In this document: positions 1 through 64,000 of the stretch, piece after piece
How positions within the stretch are numbered: position 1 is the stretch's first letter
Layout of the letters: each line of letters opens with the position of its first letter
From: Rhodanobacteraceae bacterium
Lineage (GTDB): Bacteria; Pseudomonadota; Gammaproteobacteria; Xanthomonadales; Rhodanobacteraceae
NCBI GenBank assembly: GCA_027019085.1
Contig: JALUXG010000049.1
Location: 1 to 64,000 of the forward strand
Direction: 5' to 3'
DNA: 64,000 bases
The notes under the pieces: generated by a model
Databases searched by the model: none
Seen by the model: only the letters and a program-made list of their open reading frames with translations
What the model was told of the DNA's origin: nothing
Made by a program: the position numbers and the translations under genes

Positions 1-2
1 GC

Positions 3-53
3 CACGGCAAGGCAACGCCCGAACACGGCATCAGCACGCCGCGCTACACGTAA
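3..53 (+). CDS. C-terminal fragment of an unidentified + strand gene truncated by the window edge (..HGKATPEHGISTPRYT*)
   Basis: Open frame from the edge to TAA with strong G/C in third codon positions; only 16 codons are visible. Confidence 0.3.
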   Translation, partial: HGKATPEHGISTPRYT

Positions 54-122
54 AACGGCATCACCATGGCGCCAAATGTGCGCGAATTGCCACTCGGCGG
101 TAAACGTCATGAATAAAGCAGG

Positions 123-578
123 TTAGTACCCGAGTTCCAGTTCTTGAGCCTGTTTCACCAGCTCATCTAGCGCGGTGTCGCTCTCAGCATCACGCTGAGC
201 CTTGTAGGTCAGAAGGTCGCGAAAGTAGATGCGCCGGTGTGTGCCAGTCTTGTGGAATGGAATCTCCTTGCCTTCTAGCAATCCGACCAAGTGGGGCCTG
301 GACACATTAAGAAAGTCGGCAGCCTGTTGAGTGGTCAGTTCTGCGTGAACTGGCACCAAGTTGACGGCATCCCCATCCGCCATGTGATTAAGGATGTCGA
401 CCAGCATGTGCAATGCCTTGACGGGTACCTCAATCGGTTCGGCGTCACCATCAAACACGCGAAGTCGCGCTGTTTCGCCTTTGCCGAGACAGGCGGCAAG
501 TAGTCGGCTGCTGGAACGGGCTAGCTCCGCCTCGTGTTCGGTGGGTGGACCAGATGGAAGATTACGGAGCGCGTTCAT
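123..578 (-). CDS. Excisionase/HTH-type DNA-binding protein, antitoxin-like (start at MNALRN)
   Basis: C-terminal '[46 protein letters not shown]' is a typical MerR/excisionase-like helix-turn-helix. Confidence 0.7.
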
Positions 579-684
579 GTCGTTGTCTCCCTCAGAGATA
601 CGTGGGCGCGAACTGATGTCCGCGCTGCTTGGGCCGATTCTGTTTTTGGGCCGGTTGTCAAAAAAATGGATCCCAAAAAAGCGG

Positions 685-713
685 CGCAAAATTTCTTCGT
701 GTGAAATTTTGCG
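685..713. repeat. 11-bp perfect inverted repeat CGCAAAATTTC-N7-GAAATTTTGCG
   Basis: Arms 685-695 and 703-713, upstream of the HTH gene. Confidence 0.8.
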
Positions 714-951
714 TCATTTTCGAAATAAACGCAATGTTCGAAATGAACGAAAATTGACCGATGTCACGCAGAAGTGCGCGAAAGTCTGGACCGACGTCCC
801 CCCACCTTTGAGCAGCACGGCGATTCGGCGCCCGGTTCCCCTGGCCAGGGAGATTGGACGAGAGCAAGGGTGTCACCGACGAACGGCGCATGGCAGGCCG
901 TCTGCGTGGCACCGAGGTTGTGCTGCGGATGCGCCAGGCCGCGTGCAGCGC

Positions 952-1929
952 TCACATCGCGGCGAATTTCCGTTCCCAGCGCCAGGCGTCCTCGACGATG
1001 CGGTCGAGGTCGTCGAAGCGGGCCTTCCAGCCGAGGACTTTACGGATACGGCTGCTGTCGGCGACCAGGGCGGGTGGGTCGCCGGCGCGGCGCGGGGCGT
1101 CCTGCACCGTGAAGGTCTTGCCGCTGACGCGCTGCACGGTATCGACCACCTCGCGCACGGTGAAGCCGTGGCCGTAGCCGCAATTGAGGACCTGCGAGCG
1201 GCCGCCGGCGGCCAGGTAGTCCAGGGCGTTCAGGTGCGCGCGGGCCAGGTCTTCGATGTGGATGTAGTCGCGGATGCAGGTGCCGTCGCGCGTGGGGTAG
1301 TCGGTGCCGAAGATCTGCAGTTGGTCGCGTTGCCCCAGTGCGGCCTGGCAGGCGACCTTGATCAGGTGCGTGGCGTCCGGCGTGGCCTGTCCGATGCGTG
1401 CCTCGGGGTCGGCGCCGGCGACGTTGAAGTAGCGCAGCGCCACGTAGGACGGTCCGCCTGCCGCGCCCAGGTCCATCAGCATGCGTTCGCTCATCATCTT
1501 CGAGGCGCCGTAGGGATTGATCGGCGCCAGCGGTGTGCTTTCGTCCACCCTGGGCGTGTCGGGCATGCCGTAGACCGCGGCGGTGGAGGAAAACACGAAG
1601 TGCGGCACGCCGTGGGCGTGCACGCGTTCGAGCAGGGCCAGCGTGTTGCGGGTGTTGTTGGCGTAGTACTTGAGCGGCTGTTCGACCGATTCGGGGACCA
1701 CGATGAAGGCGGCAAAATGCAGCACCGCATCGAAGCGGTGGGCGGCGAACAGCGCGTCCAGACGGACACCGTCGGCCAGGTCACCCTCGACCAGTTCGCC
1801 GCTGAGCACCGCCCAGTGGTGGCCGGTGGACAGGTTGTCGTAGACGATGACGTCGTGGCCGGCTTCGCCGAGCTGGCGCACCACGTGGGATCCGATATAG
1901 CCGGCTCCGCCGGTGACCAGCAGTTTCAT
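952..1929 (-). CDS. galE: UDP-glucose/UDP-GlcNAc 4-epimerase (GalE/PelX-like SDR)
   Basis: MKLLVTGGAGYIGSHVVRQLGEAGH Rossmann motif, 'PYGASKMMSERML', GalE-type C-terminus; directly downstream of pelG. Confidence 0.9.
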   Translation of the reverse strand: MKLLVTGGAGYIGSHVVRQLGEAGHDVIVYDNLSTGHHWAVLSGELVEGDLADGVRLDALFAAHRFDAVLHFAAFIVVPESVEQPLKYYANNTRNTLALLERVHAHGVPHFVFSSTAAVYGMPDTPRVDESTPLAPINPYGASKMMSERMLMDLGAAGGPSYVALRYFNVAGADPEARIGQATPDATHLIKVACQAALGQRDQLQIFGTDYPTRDGTCIRDYIHIEDLARAHLNALDYLAAGGRSQVLNCGYGHGFTVREVVDTVQRVSGKTFTVQDAPRRAGDPPALVADSSRIRKVLGWKARFDDLDRIVEDAWRWERKFAAM

Positions 1930-2020
1930 GCCGGGACTCCCTTCTGCATGCCAAAAACAGTCGCAGGCTGGATGATACAGCTTGTCGGAGCGCACCGCCT
2001 GCAAGCAGCCATGCACACGA

Positions 2021-3397
2021 TCAACGCAGCATGAAGGTGGTGTAATTCAGTCGATCGAGTATGCGGTCGGTGACGACGAGCATGATCAGCGCGGTCAGCA
2101 GCATTGCCAGCGCGAATCCATAGCCGTAAAAGAAGGGGCCGGCCTGCAGGCTCAGGTAGGTGAAACCGAGGTTGGTGAAGAACATGCAGGCTGCCATGGC
2201 GGCGGCGGTTCGCAGTCGGTCGAGGTAGAACAGTACGTTCAGGCCCGCCATCACCAGCAGCTGCAGGCTGACGCCGACGGCATCGATCACCAGCAGCGGG
2301 AAGTACAGCGTGGGGATGCCGAAAAAGGAGAGCAGGGCCGGTCCGATGGCGATCAGTCCCAGCAGGGTGAAGCTCTGGGTCTTGATGATGTCGTAGATGC
2401 CCTCGCGCGCGGTGACCACCATTTCCACGCGGTGGTGCCGGATGGTGGACAGCGCACCGCCCTCGCGCACGGCTTCATAGTACTGGTCGTAGGCATGCAC
2501 GAAATCCACTTCCATGCGCAGCAGGAAGACGGCCATGCCGGGAATCAGCGTGAAATAGGCGAGGAACACCGGGGTGTCATAGATCACCGAGGCGTGCAGG
2601 GTGCCGATCACGGTCTGTCCCGTGCCCGGCCACAGCCAGAACAGGAACTTGTCGATCCAGATGCCGGCATTGAAGAAGATGCCGGTCGGCAGCAGCCAGG
2701 CCTTCATGCGCCCGGCACGCAGGAAGTCGAAACCGATCAGCCGCTGCGGCGGGTATTCGCGCCATACCAGCGCCAACGCCCCGACCGCGATCACCGCCTG
2801 GCCGAGCACGAACGCCAGCAGCAGTCCTTCCATGCCGTAGCCGCCATGGCCCATCGCCAGGCCCATCGCCACGGCGCCGCCATAGCCAAGGAAGTAGATG
2901 ACGATCAGCCACTTGTATTGCTTCAGGCCGGACAGCAGCACGGTCAGGATCCAGACCATGTTGAGCTGGCTCAGGCCGACGACCATCAGCAGCTTGAATG
3001 CCGGGCTGGTCCCGGGCAGCAGCCACAGGGCCAGCGGTATCGACAGCATGAACAACGGCAGCGTCGAGGCAAGCACGATGCCAAAAAGATTGGGCAGCAC
3101 CTCGCCACTGCTGTGCTCGAACAGACGATCGGCGACATATCGCGTGTAGGCCAGCTGCATGCCGCCCGAATAGATCAGGCTCAGCGCGATCAGCCAGGTC
3201 ACGCTGGTCTGGAACTGGCTGATCAGCTTTGCCGGCACGATCACGCCCAGGCTCATGAAGCCGAGCACCAGGATGGCGAGAATCGACAGCACCCACGGGC
3301 CCGAGCCGACGATGCCGGCATAGAAATAGGCGCGCAACTGGCCAAGGTAGGAATTGCTGCGGCTCAGGCGTCGCAGTTCGAAGCCGATGCCTGCCAT
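2021..3397 (-). CDS. pelG: Pel exopolysaccharide inner membrane protein PelG
   Basis: MAGIGFELRRLSRSNSYLGQLRAYFYAGIVGSGPWVLSILAI, multi-TM; start overlaps the pelF stop. Confidence 0.93.
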   Translation of the reverse strand: MAGIGFELRRLSRSNSYLGQLRAYFYAGIVGSGPWVLSILAILVLGFMSLGVIVPAKLISQFQTSVTWLIALSLIYSGGMQLAYTRYVADRLFEHSSGEVLPNLFGIVLASTLPLFMLSIPLALWLLPGTSPAFKLLMVVGLSQLNMVWILTVLLSGLKQYKWLIVIYFLGYGGAVAMGLAMGHGGYGMEGLLLAFVLGQAVIAVGALALVWREYPPQRLIGFDFLRAGRMKAWLLPTGIFFNAGIWIDKFLFWLWPGTGQTVIGTLHASVIYDTPVFLAYFTLIPGMAVFLLRMEVDFVHAYDQYYEAVREGGALSTIRHHRVEMVVTAREGIYDIIKTQSFTLLGLIAIGPALLSFFGIPTLYFPLLVIDAVGVSLQLLVMAGLNVLFYLDRLRTAAAMAACMFFTNLGFTYLSLQAGPFFYGYGFALAMLLTALIMLVVTDRILDRLNYTTFMLR

Positions 3398-4920
3398 CAG
3401 TCCGCTTCCTTCTCTTGCGTGTCGAGCTGTTCGTGGAACAGTCGGTCGAAGGTGGCGAGCATGCCGGGGCGGTCGTAATGACGCTCCACCCGGACGATGG
3501 CGGCCTTGACCGCAGCCGCGTAGCGTTCCGGCTCGGTCAGCAACTCGATGCAGCGCTCGGCCAGCGCCACATGATCGGCCAGGCCCACCACCGCGCCTGC
3601 CGAGCCCATGGCGAGGTCGTCGGGATCGGTCTTGCGTCCGTGGATCAGCTCCGAGCACGCGCCGACATCCGTGGTGACGCTGGGCAAGCCGGCGGCAAAC
3701 CCTTCCAGCACCGACAGCGGCAGGCCTTCGCTGATCGAGCTGAGCACCAGCACACCGACTTGCGGCAGGATGTCATGGATACGCTGGAAACCGAGGAAAC
3801 GCAGGCCATCACCCAGATCAAGTGCACTGGCCAGTTCGTGGCATTCGCGGCTGTAGCCCGGGTCTTCGTCTTCCGGACCGATGATCCAGGCCTGGGCGCC
3901 GGGCAACCGCTGGCGCAGCAGATGGGCAGCACGGATGAAGGTCTTGATGTCCTTGATCGGCACCACCCGGCCGAGCAGGGCGATGACTGGCGGCGGAGGA
4001 GTCTGTACGGGCCGGCGCAGTGGCGCCAGTCCGGCGACATCCACGCCATTGGGAATGATGCGGGTGCGCGCCGGATCGGCGCCGTCGCGAATCTGCTGCT
4101 GGCGCGCGGCCTCGAACAGGCTGATGATGGGATCGGCATGGACGTAGATCTGGCGCCCGATAGATTCGAAGAAACGGATCCACAGTTCCCGCAGGTGACT
4201 GATCTCGGTGGGGTCGCGCTGCAACGGATTGCGGGTGTCGGCGATCCAGTCGGCATTCATCAGTTCGATGCGTCGTTCCTTGGTGTAGATGCCGTGTTCC
4301 ATCAGCACGAAGGGCGTGCGCTGGCGCTGTGTGGCGAACTTTCCGAGCAGTCCGGCATAACCGGTCGAGGGGCTGAACAGCAGTCGCGTGCGCGGCAGAC
4401 GGCTGGCGGCGTGGGCCAGTACCCATAAGGGCTTGTGCAGGTTGCGGATGGTCCAGAAATAATCGACGAAGGATGGCTCCGATGCGCTGGCGTCATAGAC
4501 TTCGGTGATGTAGCGCCAGGCCGGCTCGCCATGCAGGAAGGCCGCTTCACCGAGGGGTGAGCGTGCATCGAGCAGCTGCTGTGCACTGAACGCATTGGTC
4601 TGGCCGGCGCGCAGGGCTTCGTGCAGGCGTGCGTATTGCTCGGTGGAACCGGCGGGCAGGCGCGGCGCGCGCAAGGGTGCCGTTTCAAGTTCATCGAACA
4701 GGTAATGCTCCTGCAAATGCACCAGGTTGTCGGGCAGTACATATTGCCGCGACTCGTAGTCCTCCTTGCGCGAGCCGAGGAAGACGGCGCCGAATCGCCA
4801 GTGCGGCAGGCCGCTGATGATCTGGTGCACCCAACTCGACACGCCGCCCTTGATGTACGGATAGGTACCTTCGAGCAGCAGCAGGATGTCGCAGTCGCGG
4901 GTCGGTTGCGGCTCGTTCAT
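3397..4920 (-). CDS. pelF: Pel glycosyltransferase PelF (GT4)
   Basis: 'DILLLLEGTYPYIKGGVSSWVHQIISGLPHWRFGAVFLGSRKEDY' is the PelF N-terminus; GT4 'SSISEGLPLSVLEGFAAGLPSVTTDVGACSELI'. Confidence 0.95.
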   Translation of the reverse strand: MNEPQPTRDCDILLLLEGTYPYIKGGVSSWVHQIISGLPHWRFGAVFLGSRKEDYESRQYVLPDNLVHLQEHYLFDELETAPLRAPRLPAGSTEQYARLHEALRAGQTNAFSAQQLLDARSPLGEAAFLHGEPAWRYITEVYDASASEPSFVDYFWTIRNLHKPLWVLAHAASRLPRTRLLFSPSTGYAGLLGKFATQRQRTPFVLMEHGIYTKERRIELMNADWIADTRNPLQRDPTEISHLRELWIRFFESIGRQIYVHADPIISLFEAARQQQIRDGADPARTRIIPNGVDVAGLAPLRRPVQTPPPPVIALLGRVVPIKDIKTFIRAAHLLRQRLPGAQAWIIGPEDEDPGYSRECHELASALDLGDGLRFLGFQRIHDILPQVGVLVLSSISEGLPLSVLEGFAAGLPSVTTDVGACSELIHGRKTDPDDLAMGSAGAVVGLADHVALAERCIELLTEPERYAAAVKAAIVRVERHYDRPGMLATFDRLFHEQLDTQEKEAD

Positions 4921-5957
4921 GATGGTGCGGCTCCCATCCAGCGTACGGCGACCGGCCCCAGCAGCGGGATGCCGGGGTGCGGCGGATAGGCGCCTATAAG
5001 CTGCCGGATTGCGGCGTAGTCGCGGGCCTTCCAGGCCTGTTCCAGCAGCCACGGCAATGCGCGGGCCGGCGCGGCGCCCGCTGCGAGTGCGGCCCGGTAG
5101 CAGTTGCCGATGTCCGCTTCGGTGCCGGATTCGCCGCGAAGTTGCAGCCATCGGGCACGCAGCAGCAGCCAGCGTGGGCGCCAGGCGGCGTCCTGCGGCG
5201 CCTCGCCGATGCGTTCGAGCAGCTGACCGGCCGCAGCGAGATGGGCATCACGCAGGCTGCCCTGGGCAATGCCCAGATAGATGAACTCCAGGTGTAGCTC
5301 GACCCCTTCCAGGGCCACGCGCACGGCATCGGAAGGCTGCGTATCCAGGCGCGCATCAATGCGTCCGAGCTGCGCCACGATGGCCTTCTCGCGTCGTTCC
5401 AGCAGGTTGTAGGCGAGCAGTCGCAAGGTCTCATCCGGATGCCCCAGGGTCTGGCTGATGACGCGGGTGGTCAGGGCATTGCGGCGATGCTCGATGGCCA
5501 TCAGCGCGCGTGCGCCCTGCCGGTTGTCCATGCCGCGCAGGCGTGCCAGCGCTCCGCCCGCGCCAAAGTGCCCGGAGATCGCGGACACTTCGCTGGCGAA
5601 ACTGGGGTTGGGCAGCAATTGCGGCAGGCGGCGTGCCGGTGCTTTTTCCAGAAGCGGGAAAAGCAGTCCCACGACCAGCAGAAACAGCGGTCCCAGTACC
5701 GGTAGCAGACTGCCCAGTCCGGTGATGGCCAGCACGTTGCGTACGGGGTGAAGTTGCAGCCGACGCGGCAACAGGGCCTGGGTCAGGGTGGCCAGCAACA
5801 GACTCAGCAGCGTATTGGCGCCGAGCAGGGCAAACAGCAGTGGCGCGGCATGCCCCTGCGAACGCATCCACGTCGACAAGGGTTCGTAAAGCGCGTCCGA
5901 CAGGGTCTGCATCCAGGCAGGCGTGCTGGAAATGGCATGCAGCAGGGCAAGCGTCAT
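4917..5957 (-). CDS. pelE: Pel biosynthesis protein PelE (TM + TPR-like)
   Basis: Position between pelD and pelF, N-terminal TM helices, helical repeat C-terminus. Confidence 0.85.
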   Translation of the reverse strand: MTLALLHAISSTPAWMQTLSDALYEPLSTWMRSQGHAAPLLFALLGANTLLSLLLATLTQALLPRRLQLHPVRNVLAITGLGSLLPVLGPLFLLVVGLLFPLLEKAPARRLPQLLPNPSFASEVSAISGHFGAGGALARLRGMDNRQGARALMAIEHRRNALTTRVISQTLGHPDETLRLLAYNLLERREKAIVAQLGRIDARLDTQPSDAVRVALEGVELHLEFIYLGIAQGSLRDAHLAAAGQLLERIGEAPQDAAWRPRWLLLRARWLQLRGESGTEADIGNCYRAALAAGAAPARALPWLLEQAWKARDYAAIRQLIGAYPPHPGIPLLGPVAVRWMGAAPS

Positions 5958-7300
5958 GACTGCGCTTCGTCGGCGATGCCGTCAATGCCGGCGGCATCGA
6001 GCAGGACGTCAGGCGTACGTCGGTCGACCGGGATCTGCCCGCTGCGAAAGCCCGGTGCGGCCAGTCCCTTGTCGATCCCGTGTTCACGCAGCCAGGCATC
6101 GAGACGGTCCAGGTAGCCACGGGCGCTGGCCGGCCCGGCCAGGGGCAACAGGACCAGCAATCCGCTGGCCGGCTGGCTGAAAGGGTCCAGCCAGTAGACG
6201 TCGAGACTGCGGCGAATGCCCTGGTGGATGGCCTGGGCATCGAGCGGCTGTTCGCGGGTGGGTTCCGGGATACGCACGGTGACAAGCATGGAGCGCACGC
6301 TGCTGACTGCATGCAGGTGCTGCAGCTTGACCAGTTCGTGGGCAAAGCGCGGTGGACAGCCCGGAAACAGTCGGCGCAGGTCGGCGCTTTGCGCGATGGC
6401 CCAGCTCTCGTCGGCAAAGTACTGCACGATGGCAGTAGCTGTGGTGAGGTTTTCCTCGGTAAGCGCCAGCAAGGGCATGTCGCGCACCACCAGCATGCCC
6501 AGTTCCTCGTCCCCTGCGTTGCGCAACGGGAAGACCGCACGGTAGCCGCCAGCGGTATCCAGCTCATGCAGCTGGTCGATGCTGTAGTAGGCGGCTTGCG
6601 CGTGCTCGCGGGCTTGCACAAGCAGGGGGTCGGTGACAGACAGTGGCGCGGATGGACCCAGTACGGCCAGCGGGTCCTCGCGCAGGCGGCCGCGAACCAT
6701 CACATGCAGGGCGGCAGTCTCGAACCGGCAGTATTGCGCCAGCAACTGCAGCAGGTCGGTGGCGTTGGCCTGGTTGATGACTTCGTCCTTGTCTTTCCGC
6801 AACGTGCGCGATTGCTCCAGCGCGCCGCGCAGGGTGACCGGCTGGGTGATGAGCGCCTCCTCCAGCCGGTCGTGCGAGATGCGGTTGATGAAGTAGGCGC
6901 GGGTCAGCGCTTCCAGGCGTTCTTCCGCATAGGCGGTCCGCAAAGCGTTGGCCTGCACCCTGTCGCGCCAGTTGGAACTGAACTGTCCGGCAATCAGCGC
7001 CGCGAACATGCCGCCGACAATCTGGATCAGCGGCGGCGGCTGTCCGATGGCGGCGAACCAGTGCGCGGCAAACCCGGCGCCAGTCAGCACGAAGCTGCCG
7101 ATGGTGGCTGCACCAAGGCCGTAGCGCAGGCCAAGCAGGAACGGGATCAGCCACAGCCAGGGAAAGCTCGACGCCGTGAACGGGGCCTGCCGATCCAGGA
7201 TCATCGCCAGCGCCAGGCCCAGCAGCGGCAACAGCACCGTCTCCGCCCACGCGGTCGGGCGGTAGCGGGACACTTCGCGGAGAGCTGCCGGTTTCGCCAT
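5954..7300 (-). CDS. pelD: Pel c-di-GMP receptor PelD (TM + GAF + degenerate GGDEF)
   Basis: MAKPAALREVSRYRPTAWAETVLLPLLGLAL.. TM bundle then GAF-like region; pel synteny. Confidence 0.88.
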   Translation of the reverse strand: MAKPAALREVSRYRPTAWAETVLLPLLGLALAMILDRQAPFTASSFPWLWLIPFLLGLRYGLGAATIGSFVLTGAGFAAHWFAAIGQPPPLIQIVGGMFAALIAGQFSSNWRDRVQANALRTAYAEERLEALTRAYFINRISHDRLEEALITQPVTLRGALEQSRTLRKDKDEVINQANATDLLQLLAQYCRFETAALHVMVRGRLREDPLAVLGPSAPLSVTDPLLVQAREHAQAAYYSIDQLHELDTAGGYRAVFPLRNAGDEELGMLVVRDMPLLALTEENLTTATAIVQYFADESWAIAQSADLRRLFPGCPPRFAHELVKLQHLHAVSSVRSMLVTVRIPEPTREQPLDAQAIHQGIRRSLDVYWLDPFSQPASGLLVLLPLAGPASARGYLDRLDAWLREHGIDKGLAAPGFRSGQIPVDRRTPDVLLDAAGIDGIADEAQS

Positions 7301-7845
7301 CAGGTGGATGATTTGCGCAATAGCCGCATGACGAGCTGATCGAGCACATGCTGCGACAGCACGGCCAGGCCTTCGCGGCTGTGGCCGCTGGCCGATGCCG
7401 CGCCACTCCATACGGTCTTGCCGTTGCCAAGGTCGATCAGACGCAGCGTGAAGCCGACGGCCGGCTGGCCGTCGAGGCCGATCTTGTAGCGCCACTCGTC
7501 CACGCTGCCGGTCAAGGCGTAGCGCGCCTGCTGCGCTCGCGCCCAGGCCAGGGCCTTGTTCATGTCCTGCGCGTCATTGCCTACCGGCAGCGGACCGCTG
7601 ACAGCAGAAGGCTCGATCGACAGGGTGCCGACGCCGTGCGCGGTCAGCAGTGCGGCCAGTTGCTGCTGGACACGCTGCCCGGCGTAGGGCGTGGAGGTAT
7701 TGTTGGCAAGCGCCAGCACCGCGACAGCCGACTGCGGATCGAGCGCCGGGGACGAGGAGGTGTCGATGCGCATGCCGGCACATGCGGCGAGCCCAGTCAC
7801 GGCGAGGACGGCGAGCATCAGGGTTCGTATGGCTTGAATTTGCAT
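7300..7845 (-). CDS. pelC: Pel outer membrane lipoprotein PelC
   Basis: Signal peptide with lipobox 'VTGLAACAG'; pel synteny. Confidence 0.85.
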   Translation of the reverse strand: MQIQAIRTLMLAVLAVTGLAACAGMRIDTSSSPALDPQSAVAVLALANNTSTPYAGQRVQQQLAALLTAHGVGTLSIEPSAVSGPLPVGNDAQDMNKALAWARAQQARYALTGSVDEWRYKIGLDGQPAVGFTLRLIDLGNGKTVWSGAASASGHSREGLAVLSQHVLDQLVMRLLRKSST

Positions 7846-7856
7846 GGCGGGTTCTC

Positions 7857-10682
7857 TCAGCGCGGTGAGGAAAAGTAGTAGCGATAACGAAGCACAACAC
7901 TTGCGTTGGTGCCTTGCTGGGGCCCGACCGATCGACCCAGGGCAAGGCTCAGGGACAGATGATCGGGTCCGGTCACCGGCAACGCGATGCCGGCCTGCAG
8001 TTCGTAGCCGGTCCCGTAGGCACTGTTGGTGCAGGCGCTGGCACTCGCATACGGCCTCCATTGCCCAGCATAGCCGGTCTGGTAGCGCATGTTGAACGAT
8101 CCGCCGGCGCAGGCCTGGGCGTATGAGGCCGGCACGAAATAGCCGATATCGGGTGTCTGGCCGGTCGGTATCAGCGGAGCCAGTTGTGCAGGCAGCCGTG
8201 TGGCGCGGTGGAAGTGCGCGGCACTGACCGATGCCGTGAGCGTGAAATCGGGCGGCGTGAACCAGAGCTTGTGGTCGAGCGAAAGCGCGGCCTTCTGCAC
8301 GCTGCCCAGCGCACCGCCGCCCTGGGCGCGCAGGCGAGCGGCAGTGAGCTGCCATTGCGCGGTGTCGCGCGGGCTCAGGTTCAGGCTGGCGTCGAGGTCG
8401 ACGCGATCTTCCAGGCCGGCGACTTCCAGAGGTACGGTATCGGTCGGCTGTGCCCCGCGCTGGACGCCGATCGTGCTCTGCAGGGCGTTCGACCAGCGTC
8501 GCGTCCAGGCCATGCCGAGCCGCGTCCAGGGGGCAAGATTGCGTCCGGTGCCGAAGCGCGTCTCGAATTCACCGCGTTCGGTCAGATGCGTCCACGCCAG
8601 CACAAGGCTGCGGCGCGATGAAGGAGGTGGCCCGATCAGGCGGGCATCGATGCTGCGCTGGGGTGCGAAACCGGTCTTGAGGTCGAGCCGGTCGCGGGGA
8701 GTGGTCCAGTCGCGCGCGGTGAGTGTGAAGGGCAGCGAACGCAGGCCGCTGGCATCGCGCACGGCGGCGCTGATGCCGATGCTGTCGGTACGCGGCAGGG
8801 CGATTTCGCGGAACTGGCGCTGCAGGCGCGCATCGTCCGGTTCGCCTTGCATGCCCTGCCAGGCCAGCTTCAGGGCCAGAGGATCCCAGCCCAGGCGCGT
8901 GGCGGCATCGACACGATCGCGGCGCGGCAAGCGGCCGCGCTTGTTGCGCAACAGGTCGGCCAGCGCGACGCCATCGTTGTCGGCCAGCGCCAGTGAGAGT
9001 GCGGCCCAGTCCGGCAGGGCTTGATGGGCGAAGGCGCCCTCGCGCCACCAGCGGGCAAGCGACAGGTCGCGTGCATCGAGCAGGCCACCGAGCACGGCCA
9101 CCCGCGCCGCCCTTGTCCTGTCCTCGCGCGCGAGTTGCTGCATGGCCTTGCGCGCGGCATCGCCCGGGCGCAGGCTGGCGATCAGGCGCGTACGTGCGAT
9201 GCGCATCTCGTGCGCGGTCGCGTCCGCTGCAATGGGTGGGTTGCCGAGCAGGTCCAGCGCGCGGCGGCGTACCCGCCACGCCGCAGCGTTGCGATCGGCC
9301 TGGTCGAGCACGTCGGCCAGGTTGACCAGCCACAGCGGGTCGTTGCGGTGGCCGGGCCACTGGCGCTGCAGCCACGGCAGGGCGCGTTGCGGCTGGTCGA
9401 GCGCGGCGTACAGCGCGGCCAGCGGTCCCCACAGCGAGGACGAAGCCATGGCGCGACGCGCCAGCCGCCCCAATGCGGCACGCAAGTCGCTCACATTCCG
9501 ATGGTCCAGGTGCAGCCACAGGTAGCCGGCAAGGATGGTGTTGTCCCGGGGCGCCAGTCGCAGCGCGTGCAGGTAGGCGGCCTGGGCATCCCCGAAGCGT
9601 CCTTGCGCGGCCCGCAAGGTGGCCAGGCTGGTCCAGTAGAAGGGCTGGTCGGCGAAACGCCGGACCTGATCGGGGGCCAGCGCGGCGAAGGCCCGCTTGA
9701 GCCAGGGCGTCGCGGGCTGGCGCGACGAGGCGATGGCGAGCATCGCCTGGAACAGGGCCGGGTCGCGGGTTGCCTTCCAGCCCCGCTCGGCGACAGCGAA
9801 GGCCTGTTCCGGCTGGGTGTACTGCTCGACATAGACCACGCGCAGGTAGAGCGTGGCATCGGCCTTGCCATGCTCAATCAGGATCCGCGCGCTGCGCGCG
9901 GCCAGCCGGTAGCGCCCGAGCATCCAGGCCAGGCCGCTCAGGGTGTTCCAGTACGCCGTTTGTCCGGGCGTGGCGCGCGCTTGGGCCTGGAGCAGGGTGT
10001 CGAGTGCGGCCTGCGGTTGACCCGATAGGTATTCGCGGGTGGCGATGGCCAGCATCACCCGCGGCACCGGGCCGTAGCGTTTGCGATAGGCACGCAGCAC
10101 TGCCAGTTCCTGCGCGGGTTGGCCCATCTGGCGCAAGATCGAAGCCTGTCGCCACAGCAGGTCCGGGTTCGGATGGCGGCGGTATTGCCTGGCCAGCGCC
10201 TGGACGGCCTGATCCGGTTGCCCGGTCGCCATGTACAGGTCGGCAAGCATGCCCCGTTGCGCCGGGGTGGCCAGTCCGTCGCGAATCATGGTCCGTATCA
10301 GACGCAGCGATTGCTGATCGTTTTCCAGTTCGGTGGCGAGTTTCAAGGCGGGCTGCAGATGGCTTTTCTCGCCGAGGTCCAGGGCGAGGTAGGCCTGTGC
10401 GTCCAGTGCCGCCTGCGGTCGCCCGCTCCACAGTGCTGCCTGCGCAAGGCGTGTCCACCACAAGTGGCTGCGGGGGCGCGCCCTGACCGCACTGCGGGCC
10501 AGCACATAGGCATCATCGACCGCACCCGAGCCGATGAAGGCCTGCCAGGCAAGGTCCCAGTCTTCGCTCTGGAAAGGCCGGCCGGGTGGCGGCGGCTGGG
10601 CGCCCTGCACCACGGGGGCACCGAGCAGTGTCGCGGCCACGGCGGCAGCCAGAAGGCGGATGCGCAGGCGGCGCACGATCAC
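7857..10682 (-). CDS. pelB: PelB C-terminal portion: TPR repeats + outer membrane porin (separate ORF, GTG start, own signal-like sequence)
   Basis: N-terminus 'VIVRRLRIRLLAAAVAATLLGAPVVQGAQPPPP', TPR array, C-terminal beta-strand region ending in 'VVLRYRYYFSSPR'. Confidence 0.82.
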   Translation of the reverse strand: MIVRRLRIRLLAAAVAATLLGAPVVQGAQPPPPGRPFQSEDWDLAWQAFIGSGAVDDAYVLARSAVRARPRSHLWWTRLAQAALWSGRPQAALDAQAYLALDLGEKSHLQPALKLATELENDQQSLRLIRTMIRDGLATPAQRGMLADLYMATGQPDQAVQALARQYRRHPNPDLLWRQASILRQMGQPAQELAVLRAYRKRYGPVPRVMLAIATREYLSGQPQAALDTLLQAQARATPGQTAYWNTLSGLAWMLGRYRLAARSARILIEHGKADATLYLRVVYVEQYTQPEQAFAVAERGWKATRDPALFQAMLAIASSRQPATPWLKRAFAALAPDQVRRFADQPFYWTSLATLRAAQGRFGDAQAAYLHALRLAPRDNTILAGYLWLHLDHRNVSDLRAALGRLARRAMASSSLWGPLAALYAALDQPQRALPWLQRQWPGHRNDPLWLVNLADVLDQADRNAAAWRVRRRALDLLGNPPIAADATAHEMRIARTRLIASLRPGDAARKAMQQLAREDRTRAARVAVLGGLLDARDLSLARWWREGAFAHQALPDWAALSLALADNDGVALADLLRNKRGRLPRRDRVDAATRLGWDPLALKLAWQGMQGEPDDARLQRQFREIALPRTDSIGISAAVRDASGLRSLPFTLTARDWTTPRDRLDLKTGFAPQRSIDARLIGPPPSSRRSLVLAWTHLTERGEFETRFGTGRNLAPWTRLGMAWTRRWSNALQSTIGVQRGAQPTDTVPLEVAGLEDRVDLDASLNLSPRDTAQWQLTAARLRAQGGGALGSVQKAALSLDHKLWFTPPDFTLTASVSAAHFHRATRLPAQLAPLIPTGQTPDIGYFVPASYAQACAGGSFNMRYQTGYAGQWRPYASASACTNSAYGTGYELQAGIALPVTGPDHLSLSLALGRSVGPQQGTNASVVLRYRYYFSSPR

Positions 10683-11470
10683 GCCGGCCCCGGCATGCGG
10701 ACCAGCCGCCGCGCATAGCGGGCCGCGAGCACCGGGCGCCCGGAAGCCAGTGCGAGACGGATCATGCGGCGCCACAAGGCATCATCGTGGCGCACGTAAG
10801 GCAGTGCGTCGTGGGCAAAGTCGAGCGCACCCTGCGCCTTGCCCGCCGCGAGCAGGGCGGCAATGCCCTGCTCGAAGGCGTCCTGCCGCAAGGCGGCATT
10901 CTGCGAGCGGAGCAGCACCTGGCGATCGAGCTCGGCAACCGTGGGGTAGGCGCCGAGAGCGAGGGCAAAATGCGCCTCGTCCAGAAGTTGCGCAGGGTTC
11001 ATGCGTGGAGCCAGACCCAGAAGGGCACGGGTGTATGTACGTGCCAAAACGCTGCGGGCAGGTGAGCCCTCGGGTTGTCCGGTCCACTCCTGCTGCAACA
11101 GGCGCAGGCGCAGGCGCGCTATATCCAGCGGCAACGTGTCCAGGGGACGGCCCATCCAGGGGGCAAGTGCAGTGCGCACCCATGGAAGTTCCTGTGCGAT
11201 CAGCGCCTGCCGGGCCAGCAGCAGGCGGTTGCCGGTGTCGTCGGGCTTGGCACGCACCAGCAGGCGCAGATAGGCCAGGGTGGCGACATTGGGTTTGTCC
11301 TGCGCCTGCAGGGCGTTTTCGATGTAGGTTCGCGGATACAGCAGCCACAGGGCGAACAGGGCCGCACTGGCGATGCCGACCAGCAGCCAGTATGGAGCGA
11401 AACGTTCACTGGGCGACGGCAGGGTCGCGTGATGCCGGCGGTTGGGCGTGATCGATTGCGCGATGGCCAT
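10679..11470 (-). CDS. PelB N-terminal portion: TM anchor + TPR (separate ORF overlapping the next by GTGA)
   Basis: 'FAPYWLLVGIASAALFALWLLYPRTYIENALQAQDKPNVATLAYLRLLV'; TPR-like; located between pelA and the porin ORF. Confidence 0.78.
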   Translation of the reverse strand: MAIAQSITPNRRHHATLPSPSERFAPYWLLVGIASAALFALWLLYPRTYIENALQAQDKPNVATLAYLRLLVRAKPDDTGNRLLLARQALIAQELPWVRTALAPWMGRPLDTLPLDIARLRLRLLQQEWTGQPEGSPARSVLARTYTRALLGLAPRMNPAQLLDEAHFALALGAYPTVAELDRQVLLRSQNAALRQDAFEQGIAALLAAGKAQGALDFAHDALPYVRHDDALWRRMIRLALASGRPVLAARYARRLVRMPGPA

Positions 11471-11542
11471 GCTGGTTCGAAGCGTTGTCCTGCCAGGGAC
11501 GTGTGCGCGGTCTGTCTTCCGGACAGGGACTGCAGTTCGTCC

Positions 11543-14440
11543 TCAGTCGCGCGCGCAACGTATGTCGATATTCGCCCCTTTCCCGGCGAGGCTGAGGGAA
11601 ACTGTACCATTGGCGCCACTTCGGGCGGCAAGACGTTTGCCGTCGGCACGGATCCGGCAGCCGGCGGCATTGCCCAGCAACAGCCTGAGCGGCACCTGTG
11701 CGCGCAGGGTGAGCGTAAGGTGACCCGTTTCGCGCCGCATGTTTCCGACAAGGCCGTTGGCACTGACCAGATAGGGCTCGGTCGGTCGCTTGCGCGTCAG
11801 CACCAGGAGTGCCCGGTTCCCGGTCCCCAGATGGATGTACCGCTGGCCGTTGGCGCTGTCGAAGCCGGCGACATTGCGCGAATGCTCAAGATCGGGATAT
11901 CCCAGCGTGTCGGGAATGCGCAGTTCCTGGTCGGCGCCATACCCGCGGGCGATGAAACCGTCGGTGCTGCGTGCCATGCCTGCGGACTGGAAATCCACCG
12001 CGATGCGGCTGTAGGTGGAGGCGAAGACCGGTGTGGAGGGCTGCTTGAGCGCCCAGCGGTAGACCTCGATCAGGTTTTCCAGCGCGCAGGCGCGGGCTCC
12101 GGAATAGAAGTGGTAGTAGATCTCCATTGCCGTCAGGCGGCGTGGCGCATCGGTCATCTGCATGGTCTGGATGGCCTTGTTGTAGCCGCAGTAGGGCGGT
12201 TGCCAGCCGTGGGTGTACTGGTCTTCGTTGGCAATCGGCGAATAGACCTGGAAATACGGCCCTTTCCAGACGCCCAGCGGGGCGACGTTGGTCAGCGAGG
12301 GGTGCGCGCGGTCGATGGTGCTGTTGGTACCGTTGATGTTGGCCAGGCCGTCGCGGTAGGCGATGCCCAGCACCTCGGCGTCGGGGTTGGTGTCGCCGGA
12401 CCACTGGATCACGCGCACCGGCTTGCCGGGCGGGGCGAGCAGGCGGTCGATGATTTTCACCGAGCCACTGACTTCCATCTCCGGGCTGAAGCGGTAGCCC
12501 GGCACCGGCAGGTTGTAGCCGTATTGCAGCGCGGGACTGTCGCCGGTGACATAGGCACCCTGTGCCTGTGCGTGCTTCTTGATATGCAGGCCGGCGGACA
12601 GGCCCGGGTCGCGCTCCAGCGCCGGCCAGTCGAAGGGGTGGGAATAGGTATGCGAACCGATCTCCACCCAGGGCAGGCGGAAGATGGCGCGTGCGATCGG
12701 ACGCAGGCGATCGACTTCCTTTTTCGGGTACAGGCCGTCATAGGCGAATTCGCTGGCGATCACCGAGGCCGTGATCGGCAGCGGAAAGCGTTTGAGTACG
12801 GCATCGAGGATCACCTTGGCGGCCGGCTGGTCGCGGTAGCGCCCGATCCAGGAGCCGGAAGCGAAGCCGTCGCCGTCGATCAGGCCGAAAAGCAGCCGTC
12901 GCCCGCTGGCAGTGGTGTAGTCGTAGACAGGCAGCTCGGGAAGGCGCAGCGCGGCGCGCAAGAAGCGGAACGGGTCGAGGATCCAGGCCGATTGCAGTTC
13001 GCCAGGCTGCAGGTCGCCCTGCGGCAGGTTGCGCAGCACGTAGGGACTGAGGGCATAACCGCCCCACGGCATGAGGGCCGAGGCAATCTCGTGGCTGCCT
13101 GCCACCTCGATGTCGAGCAACGACGTGCCGGACCTTATCTGCCTGGGGGTAAAATCGGGGGCACTGGGCAGCAGCGGGCTTTCGAACCCGAAATAGCCGC
13201 TGGCCTGCTGCGCGATGCGCGCCGCATGCAGTCCGGGTGGCGGCTGTTTCCCGCTGGCAAGCCCGAGCGCATCGAGTGTTGCCTGATCGCCGCCAGTACC
13301 GAAGCTGCCCAGCACGGCCACTGGCACGCCGGCGGCGATCTGTGCGCGCAGCCATTGCCAGGTACGTCCGGATGCGGGGAAGCTGTCGCTGTCGAACCAC
13401 GTGACAATACCGGCCACCTGCCCGGTCAGCGGTCCTTGCGGCAGTGGATGGTGGCTGACATCGATCTCGCGCGTGGCGTAGCCCATGTGGTTGAGCGGCA
13501 TCGCCGCATACCAGTTGAGATCATTGTTCATCGGCGCGTAGTCGCCGTTGTAGAGCAACAGGATCCGCCGCGGCAGTGGACGTATGCTGCCGACACCGAC
13601 GATGTCGAGCGCGCTGTCGGTGACGTAGGGGACGATGTCCGCGGCGGCGATCTTCTCGGCCAGGCGCGCGGCCTCGGTGCGCTGCGCGGGCGGCAGGTAG
13701 TCGATGGCGATGGGGGTCAGTCCCAGCGCGCGTACCCGCTTGAACTGCCCGAGCAGGTAATCGGTACCCGCGTTGGGAACGCGGACATAGGACTTGCTGC
13801 GCTGATCCCAGCCACGGTACAGCGATTCGGCAGCCACCCCGACCACGCCCTGATCGTGCACCTGGTCGAGCAGTTCGAAACCGCGGTTGAGGATGAAGCG
13901 TGCTTCCGGGTCACGCCGATGGATGGCCTTGATCAGGGCAACCAGGCCCTGGCGGTAGGCGTGTCGCCGCTCACGATCGCCCGGCTTGGGGAGTGCGATG
14001 CGGTAACTGTCCAGGGTGTCGAAGAAGAAGTTGCGGTAGCCGCGAGCGAGCAAGGGCGCGATCACCTTGTCGAGGTAGAACGTGCGGCACACCGGCTTGG
14101 ACTGGTCGACGATCAGCGCGTGCCAGATGCGGTTCTCGCCGAGGCGACATGCCCTGGGCAATGCCTTGGCGATGCGCGAACCTTCGATGGCTTCGCCCAG
14201 CGAAACGTAGGCAAAGAGGGTCACATGCGGGCGATTGAGTGCCTTGGCCTGTTGCGAGGCCTGCGGATCGACGACCACCCAGTCGAACGACTGCAGCACG
14301 TCCATCGGCGGCCTGGCGCCATAGAAAAAAGCTACCGAAGGCGCGGTGCCCGCATGTGCCAGGCCGCTCAGCGCAAAGACGAGCAGCAGGCAGCGTGTGC
14401 CGAAACGGCGCAATCGGGACGGGGAAAGCGTGTCGTGCAT
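11543..14440 (-). CDS. pelA: PelA, periplasmic glycoside hydrolase/deacetylase
   Basis: Signal peptide, 'VAFFYGARPPMDVLQSFDWVVVDPQ' GH114-like domain, deacetylase-like 'WVEIGSHTYSHPFDW'. Confidence 0.92.
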   Translation of the reverse strand: MHDTLSPSRLRRFGTRCLLLVFALSGLAHAGTAPSVAFFYGARPPMDVLQSFDWVVVDPQASQQAKALNRPHVTLFAYVSLGEAIEGSRIAKALPRACRLGENRIWHALIVDQSKPVCRTFYLDKVIAPLLARGYRNFFFDTLDSYRIALPKPGDRERRHAYRQGLVALIKAIHRRDPEARFILNRGFELLDQVHDQGVVGVAAESLYRGWDQRSKSYVRVPNAGTDYLLGQFKRVRALGLTPIAIDYLPPAQRTEAARLAEKIAAADIVPYVTDSALDIVGVGSIRPLPRRILLLYNGDYAPMNNDLNWYAAMPLNHMGYATREIDVSHHPLPQGPLTGQVAGIVTWFDSDSFPASGRTWQWLRAQIAAGVPVAVLGSFGTGGDQATLDALGLASGKQPPPGLHAARIAQQASGYFGFESPLLPSAPDFTPRQIRSGTSLLDIEVAGSHEIASALMPWGGYALSPYVLRNLPQGDLQPGELQSAWILDPFRFLRAALRLPELPVYDYTTASGRRLLFGLIDGDGFASGSWIGRYRDQPAAKVILDAVLKRFPLPITASVIASEFAYDGLYPKKEVDRLRPIARAIFRLPWVEIGSHTYSHPFDWPALERDPGLSAGLHIKKHAQAQGAYVTGDSPALQYGYNLPVPGYRFSPEMEVSGSVKIIDRLLAPPGKPVRVIQWSGDTNPDAEVLGIAYRDGLANINGTNSTIDRAHPSLTNVAPLGVWKGPYFQVYSPIANEDQYTHGWQPPYCGYNKAIQTMQMTDAPRRLTAMEIYYHFYSGARACALENLIEVYRWALKQPSTPVFASTYSRIAVDFQSAGMARSTDGFIARGYGADQELRIPDTLGYPDLEHSRNVAGFDSANGQRYIHLGTGNRALLVLTRKRPTEPYLVSANGLVGNMRRETGHLTLTLRAQVPLRLLLGNAAGCRIRADGKRLAARSGANGTVSLSLAGKGANIDIRCARD

Positions 14441-14589
14441 CCTTGGCGAATCCTTAAACCATCCGCAATCGGACGGGGCATGTGGTTATGTGGGCAAACC
14501 TTGCCACAACAGGCCCCCGCGCACACCACTGCACGAGCGACAGCGCTTGTGCGACAAGTGCGGTATGTGCCCTGCGCATGCGCCGGACA

Positions 14590-14610
14590 CCCCGCACGCA
14601 GTATGCGGGG
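14590..14610. repeat. Hairpin CCCCGCA-N7-TGCGGGG upstream of pelA
   Basis: Perfect 7-bp arms 14590-14596 and 14604-14610. Confidence 0.7.
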
Positions 14611-14700
14611 CTGCAATCGCTCAAGGCGGCTTCCGCGCACCCGCCGGACCGCGCCGGACCAGGCCGGGTCCGACGAAGTGCGTCCGTCGCTCACCGTACA

Positions 14701-15162
14701 CTATTCGCCGGTGGCTTCGCTTTTTCCGCCGAGACGGCCGTATGTCCAGCCCAGCGCGGCACCCCAGGCCAGGTGCAGGATGAGGGTCATGACCGGCGCC
14801 ATGATGCCCATCTTCAGGCCAAACAGGCCGGCGCCGGCCATCGGCATCGGGATCAGCATCATCAGGAGCCACGCCAGCACGCTGAAGGAAAGGCCCTTGC
14901 GCACTGCCGTGGAACCCGGAAGCACCGGATGCAGCAGCGCGAATCCCAGGCCCCACAGCACGGTGCCGATGAGGAAATGGATCATCCAGCCGACAGCCGG
15001 AACGGCGGGCATGCCCAGCATGCCGTGAGCCATGTGGGCGAGCATGTGGATGACATTCATCTGTGGAAGCATGCCCATCGCACCCTTGATCAGCATCAGG
15101 ATGGACAGCACGATGGTGGCGACGAAGCCGGCCACCATGGCACGAAGATAACGGTTGTTCAT
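14701..15162 (-). CDS. Small multi-TM membrane protein (DUF6789-like)
   Basis: MNNRYLRAMVAGFVATIVLSILMLIKGAMGMLPQMNVI.. hydrophobic, ordinary codon usage. Confidence 0.7.
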   Translation of the reverse strand: MNNRYLRAMVAGFVATIVLSILMLIKGAMGMLPQMNVIHMLAHMAHGMLGMPAVPAVGWMIHFLIGTVLWGLGFALLHPVLPGSTAVRKGLSFSVLAWLLMMLIPMPMAGAGLFGLKMGIMAPVMTLILHLAWGAALGWTYGRLGGKSEATGE

Positions 15163-15564
15163 GGGATATTCCTCCGGTTGCACAGTCATCTGAAAAGGTA
15201 GGCGTCAATCATCAGCCGGCCATGCTGGGTGCGACTTTCGGTGGCCTGGTGCGTGGGTCTTGTCCGTTCGCCGCGCTTGCGAAATGCAGGATCACGCGGG
15301 TCATGCGGCGCGATCGCATCGCGGCATGTGCAGGGCAGGAGCCGGGCGTGCGCAAGCTGCGGTTCGCGTGCGACCTGATCGCCTTCGCGGGCCTTGTGCG
15401 GGAATGGGGCATTGCACGGCACGGACGAATCTCCCGGTTCCACGATCAACATACATCTGTTGACCCATAGAGGGAGCCGGGACGCGTTTGGATTCATCGG
15501 TCGCCGTATTCGGCAACCACGGGGAGATCCGCATCGTGCCGGTCCAGCCGGCGCCGGATGCGCC

Positions 15565-17472
15565 TTACGCGTCGGCGGGACTGGTGACGCGGGGCCCGGT
15601 ACGTGCCGATATCGCGACCGGTTTGGCAGGCGCCTTGATCCAGGCCAGCCACTCGCTGATCACGATCAGGGTCCACAGGGCGCGGGCATGGTCGCGCCGT
15701 CGGGCACAGTGCTCGTCGAGCAGGGCCAGGGCCGCGGTGGTCGAGACACCGGCCTCGCCAAGTGCCTCGCTGGACAGCAGCTCGCGTGCCCAGGCATGCA
15801 GCGGTCCGCGCAGCCAGGTACCCAGCGGGACCGACAGGCCGCGCTTGCGCCGGTGCACGATGGCGCGTGGCAGGTAGCGGCGGGCGTAACGCTTGAGGAA
15901 AACCTTGGTGGTCAGTCCGCGCACCCGCTCGTGCACCGGAAGCTGCGCGGCGAAGTCGATCACCGCGCTGTCGAGGAACGGAGCACGGATTTCCAGCGCA
16001 TGCCGCATGCCGCCGCGGTCGGCCTTGGCCATCAGGGCTTCGGGCAGCGACTGGCGGATGTCGTGGCACTGGATCTCGTCCAGCAGGTCCATGCCCGGGT
16101 GCGCGATGGCAGGCAGGGTGGCGTTGATCCCAAGGCGTTCGAGCACGTCGCTCTGGATGTTGGCCGCCCACAGCATGTGCCGTGCCAGTCCCGGCAGCTC
16201 CTGGCCCTGCACGAAGCGCTTGAGCAGGTAGGACACGGTCATCTTCTTGTCGCTCACCGGCAGGCGCTCGACAAGGGCGCGCAGCCCGTTGCGCACGCTG
16301 CCCGGCAGGTGCGCGTAGTGGTCGGCGAAGCGGGCGCCGAGATAGGTCGGGTAGCCGCCGAACAGTTCGTCGGCGCCCTCGCCGCCGAGCACCACGCGTA
16401 CATCCTTCGCGGCCCGTTCGGCAATGCACGAGAGCGGCACCCAGGCCGGGTCGGCCAGTGGTTCGCCGGTGGCGTGGATCAGGTCGCGCAGGGTCGACGG
16501 CACGTCCTCGGCGCCGACGGTGACGCTGACATAGTCGCAGCCGAGCATGCCGGCCACGCGTTCGGCATAGTCGCCTTCGTCGTAGGAGGCCTCGGCGAAG
16601 CGAATGCCGTAGGTGGTCAGTGCCCGTCCGGGCCAGACGCTGCGGGCCACTGCGGTCAGCAGCGAGGAATCGAGGCCGCCACTGAGCAGCACGCCGAAGT
16701 CCACGTCGATATCGCTCTGGCGGTGCACCGCGGTGCGGAAAATCTCGTCGAAGGCCTCGGTGTCGGGTTTCGGGCGCTTGACCACCTGGCCCAGCGGACA
16801 GGTCCAGTACGGGTGCGATTGCTCGCCGTTGCGGTCGATGGTGACGATTTCGCCCGGCTGCACCTTGTGACAGCCGGTCAGCGGGGTGTACGGAGCCGGG
16901 GCGTAGCCGGCACGCAGGAAATGGCGCAGCGCTTCGCGATCCAGCGCGGGCGGCGCACCGAGTCCGGCGCGCAGGGCGGACAGTTCACTGGCAAACAGCA
17001 CGCTGCCTGCGTCGTGCCGGTAATACAGATGGCGTTCGCCGATCCGGTCGCGGGCCAGCAGCAGGGTCTGCGTGCGCGGGTCCCAGATGGCGATGGCGAA
17101 CACGCCTTCCAGGCGCTCGGCAAAGCCGGCGCCCAGTTCCAGATACAGCGGCCCGATCACTGCCACGTCGGAGGTGCGGTCGATCACATGGCCGCGCGCT
17201 TCCAGCCACCGGCGCAACTCACGGTGGTTGTCGATCTCGCCATTACAGACCACCACCACGCCCGAGGCGTCCTGCATCAGCGGTGCCTGATGGTCGCGCA
17301 CGCTGCGGATGGCCAGGCGGTTGGCGCCCATGGCACCGTGTTCCAGGCTGCAGGTGTCGTGTCCGTTCGGCCCACGGTGCGCCATTGCCGCAAGCATCGC
17401 ACGCGTACGCTGGCGCGGGTCGGTGCCATACGCCGTCTCCTGCAGGGCGAGGAATCCGCAGATACCGCACAT
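15565..17472 (-). CDS. asnB: Asparagine synthase (glutamine-hydrolysing)
   Basis: MCGICGF N-terminal Cys amidotransferase; 'LLSGGLDSSLLTAVARSVWPG' PP-loop. Confidence 0.93.
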   Translation of the reverse strand: MCGICGFLALQETAYGTDPRQRTRAMLAAMAHRGPNGHDTCSLEHGAMGANRLAIRSVRDHQAPLMQDASGVVVVCNGEIDNHRELRRWLEARGHVIDRTSDVAVIGPLYLELGAGFAERLEGVFAIAIWDPRTQTLLLARDRIGERHLYYRHDAGSVLFASELSALRAGLGAPPALDREALRHFLRAGYAPAPYTPLTGCHKVQPGEIVTIDRNGEQSHPYWTCPLGQVVKRPKPDTEAFDEIFRTAVHRQSDIDVDFGVLLSGGLDSSLLTAVARSVWPGRALTTYGIRFAEASYDEGDYAERVAGMLGCDYVSVTVGAEDVPSTLRDLIHATGEPLADPAWVPLSCIAERAAKDVRVVLGGEGADELFGGYPTYLGARFADHYAHLPGSVRNGLRALVERLPVSDKKMTVSYLLKRFVQGQELPGLARHMLWAANIQSDVLERLGINATLPAIAHPGMDLLDEIQCHDIRQSLPEALMAKADRGGMRHALEIRAPFLDSAVIDFAAQLPVHERVRGLTTKVFLKRYARRYLPRAIVHRRKRGLSVPLGTWLRGPLHAWARELLSSEALGEAGVSTTAALALLDEHCARRRDHARALWTLIVISEWLAWIKAPAKPVAISARTGPRVTSPADA

Positions 17473-17473
17473 G

Positions 17474-19009
17474 TCAGGAGCTGCCGTGACTGTTGGCCGG
17501 GCCCACCCACAGCAGGGTGCGATGGCGCCAGCTACCCAGGCCGAGCGAGGGACGGGCTGCGCCGCACTGGGCCGCGGCCTGCTCGACCTCCCTCACGCGC
17601 ACCCTGTCGTCCACCGCCAGCAACAGCGTGGGATAGCGCGCCAGTACCTTGCACAGGCGCTGTTCGCGGTCAGACGTGTGCCAGGCGATGCCGTAGACCG
17701 GGCGTTTGGCGTACAGGTACATGCCCCAGGGCGTGCGTTCTTCCACTGCGACCTGGTGGGTGGTGTCGAGGATGAAGGCCAGCGCACGGAAATCGTGACC
17801 GGCGGCCAGTTTCTCGACCTGTTGCACGCGCAGGCGGTTGTCCACCCGTGGATGCATGAGATACGCGGGCAGGGCCTTGCTGGCCAGCAGCAGCACGATC
17901 CAGATGCCCAGGCCGAGCTGGAGGCGACGGCTGCCGATATCGATGCGGGGCGCCAGCGCCCGCGCCAGCAGCAGCGCCTGCGGAATGAACAACGGCAGCA
18001 GGTACATCGGCAGGCGCGACCGCGAAAGGCAGAAGACCAGCAGCGCGAGCAGCATCCACAGCCACAGGAACAGCGACGCATCAGCCCTCTGCCAGGCCTC
18101 GCGCCAATGCGCCGGCCGGAAAAGAGCCGGGGCGTGGCGGGCGACGGCGGGCCACCACGGCAGTGTGCCCAGGGCCATCACCGGCAGGTAGACGACGATC
18201 CATCCGTACCACTGCGCATGCCGGCCATGGGTGCTGGTGAACAGGCGGTCGTAGATTTCGAAGTGCAGGAAATAGTCGAGCAGGCCGGGCGTACGCATGA
18301 CCACCACCGCGTACCAGGACAGCCCCGTCACGGCGAACACCAGCAGGCCGGTGATGCCGAACAGCCGGCCCAGCCCCCGCCAGCCTTCGCGGCGGAACAC
18401 GAACGGCGCCATGCCGATCAGCGGCAGCAGCCCGGGCGGTCCCTTGGTCAGGAAAGCCAGCCCGAAGCCGGCCCACATCAGCCAGCGCCAGCGCAGGGCG
18501 GCAGCGGAGTCCGAAGGCACGCGGCCCAGCCAGGCGCGCACGAAGCCGAATACTGCCAGTGCTTCGAAAAAGGTGAGCAGCACATCGGTACTGACGATGT
18601 TGGCCGCCAGGAACGGCACCAGGGACGTGGCGTAGATGACGGCGGGCAGCCACGGCTTTTCCGGCACCAGGTCGCGGCCCATCGCCGCGATCAGCAGTGC
18701 GGTGAGGATGAAGGCCAGCGCGTAGGGCGCGCGTACCGCCCAGGTCGAGCGGCCGAAGCTTGCCATCGAAGCGGCGATCACCCAGTTGGTCATGGGCGGC
18801 TTGGTGTAGTTGGGGCGGTCCAGGCTGAAGCCCGGCAGCAGGTACTGGCCCGAATCGAGCATCAGCAGGGCGCTGGAGGAATAGCGCCCCTCGTCGGTGC
18901 TGTAGAGCGCGCGGCTGCCCTGGAAGGCAAAGCCGAGAACCAGCAGCAGGCCGATCAGGCCGAGCCAGTGCACACGCGCAGCGGGCCTGTCCGCAGGGCC
19001 GGTCGCCAT
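17474..19009 (-). CDS. GT39/ArnT-like membrane glycosyltransferase
   Basis: 'STDEGRYSSSALLMLDSGQYLLPGFSLDRPNYTKPPMTNWVIAAS' PMT/ArnT motif, multi-TM. Confidence 0.88.
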   Translation of the reverse strand: MATGPADRPAARVHWLGLIGLLLVLGFAFQGSRALYSTDEGRYSSSALLMLDSGQYLLPGFSLDRPNYTKPPMTNWVIAASMASFGRSTWAVRAPYALAFILTALLIAAMGRDLVPEKPWLPAVIYATSLVPFLAANIVSTDVLLTFFEALAVFGFVRAWLGRVPSDSAAALRWRWLMWAGFGLAFLTKGPPGLLPLIGMAPFVFRREGWRGLGRLFGITGLLVFAVTGLSWYAVVVMRTPGLLDYFLHFEIYDRLFTSTHGRHAQWYGWIVVYLPVMALGTLPWWPAVARHAPALFRPAHWREAWQRADASLFLWLWMLLALLVFCLSRSRLPMYLLPLFIPQALLLARALAPRIDIGSRRLQLGLGIWIVLLLASKALPAYLMHPRVDNRLRVQQVEKLAAGHDFRALAFILDTTHQVAVEERTPWGMYLYAKRPVYGIAWHTSDREQRLCKVLARYPTLLLAVDDRVRVREVEQAAAQCGAARPSLGLGSWRHRTLLWVGPANSHGSS

Positions 19010-19290
19010 CATTGATTCGATTCGCGTCGGGCGCGCCGCACCAGCTGCAGGTTGCGCAGGAAGATCATCAGGGTCAGCGATTCGCCGGCGATGAATACCG
19101 GTTCGCGGCGATGGATGGCGTAGGCCAGCAGCACCACGCCTCCGGCCACGCTGAGGTACCAGAACAGGTTGGGCACCAGGCTCCGGCCATGGGTTTCGCT
19201 GTACAGCCATTGCACCAGGAAGCGGGCACCGAAAAGTGCCTGCCCGGCGAGGCCGATGGTGAGCCAGAGCGTCTGATCGGATAGGGTCAT
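19009..19290 (-). CDS. Lipid-A-disaccharide synthase N-terminal-like (LAB_N) small membrane protein
   Basis: 'GLAGQALFGARFLVQWLYSETHGRSLVPNLFWYLSVAGGVVLLAYAIHRREPVFIAGE'. Confidence 0.88.
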   Translation of the reverse strand: MTLSDQTLWLTIGLAGQALFGARFLVQWLYSETHGRSLVPNLFWYLSVAGGVVLLAYAIHRREPVFIAGESLTLMIFLRNLQLVRRARRESNQ

Positions 19291-19493
19291 GAATACGGTA
19301 GCTGCTGTCGACGGGATAACGGGCGTGCTGCGCGATTGCGTCCGGCCGGTGCTTGCTTCCCGCGTGCTGTGCGGGCGAGGCGGATGCTGCCGAGCGCGCA
19401 TCCGATGCCGCCCAGCTGGTATTGTACCCGTTTCCTGCAAGCGCGGTCCTGTCCGGGGCCACGTTGTTGCGGACACCGGTCACAAGGTTTTTC

Positions 19494-19781
19494 ATGGGCA
19501 CAACAGGCGCCGTCTGGCTGGTCATCGGGTTCATCGGGCAGGCCATCTTTGCAGCCCGCTTCCTGGTGCAATGGCTGTACAGTGAATTGCGCAAGCGCAG
19601 CACCATCCCCGAGATCTTCTGGTATTTCAGTGTCATCGGTGGGTTGCTGCTGCTGAGCTATGCCATCTACAAGCGCGATCCGGTGTTCATCGTCGGTCAG
19701 GCGGGCGGTCTGCTCGTTTACCTGCGCAACCTGCAGTGGCGATTGCGCGAACGCCGCCAGGCCCGTCAAGCGGACGGCTGA
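19494..19781 (+). CDS. LAB_N small membrane protein (paralog of 19009..19290)
   Basis: 'GFIGQAIFAARFLVQWLYSELRKRSTIPEIFWYFSVIGGLLLLSYAIYKRDPVFIVGQ'. Confidence 0.88.
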   Translation: MGTTGAVWLVIGFIGQAIFAARFLVQWLYSELRKRSTIPEIFWYFSVIGGLLLLSYAIYKRDPVFIVGQAGGLLVYLRNLQWRLRERRQARQADG

Positions 19782-19817
19782 GTAGAGCCGGTCTCGCCGT
19801 AACCGGACAACGCCATA

Positions 19818-19835
19818 CCGTCACATTGCCGTCAC
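19818..19835 (+). promoter_or_regulatory. Pho-box-like direct repeat CCGTCAC-ATTG-CCGTCAC
   Basis: Two identical 7-mers at 11-bp spacing, resembling the PhoB consensus CTGTCAT-N4-CTGTCAT, 64 bp before the GT4 start. Confidence 0.55.
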
Positions 19836-19898
19836 GTCTGCATCAAGACGGTGAAACACGGGGCGAGCAAGCTGGGCCCATCCTGATGGGCATGCGGC

Positions 19899-21092
19899 AT
19901 GAAAATCGGCATCGTCACCGAAACCTATCCGCCGGAGACCAACGGTGTGGCCCTGACCGTGCAGGGTCTGCTCGAAGGCCTGCGCGAGGCGGGCCACGAC
20001 GTGCAGCTGGTGCGACCGCGCCAGGCGCATGAAGCGGCCGCTTCGGCGCCTGCCGGCATGCTGTGCGTACCGGGTGCCACCCTGCCCGGGTATGCCGGGT
20101 TGCGGTTCGGCTGGCCGGCCACGCGCCAACTGATGCGCGTCTGGGGTGCATGGCAACCGGACGTCGTCTACGTGGCCACCGAAGGCCCGCTCGGTCACAG
20201 TGCGCTGCGTTGTGCGGAGCGCCTCGGCATCCCGGTCACCACCGGTTTCCATACCCGTTTCGACCACTATGCCCGGCATTACCGGCTGGGCTGGCTGGCA
20301 CCGCTGGTGCGTCGCCATCTGCGGCGTTTCCATCGACGGGGTCGGGCCACCCTGGTGCCTACCCGGGCACTGGCTGCCGAACTGCAGGCGATGGGCATCG
20401 ACAACGCCCGGCTGTTGTCGCGGGCAGTGGACACCGGACAATTCGCGCCGCAGTACCGCGACCCTGCCCTGCGGCGGCAGTGGGGGGTCGCGGACGATGT
20501 CCCGGTCATGCTCTATGTCGGCCGCATCGCCGCCGAAAAGAATCTTGATCTCGCCCTGCGCGCGTTTGCTGCCATGCGTGCTTCGGTGCCCAACCTGCAC
20601 TACGTGTGGGTGGGCGACGGCCCCGAGCGTGCCGCCCTCGAGCGTGCCCACCCCGAATGCATCTTCATGGGCATGCAACACGGGGCGGACCTGGCGCGCT
20701 GTTATGCCAGTGCCGACCTGTTCGTGTTTCCGAGCCGCAGCGAAACCTTCGGCAACGTGATTCTCGAAGCCCTTGCCAGCGGGCTGGCCACGGTGGCCTA
20801 CGATTGCGGCGCCGCACGCGAGCACATCCGCGATGGCCACAACGGCTATCGGGTGCAGGAAGGCGACGAAGCGGCTTTCCTGGATGCCTGCGTGCACCTG
20901 GTCCGCGACGGTCGCTACCGCGACATGCGCGCCAGCGCCCGCGCCAGCGTGGTCATGCTCAGCCCGGATGCGGTCATTGCCGATTTCGATTGCATCCTGT
21001 CCGATGTGGCCGGTGCCGGCCCGGAGCCCTTGCCAGCGCACTACCGACCGGTGTCGCAGGGGCTTTGTTCACGGCAGGAGACCTGCCCGTGA
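19899..21092 (+). CDS. Glycosyltransferase family 4
   Basis: MKIGIVTETYPPETNGVALTVQGLLEGLREAGH..; 'YVGRIAAEKNLDLALRAF', 'FPSRSETFGNVILEALASGLATVAYD'. Confidence 0.93.
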   Translation: MKIGIVTETYPPETNGVALTVQGLLEGLREAGHDVQLVRPRQAHEAAASAPAGMLCVPGATLPGYAGLRFGWPATRQLMRVWGAWQPDVVYVATEGPLGHSALRCAERLGIPVTTGFHTRFDHYARHYRLGWLAPLVRRHLRRFHRRGRATLVPTRALAAELQAMGIDNARLLSRAVDTGQFAPQYRDPALRRQWGVADDVPVMLYVGRIAAEKNLDLALRAFAAMRASVPNLHYVWVGDGPERAALERAHPECIFMGMQHGADLARCYASADLFVFPSRSETFGNVILEALASGLATVAYDCGAAREHIRDGHNGYRVQEGDEAAFLDACVHLVRDGRYRDMRASARASVVMLSPDAVIADFDCILSDVAGAGPEPLPAHYRPVSQGLCSRQETCP

Positions 21093-21634
21093 ACGATACC
21101 CTGCCACGCGTCAGCCTGGATGCACGCCTGTGCACGCGCGCCAACCGCTGGGGTGCGCAACGTGCCATCGGGCGCGTGTTCGCCATCGTCAGCCGGCTCG
21201 GTGACGGCGTGTTCTGGTATCTGCTGATGGCGGCTCTGGCGGTGCTTGGTGGTGGGCGCGGCATCCGGGCGGCAGCGCACATGGCAATCACCGGGCTGCT
21301 GGCCCTGGCACTGTATCGCACGCTCAAGGGCTGGACGCGCCGACCGCGGCCGTTTCGCGCCTGTCCCGGCGTCATCGCGCACATTCCGCCACTGGACGAA
21401 TTCAGCTTTCCATCCGGGCACACATTGCAGGCGGTCGGCTTCACCCTGGTGGCGCTGGCCTATTTTCCCGCCCTGTGGGTGGTGCTGATGCCGTTCACCG
21501 TGCTGGTGGCGCTTTCGCGCGTGGTGCTGGGGCTGCACTATCCCAGCGACGTGCTGGCGGCGTGCGTGATTGGCGGTGTGCTGGGTGGGCTCACGCTGCT
21601 GGCGGTACCGGGCGTGCCCCTGCTTGCCGGCTGA
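21089..21634 (+). CDS. PAP2-family phosphatase (GTG start, GTGA overlap with the GT4 gene)
   Basis: 'KGWTRRPRP' ... 'SFPSGHT' ... 'SRVVLGLHYPSDVLAA' phosphatase motifs. Confidence 0.9.
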   Translation: MNDTLPRVSLDARLCTRANRWGAQRAIGRVFAIVSRLGDGVFWYLLMAALAVLGGGRGIRAAAHMAITGLLALALYRTLKGWTRRPRPFRACPGVIAHIPPLDEFSFPSGHTLQAVGFTLVALAYFPALWVVLMPFTVLVALSRVVLGLHYPSDVLAACVIGGVLGGLTLLAVPGVPLLAG

Positions 21635-21711
21635 ATCCGGGCCTTGCCGATCGGGTCAGCAAAAGCTAAGCCTGCAGCCGTATCCTGCCCGCAGACAACG
21701 GTGGAGACTGG

Positions 21712-22752
21712 ATGATGCGCCCGATGATCCGCGGATTGTGCACCGTGGCCATGGCTGCACTTGCCCTTCCTGCGCTGGCACGAACGTCGGTACCGGCCGC
21801 TTCCTCCCTGAGCTCGAGGCTGCTGCCGATCCGTGCAGGCACGCCGCTGGATTTCGATGACATGGGGTATTCCACGGCACTGGATCGTATCCTGGTGCCT
21901 GCCGCCCAGAGCGGGGCCCTGGCCCTGATCGACCCGCACACACAAGCCCTCACCCGCTGGAACAACGTGGTGCCCGCAGGGCCGGTTGCCCCGCACGAGG
22001 ATGCCGGCACCACCTCGGCGGACACCGGTGCCGGGCTGGTCTTCGTCAGCGATCATGCCGATCGCGAAGTCGTTGCGCTGAGCGAGCGGACCCATCGACC
22101 GGTGGCACGCGCGAAACTGGCCTCCTCACCCGACTACGTTCGCTACGTGGCGCCGCTTCGCGAGGTGTGGGTGAGCGAACCGCACAAGGCGCAGATCGAG
22201 CGCTTCGCCGTGCATGGCGGCGCCCATCCGGCTCTCGTGCACGTCGGTGCGGTGCCGGTGAAGGGCGGTCCGGAGTCGCTGGTCATCGACCGCCGGCGCA
22301 TGGTGGCCTACAGCAACCAGTGGGGCGGCCACACGCTGGAGATTTCGCTGCGCGATCCGCACGTGATTGCGCGCTGGAGCAACACGTGCCGGGGCAGTCG
22401 CGGCCTGGCCCTGGATGCCGCGGACGGCATCGTGCTGGTCGGCTGCAAGGAGGGCCGTGTGGTGGCGCTCGATCCGGCAGCGCACGGGCGCATCCTCGGT
22501 CAGGCAAAGGTCGGCGCAGGCGTGGACATCATCGCCTGGAATCCTGCGCTGCGGCATGTCTATGCCCCCGGGGCGCGCAGTGCCACGCTCACGGTGCTGC
22601 ACATGGGTTCTCGCGGACAACTGACACGGGTCGCCCAGGCGCCGGCGGCGCGGGGTTCGCATTGCGTGGCTACCGACGGCAGGCGTCACGCCTACGTGTG
22701 CGAGCCGGAACAGGGCGCGATTCGCGTCTATACCGACTACGCCCAGCCCTGA
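21712..22752 (+). CDS. Secreted beta-propeller (YVTN-like) protein
   Basis: Signal peptide plus repeated propeller blade-like segments ('DRILVPAAQSGALALIDPHTQ', 'GIVLVGCKEGRVVALDPAAHGR'). Confidence 0.72.
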   Translation: MMRPMIRGLCTVAMAALALPALARTSVPAASSLSSRLLPIRAGTPLDFDDMGYSTALDRILVPAAQSGALALIDPHTQALTRWNNVVPAGPVAPHEDAGTTSADTGAGLVFVSDHADREVVALSERTHRPVARAKLASSPDYVRYVAPLREVWVSEPHKAQIERFAVHGGAHPALVHVGAVPVKGGPESLVIDRRRMVAYSNQWGGHTLEISLRDPHVIARWSNTCRGSRGLALDAADGIVLVGCKEGRVVALDPAAHGRILGQAKVGAGVDIIAWNPALRHVYAPGARSATLTVLHMGSRGQLTRVAQAPAARGSHCVATDGRRHAYVCEPEQGAIRVYTDYAQP

Positions 22753-22771
22753 CCCGTCAGCCGGCGGCAGA

Positions 22772-24361
22772 TCAGCTCGTGCGGTAGTGGTCCTGCACCG
22801 GGTAGCGTTGTGCGTACAGCGCGAACACCAGTGCGGCGAGGAAGGCGAAGCCGGCAAAGAAGAACATCAGGAACGCGTTCTCGCTGATGCCGCTGGCGGC
22901 GATGCGCGCGGTGACCGCCTCGTTGCGCACGGCGGCGTTGGTGATCAGCACCCACAGGTTGCCGTAGGACACCGACAGCAGCCAGAAGCTCATAATCACG
23001 CCCTTCATCTTCGGCGGGGCCTGGCTGTAGGCGAACTCCAGCCCGGTCGCCGAGACCAGCACCTCGCCCAGGGTCAGCAGTGCATAGGGCGCAACCTGCC
23101 AGGCGATGGAGACCGCATCACCGGTGTCGATCGACAGCTGCAGCATGGCCGCGAACACCCACGCCAGTCCGGCAAACACCAGCCCCGAACCCATGCGCTG
23201 GAGAGCGCTGACCTCGATCCCGAAGCGGCGCAGGAAGGGGTAGACCACCAGGTTGTTGAACGGGATCAGCAGCATCACCAGGATTGGGTTGAGCGCCTGC
23301 ATCTGCGCCGGCTCCCGGACCAGCCAGCTGGGCCACCACCAGGCATCGTGCGGGATCACCATGGCATTGCCCTGCAGGATCCAGGTCGAGGCCTTCTGGT
23401 CGAACAGCGACCAGAATGGCGTGACGATGGCGAACACGATCAGGATGCGCAGCACTGCGCGCGCGCCGTCCACGGCCGTGTCCGGGTGTGCGCCCCGTGC
23501 GCGCTCCATCTGCAGGGCCGCGCCGCTGCCGCCGAAAGCGATCACCAGGCCCAGCGCGGCCAGCACCGCAATCACGAAATGCCCGACCGCATAAAGCACC
23601 AGCACCAGCAGCGCGAGGGCCAGTCCGGTGACGGCCAGCGCCAGGCCGGGTCGTCCGCGGCCGGGCACACGCGCCAGCAGCGCCGTGCGCACCACGCGCA
23701 GGAAGCCGTGCGGATCGGACGGCGCGGGCGGCACCATCACGTATTTCCGGCGTCCGGCCCAGAAGATCACGGTGGCGATGAACATCAGGATGCCGGGGAT
23801 GCCGAAGGCCCACGCCGGACCCTGCGTGCGCAGCACGATGGGCATCAGCAGTGAGGCGAAGAACGAGCCGAAGTTGATGATCCAGTAGAAGGCGTCATAG
23901 ACCACCTTCGCCAGGTGCTTGTTGGACTGGTCGAACTGGTCGCCGACGAAGGAGGACACCAGCGGCTTGATGCCGCCCGAGCCCAGCGCGATCAGCAGCA
24001 GGCCGAAATAGAAGCCCGTGCGGTGCGCCTCGAACAGCGCCAGGCAGGCATGCCCGGCGCAGTACACCAGCGACATCCACAGCACGGTGTTGTACTTGCC
24101 GAAGAAGCGGTCCGAGATCCATCCGCCCAGCAACGGGAAGAAATACACGCCGATGACGAAGGTGTGGAACACGTCCTTGGCCACGCCCGCGCGTTCGGCC
24201 AGCGGCAGGTACAGCAGCAGGCTGGACATCAGGAACGGCGTGAGGATGTTGCGCATGCCGTAGAAGCTGAAGCGCTCGCATCCCTCGTTGCCGATGATGT
24301 AGGGGATCTGGCGCGGCAACGCGCCGGTGGAAGCCGGCTGCGCGGCGGTGGCATGCATCAT
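22772..24361 (-). CDS. POT/PTR family proton-dependent oligopeptide transporter
   Basis: 'GNEGCERFSFYGMRNILTPFL', 'LLIALGSGGIKPLVSSFVGDQF' PTR2 signatures. Confidence 0.94.
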   Translation of the reverse strand: MMHATAAQPASTGALPRQIPYIIGNEGCERFSFYGMRNILTPFLMSSLLLYLPLAERAGVAKDVFHTFVIGVYFFPLLGGWISDRFFGKYNTVLWMSLVYCAGHACLALFEAHRTGFYFGLLLIALGSGGIKPLVSSFVGDQFDQSNKHLAKVVYDAFYWIINFGSFFASLLMPIVLRTQGPAWAFGIPGILMFIATVIFWAGRRKYVMVPPAPSDPHGFLRVVRTALLARVPGRGRPGLALAVTGLALALLVLVLYAVGHFVIAVLAALGLVIAFGGSGAALQMERARGAHPDTAVDGARAVLRILIVFAIVTPFWSLFDQKASTWILQGNAMVIPHDAWWWPSWLVREPAQMQALNPILVMLLIPFNNLVVYPFLRRFGIEVSALQRMGSGLVFAGLAWVFAAMLQLSIDTGDAVSIAWQVAPYALLTLGEVLVSATGLEFAYSQAPPKMKGVIMSFWLLSVSYGNLWVLITNAAVRNEAVTARIAASGISENAFLMFFFAGFAFLAALVFALYAQRYPVQDHYRTS

Positions 24362-24446
24362 GATGTTGGCGAATCGGAAGCAGCGCTCAGGCTACGAAAT
24401 TCGCCGCAGGCGAACACCTGCCGTGGCTGTATTCAGGGTGAATAAG

Positions 24447-24974
24447 TCAATGGTGCGCAAACAGCCAGTGGCCCAGCACGGCGCCCAGCCCCAGGTGCAC
24501 GCTGGCCCAGACTGCCGCGGCCAGGGAGTCGCTGAACACGAAGCGCCGGGTTGGCAGGCCGGACATTCCGGCCAGCACCGGCATCAATGCGCGCAGCGGC
24601 GGGGTCAGTCGCCCGATGAACACCGCCACGTCGCCGCGCCGCGCCAGCAATTGGGTGGCGCGCGCGGTCCACAGTGGGCGGTAGGCGAACGGACGCATGG
24701 CCAGCACGCGTGATCCGTGACGACGACCGAGCAGGAACGAGATGAAGTCACCGGCAACGGCGCCGACGATGGCCCAGGCAATCATCCAGCCCAGCGAGAC
24801 ATGCCCGGTGCCGGCACTGGTGGCAATGGCGACCAGCAGGGTCGAGCCGGGCACGAACGAGCCGACCACGGCAAGGCCCTCGGCAAAGGCAATCAGGCCG
24901 ACCAGCGGCGGCGCCAGGTAACCGTAGCCGATGATGATGTGGGCGAGGTGGTCGAGCCAGGGGTGCAGGTTCAT
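24447..24974 (-). CDS. DedA family membrane protein
   Basis: 'FAEGLAVVGSFVPGSTLLVAIATSAG', 'GDFISFLLGRRHGSR', 'GRLTPPLRALMPVLAGMSGL'. Confidence 0.9.
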   Translation of the reverse strand: MNLHPWLDHLAHIIIGYGYLAPPLVGLIAFAEGLAVVGSFVPGSTLLVAIATSAGTGHVSLGWMIAWAIVGAVAGDFISFLLGRRHGSRVLAMRPFAYRPLWTARATQLLARRGDVAVFIGRLTPPLRALMPVLAGMSGLPTRRFVFSDSLAAAVWASVHLGLGAVLGHWLFAHH

Positions 24975-25798
24975 TGGCGTACCGTGCGCAGCATGGGCGC
25001 TGTCGAAGAGCGTTCGCTGCTGCGAAACGGGTTGATGTCCAGACCGCCGCGGCGCGTGAAACGCGCGCACACCTCGAGGCGCACGGGCGCGCAGTGGCGC
25101 AGGATGTCCAGGTAGATCCTCTCCACGCAGTGTTCGTGGAAATCGCGGTGCTCGCGGAACGACACCAGATAGCGCAGCAGGCCGGCATGGTCGACCGGTG
25201 CGCCGACATAGCGGATCCAGACAGTGGCCCAGTCCGGCTGCCCGGTCACCGGGCAGTTGGACTTGAACAGGTGTGAATACAGCGTTTCCTCGACGGGCGC
25301 GTCATGCTCGCGGGCCTGGAGAAACGCCGCTTGCGGTGGCCCGTAGGTATCGATGTCCAGATCCAGTGCATCCAGGCACTGGCCTTGCGGTTCACCGATT
25401 CGTTGCGCGGAAAACGCCGCGGCGGGGACGAGCTGGACGGCTACCGGTGCCCCTGCGGCCTGCTCCAGGTCATGTGCCAGGTGTTCGCAGACCGCCTGTT
25501 CATGCAAGCGTTCGCCGCTGTAGCCGTTGAGGTAGAGCTTGAACGACTTGGACTCGATGATCGCCGGCGAGTCGGCGGGCACGTGGAACGTGGCCAGTGC
25601 GACCACCGGCTTGCCGCGGGGGTCGAGCCAGGAAAACTCGTAGCCATTCCATGTGTCGACCCCGAAAAACGGCGGCTCGCCGCGGATGCCCAGCACCTGC
25701 CGCCCCTGATCGCGCGCAATCGGGAACAGCGTTTCGGGGGTGCGGCGGTTGCTGTAGCCCGTGGGCTTGCCCAGCGGGGACCTCTCAAGATCGCTCAT
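24971..25798 (-). CDS. queF: NADPH-dependent 7-cyano-7-deazaguanine reductase
   Basis: 'ESKSFKLYLNGYS', 'YSHLFKSNCPVTGQPDWATVWIRYVG', 'FHEHCVERIY'. Confidence 0.96.
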   Translation of the reverse strand: MSDLERSPLGKPTGYSNRRTPETLFPIARDQGRQVLGIRGEPPFFGVDTWNGYEFSWLDPRGKPVVALATFHVPADSPAIIESKSFKLYLNGYSGERLHEQAVCEHLAHDLEQAAGAPVAVQLVPAAAFSAQRIGEPQGQCLDALDLDIDTYGPPQAAFLQAREHDAPVEETLYSHLFKSNCPVTGQPDWATVWIRYVGAPVDHAGLLRYLVSFREHRDFHEHCVERIYLDILRHCAPVRLEVCARFTRRGGLDINPFRSSERSSTAPMLRTVRQ

Positions 25799-25963
25799 GA
25801 AGTATGCACTGGCGGGTGAAAGTGCATTCTACGGGTTTCGGGACCGGTGCAGGCGGTGGGTCGGTTTGTCGTTCAGGTCAACCGATGGCAGGGGGCACGG
25901 GCGCGTGGTCGCGCTAGGATGGAAGAATCGTATGCTTTCGTTTTCGTCGTCCAGGGGAAGTTC

Positions 25964-28333
25964 ATGAACGTGCGTGCCCGTCTTTCCGTCATGCTGGCGG
26001 TATTGCTGCTGTTGCCGATATCGGTCCTGGCCCAGGGCCGCACCCTGACCGCAGCCGATTACGATCGTGCCGCGGCGATGCTGGGGTTCAACACCACGCC
26101 GCTGCTCGACCACCATGTCGACCAGGTGCGCTGGCTGAACGATCATGAGGTCGGCTACCGCGAGCGCAGCGGCGACTCCACGCGCTACCTGCGGATGAAC
26201 GCACGCACCGGCAAGGTGGGGACGGCCTTCGACATCGCCCTTGTGGCCAGTCATCTTGCGGCCCTGCGCGGCAAGCCGGTCGCGGCTGATGCGCTGGTGC
26301 TTCGCAAGTGGCGCCTCACCGATGACGGACAACTGGAGTTTTCTGCTTTCAAACGCTGGTACACCTGCACCCTGGGCAAAAAGGGCATGTGCCAGCGCGG
26401 GCGCGCCACGCTGGGCGATGCGGCGCGCGCGAAGCTGGCGGACGAAAAGCCCGTGCACGGCGTGGTGTCGCCCGACCGCACGAAGGAGGTTTTCGTGCGC
26501 GACTGGAATCTGTGGCTGCGCGACCTGCGCACCGGTGACGAGACCCAGCTCACCCGCGACGGCGTGAAGAATTACGGTTACGCCACCGACAACGCGGGCT
26601 GGCTGCATACCGACGGCGCCATCGTGCGCTGGTCGCCCGATTCGAGGGAAGTGGTCACCTACCGCCAGGACCAGCGCAAGGTCGGCGAGATGTACACCGT
26701 GCGCACGCAGATCGGCCACCCGAAGCTCAACGCCTGGAAATACGCCCTGCCCGGCGACAAGCACGTGTTCATGATCGGGCCGGTGGTGATCGATGTCGCC
26801 ACACGCACCCTGGTGCGCGTGAAGATGAAGCCGCAGCAGCGCCTGTCCAGCCTGTGTGACGACCTCGACTGCAACCGCAACGGGACTTGGGACGACGTGA
26901 AGTGGGCGCCGGACAGCAGGAGTTTTGCGCTGGTGACCTCCTCGCGCGACCGCCACCACGTATGGTTCCACGTGGTCGATGCCGGAAACGGCGACGTGCG
27001 CACGCTGTACGAGGAATCGGTGAAGACCTTCTACGAGAGCGGCCACGGCAAGGTGAACTGGCAGTACCTGCCCGGCCGCGATGCTTTCGTGTGGTTCTCC
27101 GAACGCAGCAACTGGGGCAACCTCTACCTGTACTCCCTGCGCGACGGGAAGCTCGAGCACCCCATCACCACCGGCAGGGGCCCGGTGACCGAAGTGCGGC
27201 ACGTGAACCGCAAGACCGGCGAGCTGTGGTACGAGGCGGTCGGGCGCATGCCGGGCATGAACCCGTATTACCGCCAGCTCTGGAAGGTGAGCCTGGACGG
27301 CGGCAAGCCGGTGCTGCTGACCCCGGAGAACGCCGATCACGACATCACCCTGTCGCCGGACGGGCGCTATTTCGTGGACAGCTACTCCACGCCCGTCACG
27401 CCGCCGGTCACGGTGCTGCGTTCAGCGACCGACGGGCACGTCATCGCCACCCTCGCGCGCACCGGCATCGCACGCCTGAAGGCCGCCGGCTGGGTGCCGC
27501 CGGTGCCGTTCACGGTCAAGGCGCGCGACGGCAAGACCACCCTGTACGGCCTGATGTTCAAGCCGGCAAACTTCGACCCGCACAAGAAATATCCCGTGGT
27601 CGACTACATCTATCCGGGGCCGCAGACCGGTTCGGTCTTCAGCTTCAGCTTCCTGCCCTCGCGCGGCGACAAGCAGGCCATGGCCGACCTCGGCTTCATC
27701 GTGGTGTCGATCAACGGCATGGGCACGCCCTGGCGCTCGAAGTCCTTCCACGACACCTGGTACGGCGACATGGGCGACAACACGCTGCCCGACCAGGTCA
27801 CCGGTATCCGGCAGCTCGCCGCACGTCATCCGTGGATCGACCTCCAGCGGGTCGGCATCTGGGGTCATTCCGGTGGTGGATACGCCACGGCCGATGCGCT
27901 GTTCCGCTATCCGGACTTCTTCAAGGTCGGCTGGGCCGAGAGCGGCAACCACGACAACCGCAACTACGAGAACGACTGGGGCGAGAAGTACCAGGGCCTG
28001 CTGGTTAAGTACAAGGACGGCAAGACCAACTACGACAACCAGGCCAACGAGCTGGTGGCGAAGAACCTCAAGGGCCACCTGATGCTGGTGCATGGCTCGA
28101 TCGACGACAACGTGCCGATGAGCAACACCATGCTGGTGGTCGATGCCCTGATCAAGGCGAACCGGAACTTCGACATGCTGATCATCCCCAACGTGCACCA
28201 TGGTTACGGCGTGACCGGCACCATGTATGCGATGCGCCGGCGCTGGGACTATTTCGTGCGCTACCTGGCCGGCGACACGCCGCCCGCGCAGTACACCTTC
28301 AAGCTGCCGGAGTGGATGAAGGCAAAGCCATGA
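25964..28333 (+). CDS. S9 family dipeptidyl peptidase 4-like
   Basis: Signal peptide; DPPIV propeller; 'GIWGHSGGGYATADALFRYPDFFKVGWAESGNHDNRNYENDWGEKY'; 'LMLVHGSIDDNVP'. Confidence 0.94.
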   Translation: MNVRARLSVMLAVLLLLPISVLAQGRTLTAADYDRAAAMLGFNTTPLLDHHVDQVRWLNDHEVGYRERSGDSTRYLRMNARTGKVGTAFDIALVASHLAALRGKPVAADALVLRKWRLTDDGQLEFSAFKRWYTCTLGKKGMCQRGRATLGDAARAKLADEKPVHGVVSPDRTKEVFVRDWNLWLRDLRTGDETQLTRDGVKNYGYATDNAGWLHTDGAIVRWSPDSREVVTYRQDQRKVGEMYTVRTQIGHPKLNAWKYALPGDKHVFMIGPVVIDVATRTLVRVKMKPQQRLSSLCDDLDCNRNGTWDDVKWAPDSRSFALVTSSRDRHHVWFHVVDAGNGDVRTLYEESVKTFYESGHGKVNWQYLPGRDAFVWFSERSNWGNLYLYSLRDGKLEHPITTGRGPVTEVRHVNRKTGELWYEAVGRMPGMNPYYRQLWKVSLDGGKPVLLTPENADHDITLSPDGRYFVDSYSTPVTPPVTVLRSATDGHVIATLARTGIARLKAAGWVPPVPFTVKARDGKTTLYGLMFKPANFDPHKKYPVVDYIYPGPQTGSVFSFSFLPSRGDKQAMADLGFIVVSINGMGTPWRSKSFHDTWYGDMGDNTLPDQVTGIRQLAARHPWIDLQRVGIWGHSGGGYATADALFRYPDFFKVGWAESGNHDNRNYENDWGEKYQGLLVKYKDGKTNYDNQANELVAKNLKGHLMLVHGSIDDNVPMSNTMLVVDALIKANRNFDMLIIPNVHHGYGVTGTMYAMRRRWDYFVRYLAGDTPPAQYTFKLPEWMKAKP

Positions 28334-28344
28334 CATGGCTGTCC

Positions 28345-28381
28345 TGCCGCACGGGTCTGCCAGGGGCAGGCTCGTGCGGCA
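28345..28381. terminator. 17-bp hairpin (two G-U) between convergent dpp4 and nrdB
   Basis: TGCCGCACGGGTCTGCC-AGG-GGCAGGCTCGTGCGGCA. Confidence 0.55.
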
Positions 28382-28408
28382 TGGTGAAAGAGTCATCGTG
28401 GACGCCGG

Positions 28409-29428
28409 TCAGAACGCCACGTCAAAGGCGACCTCGCCCTCGACTCCGACCTGATAGGCAGACACACGGCGTTCGAAGAAATTGCTCACTTCCTGCACGT
28501 CCTGCAGGTCCATGAAATCGAAGGGATTGCGTGCACCGTACTTCGGCGCCATGCCAAGTTGCACGAGGCGCTGGTCGGCGACGTATTCCAGATAACTGCG
28601 CATGTCTTTGAGCGACAGCCCGGCAACGCCGCCGTCGAGTACGTCTTTGGCAAACTGTGTCTCGCAGGCGACGGCATCCTCAAGCATGGTTTCGATGTTT
28701 TCACGCATCGTCTGGTCGAACAGATCCGGTTCTTCCCGGCGGACCTGCTCGATGACCGAGAAAGCGAAAGCCATGTGCCCGGATTCGTCGCGGAACACCC
28801 AGTTGGTGCCGCTCGCCAGGCCATGCAGCAGGCCACGCGCACGAAAGTGGTAGACGTAGGCAAAGGCGGCGAAGAAGAACAGGCCCTCGATGCAGGTGGC
28901 GAAGCAGATCAGGTTGAGCAGGAACTGTTGGCGGTGCGCGCGCGTTTCCAGGCGTTCCAGCTGTTGCACCGAATCCATCCACTTGAAGCAGAACTCGCCC
29001 TTGGCACGGATCGACGGGATGGTCTCAATGGCGGCAAAGGCACGGTGGCGTGCCTGCGGATCGGGCAGATAGGTATCCAGCAGCGTCAGGTAGAACTGCA
29101 CGTGCAGCGCTTCCTCGTACAGCTGGCGCGACAGGAACATGCGAGCTTCTGGCGCATTGATGTGCTGGTACAGGTTCAGCACCAGATTGTTGGAAACGAT
29201 GGTGTCGCCGGTGGCGAAAAAGGCGATCAGGCGTTCCACCAGATGGCGGTCTGCGTCGCTCATCTTCTGCTTCAGGTCGGCGGTGTCCATCGCGAAGTCG
29301 ACTTCCTCGACGGTCCAGGTATTGCGGACCGCGGCGCGGTACATGTCGTAGAACTGCGGGTAGCGCATCGGTCGCAGGGTCAGCGCGAAGCCGGGATCAA
29401 GCAGACGGGATGGGGCATTCATGGGCAC
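28409..29428 (-). CDS. nrdB: Ribonucleoside-diphosphate reductase class I beta subunit
   Basis: 'EEALHVQFYLTLLDTYLPD', 'DESGHMAFAFSVIEQVRREEP' diiron ligands. Confidence 0.93.
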   Translation of the reverse strand: MPMNAPSRLLDPGFALTLRPMRYPQFYDMYRAAVRNTWTVEEVDFAMDTADLKQKMSDADRHLVERLIAFFATGDTIVSNNLVLNLYQHINAPEARMFLSRQLYEEALHVQFYLTLLDTYLPDPQARHRAFAAIETIPSIRAKGEFCFKWMDSVQQLERLETRAHRQQFLLNLICFATCIEGLFFFAAFAYVYHFRARGLLHGLASGTNWVFRDESGHMAFAFSVIEQVRREEPDLFDQTMRENIETMLEDAVACETQFAKDVLDGGVAGLSLKDMRSYLEYVADQRLVQLGMAPKYGARNPFDFMDLQDVQEVSNFFERRVSAYQVGVEGEVAFDVAF

Positions 29429-29531
29429 TCCTTGTGTGTGCGTGTCGGTTGGCCCGAGGCGAGTGCCGTGTCCGTGCGGCGGGTTCGTCCATGGCTACGA
29501 AGGGTTGGGCAGTTTCAGCGTGGGCAAGTCG

Positions 29532-29618
29532 CTGGGTGATTCGCTGCGCTCACCCCTCCGGGGCCGACCTTCGGTCGTTCTGCGCGCTTCGCGCTTGTCC
29601 GGATTTGCCGGGATGACG
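29532..29618. repeat. Long direct repeat copy A1 (partner A2 at 30148..30236)
   Basis: CTGGGTGATTCGCTGCGCTCACCCCTCCGG.GCCGACCTTCGGTCGTTCTGCGCGCTTCGCGCTTGTCCGG.. shared nearly identically with A2. Confidence 0.88.
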
Positions 29619-29737
29619 AGCATGGGAGGGTTTACACCATGTCGGCACGTATGCCGACAGCGCCGTGCGTACGGTTCGCGCATGCTGCAAAGGGCAGGAT
29701 GCCGAGAGATTGCCTTTGGACCGGAATCTCCAGGAAA

Positions 29738-29768
29738 CCGTCATCCCGGCGAAAGCCGGGACCCAGCG
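29738..29768. repeat. REP-like palindrome B1: CCGTCATCCCGGCGAAAGCCGGGACCCAGCG
   Basis: Identical copy at 30265..30295; stem TCCCGGC-GAAA-GCCGGGA. Confidence 0.88.
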
Positions 29769-29816
29769 GCTTCGGGTTTCCTTGCATGCCACTTTCCCAG
29801 CACGAACCCGCACGCC

Positions 29817-30119
29817 ATGCGTATCCGCGAACCCTGCGTCTACATGCTCGCAAGTCGCCGCAACGGCACGCTGTACGTCGGTGTGACCTCGGATCTTCCG
29901 GGTCGTGCATGGCAGCACCGCAACGATCTCGTCGCAGGCTTCACCCGCCGCTATCGCGTGCATCGGTTGGTCTGGTTCGAGCCGCACGAGACCATGGCAT
30001 CGGCCATTGCGAGAGAGAAAGCCCTGAAAAACTGGGCGCGGGCATGGAAGCTGCGGTTGATCGAGGACGTCAATCCGTATTGGCGTGATCTGTATCCGGA
30101 TCTTGTCAGCAGGTTGTGA
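29817..30119 (+). CDS. Small GIY-YIG endonuclease domain protein (100 aa)
   Basis: 'YMLASRRNGTLYVGVTSDLPGRAWQHRNDLVAGFTRRYRVHRLVWFE..AIAREKALKNWARAWKLRLI' GIY-YIG (UPF0213-like) core. Confidence 0.92.
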   Translation: MRIREPCVYMLASRRNGTLYVGVTSDLPGRAWQHRNDLVAGFTRRYRVHRLVWFEPHETMASAIAREKALKNWARAWKLRLIEDVNPYWRDLYPDLVSRL

Positions 30120-30147
30120 GGACGGTCGTTGGGTGAGTAGTGAGTCA

Positions 30148-30236
30148 CTGGGTGATTCGCTGCGCTCACCCCTCCGGGCCCGACCTTCGGTCGTTCTGCG
30201 CGCTTCGCGCTTGTCCGGCTTTCGCCGGGATGACGG
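30148..30236. repeat. Long direct repeat copy A2, tail is the reverse complement of REP B
   Basis: Matches A1; tail CCGGCTTTCGCCGGGATGACGG is the reverse complement of the start of B. Confidence 0.88.
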
Positions 30237-30264
30237 GATAGGAAGCATGGCGCAATCTTCACGG

Positions 30265-30295
30265 CCGTCATCCCGGCGAAAGCCGGGACCCAGCG
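30265..30295. repeat. REP-like palindrome B2
   Basis: Identical to B1; inverted relative to the A2 tail. Confidence 0.88.
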
Positions 30296-30364
30296 ACTTG
30301 CAGGATCGGGTAGGCGCGGTGGATTGCGGCAGCCGGCGTGGCCCCTGTTCGGCGAGCGTATGCA

Positions 30365-32854
30365 TCACTGGCAGGCCTCGCAGTACTCAGGGTTTTCCAG
30401 CGAACAGGCCACGGTGGCGCTGTCGTCAGGCTTCGCCTGTGCGGTCGTGTGGCCGACGGTGGTCTGCGCGATGCGCGTGGCCGGACGCGAGCGCAGGTAG
30501 TAGGTGGTCTTGATGCCGGCCTTCCATGCGTACATGTACATCGACGAAAGCTGGCCGATGTTCGGGTTCTCCATGAACAGGTTCAGTGACTGGCTCTGGT
30601 CGATGTACGCACCGCGCGCGGCGGCGTGGTCGATCAGCGCCTTCTGCGGCAGCTCCCACGCGGTGCGGTAGATACGGCGCAGCGGCTCGGGGATGGCCGC
30701 GATGCCCTGGATCGAGCCCTCAGCGCGCTTGATGGCGTCACGCACCTCGGCGGTCCACAGCCCCAATGCCTTCAATTCCTCGACCAGATGGCGGTTGACC
30801 ACCACGAAGTCGCCCGACAGCGTCTCGCGCTTGAACAGGTTGGAGATCTGCGGTTCGATGCATTCGTAGCAGCCGCAGATCGAGGCGATGGTGGCGGTCG
30901 GCGCGATGGCGATCAGCAGCGCATTGCGCAGTCCGGTGTTCCGGATCGTTTCGCGCAGGGCGTTCCAGCGTTCGGCGTCGTGCGGTGTGGCATCGGGCCA
31001 GTGATCGAATTGCAGCTGGCCACGCGCAGCGCGGGTATCGGCGAAGGCCGGGTGTGCACCGTGCTCGGCAGCCAGCGCGCTGGACGTGTCCAGGGCGTGG
31101 AAGTAGATCTCCTCGGCGATGCGTGCGGACAGTGCGCGCGCCTCGTCGCTGTCGAAGGGCAGGCGCAGGTGGAAGAACACATCCTGCAGGCCCATCACGC
31201 CGAGACCGACCGGGCGCCATTTCATGTTGGCGGCACGCGCCGTGTCGATCGGATAGAAATTCAGGTCGATCACGCGGTCGAGCTGTCGCACGGCCAGGCG
31301 CACGGTCCGGACCAGCTTGTCGAAGTCGAATGCCACGCGGCCATCGGGGTCGCGTGCGATGTGCCGGGCGAGGTTGATCGACCCGAGGTTGCATACTGCT
31401 GTCTCCTCGTTGGAGGTGACTTCCAGGATCTCGGTGCAGAGGTTGGAAAGGTGAACGATGTTGCCTTCCACCGCGGTCTGGTTGCAGGTGGCGTTGGCGC
31501 GGTCCTTGAAGGTCATCCAGCCGTTGCCGGTCTGGGCCAGCGTGCGCAGCATGCGCGAGTACAGCTCACGTGCGGGCAGTGTGCGCACGGCAAGACCGTC
31601 GGCCTCGGCCTTGCGGTAGGCGGTGTCGAAGGCTTCGCCGTACAGGTCGACCAGGTGCGGTACGGTCTTCGGGTCGAACAGCGACCAGTCCGCGCCGGCC
31701 TCGACACGGCGCATGAATTCGTCGCAGACCCAGTTGGCGAGGTTGATGTTGTGGGTGCGGCGGGCATCGTCGCCCGTGTTGTCGCGCAATTCGAGGAATT
31801 CCTCGATGTCGGCGTGCCACGGTTCCAGATACACGCAGGCCGCACCCTTGCGGCGCCCGCCCTGGTTGACCGCCGCCACCGAGGCGTCAAGCGTTTTCAG
31901 CCACGGCACCAAACCGTTGGAGTGGCCGTTGGTGCCGCGGATCAGAGAGCCGCGTGAACGCACGCGCGACCAGGCCAGGCCGATGCCGCCGGCGAATTTG
32001 GACAGCTTGGCGACGTCGGCGTACTTGTCGTAGATCGCCTCCAGCGTGTCTGCGGGAGAATCGAGAAGGAAGCACGAGGAAAGCTGTTCGTGCCGGGTGC
32101 CGGCGTTGAACAGCGTCGGCGAGCTGGGGATGTAGTCGAGCGCGGAAAACAGGCCGTACAGCGCCAGGGTCTCGCTCATGTCCTCGCCGCCCAGCGCACA
32201 GGCGATGCGCATGAAGAAGTACGGTGGACTCTCGATGACATGGCGCGATTCGGGGTGGCGCAACAGGTAGCGGTCGTACACGGTGCGCAGGCCGAAGTAC
32301 TCGAAGCGTCGTGTGGCGTCGTGGTCGATGGCGTCGTCGAGCTTGCGCGCGTTTGCGGAAACGAAAGTCTGCAGGCGCTCGTTGATCAGGCCCAGCTCGG
32401 CACCGCGCGCGACCGACTGCGAGAACGACTGGATGTCCTGGCCGCGTACTTCCTTGTCGATGGTGGCGGCCAGCAGGCGTGCGGCAAGCTGACCGTATTC
32501 GGGTTCCTCTGCGGTCAGGGCGGCGGCAGTGCGGATCGACAACTCGTCCAGCTCGCGGGTGCTGGCGCCGTCGTACAGGCCGCCGATGGTCTTGTGTGCC
32601 ACGCGCATCGGGTCGATGGCGTGCAGGCCGTCGCTGCAACGTTGCACGGCGCGCACGATCTTGTTGACGTCGACAGGCTCGTGCGTGCCGTTGCGCTTGG
32701 CCACGCGCATCTGCGCCGGGCTGTGCGCGGGAGTCAGGTGAAAGGGTTCGTCCGCGCCCGAAGCGCTGGTGGGCGAGACGGCGGCAGACGCGACGGCACG
32801 CGCCGTGTCTACGGACGATGGCGCCGGTATCGGCAGGGTATCGAGTGGATCCAT
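30365..32854 (-). CDS. nrdA: Ribonucleoside-diphosphate reductase class I alpha subunit
   Basis: ATP-cone N-terminus, 'NLCTEILEVTSNEETAVCNLGSINLARHI', C-terminal CEAC. Confidence 0.95.
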   Translation of the reverse strand: MDPLDTLPIPAPSSVDTARAVASAAVSPTSASGADEPFHLTPAHSPAQMRVAKRNGTHEPVDVNKIVRAVQRCSDGLHAIDPMRVAHKTIGGLYDGASTRELDELSIRTAAALTAEEPEYGQLAARLLAATIDKEVRGQDIQSFSQSVARGAELGLINERLQTFVSANARKLDDAIDHDATRRFEYFGLRTVYDRYLLRHPESRHVIESPPYFFMRIACALGGEDMSETLALYGLFSALDYIPSSPTLFNAGTRHEQLSSCFLLDSPADTLEAIYDKYADVAKLSKFAGGIGLAWSRVRSRGSLIRGTNGHSNGLVPWLKTLDASVAAVNQGGRRKGAACVYLEPWHADIEEFLELRDNTGDDARRTHNINLANWVCDEFMRRVEAGADWSLFDPKTVPHLVDLYGEAFDTAYRKAEADGLAVRTLPARELYSRMLRTLAQTGNGWMTFKDRANATCNQTAVEGNIVHLSNLCTEILEVTSNEETAVCNLGSINLARHIARDPDGRVAFDFDKLVRTVRLAVRQLDRVIDLNFYPIDTARAANMKWRPVGLGVMGLQDVFFHLRLPFDSDEARALSARIAEEIYFHALDTSSALAAEHGAHPAFADTRAARGQLQFDHWPDATPHDAERWNALRETIRNTGLRNALLIAIAPTATIASICGCYECIEPQISNLFKRETLSGDFVVVNRHLVEELKALGLWTAEVRDAIKRAEGSIQGIAAIPEPLRRIYRTAWELPQKALIDHAAARGAYIDQSQSLNLFMENPNIGQLSSMYMYAWKAGIKTTYYLRSRPATRIAQTTVGHTTAQAKPDDSATVACSLENPEYCEACQ

Positions 32855-32977
32855 GATGCGGTACTCCGGATGGGTGGACCCGCCGCGCTGGTCTGGGGAA
32901 ACGCGACGGGTCCGTAACTCAAACACCTGTTCCCTCGCACAGGGCCTGAGGGTGATGCCATCGCGGATTGATGCTCG

Positions 32978-33002
32978 CCAAAGGACCGGCGGACCGGTCC
33001 CT
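32978..33002 (-). terminator. Terminator-like hairpin in the nrdA leader
   Basis: Minus strand GGGACCGG-TCCG-CCGGTCC-TTTGG; 7-bp GC stem with a short U run, downstream of the riboswitch. Confidence 0.5.
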
Positions 33003-33094
33003 TCAGCGACGCGCCTCCCCGCGGAAGCGGTCACCCGCACCAGGCGGCTTCAAGTTTCGGTCCATCGCATCGCACGGACTGCGACGGCCCGAAC

Positions 33095-33298
33095 GGGCCT
33101 GGTGTGCCGGCAGGTCTTCGGGCTTGCGGCGCGAGTCTTTGGACTCACCTACTGACCTTCGCTTCCCGGGTTCTGCGACCCAGTGCGCGGGAGATTCCCA
33201 TCAAGGCGTTCGATACCGCTTACCGCTGCGGGGCAGCTCCGGATTTGCACCGGATTCCCTATTGTGCCCGCCGCGAGGCGAGCACCGACAAACCCAAG
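33095..33298 (-). ncRNA. Cobalamin (AdoCbl) riboswitch upstream of nrdA
   Basis: Minus strand: TGTCGGTGCTCGCC..GGGAATCCGGTGCAAATCCGGAGCTGCCCCGCAGCGGTAAGC.. then GAAGACCTGCCGGC: canonical B12-box architecture. Confidence 0.92.
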
Positions 33299-33324
33299 AT
33301 ATGGGGTTTTCTGCATGCAGTCAA
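33296..33324 (-). promoter_or_regulatory. Putative sigma70 promoter for the nrdA leader
   Basis: Minus strand TTGACT (33319-33324), 17-nt spacer, TATCTT (33296-33301); predicted TSS at the riboswitch 5' end. Confidence 0.6.
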
Positions 33325-33429
33325 CGCGAAATATGGATAAGTTTCAAAAATCAGTCCGTTGCTGGCTGATCCGGAAGACCGCTCCGATAAAGCTTGTGCC
33401 CGTCGCATTCGGGCGTTACGCTGCGCCCT

Positions 33430-33640
33430 CGTTTCGGGTGTCCTGCAGCGTTTTCACGGTGCAGGATGAAACGGGAAGCCGGTGCAAATCCGGCGCTGCC
33501 CCCGCAACGGTAAGTCTGTGCCGGCCCTGGCCGGCGGTGCGTCCTCTCGCCACTGTGCATGCATGGGAAGGCGGTCGCACCGGGTTCGCTGCATGCGACC
33601 CGCGACGAGCCCGGAGACCGGCCCGGAACACGCGACCGCG
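33430..33640 (+). ncRNA. Cobalamin riboswitch upstream of btuB
   Basis: GGGTGTCCTGCAGCG..ACGGGAAGCCGGTGCAAATCCGGCGCTGCCCCCGCAACGGTAAG..CCCGGAGACCGGCCCGG. Confidence 0.92.
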
Positions 33641-33796
33641 GATCCCCGCGGCGCATGTCCGGTGGCTTCGCGGAGGGCGAGGCGGTCGAGCCGCGTCCTC
33701 TCCTGGGGTAGTGTGCCCGTCCCGTGTCTCCTCCTCCCCTGGCTGCCTTGTATTCAGCCGGCCGTCGCGCGGGGCGCACGGTCAAGGAGACGTGTC

Positions 33797-35665
33797 ATGA
33801 CGATTCGATTCACCCCGGCCCTGGCCCTGCTGGCGACTGCGTTGCCCGCCGTGGCCGCCACGCCGCAGACCACCGCTTCCCGCACCAGCCTGCAGCCGGT
33901 CGTGGTCACGGCCACCCGCACCGACGTGATGCTGGATGACGAACTGGCGCCGGTCACCGTGATCACCGCCGCCGACATCAGGCGTCTGCAGCCGGTTTCG
34001 CTGATCGACCTGTTGTCCGGTCTGCCTGGTGTCAGCCTGGCCAACAGCGGCGGCATCGGCCAGCAGACTTCGCTGTTCCTGCGTGGGACCAACTCCAACC
34101 AGACGCTGGTGCTGGTCGACGGCGTGCGCGTGGGTTCGGTCAGCGCCGGCCTGCCGGCGCTGGAGCAGATCCCGGTCGACCAGATCGCGCGTATCGAGAT
34201 CGTGCGCGGTCCGCGTTCGTCGTTGTACGGCGCCGACGCGATCGGCGGGGTAATCCAGATCTTCACCCGCCACGGCACGGCGGGCGAGGGCCTGCGTCCC
34301 TCCTTCAAGGCCACCGTGGGTAGCCTCGACTACCGTGACGGGCAGATCGGTCTATCCGGCGGCACCGAGCATGCCTGGTACAACCTCAGCGTGGGCGGCC
34401 TGTTCACACGCGGCATCAACAGCTGCAAGCTGGGCGCCGGGACGGTGTTCGCCGGCTGCTTCACCAACGAGCCCGACCGGGACGGCACCCATGGATGGAA
34501 CCAGCTGCTGAGCGGCGGCTACCGTTGGGACAATGGCACCGAGCTGTCCGGCAATGTCCTGCACAACCGCAGTTTCGTGGCCTATGACGGCAGCTACCAG
34601 AATCAGAGTCGCCATGCACAGCAGGTGGCCGGAATACGCCTGCGGCTGGCACCGGTCGGACCCTGGACCGCGATCCTCACCGCCGGCCAGAACCTGGACA
34701 AGGCGACCAACTACGAGAATGGCCGCTATGTCGGCTTTGGCAACAGCAAGCGCAACCAGCTCGGCTGGCAGAACGACATCGACCTGGGGCGCGCGCAGCA
34801 GTTGACCGTGGGCGTGGACCATACGCTCGAAGCGCTGGACAGCAGCACGGCCTACGTGCGCACGCGGCGCACCGACACCGGCGCCTATGCCCAGTACCTG
34901 GGTCGCTACGGGGCCGAGGAACTGCAGGCCAGCCTGCGACGCGACCACAACAGCCAGTTCGGTGGCTACACCACCGGCGCACTGGCGTTCGGGCATCACT
35001 TCGGCGGCGGCGTGCTGCTCAGCGCATCCTGGGGCACGGCCTTCCATGCCCCCACCTTCAACGATCTGTACTACCCGTCCTGGCCCGGTTTTCCGCCCAG
35101 CTCCAATCCGAACCTGAAGCCGGAGAAGGCGCACAACTTCGATGTGGGGCTGGGAGTGACGCGTACCCACTGGAACGCACGCGTGGACGCCTACCAGGAC
35201 ACCATCGACGACCTCATCGTGCTCAACAGCCAGTACACGCCGGGCAACCTCAGCCGCGCACGGATCCGTGGCGTGGAAGGCCAGCTCAACCTGCATGTCG
35301 CCAACTGGCGCGCGCACGCCTACGCCACCTGGCTCGACCCGCGCAACCGCGGCGGCGGAGCCAACGACAGCAAGCTGCTGCCGCGGCGCACGCGAAAGAG
35401 CGCCCGTCTGGACCTGGACCGGCAGTTCGGAGCGTATTCGGCCGGTTTCACCCTGGCGGCCTTCGGCCCGCGCTTCGACGATGCGGCCAACCGCCATCGC
35501 CTGGGCGGCTACACGACCCTGGACCTGCGCGGCGCATGGCGGTTCCGTCCGCACTGGGAGGTGCAGACGCGTCTCGCCAATGTCCTTGACCACCGCTACG
35601 AGACGGTCTACTACTACAACCAGCCTGGGCGTACGGTCTACCTGAGCCTGCGCTATCTGCCCTGA
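33797..35665 (+). CDS. btuB: TonB-dependent vitamin B12 receptor BtuB
   Basis: Signal peptide, TonB box region 'LQPVVVTATRTDV', plug 'LVLVDGVRVGS..IEIVRGPRSSLYGADAIGGVIQIFT', barrel; preceded by a B12 riboswitch. Confidence 0.92.
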   Translation: MTIRFTPALALLATALPAVAATPQTTASRTSLQPVVVTATRTDVMLDDELAPVTVITAADIRRLQPVSLIDLLSGLPGVSLANSGGIGQQTSLFLRGTNSNQTLVLVDGVRVGSVSAGLPALEQIPVDQIARIEIVRGPRSSLYGADAIGGVIQIFTRHGTAGEGLRPSFKATVGSLDYRDGQIGLSGGTEHAWYNLSVGGLFTRGINSCKLGAGTVFAGCFTNEPDRDGTHGWNQLLSGGYRWDNGTELSGNVLHNRSFVAYDGSYQNQSRHAQQVAGIRLRLAPVGPWTAILTAGQNLDKATNYENGRYVGFGNSKRNQLGWQNDIDLGRAQQLTVGVDHTLEALDSSTAYVRTRRTDTGAYAQYLGRYGAEELQASLRRDHNSQFGGYTTGALAFGHHFGGGVLLSASWGTAFHAPTFNDLYYPSWPGFPPSSNPNLKPEKAHNFDVGLGVTRTHWNARVDAYQDTIDDLIVLNSQYTPGNLSRARIRGVEGQLNLHVANWRAHAYATWLDPRNRGGGANDSKLLPRRTRKSARLDLDRQFGAYSAGFTLAAFGPRFDDAANRHRLGGYTTLDLRGAWRFRPHWEVQTRLANVLDHRYETVYYYNQPGRTVYLSLRYLP

Positions 35666-35744
35666 ATCAGCTGCGCAGGGCACCGGCAGGTGCTTTGCAG
35701 AACATGCACGTGAGGCCAACGGACAGGTCGATCAGCCAGACATC

Positions 35745-35832
35745 CCGGTCGCGGCTTCCGCCGCTCCCACAACTGCCGCTCTCGCATACTGCATGCTGTG
35801 GTGCATGTGGGAGCGGCGGAAGCCGCGACCGG
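35745..35832. repeat. REPIN-like element: two perfectly inverted 27-bp REP units
   Basis: CCGGTCGCGGCTTCCGCCGCTCCCACA (35745-35771) and its exact reverse complement (35806-35832). Confidence 0.92.
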
Positions 35833-35930
35833 CAAGGCAGCAGAGCCAGATCTGCCAGCCGGTTCGCAGGCGTGTGCATGGGTTGCGCAAGGCGTTGCGA
35901 CTGAGCGTGGTTGCACGAGCGCGGCCCGGA

Positions 35931-37064
35931 TCAATCCGGGCGGTGATCCTGGTCGAGGTACTCGCGGCTCTGCATTTCGATCAGACGTGATTCGGTGCGC
36001 GCGAATTCGGCGCGCAACCGGGTGCCTTCGTAAAGCTCCAGCACCGGTGCGGCCGCCGAAACGATCAGTTTCACCCGGCGGTCGTAGAACTCGTCCACCA
36101 GGTGGATGAAGCGCTTGGCCGGATCATGGTTGTGTGGTCCGAAGCAGGGCACGTTGGCCAGGATGATGGCGGGGAAGCGACGCGCCAGCTCGATATAGTC
36201 GTCGTTGCCACGCGGCCCGTCACACAGCGCGTCGAACTCGAACCAGGCCATGTTGCCGGCCAGGCGCACCACGGGAATCGGCCGGCCGTTCACTTCCAGG
36301 ACCGTGTCTTCCCCGGCCGGTTCGCGGGCCAGTGTACGGAACCATTGCAACAGTGCGCGTGAAGCTTCCGGCCCCGGCGGAGCGAGATAGACCGGCGCCC
36401 GGTCCAGCGCGCGCAGGCGCCAGTCATGGTCCGAAGCCAGTTCCAGTACATGGCAGTGGCGTTGCAGCAGGTCAATGGCGGGCATGAACCGTGCACGCTG
36501 CAGGCCATCGGCGTACAGCTGTTCGGGTGCGGTGTTGGAGGTGGTGACCAGCACCATGCCGCGATCGAACAGGGCCTTGAACAGCCCACCCAGGATCATG
36601 GCATCACCGATATCGTCGACGATGCATTCGTCCAGGCACAGCACGCGTGCGCGGGCTGCCAGGTCGGTGGCCACGTCCTGCAGCGGGTCGCTTCGTTCGC
36701 CGAGATCGCGCAGGGCGGCATGCACATCGCGCATGAAACGATGGAAATGACGCCGCCAGGCCATGCCTTCGGGCAGGCCATCGACAAACAGGTCCATCAG
36801 GAAGGTCTTGCCCCGGCCCACGCTGCCCCACAGGTACAGGCCCGGCGGGGTTGTCGGGCCGCGACCGCGCAGGCGCGCAAACCAGGCGTTGGCAGCGGAG
36901 CGTGTGCTGAGCGCAGCGTGCAGGCGGTCGAATTCTGCCAGCGCCGCGTACTGGGCCGGGTCGTCGTTCCAGGCGCCGTCCACGACGCCCTGGCGATAGC
37001 GCTGGCCAGGAAGCGCGGTTGAGCCGGCAGCCGGACCCTGGGATCGTGCCGGGCTTGCAGGCAT
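35931..37064 (-). CDS. zapE: Cell division protein ZapE (AFG1-like ATPase)
   Basis: 'GLYLWGSVGRGKTFLMDLF' Walker A, 'RVLCLDECIVDDIGDAMIL' Walker B, 'FIHLVDEFYDRRVKLIVSA'. Confidence 0.93.
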   Translation of the reverse strand: MPASPARSQGPAAGSTALPGQRYRQGVVDGAWNDDPAQYAALAEFDRLHAALSTRSAANAWFARLRGRGPTTPPGLYLWGSVGRGKTFLMDLFVDGLPEGMAWRRHFHRFMRDVHAALRDLGERSDPLQDVATDLAARARVLCLDECIVDDIGDAMILGGLFKALFDRGMVLVTTSNTAPEQLYADGLQRARFMPAIDLLQRHCHVLELASDHDWRLRALDRAPVYLAPPGPEASRALLQWFRTLAREPAGEDTVLEVNGRPIPVVRLAGNMAWFEFDALCDGPRGNDDYIELARRFPAIILANVPCFGPHNHDPAKRFIHLVDEFYDRRVKLIVSAAAPVLELYEGTRLRAEFARTESRLIEMQSREYLDQDHRPD

Positions 37065-37750
37065 CAGGCCTGACGCAGGGCAGGCAGCCAGGCGCGCACG
37101 CCGTTCTTGACCGCACCGCGCAGGTCCATCAGCCGGCGATGGAAAAAATGGCTGGTCTCGGGCATGCGTACCACCTGTGGGGCGGGCTTGAGCCTGGTGG
37201 CCCAGGCAAGGACGGCTTCGGGGTCGACCACCTCGTCTTCCTCGCCCTGGACCAGCAGCCACGGGCAGGTGGGCATGTCGAAGCTCTCGAAATCCCAGCG
37301 GCCGACCGGCGGCGCAACCGTGATCAGCGCGTCGGCATCCAGTCGCACCGCGCTGCGCAAGGCAACGTAACTGCCGAACGAGAAGCCGGCCAGCCACAGC
37401 GCATCACCGCCGCGGCGGCTGCGCACCCAATCGGCCACCGCGGCCAGGTCCTCGCTTTCACCGATGCCCTCGTCATACGCGCCTTCGGAGGCGCCGACGC
37501 CGCGGAAATTGAAACGCACGGTGGCCAGTCCCGATTCACGCAGGCTGCGTTCGAGCATGGTCACCACCTTGTTGCGCATGGTGCCGCCGTGCTGCGGGTG
37601 TGGATGGCAGAGGATCGCCACGCCGCGGCGTGGTTCGGCTTCAGGCAGGTCGACGGCAACTTCCAGGCGGCCGACCGGGCCGCGCAGTGCGAAACGGGTC
37701 GCCGCGTCCGGGAACACCTCGGGAGCGGGAGGCAGGGGTGCTTGGGTCAT
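37064..37750 (-). CDS. Alpha/beta hydrolase
   Basis: 'AILCHPHPQHGGTMRNKVV', 'RFNFRGVGASEG', 'LAGFSFGSYVAL'. Confidence 0.9.
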   Translation of the reverse strand: MTQAPLPPAPEVFPDAATRFALRGPVGRLEVAVDLPEAEPRRGVAILCHPHPQHGGTMRNKVVTMLERSLRESGLATVRFNFRGVGASEGAYDEGIGESEDLAAVADWVRSRRGGDALWLAGFSFGSYVALRSAVRLDADALITVAPPVGRWDFESFDMPTCPWLLVQGEEDEVVDPEAVLAWATRLKPAPQVVRMPETSHFFHRRLMDLRGAVKNGVRAWLPALRQA

Positions 37751-37808
37751 GGACGCATCATAACTGTGCACGGGTGGTGGCGTGCAGTCCCCATGCCTCG
37801 CGGCACGG

Positions 37809-38342
37809 TCATTTCGACTGACTGACCATCCATTTCACCGCCGCGGCGACCTGCGCATCCGACAGCGCGGGGTTGCCGCCGCGCGCCGGCATGTGGTTGC
37901 CGTCCGGGCCGGTGTATCCGTCTTCGGCATGCTTGACCAGGGTGGCGATCCCCTCGGCGATGCGTGCCTTCCATGCGGCCTTGTCGCCGAGCCTGGGCGC
38001 GCCCGCGATGCCGGCGGTATGGCAGCTGTGACACAGGTGGTCGTAGATGGCCTTGCCATCGGTGGTGCCGCCGTAGGCGACCTTGCCGGCTGCCGCCTTG
38101 TCGGCGGCCGCCTGCGCGGCCTGGATCGCGGCGAAACCGGATTTGCCGGCATACACCCCGGCAACCGGCTTGATGCGCTGTTCGGTGTCCTGGCGGGTGT
38201 TGCCGACCGAGTCCTTGGGCGCTTCGCTGTAGATATGCCAGGCAAGGAAGATCAGGGTCAGGGCAACCAGCATCAGAAACAGGATCACCATGGAGAACTG
38301 CCGCAGGAAGCTCTGGTCGGACTTGCTGATGGGACCGCTCAC
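37809..38342 (-). CDS. Membrane-anchored cytochrome c5-like protein
   Basis: TM 'FSMVILFLMLVALTLIFLAWHIY', heme motif CHSCH, Met ligand region 'GNHMPARGG'. Confidence 0.88.
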   Translation of the reverse strand: MSGPISKSDQSFLRQFSMVILFLMLVALTLIFLAWHIYSEAPKDSVGNTRQDTEQRIKPVAGVYAGKSGFAAIQAAQAAADKAAAGKVAYGGTTDGKAIYDHLCHSCHTAGIAGAPRLGDKAAWKARIAEGIATLVKHAEDGYTGPDGNHMPARGGNPALSDAQVAAAVKWMVSQSK

Positions 38343-38680
38343 TCGTAGTGCCTCGACGTGGTAGATAACGGCCGGTAAGCTGCCGGCCCAGCGGGTGCAA
38401 AGGCCCGAGTATAACGATCTGGCCGGGGCACACAAATCCTGGCGCCTGCACACCACAGCAGCCGATGCCTGTGCCATCGGTCATGGCCGGTCTGTGTCAA
38501 CTGGCAGTGTCCGGGTGCGTTGGCCCTCAAGTATGCTCCATCCGTCACGCTGGCCGGCGTGTCGCACCGTGGTGCGGGCTGTCCGTACAGCATCCCTGAA
38601 AACATGCGGGACAGGTCACGCGATCCCGGCCCGTGCTTCACTGCAACAGGGCAGGCCATACCCTTTTTCGGAGTTCATCC

Positions 38681-39907
38681 ATGTCGCGTTGGAAAATCGC
38701 GCTCATTGTCATCGTGGTCCTCGTGGCCGGCCTGCTGGGGCTGCGCATGTGCCACCAGGGCGCCCCCGGTAAAGGTGCAGGTCCTGGCGGCATGGCCGGC
38801 AAGGGCATGCAGAAAGGTCCGGTGCCGGTCACCGTGGTGCCGGTGGTGCGCAAAAACGTTCCGATCTACCTGACGGCGCTGGGCACGGTACAGGCGCGCT
38901 ATACCGTCAGCGTGCAGCCGCAGGTCACCGGCAGGCTGCTTGGATTGAGTTTCACCGAGGGTGGCGAGGTGAAGAAGGGCCAGGTCATCGCCCGCATCGA
39001 CCCGCGACCCTATCGCTCCGTCTATGACCAGGCCACGGCCCGGCTGCAGCAGGACCAGGCGCAGCTGGCCACCGCCCGCGCCAACCTCGCGACCAGCGAG
39101 GATCTGATCAAGAAGGGTTTTGTTTCCAGGCTGAACCTGGAAACCCAGCGCAATACGGTGCGCCAGCTCAAGGCGACGGTGGCCGGCGACCGCGCCAGCA
39201 TCGAGGCCGCGCGCATCAATCTCGACTACACCAGCGTCAAGGCGCCGTTCGACGCGCTGGCCGGCATCCGCCAGGTCGATCCGGGCAACGTGGTTTCCAC
39301 CAACAGCACCATCGTCGTGCTGACCCAGGTGCATCCGATCAATGTCATCTTCACTCTCCCCGAGAAGGATCTGGACCGGGTGCGGCGCGCGCAGCGTGAT
39401 GCCGGCAGCTTGCAGGTGGCGGCGCTGGACCGCGTCGACCGCCATGTCATTGCCGACAATGGCGTGCTGGAGGTGATCGACAACCAGATCAACACCAGCA
39501 CGGGTACTTTCCAGCTCAAGGCTCGCTTCGCCAACAAGGGCGACAGCCTGTGGCCGGGCCAGTTTGTCAACGTGCGCATGCGGATCCGGACCGTGGACAA
39601 CGGCATGGTGATCCCGACCCAGGCCGTGCAGCGCGGGCCGGATGGTGACTACGTGTATGTGGTGGGCAAGGGCGACACTGCACAGATGCGCAACGTGGTG
39701 GTGTCAGGCGAGGCCAGCGATACCCAGTCGCTGATCGCCAGCGGTCTCAAGCCCGGCGAACGGGTGGTCACCGAGGGCCAGTTCCGGCTCAAGCCGGGCA
39801 GCAGGATCAAGCCCTACAAGCCCGGTGAGGTGCCGCAGGCACCGACGGCCGAAGAACTCAAGCAGGCCGCCAGGCAGGCCGATCGCGGGCGGGGCCCGCG
39901 CCACTGA
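38681..39907 (+). CDS. RND efflux periplasmic adaptor (MdtA-like)
   Basis: 'ALGTVQARYTVSVQPQVTGRLLGLSFTEGGEVKKGQVIARID' lipoyl/HlyD pattern. Confidence 0.9.
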   Translation: MSRWKIALIVIVVLVAGLLGLRMCHQGAPGKGAGPGGMAGKGMQKGPVPVTVVPVVRKNVPIYLTALGTVQARYTVSVQPQVTGRLLGLSFTEGGEVKKGQVIARIDPRPYRSVYDQATARLQQDQAQLATARANLATSEDLIKKGFVSRLNLETQRNTVRQLKATVAGDRASIEAARINLDYTSVKAPFDALAGIRQVDPGNVVSTNSTIVVLTQVHPINVIFTLPEKDLDRVRRAQRDAGSLQVAALDRVDRHVIADNGVLEVIDNQINTSTGTFQLKARFANKGDSLWPGQFVNVRMRIRTVDNGMVIPTQAVQRGPDGDYVYVVGKGDTAQMRNVVVSGEASDTQSLIASGLKPGERVVTEGQFRLKPGSRIKPYKPGEVPQAPTAEELKQAARQADRGRGPRH

Positions 39908-39936
39908 CCCGCCCCGGGCGCCGGCGCCATCACACT

Positions 39937-42900
39937 ATGTCCGAGCAGGAATCGCATCGCGTGGGTTTATCGAGCATCTTCATCCGCCGTCCGATCGCCA
40001 CCTCGCTGCTGATGGCGGCGGTGCTGCTGCTGGGCATCCTGGGATACCGCGCGTTGCCGGTTTCGGCGCTGCCCGAAATCGACGCGCCGACGCTGGTCGT
40101 CACCACCCAGTATCCGGGCGCCAGCGCGCAGACCGTGGCCACCCTGGTGACCACGCCGCTGGAAAGCCAGCTGGGGCAGATCTCGGGCATGACGATGATG
40201 AGTTCGGACAGCTCCGCCGGACTGTCCACCATCGTGCTGCAGTTCACCATGAATCGCGACATCGATGTCGCGGCGCAGGACGTGCAGTCGGCGATTCGCG
40301 CCGCACGCCTGCCGGGCAGCCTGCCGTATCCGCCCATCTACAATCGGGTCAATCCGGCCGATGCGCCGATCATGACCCTGGTCATGACCTCCGACACCCT
40401 GCCGCTGCGCGAGGTCAACAATTACGCCGACTCGATCATTGCGCAACGTCTTTCGCAGGTGACCGGCGTGGGCCTGGTGTCGATTGCCGGCAACGTCAAA
40501 CCGGCCGTGCGGGTGCAGGTCAACCCCGCCAGGCTCGGCAATCTGGGACTGACGCTCGAGGATGTGCGCAGCGCCCTGACGACCGCCAACGTCAATGCCG
40601 CCAAGGGCACCCTCAACGGCGCCACCCAGACCTATTCCATCGGCACCAACGACCAGATCACAAGCGCCAGCCAGTACGCCAATGTCATCATCCGTTACCA
40701 GAACGGCGCGCCGGTACGCCTGAAGGACGTGGCCAGGGTCGTCAATGGCGTCGAGAACGACCAGCTCGCGGCCTGGGCCAATGGCAAACCGGCCGTGCTG
40801 CTGGACATCCGTCGCCAGCCGGGGGCCAACATCATCGACACGGTGCAGCGCATCCGTGCGCTGCTGCCGCAATTGAAGGCGGTGCTGCCGGCCGGGGTAC
40901 ACCTGGGTGTGTTCGCCGACCGCACGGTGACCATCCGCGCCTCGGTGCATGAGGTCGAATTCACCCTGATACTCACCGTGTTCCTGGTGGTGGCGGTGAT
41001 CTTCGTGTTCCTGCGGCGATTGTGGGCGACCGTGATCCCCTCGGTCGCGGTGCCCTTGTCGCTGCTGGGCACCTTCGCGGTGATGGCCACAGCCGGACTG
41101 TCGCTGGACAACCTCTCGCTGATGGCGCTGACCGTGGCCACCGGATTCGTGGTCGACGATGCCATCGTCATGATCGAGAACATCGTGCGCTATATCGAGA
41201 AGGGCAAGGACGGCCCCGAGGCGGCCGAGATCGGTGCGCGCGAAATCGGTTTCACCGTGGTGTCGCTGACCGTGTCGCTGGTGGCGGTGTTCCTGCCGCT
41301 GCTGCTGATGCCCGGCGTCACCGGCCGCCTGTTCCACGAGTTCGCCCTGGTGCTGTCCACCGCGGTGGTCATTTCCATGCTGGTGTCGCTGACGCTGACG
41401 CCGATGATGTGCGCCTACCTGCTCAAGCCCGATGCGCTGCCCGAGGGCGACGACGCACACGAGCGCGCCGCACGGGCCGGGCGGCGTACCTGGTGGTCGC
41501 GGGTAGTGGATCTGTATGCGCGCAGCCTGGACTGGGTGTTCGCCCACCAGCGCCTGACCATGCTGGTGTTCGGCTTCAGTGTGCTGGTGACCGTGGTGCT
41601 GTACGTGGTCATTCCCAAGGGTCTTTTGCCCGAGCAGGACACCGGCCTGATCACCGGCGTGGTGCAGGCCGACGACAACATCGCCTTCAAGGCCATGGAG
41701 CAGCGCACCCGCGCAGTGGCCGATGCCCTGCGCAAGGATCCGGCGGTGTCCGGCGTGTCCGCGTTCATCGGCGTGGGCTCGATCAATCCGACGCTCAACC
41801 AGGGCCAGCTCAGCATCGTGCTCAAGCCGCGTAGCGAGCGCGGCAGCCTGCAGCAGGTGGTGGCCCGTCTGCAGCACGACGTGGCGGACATTCCCGGGGT
41901 GGCGCTGTATCTCAAGCCGGTGCAGGACATCACCCTGGACACGCGGGTGTCGGCTACTGAATACCAGTACGCGATGTCGGACGTGAACAGCGACGAACTG
42001 GCCACCTACGCCACGCGCATGACCGACCTGATGCGCAAGCTGCCGGAACTGGCCGACGTCGACAACAACCTGGCCAACCGTGGCAACGCCCTGCGTCTGC
42101 ATATCGACCGCGACGAGGCCAGCCGCCTGGGCGTGCCGGTGCAGACCATCGACGACACCCTGTACGACGCCTTCGGCCAGCGGCAGATTTCGACCATCTT
42201 CACCCAGCTCAACCAGTACCGTGTGGTGCTGGAAGTCGAGCCGCGCTTCCGCAATCAGGAAGCCCTGCTCAACAAGCTGACCGTGCGCAGCAACGGCAGC
42301 GGCGCGCTGACCGGTTCCAACGCCACCAGCTTCGGCATGGTGCGTTCGGCCAATTCGGCCACCGCCACCGGCATCGGCCTGAGCAACACCGGCATCCCGC
42401 TGGGCACGGGCGGCACGGTGCCGCTGTCGAGCTTCGTCAGCGCGCGGGTGGAAGACGCGCCGCTGGTGATCAGTCACCAGAACCAGCTGCCGGCGGTGAC
42501 CCTTTCCTTCAACCTGGCGCCGGGCTATTCCTTGTCGCAGGCGGTGGAGGCCATCCATCGCGCCGAGGCCAGCCTCAACGCTCCGGCTTCGGTGCAGGCG
42601 CAGTTCGTCGGCAAGGCGGCGGAGTTCTCCGCTTCGCTGGGCGACGAGGTTCTGCTGCTGCTGGCGGCGATCGTGGTGATCTACATCGTGCTCGGGGTGC
42701 TCTACGAGAGCTACATCCACCCGTTGACGATCATCTCGACCCTGCCGCCGGCGGGCGTCGGCGCGCTGCTGGCGCTGATGCTGTTCGGTCTGAGCCTGTC
42801 GGTGGACGGCATCGTCGGCATCATCCTGCTGATCGGCATCGTCAAGAAGAACGCGATCATGATGATCGACTTTGCCATCGAGGCGCAGCGCAGGGGCATG

Positions 42901-43191
42901 TCCGCGCACGATGCGATCCGCCGTGCCTGCCTGCTGCGTTTCCGGCCGATCATGATGACCACCTTCGCCGCGTTGTTCGGCGCCTTGCCGCTGGCCCTGG
43001 GTACCGGTATCGGATCGGAGTTGCGCCAGCCGCTGGGCATCGCCATCGTCGGCGGCCTGCTGCTGTCGCAACTGGTGACCCTGTACACCACGCCGGTGAT
43101 CTACCTGTACATGGAACGCTTCTCCGACAGGCTGGCCGCGTGGCGTGAACGTCGCGAGCTGCGTCTGACGCACCGGCACGGCGAGGCCTGA
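39937..43191 (+). CDS. RND efflux inner-membrane transporter (MdtB-like)
   Basis: 'FIRRPIATSLLMAAVLLLGILGYRALPVSALPEIDAPTLVVTTQYPGAS', HAE1 RND topology. Confidence 0.9.
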   Translation: MSEQESHRVGLSSIFIRRPIATSLLMAAVLLLGILGYRALPVSALPEIDAPTLVVTTQYPGASAQTVATLVTTPLESQLGQISGMTMMSSDSSAGLSTIVLQFTMNRDIDVAAQDVQSAIRAARLPGSLPYPPIYNRVNPADAPIMTLVMTSDTLPLREVNNYADSIIAQRLSQVTGVGLVSIAGNVKPAVRVQVNPARLGNLGLTLEDVRSALTTANVNAAKGTLNGATQTYSIGTNDQITSASQYANVIIRYQNGAPVRLKDVARVVNGVENDQLAAWANGKPAVLLDIRRQPGANIIDTVQRIRALLPQLKAVLPAGVHLGVFADRTVTIRASVHEVEFTLILTVFLVVAVIFVFLRRLWATVIPSVAVPLSLLGTFAVMATAGLSLDNLSLMALTVATGFVVDDAIVMIENIVRYIEKGKDGPEAAEIGAREIGFTVVSLTVSLVAVFLPLLLMPGVTGRLFHEFALVLSTAVVISMLVSLTLTPMMCAYLLKPDALPEGDDAHERAARAGRRTWWSRVVDLYARSLDWVFAHQRLTMLVFGFSVLVTVVLYVVIPKGLLPEQDTGLITGVVQADDNIAFKAMEQRTRAVADALRKDPAVSGVSAFIGVGSINPTLNQGQLSIVLKPRSERGSLQQVVARLQHDVADIPGVALYLKPVQDITLDTRVSATEYQYAMSDVNSDELATYATRMTDLMRKLPELADVDNNLANRGNALRLHIDRDEASRLGVPVQTIDDTLYDAFGQRQISTIFTQLNQYRVVLEVEPRFRNQEALLNKLTVRSNGSGALTGSNATSFGMVRSANSATATGIGLSNTGIPLGTGGTVPLSSFVSARVEDAPLVISHQNQLPAVTLSFNLAPGYSLSQAVEAIHRAEASLNAPASVQAQFVGKAAEFSASLGDEVLLLLAAIVVIYIVLGVLYESYIHPLTIISTLPPAGVGALLALMLFGLSLSVDGIVGIILLIGIVKKNAIMMIDFAIEAQRRGMSAHDAIRRACLLRFRPIMMTTFAALFGALPLALGTGIGSELRQPLGIAIVGGLLLSQLVTLYTTPVIYLYMERFSDRLAAWRERRELRLTHRHGEA

Positions 43192-43203
43192 CCGGAGTCG
43201 GCG

Positions 43204-46200
43204 ATGAATATCTCCGCACCCTTCATCCGTCGCCCCATCGGTACCTCGCTGCTGGCCGTGGGCCTGCTGATCGCCGGCATCGTGTGCTACCGCCTGCTGG
43301 CCATCAGCGCCCTGCCACAGGTCAATTTCCCGGCCATCTTTGTCGCTGCCAGCCAGCCCGGCGCGGACGCCTCGACGATGGCCGCAACCGTTACCGCACC
43401 GCTGGAACGCTACCTGGGCCAGGTACCGGGTGTGGAGCGCATGTTCTCGCGCAGTTCCGAAGGCAACATGTTCGTGGTGCTGGTGTTCGACACCGGCGTG
43501 AATCTCGACCATGCCGCACAGCAGGTGCAGGCGGCCATCAACGCCGCGCAGCCGGACCTGCCCTCGGGACTGAGCGCGCCACCGTTCTACCGCAAGGCCA
43601 ACCCCAACGACGACCCGGTGCTGCAGATCGCCCTGACCTCCGACAGCGAACCGTTGTCGGAGCTGTACAACCGCGCCAGCAACCTGCTCTCGCCGCGTAT
43701 CAGCCAGCTTTCCGGCGTGGCCAACGTGGACGTGTCGGGCAGTGCGCAGCCGGCGGTGCGGGTGGATGTGAACCTGCATGCCCTCAATGCCATGGGTCTG
43801 TCCTCCAACCAACTGCGCAATGCATTGACGGCGGCCAACGTCACCGCGCCGCTGGGTTTTCTCGACGACGGTCACACCACCATGGCGGTGACCGCCAACG
43901 ACCAGTTGCATGACGCCAGCGACTTCGCCCGGCTGATCATCGCCATGCGCAACGGCACCCCGATCCGGCTCAGGGACGTGGCGCATGTCTACCAGGGCGC
44001 CGCCGACGCCTACCAGGCGGCCTGGTTCAACGGCAAGCCGGCCATCGAACTGGACATCTTCAAGCGTGCCGACGCCAACATCATCGACACCGTCGACCGC
44101 ATCAAGGCCACCTTGCCCGAACTGCGCAGCCTGCTGCCGCCGGGAACCCACGTCACGCCGTATTTCGACGGTACCCCGACCATCCGCGATTCGGTGCGCG
44201 AGGTGCAGCTTACGCTGCTGATCAGCCTCGGCATGGTGGTTCTGACCATGGCGCTGTTCCTGCGCCGGCTGGCGCCTACCCTGATCGCCGCCACAGCCGT
44301 GCCGATGTCCCTGGCCGGCGCCTTCGTGGCGATGTATTTCATGCACTTCACGCTGGACAACCTGTCGCTGCTGGCGCTGGTGATCGCCATTGCCTTCGTG
44401 GTCGATGACGCCATCGTGATGATCGAGAACATCATCCGCCACGTCGATGCCGGCATGCCGCCGCGCGAGGCGGCCTTCGCCGGCGCGCGGGAAATCGGCT
44501 TCACCATCGTCTCGATCACGCTGTCGCTGGTCGCGGTGTTCATTCCGCTGATGTTCGCGCCCGGTTTCATCGGCCTGTTCTTCAGCGAGTTCACCGTGAC
44601 CCTGGTGGCGGCCATCCTGGTCTCGGCAGCGGTGTCGCTGACCCTGACGCCCTCGCTGTGTGCGGTGTTCCTGCGCCCCGAGCGCCAGCGCGGGCCCAAC
44701 CGTCTGGGGCGCCTGCTCGATCGCTTCCATGCCGGCATGCTGGCGATCTACCGCAAGCCGCTGCGCTGGGCCGTGGACCATCCGGGTCGCGTGGCGCTGT
44801 CACCGCTGATCCTGGTGTTCGTCACCGGGTTCCTGTTCACGAAAATCCATGCCGGCCTGTTCCCGCCGCAGGACACCGGCCTGGTCTGGGCGCGCGCCAC
44901 CGGCGGCGCGACGCTGTCGTTTGCCGACATGAAACAGCGCATGCAGCGCATCACCGACATGTTTCTGGCCGACCCGGCGGTCGAATACGTGGGTTCCAGT
45001 CTCGGTAGCGGACGGCGTGGCAGCAGCGCCTCGTTCAGCATCCAGCTCAAGCAGCTGGGCCAGGGCCGCAGGGACAGCACCCAGCAGGTCGTGGCGCGGC
45101 TCAGCGCCAAGGCCGAGCGCTTTCCCGGCCTCAACGTGCGCATGCGCGCCAAACAGGACCTGTGGAGCGGTGGCGGGCGCGGCGGGCAGGGCGCCGAGTA
45201 CAGCGTGGGCCTGAAGAGCAACAGCCTCAAGCAACTGCAGGAGTGGTTGCCGAAACTCGTCGCGCAGCTGCGCAAGAATCCGATGTTCACCGACGTCGGC
45301 TCGGATGTGGACGAATCGGGCCTGCGCCAGAACATCATCATCGACCGCGCCACCGCCAGCCGCCTGGGCATCACCCCGGCCGCGGTGGACGATGCCCTGT
45401 ACAACGCCTTCGGCCAGCGCCGGGTCTCGACCATCTACCAGGGCACCAACGAATACCAGGTCATCGTTACCGCGCTGCCCAGTGAATCGGCCACCCCGGC
45501 GGCGCTGAACCGGGTCTACGTGCACTCGAGCAGCGGCAAGATGGTGCCGATTTCCGCCTTCAGCCACCAGGTGCCGGGCCTGGAGCCGACCCAGATCACC
45601 CACCGGGACCAGTTCACCACCATGGACCTGAGCTTCAACCTCAAGCCCGGCGTGGGCATGGGCGCAGCCATGGCGGCCATCGGCAAGACCATCCGCGACA
45701 TGCGACTACCCGGCGGCATCCAGCTCAACCTCGGGGACAACTTCCGCCGTTTGCAGCAGGCCGCGTCCACCATGCCGATCCTGCTGCTGGGCGCGATCCT
45801 GGCGGTGTACATCGTGCTCGGCATGCTCTACGAGAGCCTGATCCACCCGGTCACCATCATGTCCACGCTGCCCTCGGCGGGCACCGGCGCGCTGGCCGCC
45901 CTGCTGCTGGCCAACATGGAGCTGTCGATCGTGGCGATGATGGCGCTTGTACTTCTGATCGGACTGGTGAAAAAGAACGCCATCATGATGATCGACTTCG
46001 CCCTGGTGGCGCAGCGCGAACGCGGCATGAGCCCGCGCGATGCCATCTTCGAGGCCTGCATCGTGCGCTTTCGCCCGATCATGATGACCACCATGGTGGC
46101 GATCCTCGCCGCCCTGCCGCTGGCCATCGGCATCGGCGCCGGCGCCGAACTGCGCCGGCCGCTGGGCGTGGCGGTCATCGGCGGCCTGCTCATCTCGCAG

Positions 46201-46350
46201 AGCCTGACCCTGCTCAGCACCCCGGCCATCTACCTGGTCTTCACCTGCCTGTCCGAACGCTGGAAAGCCCGCCGTGCGCGCCGCCGCACCCGCCGCCTCG
46301 AGCGTCGCCGGATGCGCGCCGCCCGCAAACATTCCCCCTCCCTGCCGTAG
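43204..46350 (+). CDS. RND efflux inner-membrane transporter (MdtC-like)
   Basis: 'FIRRPIGTSLLAVGLLIAGIVCYRLLAISALPQVNFPAIFVAASQPGAD'; tandem with the MdtB-like gene. Confidence 0.9.
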   Translation: MNISAPFIRRPIGTSLLAVGLLIAGIVCYRLLAISALPQVNFPAIFVAASQPGADASTMAATVTAPLERYLGQVPGVERMFSRSSEGNMFVVLVFDTGVNLDHAAQQVQAAINAAQPDLPSGLSAPPFYRKANPNDDPVLQIALTSDSEPLSELYNRASNLLSPRISQLSGVANVDVSGSAQPAVRVDVNLHALNAMGLSSNQLRNALTAANVTAPLGFLDDGHTTMAVTANDQLHDASDFARLIIAMRNGTPIRLRDVAHVYQGAADAYQAAWFNGKPAIELDIFKRADANIIDTVDRIKATLPELRSLLPPGTHVTPYFDGTPTIRDSVREVQLTLLISLGMVVLTMALFLRRLAPTLIAATAVPMSLAGAFVAMYFMHFTLDNLSLLALVIAIAFVVDDAIVMIENIIRHVDAGMPPREAAFAGAREIGFTIVSITLSLVAVFIPLMFAPGFIGLFFSEFTVTLVAAILVSAAVSLTLTPSLCAVFLRPERQRGPNRLGRLLDRFHAGMLAIYRKPLRWAVDHPGRVALSPLILVFVTGFLFTKIHAGLFPPQDTGLVWARATGGATLSFADMKQRMQRITDMFLADPAVEYVGSSLGSGRRGSSASFSIQLKQLGQGRRDSTQQVVARLSAKAERFPGLNVRMRAKQDLWSGGGRGGQGAEYSVGLKSNSLKQLQEWLPKLVAQLRKNPMFTDVGSDVDESGLRQNIIIDRATASRLGITPAAVDDALYNAFGQRRVSTIYQGTNEYQVIVTALPSESATPAALNRVYVHSSSGKMVPISAFSHQVPGLEPTQITHRDQFTTMDLSFNLKPGVGMGAAMAAIGKTIRDMRLPGGIQLNLGDNFRRLQQAASTMPILLLGAILAVYIVLGMLYESLIHPVTIMSTLPSAGTGALAALLLANMELSIVAMMALVLLIGLVKKNAIMMIDFALVAQRERGMSPRDAIFEACIVRFRPIMMTTMVAILAALPLAIGIGAGAELRRPLGVAVIGGLLISQSLTLLSTPAIYLVFTCLSERWKARRARRRTRRLERRRMRAARKHSPSLP

Positions 46351-46513
46351 CAATCGCACACATCCATCCGCTGCCCCCACCCCGCAGTCACAACGTATCT
46401 CTGGTCGCGCCTCCCGGCGCTCGTGCGGCGCATTTCCCGTAGGTGCGGCGGCAGCCACGCCTCACCGACCCCGCGGGAGGCCTGGATGTGTCGGCCCGCT
46501 GCGGTGAGGGGGC

Positions 46514-46545
46514 CTATTACAAAATCAGGGACTGTTTTGTAATAG
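46514..46545. repeat. 11-bp perfect inverted repeat CTATTACAAAA-N10-TTTTGTAATAG
   Basis: Arms 46514-46524 and 46535-46545, between mdtC and the array. Confidence 0.85.
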
Positions 46546-46601
46546 CAATCGATCCCCGCGTGTGTGGGGGGCGAAGAGCTGCTGACGAACGCCGCTACAA
46601 G

Positions 46602-49600
46602 GCTTCAATGAGGCCGGGGCAAAATGCCCCGGATAACACGCTCGCCGCGTCTGCTCACGAGGCTGTAGATGGCATCGCTTCAATGAGGCCGGGGCAAAAT
46701 GCCCCGGATAACGCCAGCGTCGGCATCGACACCCGAAGCCACGCGCGGCTTCAATGAGGCCGGGGCAAAATGCCCCGGATAACAACGCATCGCTCAAGAC
46801 GCTGTGCTGGAAGATCGGCGGCTTCAATGAGGCCGGGGCAAAATGCCCCGGATAACCACGGCTGCGCCGCCTGGATGACGAGGTAGCTGGGGGCTTCAAT
46901 GAGGCCGGGGCAAAATGCCCCGGATAACATCTAGGAATATCATGCACTTGCGGCATTTTCCTCTGCTTCAATGAGGCCGGGGCAAAATGCCCCGGATAAC
47001 ACCCAAGCCGCACGCGAGCACGCGCGCGCCAAGCAGGCTTCAATGAGGCCGGGGCAAAATGCCCCGGATAACGAAACCCCCCGTTTTCGTAATCGACGAA
47101 AACGACAGCTTCAATGAGGCCGGGGCAAAATGCCCCGGATAACGCTAACGCGGTCAAAAAGAAAGTAAAGAAAGTTAATGCTTCAATGAGGCCGGGGCAA
47201 AATGCCCCGGATAACAAGCTGACAAGCAGTCGAAGAAATAAGCTGGCAAATCGCTTCAATGAGGCCGGGGCAAAATGCCCCGGATAACGCCGGATTTGAG
47301 TCAGGCGCGTACAGCACATCGACAGGGCTTCAATGAGGCCGGGGCAAAATGCCCCGGATAACCCACGGTACAGGCGGTTGCTCGAATCAACGTACCCAGC
47401 TTCAATGAGGCCGGGGCAAAATGCCCCGGATAACGGCCAGTCCGCATCAAGATGGAGCTTTTCCCTGCGGAGCTTCAATGAGGCCGGGGCAAAATGCCCC
47501 GGATAACTGCCCCCGTGCCAACGAGCGCCCTTGCTCCTCCAAGGCTTCAATGAGGCCGGGGCAAAATGCCCCGGATAACAGGTAGGCAAGCGATGGCAAG
47601 CGATGGCAAGCAGTCAGCTTCAATGAGGCCGGGGCAAAATGCCCCGGATAACCACCGTACAGGGCGGCGCGCCTTTCAGCAATCGCCGCCGGCTTCAATG
47701 AGGCCGGGGCAAAATGCCCCGGATAACGTTTAGGCACCCCGACCGCGAACAGCGCAATCGGACTGCTTCAATGAGGCCGGGGCAAAATGCCCCGGATAAC
47801 CGACCTCAAGGGACTGGAGCATAGCTCGCCCGACGGCGCTTCAATGAGGCCGGGGCAAAATGCCCCGGATAACGGCGCTGATGATCTGGGGCTCGACGCG
47901 GAAGACGAGCTTCAATGAGGCCGGGGCAAAATGCCCCGGATAACACTTGAGTTGCTGTTGTCCGAAATCGAATCTAAGAGGCTTCAATGAGGCCGGGGCA
48001 AAATGCCCCGGATAACCCGACATGCTAATCAAAGGGTCGTACGGAATCGTGGCTTCAATGAGGCCGGGGCAAAATGCCCCGGATAACCTCCTCGTGCCAC
48101 GGGGACGCGTCTGGAGCGAATGCGCTTCAATGAGGCCGGGGCAAAATGCCCCGGATAACCTGAATAAACCTTGCCCAGTCTGCATTGCTCTGTGGTGCTT
48201 CAATGAGGCCGGGGCAAAATGCCCCGGATAACTTCCACTCGCTGCGCGTCTTGCGGACGACGTGGCCGACGCTTCAATGAGGCCGGGGCAAAATGCCCCG
48301 GATAACAAAGACCAACTCGGCGCGGGAGCAAAGCGTGCGCAGGCTTCAATGAGGCCGGGGCAAAATGCCCCGGATAACACGAACTGCCAAGCATTGGCGA
48401 GCGCGGGAATGCGGCGCTTCAATGAGGCCGGGGCAAAATGCCCCGGATAACTGGATCGCCTTCAAAACGAGTTGCGAAAAGCGCTCGTGCTTCAATGAGG
48501 CCGGGGCAAAATGCCCCGGATAACGCACTCATGGAGAGCGAAAGTCCGAAGCCAACAGCTGGCTTCAATGAGGCCGGGGCAAAATGCCCCGGATAACACA
48601 CACTACGGTTCACGCTAGACAAAAAAGGCAAGGCTTCAATGAGGCCGGGGCAAAATGCCCCGGATAACTGCGATCGGCCTGAGTCTTGGCCGGGTACGTA
48701 TCCAGGCTTCAATGAGGCCGGGGCAAAATGCCCCGGATAACTTCGAGCGCCTTGTGCTCATCTACTCCGGCTCGGTTGGCTTCAATGAGGCCGGGGCAAA
48801 ATGCCCCGGATAACGTAATCGATCGCGTGCCATTCCCGTCCCACGCGCTGCATGCTTCAATGAGGCCGGGGCAAAATGCCCCGGATAACGCGAACGATGC
48901 GGTGTACGCTCGGGCCAAAGCAGCCGCTTCAATGAGGCCGGGGCAAAATGCCCCGGATAACGCAGCACTCAGCAGTGCGTCATGCGACAATCTCTCGTGC
49001 TTCAATGAGGCCGGGGCAAAATGCCCCGGATAACGGTCTGGGACTTTGGCGGGTGTTTTGTCGCTCATGGCGCTTCAATGAGGCCGGGGCAAAATGCCCC
49101 GGATAACCAGCCCCTGGCAAGATCGTCGAGAACGAGCCGATTGAGGCTTCAATGAGGCCGGGGCAAAATGCCCCGGATAACTTCCGAGGAACCTTTCTTT
49201 TGCGGTTTGCTATCGGTAGCTTCAATGAGGCCGGGGCAAAATGCCCCGGATAACTGCGATGCTATTACTTATTCAATGAAAGTTTAATCGCTTCAATGAG
49301 GCCGGGGCAAAATGCCCCGGATAACCATATCATTTATATCTTTCTCTTTAATCTTTTCCGGGCTTCAATGAGGCCGGGGCAAAATGCCCCGGATAACTGA
49401 GCTGAGGGCGTTGAAGAAAGAGTCGATTGAATCGTGCTTCAATGAGGCCGGGGCAAAATGCCCCGGATAACAGCTGGCCTATGTAGCGGCCCGCATAGGT
49501 GTATCCGCTTCAATGAGGCCGGGGCAAAATGCCCCGGATAACTTCGCTTGGGAATGGGAATCAGACCAGATTGGCGGGCTTCAATGAGGCCGGGGCAAAA

Positions 49601-52080
49601 TGCCCCGGATAACCACCGGAACGCAGACAGGCGCAGTGCTGACAACCAGCTTCAATGAGGCCGGGGCAAAATGCCCCGGATAACATCCGGTGGACTGACA
49701 GATGATATCCGCGGTATGGCTGCTTCAATGAGGCCGGGGCAAAATGCCCCGGATAACGTTGCGTGGTATCGACGTAGGCACCGGACTCCTTGTCGCTTCA
49801 ATGAGGCCGGGGCAAAATGCCCCGGATAACACGACAGATCCATGCGCTGGGTCGAGGGGGAGGAATGCTTCAATGAGGCCGGGGCAAAATGCCCCGGATA
49901 ACGGACTCCAGCGGCTACCTTGTCGCCAACCGCCATGACCTGCTTCAATGAGGCCGGGGCAAAATGCCCCGGATAACAGAACTACGCGCAGCAGGCGGCA
50001 TCGGGGCAATACCTGCTTCAATGAGGCCGGGGCAAAATGCCCCGGATAACTCGTCCATGTGCGCGATCAGCACCACGTCCTTGCCGCTTCAATGAGGCCG
50101 GGGCAAAATGCCCCGGATAACGATATGAAACCGGGTGACGAACGGGAGCTATCATTATGCTTCAATGAGGCCGGGGCAAAATGCCCCGGATAACTCGCGT
50201 TGGGCCGGATTTGCTGAATCTGCGATAGCGCTTCAATGAGGCCGGGGCAAAATGCCCCGGATAACCCAAGGGATATCCATAGATGAACGGAACATAAACG
50301 CCCGCTTCAATGAGGCCGGGGCAAAATGCCCCGGATAACAGTGTGATGGGTCTAAAGGTCAAGCTGAAAGTCGATGGCGCTTCAATGAGGCCGGGGCAAA
50401 ATGCCCCGGATAACGGACCCAAAATGCGCCGGCTGCCAGTGCTACGAGCACGCTTCAATGAGGCCGGGGCAAAATGCCCCGGATAACTTGGACCATATTC
50501 CCGACGCCGGGAAATAGGTATGACGCTTCAATGAGGCCGGGGCAAAATGCCCCGGATAACGCGGTTTCTCCGTGGCGCTGAGTATGCCGTCATCGGGCTT
50601 CAATGAGGCCGGGGCAAAATGCCCCGGATAACGAACCGGACCAGTCCATGACAGAGGAACAGACATGAGGCTTCAATGAGGCCGGGGCAAAATGCCCCGG
50701 ATAACACGAATAGTCTGCCCTCCACGTCGATCTCGCGCCGGGCTTCAATGAGGCCGGGGCAAAATGCCCCGGATAACGGGGAGAAATGAACCCCATCACA
50801 GCCCAAATGAAGGCGCTTCAATGAGGCCGGGGCAAAATGCCCCGGATAACCGCGGCTGGTGCGATGCGGGTATCAGGACATGGTGCGAGCTTCAATGAGG
50901 CCGGGGCAAAATGCCCCGGATAACAGGATCTCACCGGACCGCATACCCGTCTCCAGAGCGCTTCAATGAGGCCGGGGCAAAATGCCCCGGATAACAGTGG
51001 ATGTTCGCGAACCTGGTCGATTACGCCAAGCTGCTTCAATGAGGCCGGGGCAAAATGCCCCGGATAACGGCTGCGGGCAGCCAAACACCTGGCCGCTCAC
51101 GCATGCTTCAATGAGGCCGGGGCAAAATGCCCCGGATAACACAATGCCTACTCGGTGAACAATGCGCGGCTTGGCGTGCTTCAATGAGGCCGGGGCAAAA
51201 TGCCCCGGATAACGAAATACAACGAAAGAAGCTTGAGCAGGGAAGCGCGGCTTCAATGAGGCCGGGGCAAAATGCCCCGGATAACCATATCCTTGCACGA
51301 AATGCAAGCCTACTTGCAAAAGCTTCAATGAGGCCGGGGCAAAATGCCCCGGATAACGCGCTAGAGTGCAAGGCCAAGCTCGACGCCATCCGGCTTCAAT
51401 GAGGCCGGGGCAAAATGCCCCGGATAACCTACCTTCGGCGCTTTGCTGGTCTCTTCGGCGGGCGCTTCAATGAGGCCGGGGCAAAATGCCCCGGATAACC
51501 ACCTACCAGGGCACCAACGATGACCAGCTACCCCAAGCTTCAATGAGGCCGGGGCAAAATGCCCCGGATAACAAAAAATATGTTGGACGAAAAAGAAATT
51601 AAAGAATTAGCTTCAATGAGGCCGGGGCAAAATGCCCCGGATAACTGAATGTTAGTTGTTGCTCCAGTGTTTGCTACAGCGTTGCTTCAATGAGGCCGGG
51701 GCAAAATGCCCCGGATAACTGCCTTAGCAACAGCGTTGCAATCACGTTCAATCTGGCTTCAATGAGGCCGGGGCAAAATGCCCCGGATAACTATGTACTG
51801 GTTGGGGTAAAAACGAAGATGAAGAAGCTTCAATGAGGCCGGGGCAAAATGCCCCGGATAACCTGTTTACGGGACATCACAAGTTACCTCCGTCGCAAGC
51901 TTCAATGAGGCCGGGGCAAAATGCCCCGGATAACTCTTGCAACCAGTATCAAGGTTCCGTATCAAACACTAGGCTTCAATGAGGCCGGGGCAAAATGCCC
52001 CGGATAACTCCGTCCCCATCAATATTTAGAGTTGGGGCAATAGTGCTTCAATGAGGCCGGGGCAAAATGCCCCGGATAAC
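46602..52080 (-). CRISPR. Type I-G (I-U) CRISPR array: 76 repeats of 36 bp, 75 spacers (35-39 nt); repeat (crRNA sense) GTTATCCGGGGCATTTTGCCCCGGCCTCATTGAAGC
   Basis: Hand-enumerated repeats of GCTTCAATGAGGCCGGGGCAAAATGCCCCGGATAAC on +, start-to-start 71-75 bp. Orientation inferred from the ATTGAAGC 3' handle and adjacency to cas2/leader at the right end. Confidence 0.98.
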
Positions 52081-52318
52081 AGACCCTGTGCAGGGTCCTG
52101 TTTGGCAAGAAAATTTCTGACTAGTTTGCGAGACCTTGCCTGATCACGCGTGCTGCACGCAAGGGCGGTGCGCAGAATGCGCTGTGTATGATGCATAAGT
52201 ATCTGATTGTCAAAGATCTGGCACCACGCGAGCGCTGACCGGGCTTTACCGAAGCATCGCAGGTCTCGCGTCTGCATGGCGATGCATGGCTGGCCTGAAA
52301 CATGATACCTGGCAGTCA
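52081..52318 (-). promoter_or_regulatory. CRISPR leader region with putative promoter (TTGACA 52208-52213; CATACA 52185-52190)
   Basis: AT-richer non-coding gap between cas2 and the first repeat; contains dyad GACCCTG-TG-CAGGGTC (52082-52097). Confidence 0.65.
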
Positions 52319-52609
52319 TTACACAATAATGGGTTCACGAGCCACGGGCTCGAACTTTTCGCCCAGGCTGACTACGCGGGGCTTGACCTTGTCGGCCTGC
52401 CCAAGATCGATGACCAGCAATGCATCGACCCGTCGGTTCAGAATCTCGTCCAGCATCTGTATCAGTTCGGCATGTCGTCGACGGCTGAGCCGGCACTGGA
52501 AGACGGAAAGCTGCAGCCACTCGCCGTAGCCTTTCATCAACTTGAACGCGCGGCGCCAGCGTTTGGGTTCACGGATGTCGTAGGTCACCAGATACAGATG
52601 TTCGTTCAT
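52319..52609 (-). CDS. cas2: CRISPR-associated endonuclease Cas2
   Basis: MNEHLYLVTYDIREPKRWRRAFKLMKGYGEWLQLSVFQCRLS: typical Cas2. Confidence 0.96.
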   Translation of the reverse strand: MNEHLYLVTYDIREPKRWRRAFKLMKGYGEWLQLSVFQCRLSRRRHAELIQMLDEILNRRVDALLVIDLGQADKVKPRVVSLGEKFEPVAREPIIV

Positions 52610-52634
52610 GAGGGTCTCGCGGCTTGCGACGCGC

Positions 52635-54353
52635 TCAGCGCGTGGTGAAATGGGGGAATTCGTCCAGTTCGCCCAGCAGAAAGCGTCCCAGCAGTCGGGC
52701 TTGCAGTTCAAGCAGACGCCGATAGCTCAGCCGGTATCCAAACAGGGGGTGAGTGACTTCCTGGCTGAGGCGCCGCTCGAAAGCCGCAATGAAGCGCTTA
52801 CGGCCGCTACCGGTCAGGTTGACGCTGCCCGCGGCACTGACGAAATCGCTTGGATGCACTTCACCATTGTTGATGACCTGCATCACTACCGAGTCGGCGA
52901 GCAACGGACGGAAGGGTTCCATCATGTCCAGTGCCAGGGCCGGTCGGCCGTAGCGGGGCTGGTGGTAGAAACCACGGAACGGATCAAAGCCGACGGCCTG
53001 CAGGGTGACGCTCCAGGTGCGCGCAAGCATGGTGTAGGCAAACGACAGCATGGCGTTGACCGGGTCGGTGGGGGGACGCCGGTTGCGTTGACTGAAATCG
53101 AAAGCGAGCAAGCCTTCGTCTTCGGGCGTTGCCGATTTGAGCGCATGGCGGAAGTTGCCGAAGTACTGCGCAGCCGCATGGCCCTCGATGCCGAGCAGGA
53201 TTTCCAGGTTTTCCGCATGCTCGGCCTGCGTGCGGATGCGCTTGAGATCCTGCATCAGCCGCTGGGGCTTTTCATCCGGCTTCCAGTTGCGGCGCAACTG
53301 GGTGCGGCTGTTGGCGATCTTGGCAGCGACCAGCCCGCGCGCAATGCGCAAACATGTCGCGTCATGGAAACTGGCCCGGTATTGCGCGGTGCGCAACTCG
53401 ACGTTCTTGTGTCCGTTGCCGATGCTGTGGCCGAAGAAAAATCCACCGTAGCTGTGCCAGGTGACGGGGATGCCGCGTTGCATCAGTTCGTGCAGGCATG
53501 GCGTGGTGATGTAGACGTTGCCCATGACCACCACCTGCGAGACTTCGATCAGCCGTGCCGTCGCGAGTACCTCATCGTTCTTGCTGACTTCCAGCACTTC
53601 GCCTTTCTTGGACAGCTTGGCGTTGTACTGCTGGATGTACAGCGGCAGTGCTTCGTCATGCGGAACCGCCAGAGGCCGCGGAGAAAGTTCATTCTGGTGC
53701 AGGTACTGCACTTCGTCGGGAAGGCAGATCGTGACCAGAGAACAACGGGGGCATTTGGGGCTGTCGACCAGCGGCTCCGGAATCCGTCCTCCCGCGGCCA
53801 TGGCGCGAAGTTCGGCGATGGCATTGCGGGTCAGTCCGAGCAGTTCATCGTCGAAGGGTACGCTCACACGCTCCTTGCTGGCCACGTAGTATATGGCGCC
53901 TTCCTCGCACGTGTACCCGTGCTCGCGCAGCAACAGCCCCTGTGCGCACAGCTGGACTCGTTCCGGGTCGTACACGCCGCGCGCGATGTGCGGACGCTTG
54001 CCGCGCTTGTAATCCACGGGTGTGACGGTACCGCCTTCGCCTTCGATCAGGTCGAGTCTGGCGATCAGGCCAAGCCGGTTGGAGGAGAGCGTGACGGAGC
54101 GGGCATGAATCTCGGTACGATCCTTTTCGGCCTGATCCGCATCCGGCAGGTCGCCGGAAGGCTTGTCCACGCGCTTGTGACGGTGCCGTCCTTCGACGGT
54201 GTCGGCCGAATCGGCCCATTCGCCCTGCACCCATTCCAGATAGGCAAGGCGGGGGCAATACACATGCTCGTTGAGCATGCGCACAGGAATCGGCGGCTGG
54301 TCACCGCTGAGGTCTGGGAAAGGAAGCTCCAGGTCCCCCTGTTTCGGCTCCAT
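52635..54353 (-). CDS. cas4-cas1: Cas4-Cas1 fusion protein (type I-G/I-U)
   Basis: N-terminal Cas4: 'LNEHVYCPRLAYLEW', 'PVDYKRGKRP', 'CPRCSLVTICLPDE'; C-terminal Cas1: 'NAMLSFAYTMLARTWSVTLQAVGFDPFRGFYHQPRYGRPALALDMMEPFRPLLAD'. Confidence 0.96.
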   Translation of the reverse strand: MEPKQGDLELPFPDLSGDQPPIPVRMLNEHVYCPRLAYLEWVQGEWADSADTVEGRHRHKRVDKPSGDLPDADQAEKDRTEIHARSVTLSSNRLGLIARLDLIEGEGGTVTPVDYKRGKRPHIARGVYDPERVQLCAQGLLLREHGYTCEEGAIYYVASKERVSVPFDDELLGLTRNAIAELRAMAAGGRIPEPLVDSPKCPRCSLVTICLPDEVQYLHQNELSPRPLAVPHDEALPLYIQQYNAKLSKKGEVLEVSKNDEVLATARLIEVSQVVVMGNVYITTPCLHELMQRGIPVTWHSYGGFFFGHSIGNGHKNVELRTAQYRASFHDATCLRIARGLVAAKIANSRTQLRRNWKPDEKPQRLMQDLKRIRTQAEHAENLEILLGIEGHAAAQYFGNFRHALKSATPEDEGLLAFDFSQRNRRPPTDPVNAMLSFAYTMLARTWSVTLQAVGFDPFRGFYHQPRYGRPALALDMMEPFRPLLADSVVMQVINNGEVHPSDFVSAAGSVNLTGSGRKRFIAAFERRLSQEVTHPLFGYRLSYRRLLELQARLLGRFLLGELDEFPHFTTR

Positions 54354-54469
54354 CGTCGCCCCCTGGCAACGTTATATTTGTTCCGGAGATCAAGGTTTTA
54401 CCGCCGAAAGAGTGCATAAGTAAACCCTGCTTGTGTGTAACAGAGGCCACAAAGTTCACAATTCGGCGC

Positions 54470-55942
54470 TTATCTCGATTCGCTATCGGCCTGATCCAGA
54501 CCCAGCTCGCGGTAAAGGTCGTCCAGAAGGGTCTTGTCAACGGGTACGCGTCCGTCCTGACCGTCGCGTTCGATCTTTTGCAGAAGTGCGCTTACCTGTT
54601 CGCGGCCATCAGCGATGCGAACGGCCTGTCGCGGCGTGCGCCCATTCAAGGCGGGCAGCGCGGTATCAAGCCACGTACGGTAGTGGCGCTGCAAATAGTC
54701 GGATATCAGCGCTTGCGCCTCCGGATCATCTTGCTGGCCACGTTCGGTGGCGTGAGAGGTTTCCGGTTTACGATCAGCCAGTGCCTGCTCGACCGTGCTC
54801 ACCTCGTCAAGGCGGAAGCTAGCGTGAGTTCCCAGTATCTGACCGATGATGTCGGTAAGCGCATCGGCGCGTTCGCGGGAATTGACCTCGCCAATCAGCT
54901 TGCCGTCGTCGATCTGCAGGGTGCCCATCACCGTGTGCGATCCGGATTCACTTGCGTCGTTTCCAAGCCAATCGAATCGTGCGCGCCGCAGCTTGCCGTT
55001 GGCGGTGTGTTCGACAGTTTCGTGCAGCAGATGCAGGCCCAGCGCCTGCGCATCTGAGTCTTCGAGCAGGCCGAAGACGTCCATGGGCGAGTCGATGCCG
55101 AACACCAATTTGTGAAATTCAAACATCTCGCCATCAGAGTTTTGCAACTGCGGGAGCTGGGGATACAGCAATCGATGGGATAGATCCAGGTACAGTTCGC
55201 GCATCTCGATGTCCCACATCTGCACGATGGCGTCTTGGTCATCGGTATCGGTCTGGTCCTCGGCCGCACGCATTCGTTTGCGTAAATGGATGATGGCGAT
55301 TTTGTCGTCCGGCGGGATCACGACCGGGCTGGTGGCTTCGAGCAGGGTAATGCCTTGCGCGCAGGCAAGTTGCCCGAAAAGGGCATCATGCACCTGCAGG
55401 CTCTGCGAGGCGCTACGCTCAAGCACTTCATGCGATTGGCCGGTCAACAGGTTGCGCAAAGTAAAGCCCTGTCCCGGAATGCAATGCGTCACTTCATAAA
55501 AGCTGAACGGTTGTACGAGACATGATTGCAGGTATTCACGTGCCACGGTGGAAAGCCTGGAACCCTTGCTCTCGAGATAGGCACGTGTAGGTGGAATGCC
55601 GTGCAATGCCGAGTCCGCGACCCCGGTCTCGTCCGGGTTGGGCGCCCAGTGGTGGAACATCCAGGGCATGAATACGGGAATATGCGGTGTGTCCGGATCG
55701 AAGGGCGTTTCGGCTTCGTCCCAAAGCGTGAATTCCTCCCACGCTTCATCAACCGCCTCGGGGCCGTAAAGTTGCGTCATGAATCGCAGCATCCGCGTTG
55801 GATGGCCTTCGAGTTCGCGACGGATGCGTCGCCAGGCCAGCTCCTCGGGAGGGTTTGCCTGCGTCTGTTCGACAGCGAGACAGCACTGCTTGTACTTTTT
55901 TCCACTGCCGCAGGGGCAGGGGTCGTTGCGACCGGGTTTCAT
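54470..55942 (-). CDS. SEC-C zinc-motif protein encoded inside the cas operon
   Basis: N-terminal 'MKPGRNDPCPCGSGKKYKQCC' SEC-C motif; C-terminal 'HYRTWLDTALPALNGRTPRQAVR'. Confidence 0.85.
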   Translation of the reverse strand: MKPGRNDPCPCGSGKKYKQCCLAVEQTQANPPEELAWRRIRRELEGHPTRMLRFMTQLYGPEAVDEAWEEFTLWDEAETPFDPDTPHIPVFMPWMFHHWAPNPDETGVADSALHGIPPTRAYLESKGSRLSTVAREYLQSCLVQPFSFYEVTHCIPGQGFTLRNLLTGQSHEVLERSASQSLQVHDALFGQLACAQGITLLEATSPVVIPPDDKIAIIHLRKRMRAAEDQTDTDDQDAIVQMWDIEMRELYLDLSHRLLYPQLPQLQNSDGEMFEFHKLVFGIDSPMDVFGLLEDSDAQALGLHLLHETVEHTANGKLRRARFDWLGNDASESGSHTVMGTLQIDDGKLIGEVNSRERADALTDIIGQILGTHASFRLDEVSTVEQALADRKPETSHATERGQQDDPEAQALISDYLQRHYRTWLDTALPALNGRTPRQAVRIADGREQVSALLQKIERDGQDGRVPVDKTLLDDLYRELGLDQADSESR

Positions 55943-56011
55943 GGTGTCATTGTCCTGGTGACGCCGGCATAAACGCAAGTTGGCCATGCGTCTGCGGGAT
56001 ATCCTGACGCT

Positions 56012-56698
56012 TCATGCGATTGCGTAGCATGCCGGCGACTCCTTGACCGTCCAACGCAGTTTGCGGGCGATACCGGGGCCGATGCCGTCGACTTGCGCCA
56101 ACGTATCCGCATCGGCGGCGATAACGGCTTCGATACTGCCGAAGCGCCGGAGCAGGCGTGACGCGCGAGTGGGGCCGATGCCCGGCAACCCCTGCAGAAC
56201 ATGCGACTGCAAGGCGGCCTTGCCCCTGGGGCGGCGGCCATGCCGCGGCAACGCGCCGCTGGCGATGGCAACTCGCTGCCGTGCTGCCGAGCACAGCGTA
56301 CGCACCGTCTCGTGCGCGTTCCGCGTGCGCAATAGCGGTACGCCGATGAACAACGCAACGTTCAGCAACGCGCCCTGGATGGCCTCGGCGTGCATGCCGC
56401 TGGAGGCCAGGTCACGACCGGTTCCCTCGAGAATCAATGCCGCCGGGAGTCTTGCATTCACCAGCCGCAACGCCTGGTTGAACAACCTGCCGTCCTTGAT
56501 CGACGCCACCAGGTCAGGCAGCGTTTTGCGTTCGAACAGCAATGCGTCGTCGATACAGTAATCACCGACGGACAGTCGCCGCACATCGATATGGAATAGG
56601 CCGCACGTCTCAAGTGCGTCGGGCACGGGACCACGGCATTCACGATCGTCGATGACCATGCTTGGCCGGGCCACGGGTTTGTCGTTCGGGGAATGCAT
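56012..56698 (-). CDS. ERCC4/XPF-type nuclease with tandem helix-hairpin-helix
   Basis: 'VIDDRECRGPV..LSVGDYCIDDALLFERKTLPDLVASIKDGRLFNQALRL' (ERKxxxD motif) and HhH 'LQGLPGIGPTRASRLLRRFGSIEAVIAADADTLAQVDGIGPGIARKL'. Confidence 0.92.
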   Translation of the reverse strand: MHSPNDKPVARPSMVIDDRECRGPVPDALETCGLFHIDVRRLSVGDYCIDDALLFERKTLPDLVASIKDGRLFNQALRLVNARLPAALILEGTGRDLASSGMHAEAIQGALLNVALFIGVPLLRTRNAHETVRTLCSAARQRVAIASGALPRHGRRPRGKAALQSHVLQGLPGIGPTRASRLLRRFGSIEAVIAADADTLAQVDGIGPGIARKLRWTVKESPACYAIA

Positions 56699-57145
56699 TC
56701 AGCGCTCTTTGCCGCCACGGTGCCGGAACGGGTCGAGTACCTGCACCGTGGTGTCCTTGAAATGCCTGGTATTGCGCGTCACGACCGTCAGGTCATGAAT
56801 CAGGGCCGTGGCGGCGATCAGTTTGTCCAGCGCATTCTCCGGGTGTGGGGTACACAGGCGTCCCCAGGTTTGGGCGATGTCGGCATCGATGTCGAGGATG
56901 TGATCACCAAAATCATCGATGATGCGGTTCAACCATTTTTCAAGCCGTTTCGCCTGCGGCAAGTCCCCGCGATGACGGATCCGTTCCACGCCACGCCGCA
57001 GCTCGCCCACGGTGATGACGGAGAGGAAGGCATCGGAGCGCGAGGATGTCAGGTCGGCAAAAAAGCGTTGTACGCCGGGATGGGCACGCCGTCCCTTGCG
57101 GGCTTCGCTGATGATATTGGTATCAATCAAATACATCGCGGACAT
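56699..57145 (-). CDS. PIN-domain toxin (VapC/FitB-like)
   Basis: 'MYLIDTNIISEARKGRRAHPGVQRFF..SVITVGELRRGVER..PENALDKLIAATALIHDLTVVTRNTRHF'. Confidence 0.92.
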   Translation of the reverse strand: MSAMYLIDTNIISEARKGRRAHPGVQRFFADLTSSRSDAFLSVITVGELRRGVERIRHRGDLPQAKRLEKWLNRIIDDFGDHILDIDADIAQTWGRLCTPHPENALDKLIAATALIHDLTVVTRNTRHFKDTTVQVLDPFRHRGGKER

Positions 57146-57356
57146 CCGTGTCCTGTACCCGATCGAAATCCGTGTCGGTACCTACGTCGGGCATGGATGC
57201 AAGCACGCTGGCCAGGCTCTTGCGGCGGGTTTTCATCAAGGCCTCCTCCAGGATCGCCCGGTGCTCCGCCTCTGCGCTGCGTGCATGCCTGCCCGCCTGT
57301 TTCTTGAGCTTGCGGACCAGCTCTTCATCAAGATTGCGCACGATCAGGTTGGCCAT
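57123..57356 (-). CDS. RHH-type antitoxin (VapB/FitA-like)
   Basis: 'MANLIVRNLDEELVRKLKKQAGRHARSAEAEHRAILEEAL' FitA/RHH N-terminus; overlaps the toxin gene. Confidence 0.92.
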   Translation of the reverse strand: MANLIVRNLDEELVRKLKKQAGRHARSAEAEHRAILEEALMKTRRKSLASVLASMPDVGTDTDFDRVQDTDVRDVFD

Positions 57357-57436
57357 GTGTGAGCATTCCGTGTTTGACCAAGTTGATATCAATGATATCA
57401 CATTGCTTTGCACGCACGTCATGAAGATCAAGTGCG

Positions 57437-58948
57437 CTACTTGTCGCCGAACACACCTGCGTCACGCTGACGCGGCAAGAACAGTCCAAGACCGAAGTGG
57501 CAGGCAAAACCAAGCGCCAGTGGGCCTTCAACCAGTTCGGGGAAGGTCAGGCGCCAGAAGCTGCCGAGGCGGTCGGGTTGTGTGACACCGCGGCGGAGAC
57601 GGAAGCGTTTGAAGTGGATTGAGCTGCGCTTGCGGTTTTTGCCGACATCCACTTCAACGAAGGATTCCAGCGCGACAGGCTCGGGCAAGCCGCGTTCACG
57701 GCATTCGCGGCGGATCTGGTCTTCGACACTAAAACGTTTTTTGAAGTGCCAGGGGTGCAGGTAAGGCGTAACCGAATCCCAGGTGAGGCTTTTCCACATC
57801 AAGACGCCGCCTGTTTCGATCCCACCTATGCCTTCCAGTGCCAGCCGCCATTCGCCGCCGTCGCGACTCCAGATCCGGTTCAGGCTTTCCAGTACCCGTT
57901 GTTGTGGCATGTCCATGCCGTCCGGTACGTGTATCAGGAGTCGATCGATCATGCCGTCTCCATTGCTGTCCCAGGGAAGGTAAAAGGCATGGCGGTGCCG
58001 GTTGCCCGCGGGCAGGTCGTGGCCAGAAAAGTTCGGGGGAATTTGGTCTTCCCCCAGAACCTTCCGGGATCGGCTCATGACGGCGCTACGCATCAGCTCG
58101 CCGATGCGCAGGCTGTCTTCCACACGCGGCAGCGGTTTGCCGGCGAGAATGAAGCTGGCGGTTGTGGCCCCGGGAACATGGGTCTTGTGAATGATCCGCC
58201 GAGGTTTCAACGCATCGACTGGACGCAGGTAACTCACCTTGCGTACGGCGGGGGGTTGGTTCCAGCCTTGCTTGCGAAGGTCGGCGGTGTCTACGGACAG
58301 CGCATCGAGCAAATTGTCAGGCAAGGTTTTCCCAAGTTTTTTCTCGGCTTTCTTGTCAGGCAGGAAACCTTCTCGCAGTTTTTCGTATTCGTCCGATGCG
58401 TAGGGTACGTACAGGGTCACTTTCTCACCGTGCAACTCGCCCGTCGTCGTGTCGAGTGCATCGGTGCCCGGTTTGCAATTGGATTCAGATGCCTTGGTGA
58501 TGCGTTGGGCCTCCACCCAGGATTCGGCGCGGCCAAGGTAGCCCAGGACAGCCAGTAGGTCATCGAGCAGCTTGCGTTGATCGTCGGGCAGTACCAGAGT
58601 TGGCCAGACCACGACCAGCGGATCGTCGCGCCCGACGGCTGCGAAGGCGTCGAAGATCAGCGAGGTCTTGTTAGCCGCGAACTGCGGCATGTAATGGCGC
58701 GTATGGCTGTGACTGGCCGCCGGTAGGCGGTACTCGGGCAGCTCCTCGGCCAGCGATTCAATCAGGCCCAGCATGGTGGACTCGTCATGCTTGCCGGCAG
58801 GCTTGATCTTGTGATGCCAGGTGGCGATGAGCGCGCGCAGGATGCGCCACGGTTCGGGCGGCCAGGCCACAGCGCCCTCGTTGACGTGCCGATCCCAGGG
58901 TGTGGCGTGATAGCGCCCGGCGGGAAAGGTGAAGGACAGCGCGAGCAT
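57437..58948 (-). CDS. csb2: Type I-G Cas5-Cas6-like protein Csb2
   Basis: 'LALSFTFPAGRYHATPWDRHVNEGAVAWPPEPWRILRALIATWH' Csb2 N-terminus; synteny with csb1/csx17. Confidence 0.93.
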   Translation of the reverse strand: MLALSFTFPAGRYHATPWDRHVNEGAVAWPPEPWRILRALIATWHHKIKPAGKHDESTMLGLIESLAEELPEYRLPAASHSHTRHYMPQFAANKTSLIFDAFAAVGRDDPLVVVWPTLVLPDDQRKLLDDLLAVLGYLGRAESWVEAQRITKASESNCKPGTDALDTTTGELHGEKVTLYVPYASDEYEKLREGFLPDKKAEKKLGKTLPDNLLDALSVDTADLRKQGWNQPPAVRKVSYLRPVDALKPRRIIHKTHVPGATTASFILAGKPLPRVEDSLRIGELMRSAVMSRSRKVLGEDQIPPNFSGHDLPAGNRHRHAFYLPWDSNGDGMIDRLLIHVPDGMDMPQQRVLESLNRIWSRDGGEWRLALEGIGGIETGGVLMWKSLTWDSVTPYLHPWHFKKRFSVEDQIRRECRERGLPEPVALESFVEVDVGKNRKRSSIHFKRFRLRRGVTQPDRLGSFWRLTFPELVEGPLALGFACHFGLGLFLPRQRDAGVFGDK

Positions 58949-58951
58949 GGT

Positions 58952-62119
<3,168 letters not shown>

Positions 62120-62127
<8 letters not shown>

Positions 62128-64000
62128 GGTCGTCTCCTTGCTGCTCGGCTGCGGAGGCCCGCCAATCGGCCAGGCGCACCAGGGTTTCCAGCCAGGCCAG
62201 TTGAAATGGACCGTGTTCATCGAGCAGTTTGAGGGTGCGTTCGGTCCAGGACGGCCCCTGCTCGCCTTCGCCGATTTCCATCAGCGCCAGCTTCAGGGCG
62301 GTCTGGGCACTTTGTTCACCATCGAAGTCGAGCGCGGGCAGTACGTCGCCTTCCCACACGCCACGGGCGAAACGTTTGACTCCTGAAGCCGCTTCTTCGG
62401 TGGGCATGGCGCGCAGGCTCATGCGCACCTTGCCGTGGTGAGCGGCGATCAGGTAGGCGATGAGGTCGGCATCGGGCTCGCCGTCGTGCTGGGCCAGCCA
62501 ACCGAGCATGGAGGCCAATTCATGGCGGAAGAAGGGTCGGCTGTGGCGTGCTTTGCAAGGGGACTTGGCCAAGAACCCCTGCGGTGCCTGTTCGCAGGCG
62601 TGCATGGTGGCATCGAAAATCTCATGCGCCTTGCCGAGGTCGTGCCAGCGTGCGGCGCGGACCACGCTGGCGCTGTGCGTGGTTTCCTCAAGCGCTTTGC
62701 AGAGTGCCCCGGCTTGCGCGGCCACGTGACCAAGGTGGGCAGGCAATGCCACGGGCTTGTTCTGCCGTGAGCCCCAATCCTCCCCATACGCGTCCTGTCG
62801 TTCTGATGCCGCCACCGTGACGAGTGGCACTTTCGGTTTTTTGATGGTGGCATCGAAGCCGAGGTGTTCGACGTAACCGCCATCGGCGGCGCGCAGCATC
62901 AGCGTCATGCCAGGATGCGGCTCGTGGTCGAGTTTCATCCACTGTCCGTTGCGTTTCTTGTCGCCGAGCGTGTCCCAGTACCATGCGCCGCGTTTATGGA
63001 GACCTCTGGCCTGGCCCATGGATATGGGGCAGAGTTCGGCGCGATCCGGCCTGCCCTCGGGCTTGCCGTCGGCTGCGGATTGATTGGGGTCATCCTTGAA
63101 ATCACGCCAGAACACCTGCACGCCGGGGTTACCGGTGTCGCGGATGTAGTCGGACACGTCCACATCGAAACCGGACAAATCAGGATCCGTATTGAACAGA
63201 TCGAGCAGATCCTTGCGACGCAGAACAGCGGTGAGTTGACGCGCCTCATCAGTGGCTGGAAGGTCTCGAGGACTGGCGCTGGAGAGGCCGGCCAGCTTGT
63301 TGCGTGCGTTCGTCAGCAAGTCTGACGTGTAGGGCAAGGCATCGGCATCGACCGCGATGTCCACCCAGAAGATGCGGGCACCCTCCGTGTTGTATTCGCC
63401 GTAGCGGTTGCAGCGCCCGAAGCGCTGTACCAGAGAAGGCCAGGGCGCAAGTTCGGTCACCAGGGTTTTCGATGAGATGTCCACACCGGCCTCGATGGCC
63501 TGGGTGGCGACGATGATGCGGTCTGGAACATTCTTTTCGCCCAGGTGACGCGCTTGTTCGGCACGCTCGGCGGCACGGAAGCGGGCATGAATCAGGAGAT
63601 CGGCCCGGTTCGGACGTTGTTTACGCAGAAGGTGAAAGAGCTGCTGTGCCCGCCCGACATGGTTGACGATGACCAGCGTCTGCGCCGTCTCGTCGTGGGC
63701 CTCCAGTACCCAATCGGCAAGGTCTTGCAGATAGGTCTGCAATCCTTGCTTGTTGCCCGCCTCTTTGGATAGGGAAAAGCGAGCTTTGGCCAGCGATTTC
63801 ACTGCCTGCAAGCGAGCCGCTGCCTGCTCGCGGTCCTGTTCGCCGAGACCATGCGTCGCCAGGGATTCGAGATGGGTGTGCATGTCCACCGTATCCAGCC
63901 AATCACGGTTCAGAGTGGCCGATATCCACAGGGTGCGGCTGTTTTTCGCCAAGGGAAAACTTCGTCGGAAGGCTTCGAGTTGTGCCGAGGTGGTGAGCCC
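62120..64000 (-). CDS. cas3: Cas3 helicase-nuclease (N-terminus outside the window), HD domain C-terminal to helicase
   Basis: Helicase motifs 'LWISATL', 'VATQAIEAGVDISSKTLVTELAPWPSLVQRFGRCNRYGE'; then HD 'ARWHDLGKAHEIF', 'HELASMLGWL', 'AAHHGKVRMS', 'LADWRASAAEQ'. Frame open to the edge. Confidence 0.94.

Follow-up and report, generated by a model that had tools for sequence, protein, structure and literature searches.

The gene at positions 56012 to 56698 of the window, by which we mean the whole 64,000-nucleotide stretch of Rhodanobacteraceae DNA analyzed, encodes on the minus strand a 228-aa standalone ERCC4 + (HhH)2 nuclease. Judged by comparison of its sequence with those of its relatives, the protein is a real but rare CRISPR-linked nuclease that crosses subtypes (I-G and I-F), and its family, its intact active site, the CRISPR linkage of its own clade and the purifying selection acting on it are all demonstrated at this level. 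The reading that we favor, with a probability of roughly 0.45, is that type I CRISPR systems (I-G and I-F) of a small proteobacterial lineage have as an accessory protein a standalone structure-specific endonuclease of the XPF/Hef type, which most likely would act in the acquisition phase. Relative to the literature searched, what is new here is the type I-F connection, the clade and the counts of linkage; the gene itself had already been noted (PMC9638904).

Domains, active site and selection

A single minus-strand ORF matches the interval exactly, with the ATG at 56698 and the stop at 56012; the earlier note had given no strand, and a plus-strand reading was ruled out, its frame being interrupted by stops. 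Pfam placed the ERCC4 nuclease domain at residues 16 to 137 (56288 to 56653, minus strand; E = 1.6e-21, 77 bits against a curated cut-off of 24), with a whole-genome match at the same coordinates, and the tandem helix-hairpin-helix (HhH)2 DNA-binding module at the C terminus, residues 168 to 215 (56054 to 56197, minus strand; HHH_5, E = 5.7e-12; HHH_2, E = 4e-10). The top NCBIfam stretch was the C-terminal nuclease and HhH part of archaeal Hef (NF010337, E = 6e-44), followed by archaeal Xpf (7e-22), both scores lying below the whole-protein cut-offs (for Hef, 150 versus 610 bits), and the top PDB match was the Aeropyrum XPF structure 2bgw (E = 8e-28, residues 7 to 215). A helicase was absent from the 228 residues, in which the Pfam and NCBIfam scan gave ERCC4 and HhH domains only. 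A structure prediction made from two sequences only reached a pLDDT of 46.8, too low to be relied on. A chance origin of the ERCC4 match is excluded, no non-ERCC4 family was assigned, and the product is confirmed by its domain matches as a complete standalone XPF/Hef-type ERCC4 nuclease with (HhH)2 and without a helicase; the same description in the earlier note was borne out by Pfam, NCBIfam and 2bgw alike.

The short form of archaeal XPF (Aeropyrum, PDB 2bgw/2bhn) likewise joins ERCC4 to (HhH)2 and is helicase-free, whereas the window nuclease is bacterial and lies within a CRISPR operon. Archaeal XPF is regarded as a repair factor. Hef, whose C-terminal nuclease (1j22, 1x2i) provided the best NCBIfam stretch, differs by its N-terminal SF2 helicase, which the window nuclease lacks. 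The "ERCC4 domain-containing proteins" of Pseudomonas megaplasmids and of PRTRC-bearing plasmids are also standalone ERCC4 + HhH proteins of similar length, but are ~30% identical, fall on another tree branch, and showed no CRISPR array over the regions inspected.

The GDXn-ERK-X3-D motif of the ERCC4 family is intact (G45-D46, E56-R57-K58, and D62) and forms the catalytic motif GDYCIDDALLFERKTLPD at residues 45 to 62 (56513 to 56566, minus strand), the catalytic residues of which are conserved in homologs. The protein thereby carries GDY..ERKTLPD, and the DDRE quoted in the earlier note is present as IDDRECRG. No variation at D46, E56, K58, and D62 was observed across 17 homologs, whereas a lack of such conservation would, according to the earlier note, have refuted its assignment; GDY, FERKTL, and D62 were invariant among the four members of the CRISPR-linked clade described below. 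The dN/dS ratio of the nuclease between clade members was 0.14 to 0.23 in pairs with unsaturated synonymous sites, and between the window and its relative G169 it was 0.15 for the nuclease, 0.10 for cas4/1, and 0.29 for the SEC-C gene, values that are rough because synonymous divergence is high. These ratios show purifying selection on the predicted enzyme.

The type I-G operon and the CRISPR-linked clade

All genes of the operon lie on the minus strand in the order cas3, csx17, cas7, csb2, vapB, vapC, ERCC4-HhH, SEC-C, cas4/1, and cas2, followed by the array. The earlier placement of the gene inside a type I-G operon was upheld by NCBIfam models of the neighbors, all above cut-offs, namely, csx17/cas8g (59962 to 62220; TIGR04113), csb1/cas7g (58952 to 59932; TIGR02570), csb2, the cas5-cas6 of type I-G (57437 to 58948; TIGR02165), and the type I-G cas4-cas1 fusion (52635 to 54353; NF049935, 834 bits). 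The 820-aa cas3g (62120 to 64000, extending past the window to contig position 64582) was assigned by position and motifs, and the start of cas2 (52319 to 52609; PF09827) was picked by homology inside a longer ORF. The repeat search located a CRISPR array of ~76 to 77 repeats with a ~73-nt period at 46602 to 52080. Upstream of the nuclease lie a FitA/VapB-like ribbon-helix-helix antitoxin (57123 to 57431, likely start ~57356; PF22513, E = 8e-16) and a VapC-type PIN toxin (56699 to 57145; PF01850, E = 5e-15), whose stop the nuclease ATG abuts with zero gap (TGA-ATG). Downstream lies a SEC-C protein (54470 to 55987, 505 aa as listed, likely start MKPGRND at ~55942) with a weak Xre/MbcA/ParS C-terminal domain.

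By eye, the Cas4 motifs of the window appear intact and Cas3 shows recognizable HD-type motifs, and the nuclease as a substitute for a broken Cas4 or Cas3 was rejected on that basis. The palindrome TGATATCATTGATATCA at 57384 to 57400, which shortly precedes the likely vapB start, is a candidate operator, and it is possible that it also controls the nuclease and the downstream adaptation genes. Outside the window, ~425 nt upstream of cas3, the contig carries a gene for a second ERCC4 protein of 365 aa with the ERCC4 domain in mid-protein (contig 65007 to 66104; L004:5007-6104); it was rejected as a system component, as its 61 to 67% identical homologs in other genomes of the host family lie away from cas genes with little common context.

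In the legend of its Fig. 1, a 2022 paper (PMC9638904) mentions an uncharacterized xpf-like gene (WP_012638991.1) of Thioalkalivibrio sulfidiphilus, which lies in a type I-G locus where csb2 and cas4-1 enclose it along with two toxin-antitoxin pairs. It shares with the window gene the csb2/cas4-1 position, the kind of protein and the toxin-antitoxin company, and differs in that there are two such pairs and the legend mentions no SEC-C protein; the two genes are likened by description, and their orthology is assumed. Besides this paper, none tying ERCC4 or XPF to CRISPR loci was found in the open-licence literature searched. The earlier note knew of no canonical Cas protein of this type in I-G; the gene is an accessory one and not core, and an xpf-like gene at this position was already on record.

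The window nuclease forms one clade (support 98/95) with the proteins of G169, G168, and G747, which are 73%, 68%, and 57% identical to it, respectively, all four coming from draft or metagenome assemblies. The clade loci are all CRISPR loci, three of type I-G and one of type I-F, and a simple array search found arrays at 4/4 of them versus 0/22 more distant ERCC4 loci examined, one of which has a three-copy short repeat and nothing longer. Among about a thousand genomes surveyed, no clade member was found away from a CRISPR locus. As to the earlier proviso that orthologs should not sit mostly away from cas genes, the close ones (at least 57% identity) are all at CRISPR loci, whereas the wider ERCC4 family is located elsewhere. 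The linkage represents about two to three independent cases, because common inheritance of a single block may account for two of the I-G cases. Since its closest relatives also adjoin CRISPR arrays, the nuclease appears to be an uncommon auxiliary enzyme of CRISPR systems.

The G169 locus is of type I-G with an effector set differing from that of the window (TIGR02570 and TIGR02165 homologs, cas3g, and a Cas3-adjacent protein) and keeps the window order ERCC4, SEC-C, cas4/1, and cas2, with an antisense PIN gene between SEC-C and cas4/1. The G747 locus, from another family of the order, is also of type I-G (csb2, a 207-aa protein, a TPR protein, ERCC4, a cas4/1 remnant, cas2, and the array); the remnant (L139:5270-5488) covers residues 5 to 77 only, cas2 follows close behind, and the nuclease ORF is still open. 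This seems to be an I-G locus from which the integrase gene was lost while the nuclease was retained, unless it reflects an error of assembly. In the Rhodanobacter MAG G168, the nuclease lies on the same strand ~140 to 170 nt past the last repeat of a 146-repeat type I-F array, far from cas1, with the I-F genes csy4, csy3, csy1, cas3f, and cas1f identified by NCBIfam and an internally deleted SEC-C relative directly upstream of cas1f. The idea of this locus (L003) as a plain defense island was dropped, its supposed ORFs being the 146-repeat I-F array. SEC-C and the nuclease are immediate neighbors in two loci, the L015 copy of SEC-C being 65% identical to that of the window, and SEC-C proteins with a weak Xre/MbcA/ParS-like end recur near or beside cas1 in I-G loci and, in the internally deleted form, beside the I-F cas1f (window 54470-55987, L015:10793-12274, L116:10202-11659, and L128:11633-12687).

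The frequency of the gene was determined in samples of one genome per species. ERCC4 genes occurred in 11/234 genomes of the host family, 13/369 of the class sample, 9/399 of the order sample, and 2/328 of a neighboring family, and most of them belong to other ERCC4 families. Type I-G cas4/1 fusions over the cut-off were present in 15/234 host-family and 14/369 class-sample genomes, and the nuclease adjoined cas4/1 in 2 of these 15 (the window's and G169) and 1 of these 14 (the window's only), which makes it an accessory gene. It is not a core I-G component, and most I-G loci are without it. The co-occurrence with cas4-cas1 fusions raised by the earlier note was found, but at few I-G loci, and the nuclease is not tied to the fusions, since it is also present at a type I-F locus. 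A viral origin was rejected, as viral contigs gave one 27% relative and nothing closer, and phage records gave distant matches only, mostly to archaeal viruses.

Acquisition and alternative roles

By analogy with its family, the nuclease would act as a dimer via ERCC4 and (HhH)2 and, at duplex junctions, would cut the strand from which a single-stranded 3' branch extends (3' flap or fork). Most likely, its place would be in the acquisition phase, on forked or 3'-overhang DNA from prespacer preparation or on half-integrated spacers needing resolution. It appears to move together with the adaptation genes, because the window and G169 keep it with SEC-C and cas4/1 despite differing effectors, and its presence in a Cas4-less subtype (I-F) also counts for this role; prespacer processing was likewise proposed for the Thioalkalivibrio gene by its authors (PMC9638904). 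Counting against it are the absence of the nuclease from most I-G loci, its open frame in G747 with cas4/1 almost wholly deleted, and its position at the array end, distant from cas1, in the I-F locus of G168. An I-G Cas4/1 fusion alone cuts both prespacer ends in vitro (PMC10274657), and since the Cas4 motifs of the window also look intact, a trimming role may be redundant. The more specific proposal of a branch-cutting XPF-type accessory Cas protein common to the unrelated I-G and I-F systems and performing a defined acquisition step, such as half-site resolution, is a tentative one that we consider rather doubtful.

The clean-up of branched spacer-integration intermediates and the prespacer-trimming nucleases of Cas4-less systems are still partly open questions, and the mechanism of PAM cleavage in the latter has been called unclear (PMC10274657). 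An XPF-type enzyme common to a Cas4 system (I-G) and a Cas4-less system (I-F) is a concrete candidate for knock-out and assay.

The nuclease lies beside two different type I effector modules, both R-loop makers, and could act in interference by cutting R-loops or Cas3-made flaps to speed target destruction. ERCC4 enzymes cut junctions of this kind. We consider such help improbable in view of the recognizable HD-type motifs of the window Cas3, the company that the nuclease keeps with SEC-C and cas4/1 in the window genome (G000) and G169 while effector sets differ, and the efficient interference by the reconstituted Thioalkalivibrio I-G Cascade with Cas3 (PMC9638904).

Similarly improbable is a role in array or genome maintenance, in which the nuclease would work in the manner of archaeal Hef at stalled forks and resolve forks or hairpins held up where repeat arrays are long and palindromic. 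Long adjacent arrays in two cases (76 and 146 repeats), the I-F copy abutting the array rather than cas1, and the best NCBIfam match to Hef-type C termini are consistent with it, but relatives without the nuclease have I-G arrays of 70 to 85 repeats or more. An association with unusually long arrays was rejected on the same ground, as these relatives match the array length of the window.

The gap between csb2 and cas4/1

The spacing of csb2 and cas4/1 varies among other I-G loci, from <200 nt up to several kb. The gap there is occupied by toxin-antitoxin pairs, a SEC-C protein, TPR proteins, or an AlbA-like ATPase, several of which were recognized by eye. Because it also gathers unrelated toxin-antitoxin pairs, position alone is weak evidence for the acquisition role. 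The nuclease may instead be a passenger, a mobile defense or repair gene that settled in this effector-adaptation gap and beside an I-F array and does no work in CRISPR immunity. We regard this as unlikely but worth keeping, mainly because of the variable length and contents of the gap; the other neighbors of the nuclease in G168 are defense genes as well (IetA/IetS-like and a UvrD helicase related to GajB), and wider-family relatives occur on megaplasmids and chromosomes with no CRISPR nearby. Against it, the CRISPR-linked copies form a single clade, encountered nowhere else in the survey, which is under purifying selection and has members in two CRISPR subtypes and in two families, whereas a plain passenger would be expected in other defense islands too. 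Even as a passenger, the nuclease would point to the space between the I-G modules as a site where cargo collects.

Toxin-antitoxin pairs of varied kinds recur in the gap (window 56699-57431; L067, L068, L075, and L111), partly as judged by eye. In the I-G locus of G101 (L121:6094-11751), an ORF of 1885 aa with an M48-peptidase/TerB-type look by eye lies between the Cas3-adjacent protein and cas4/1.
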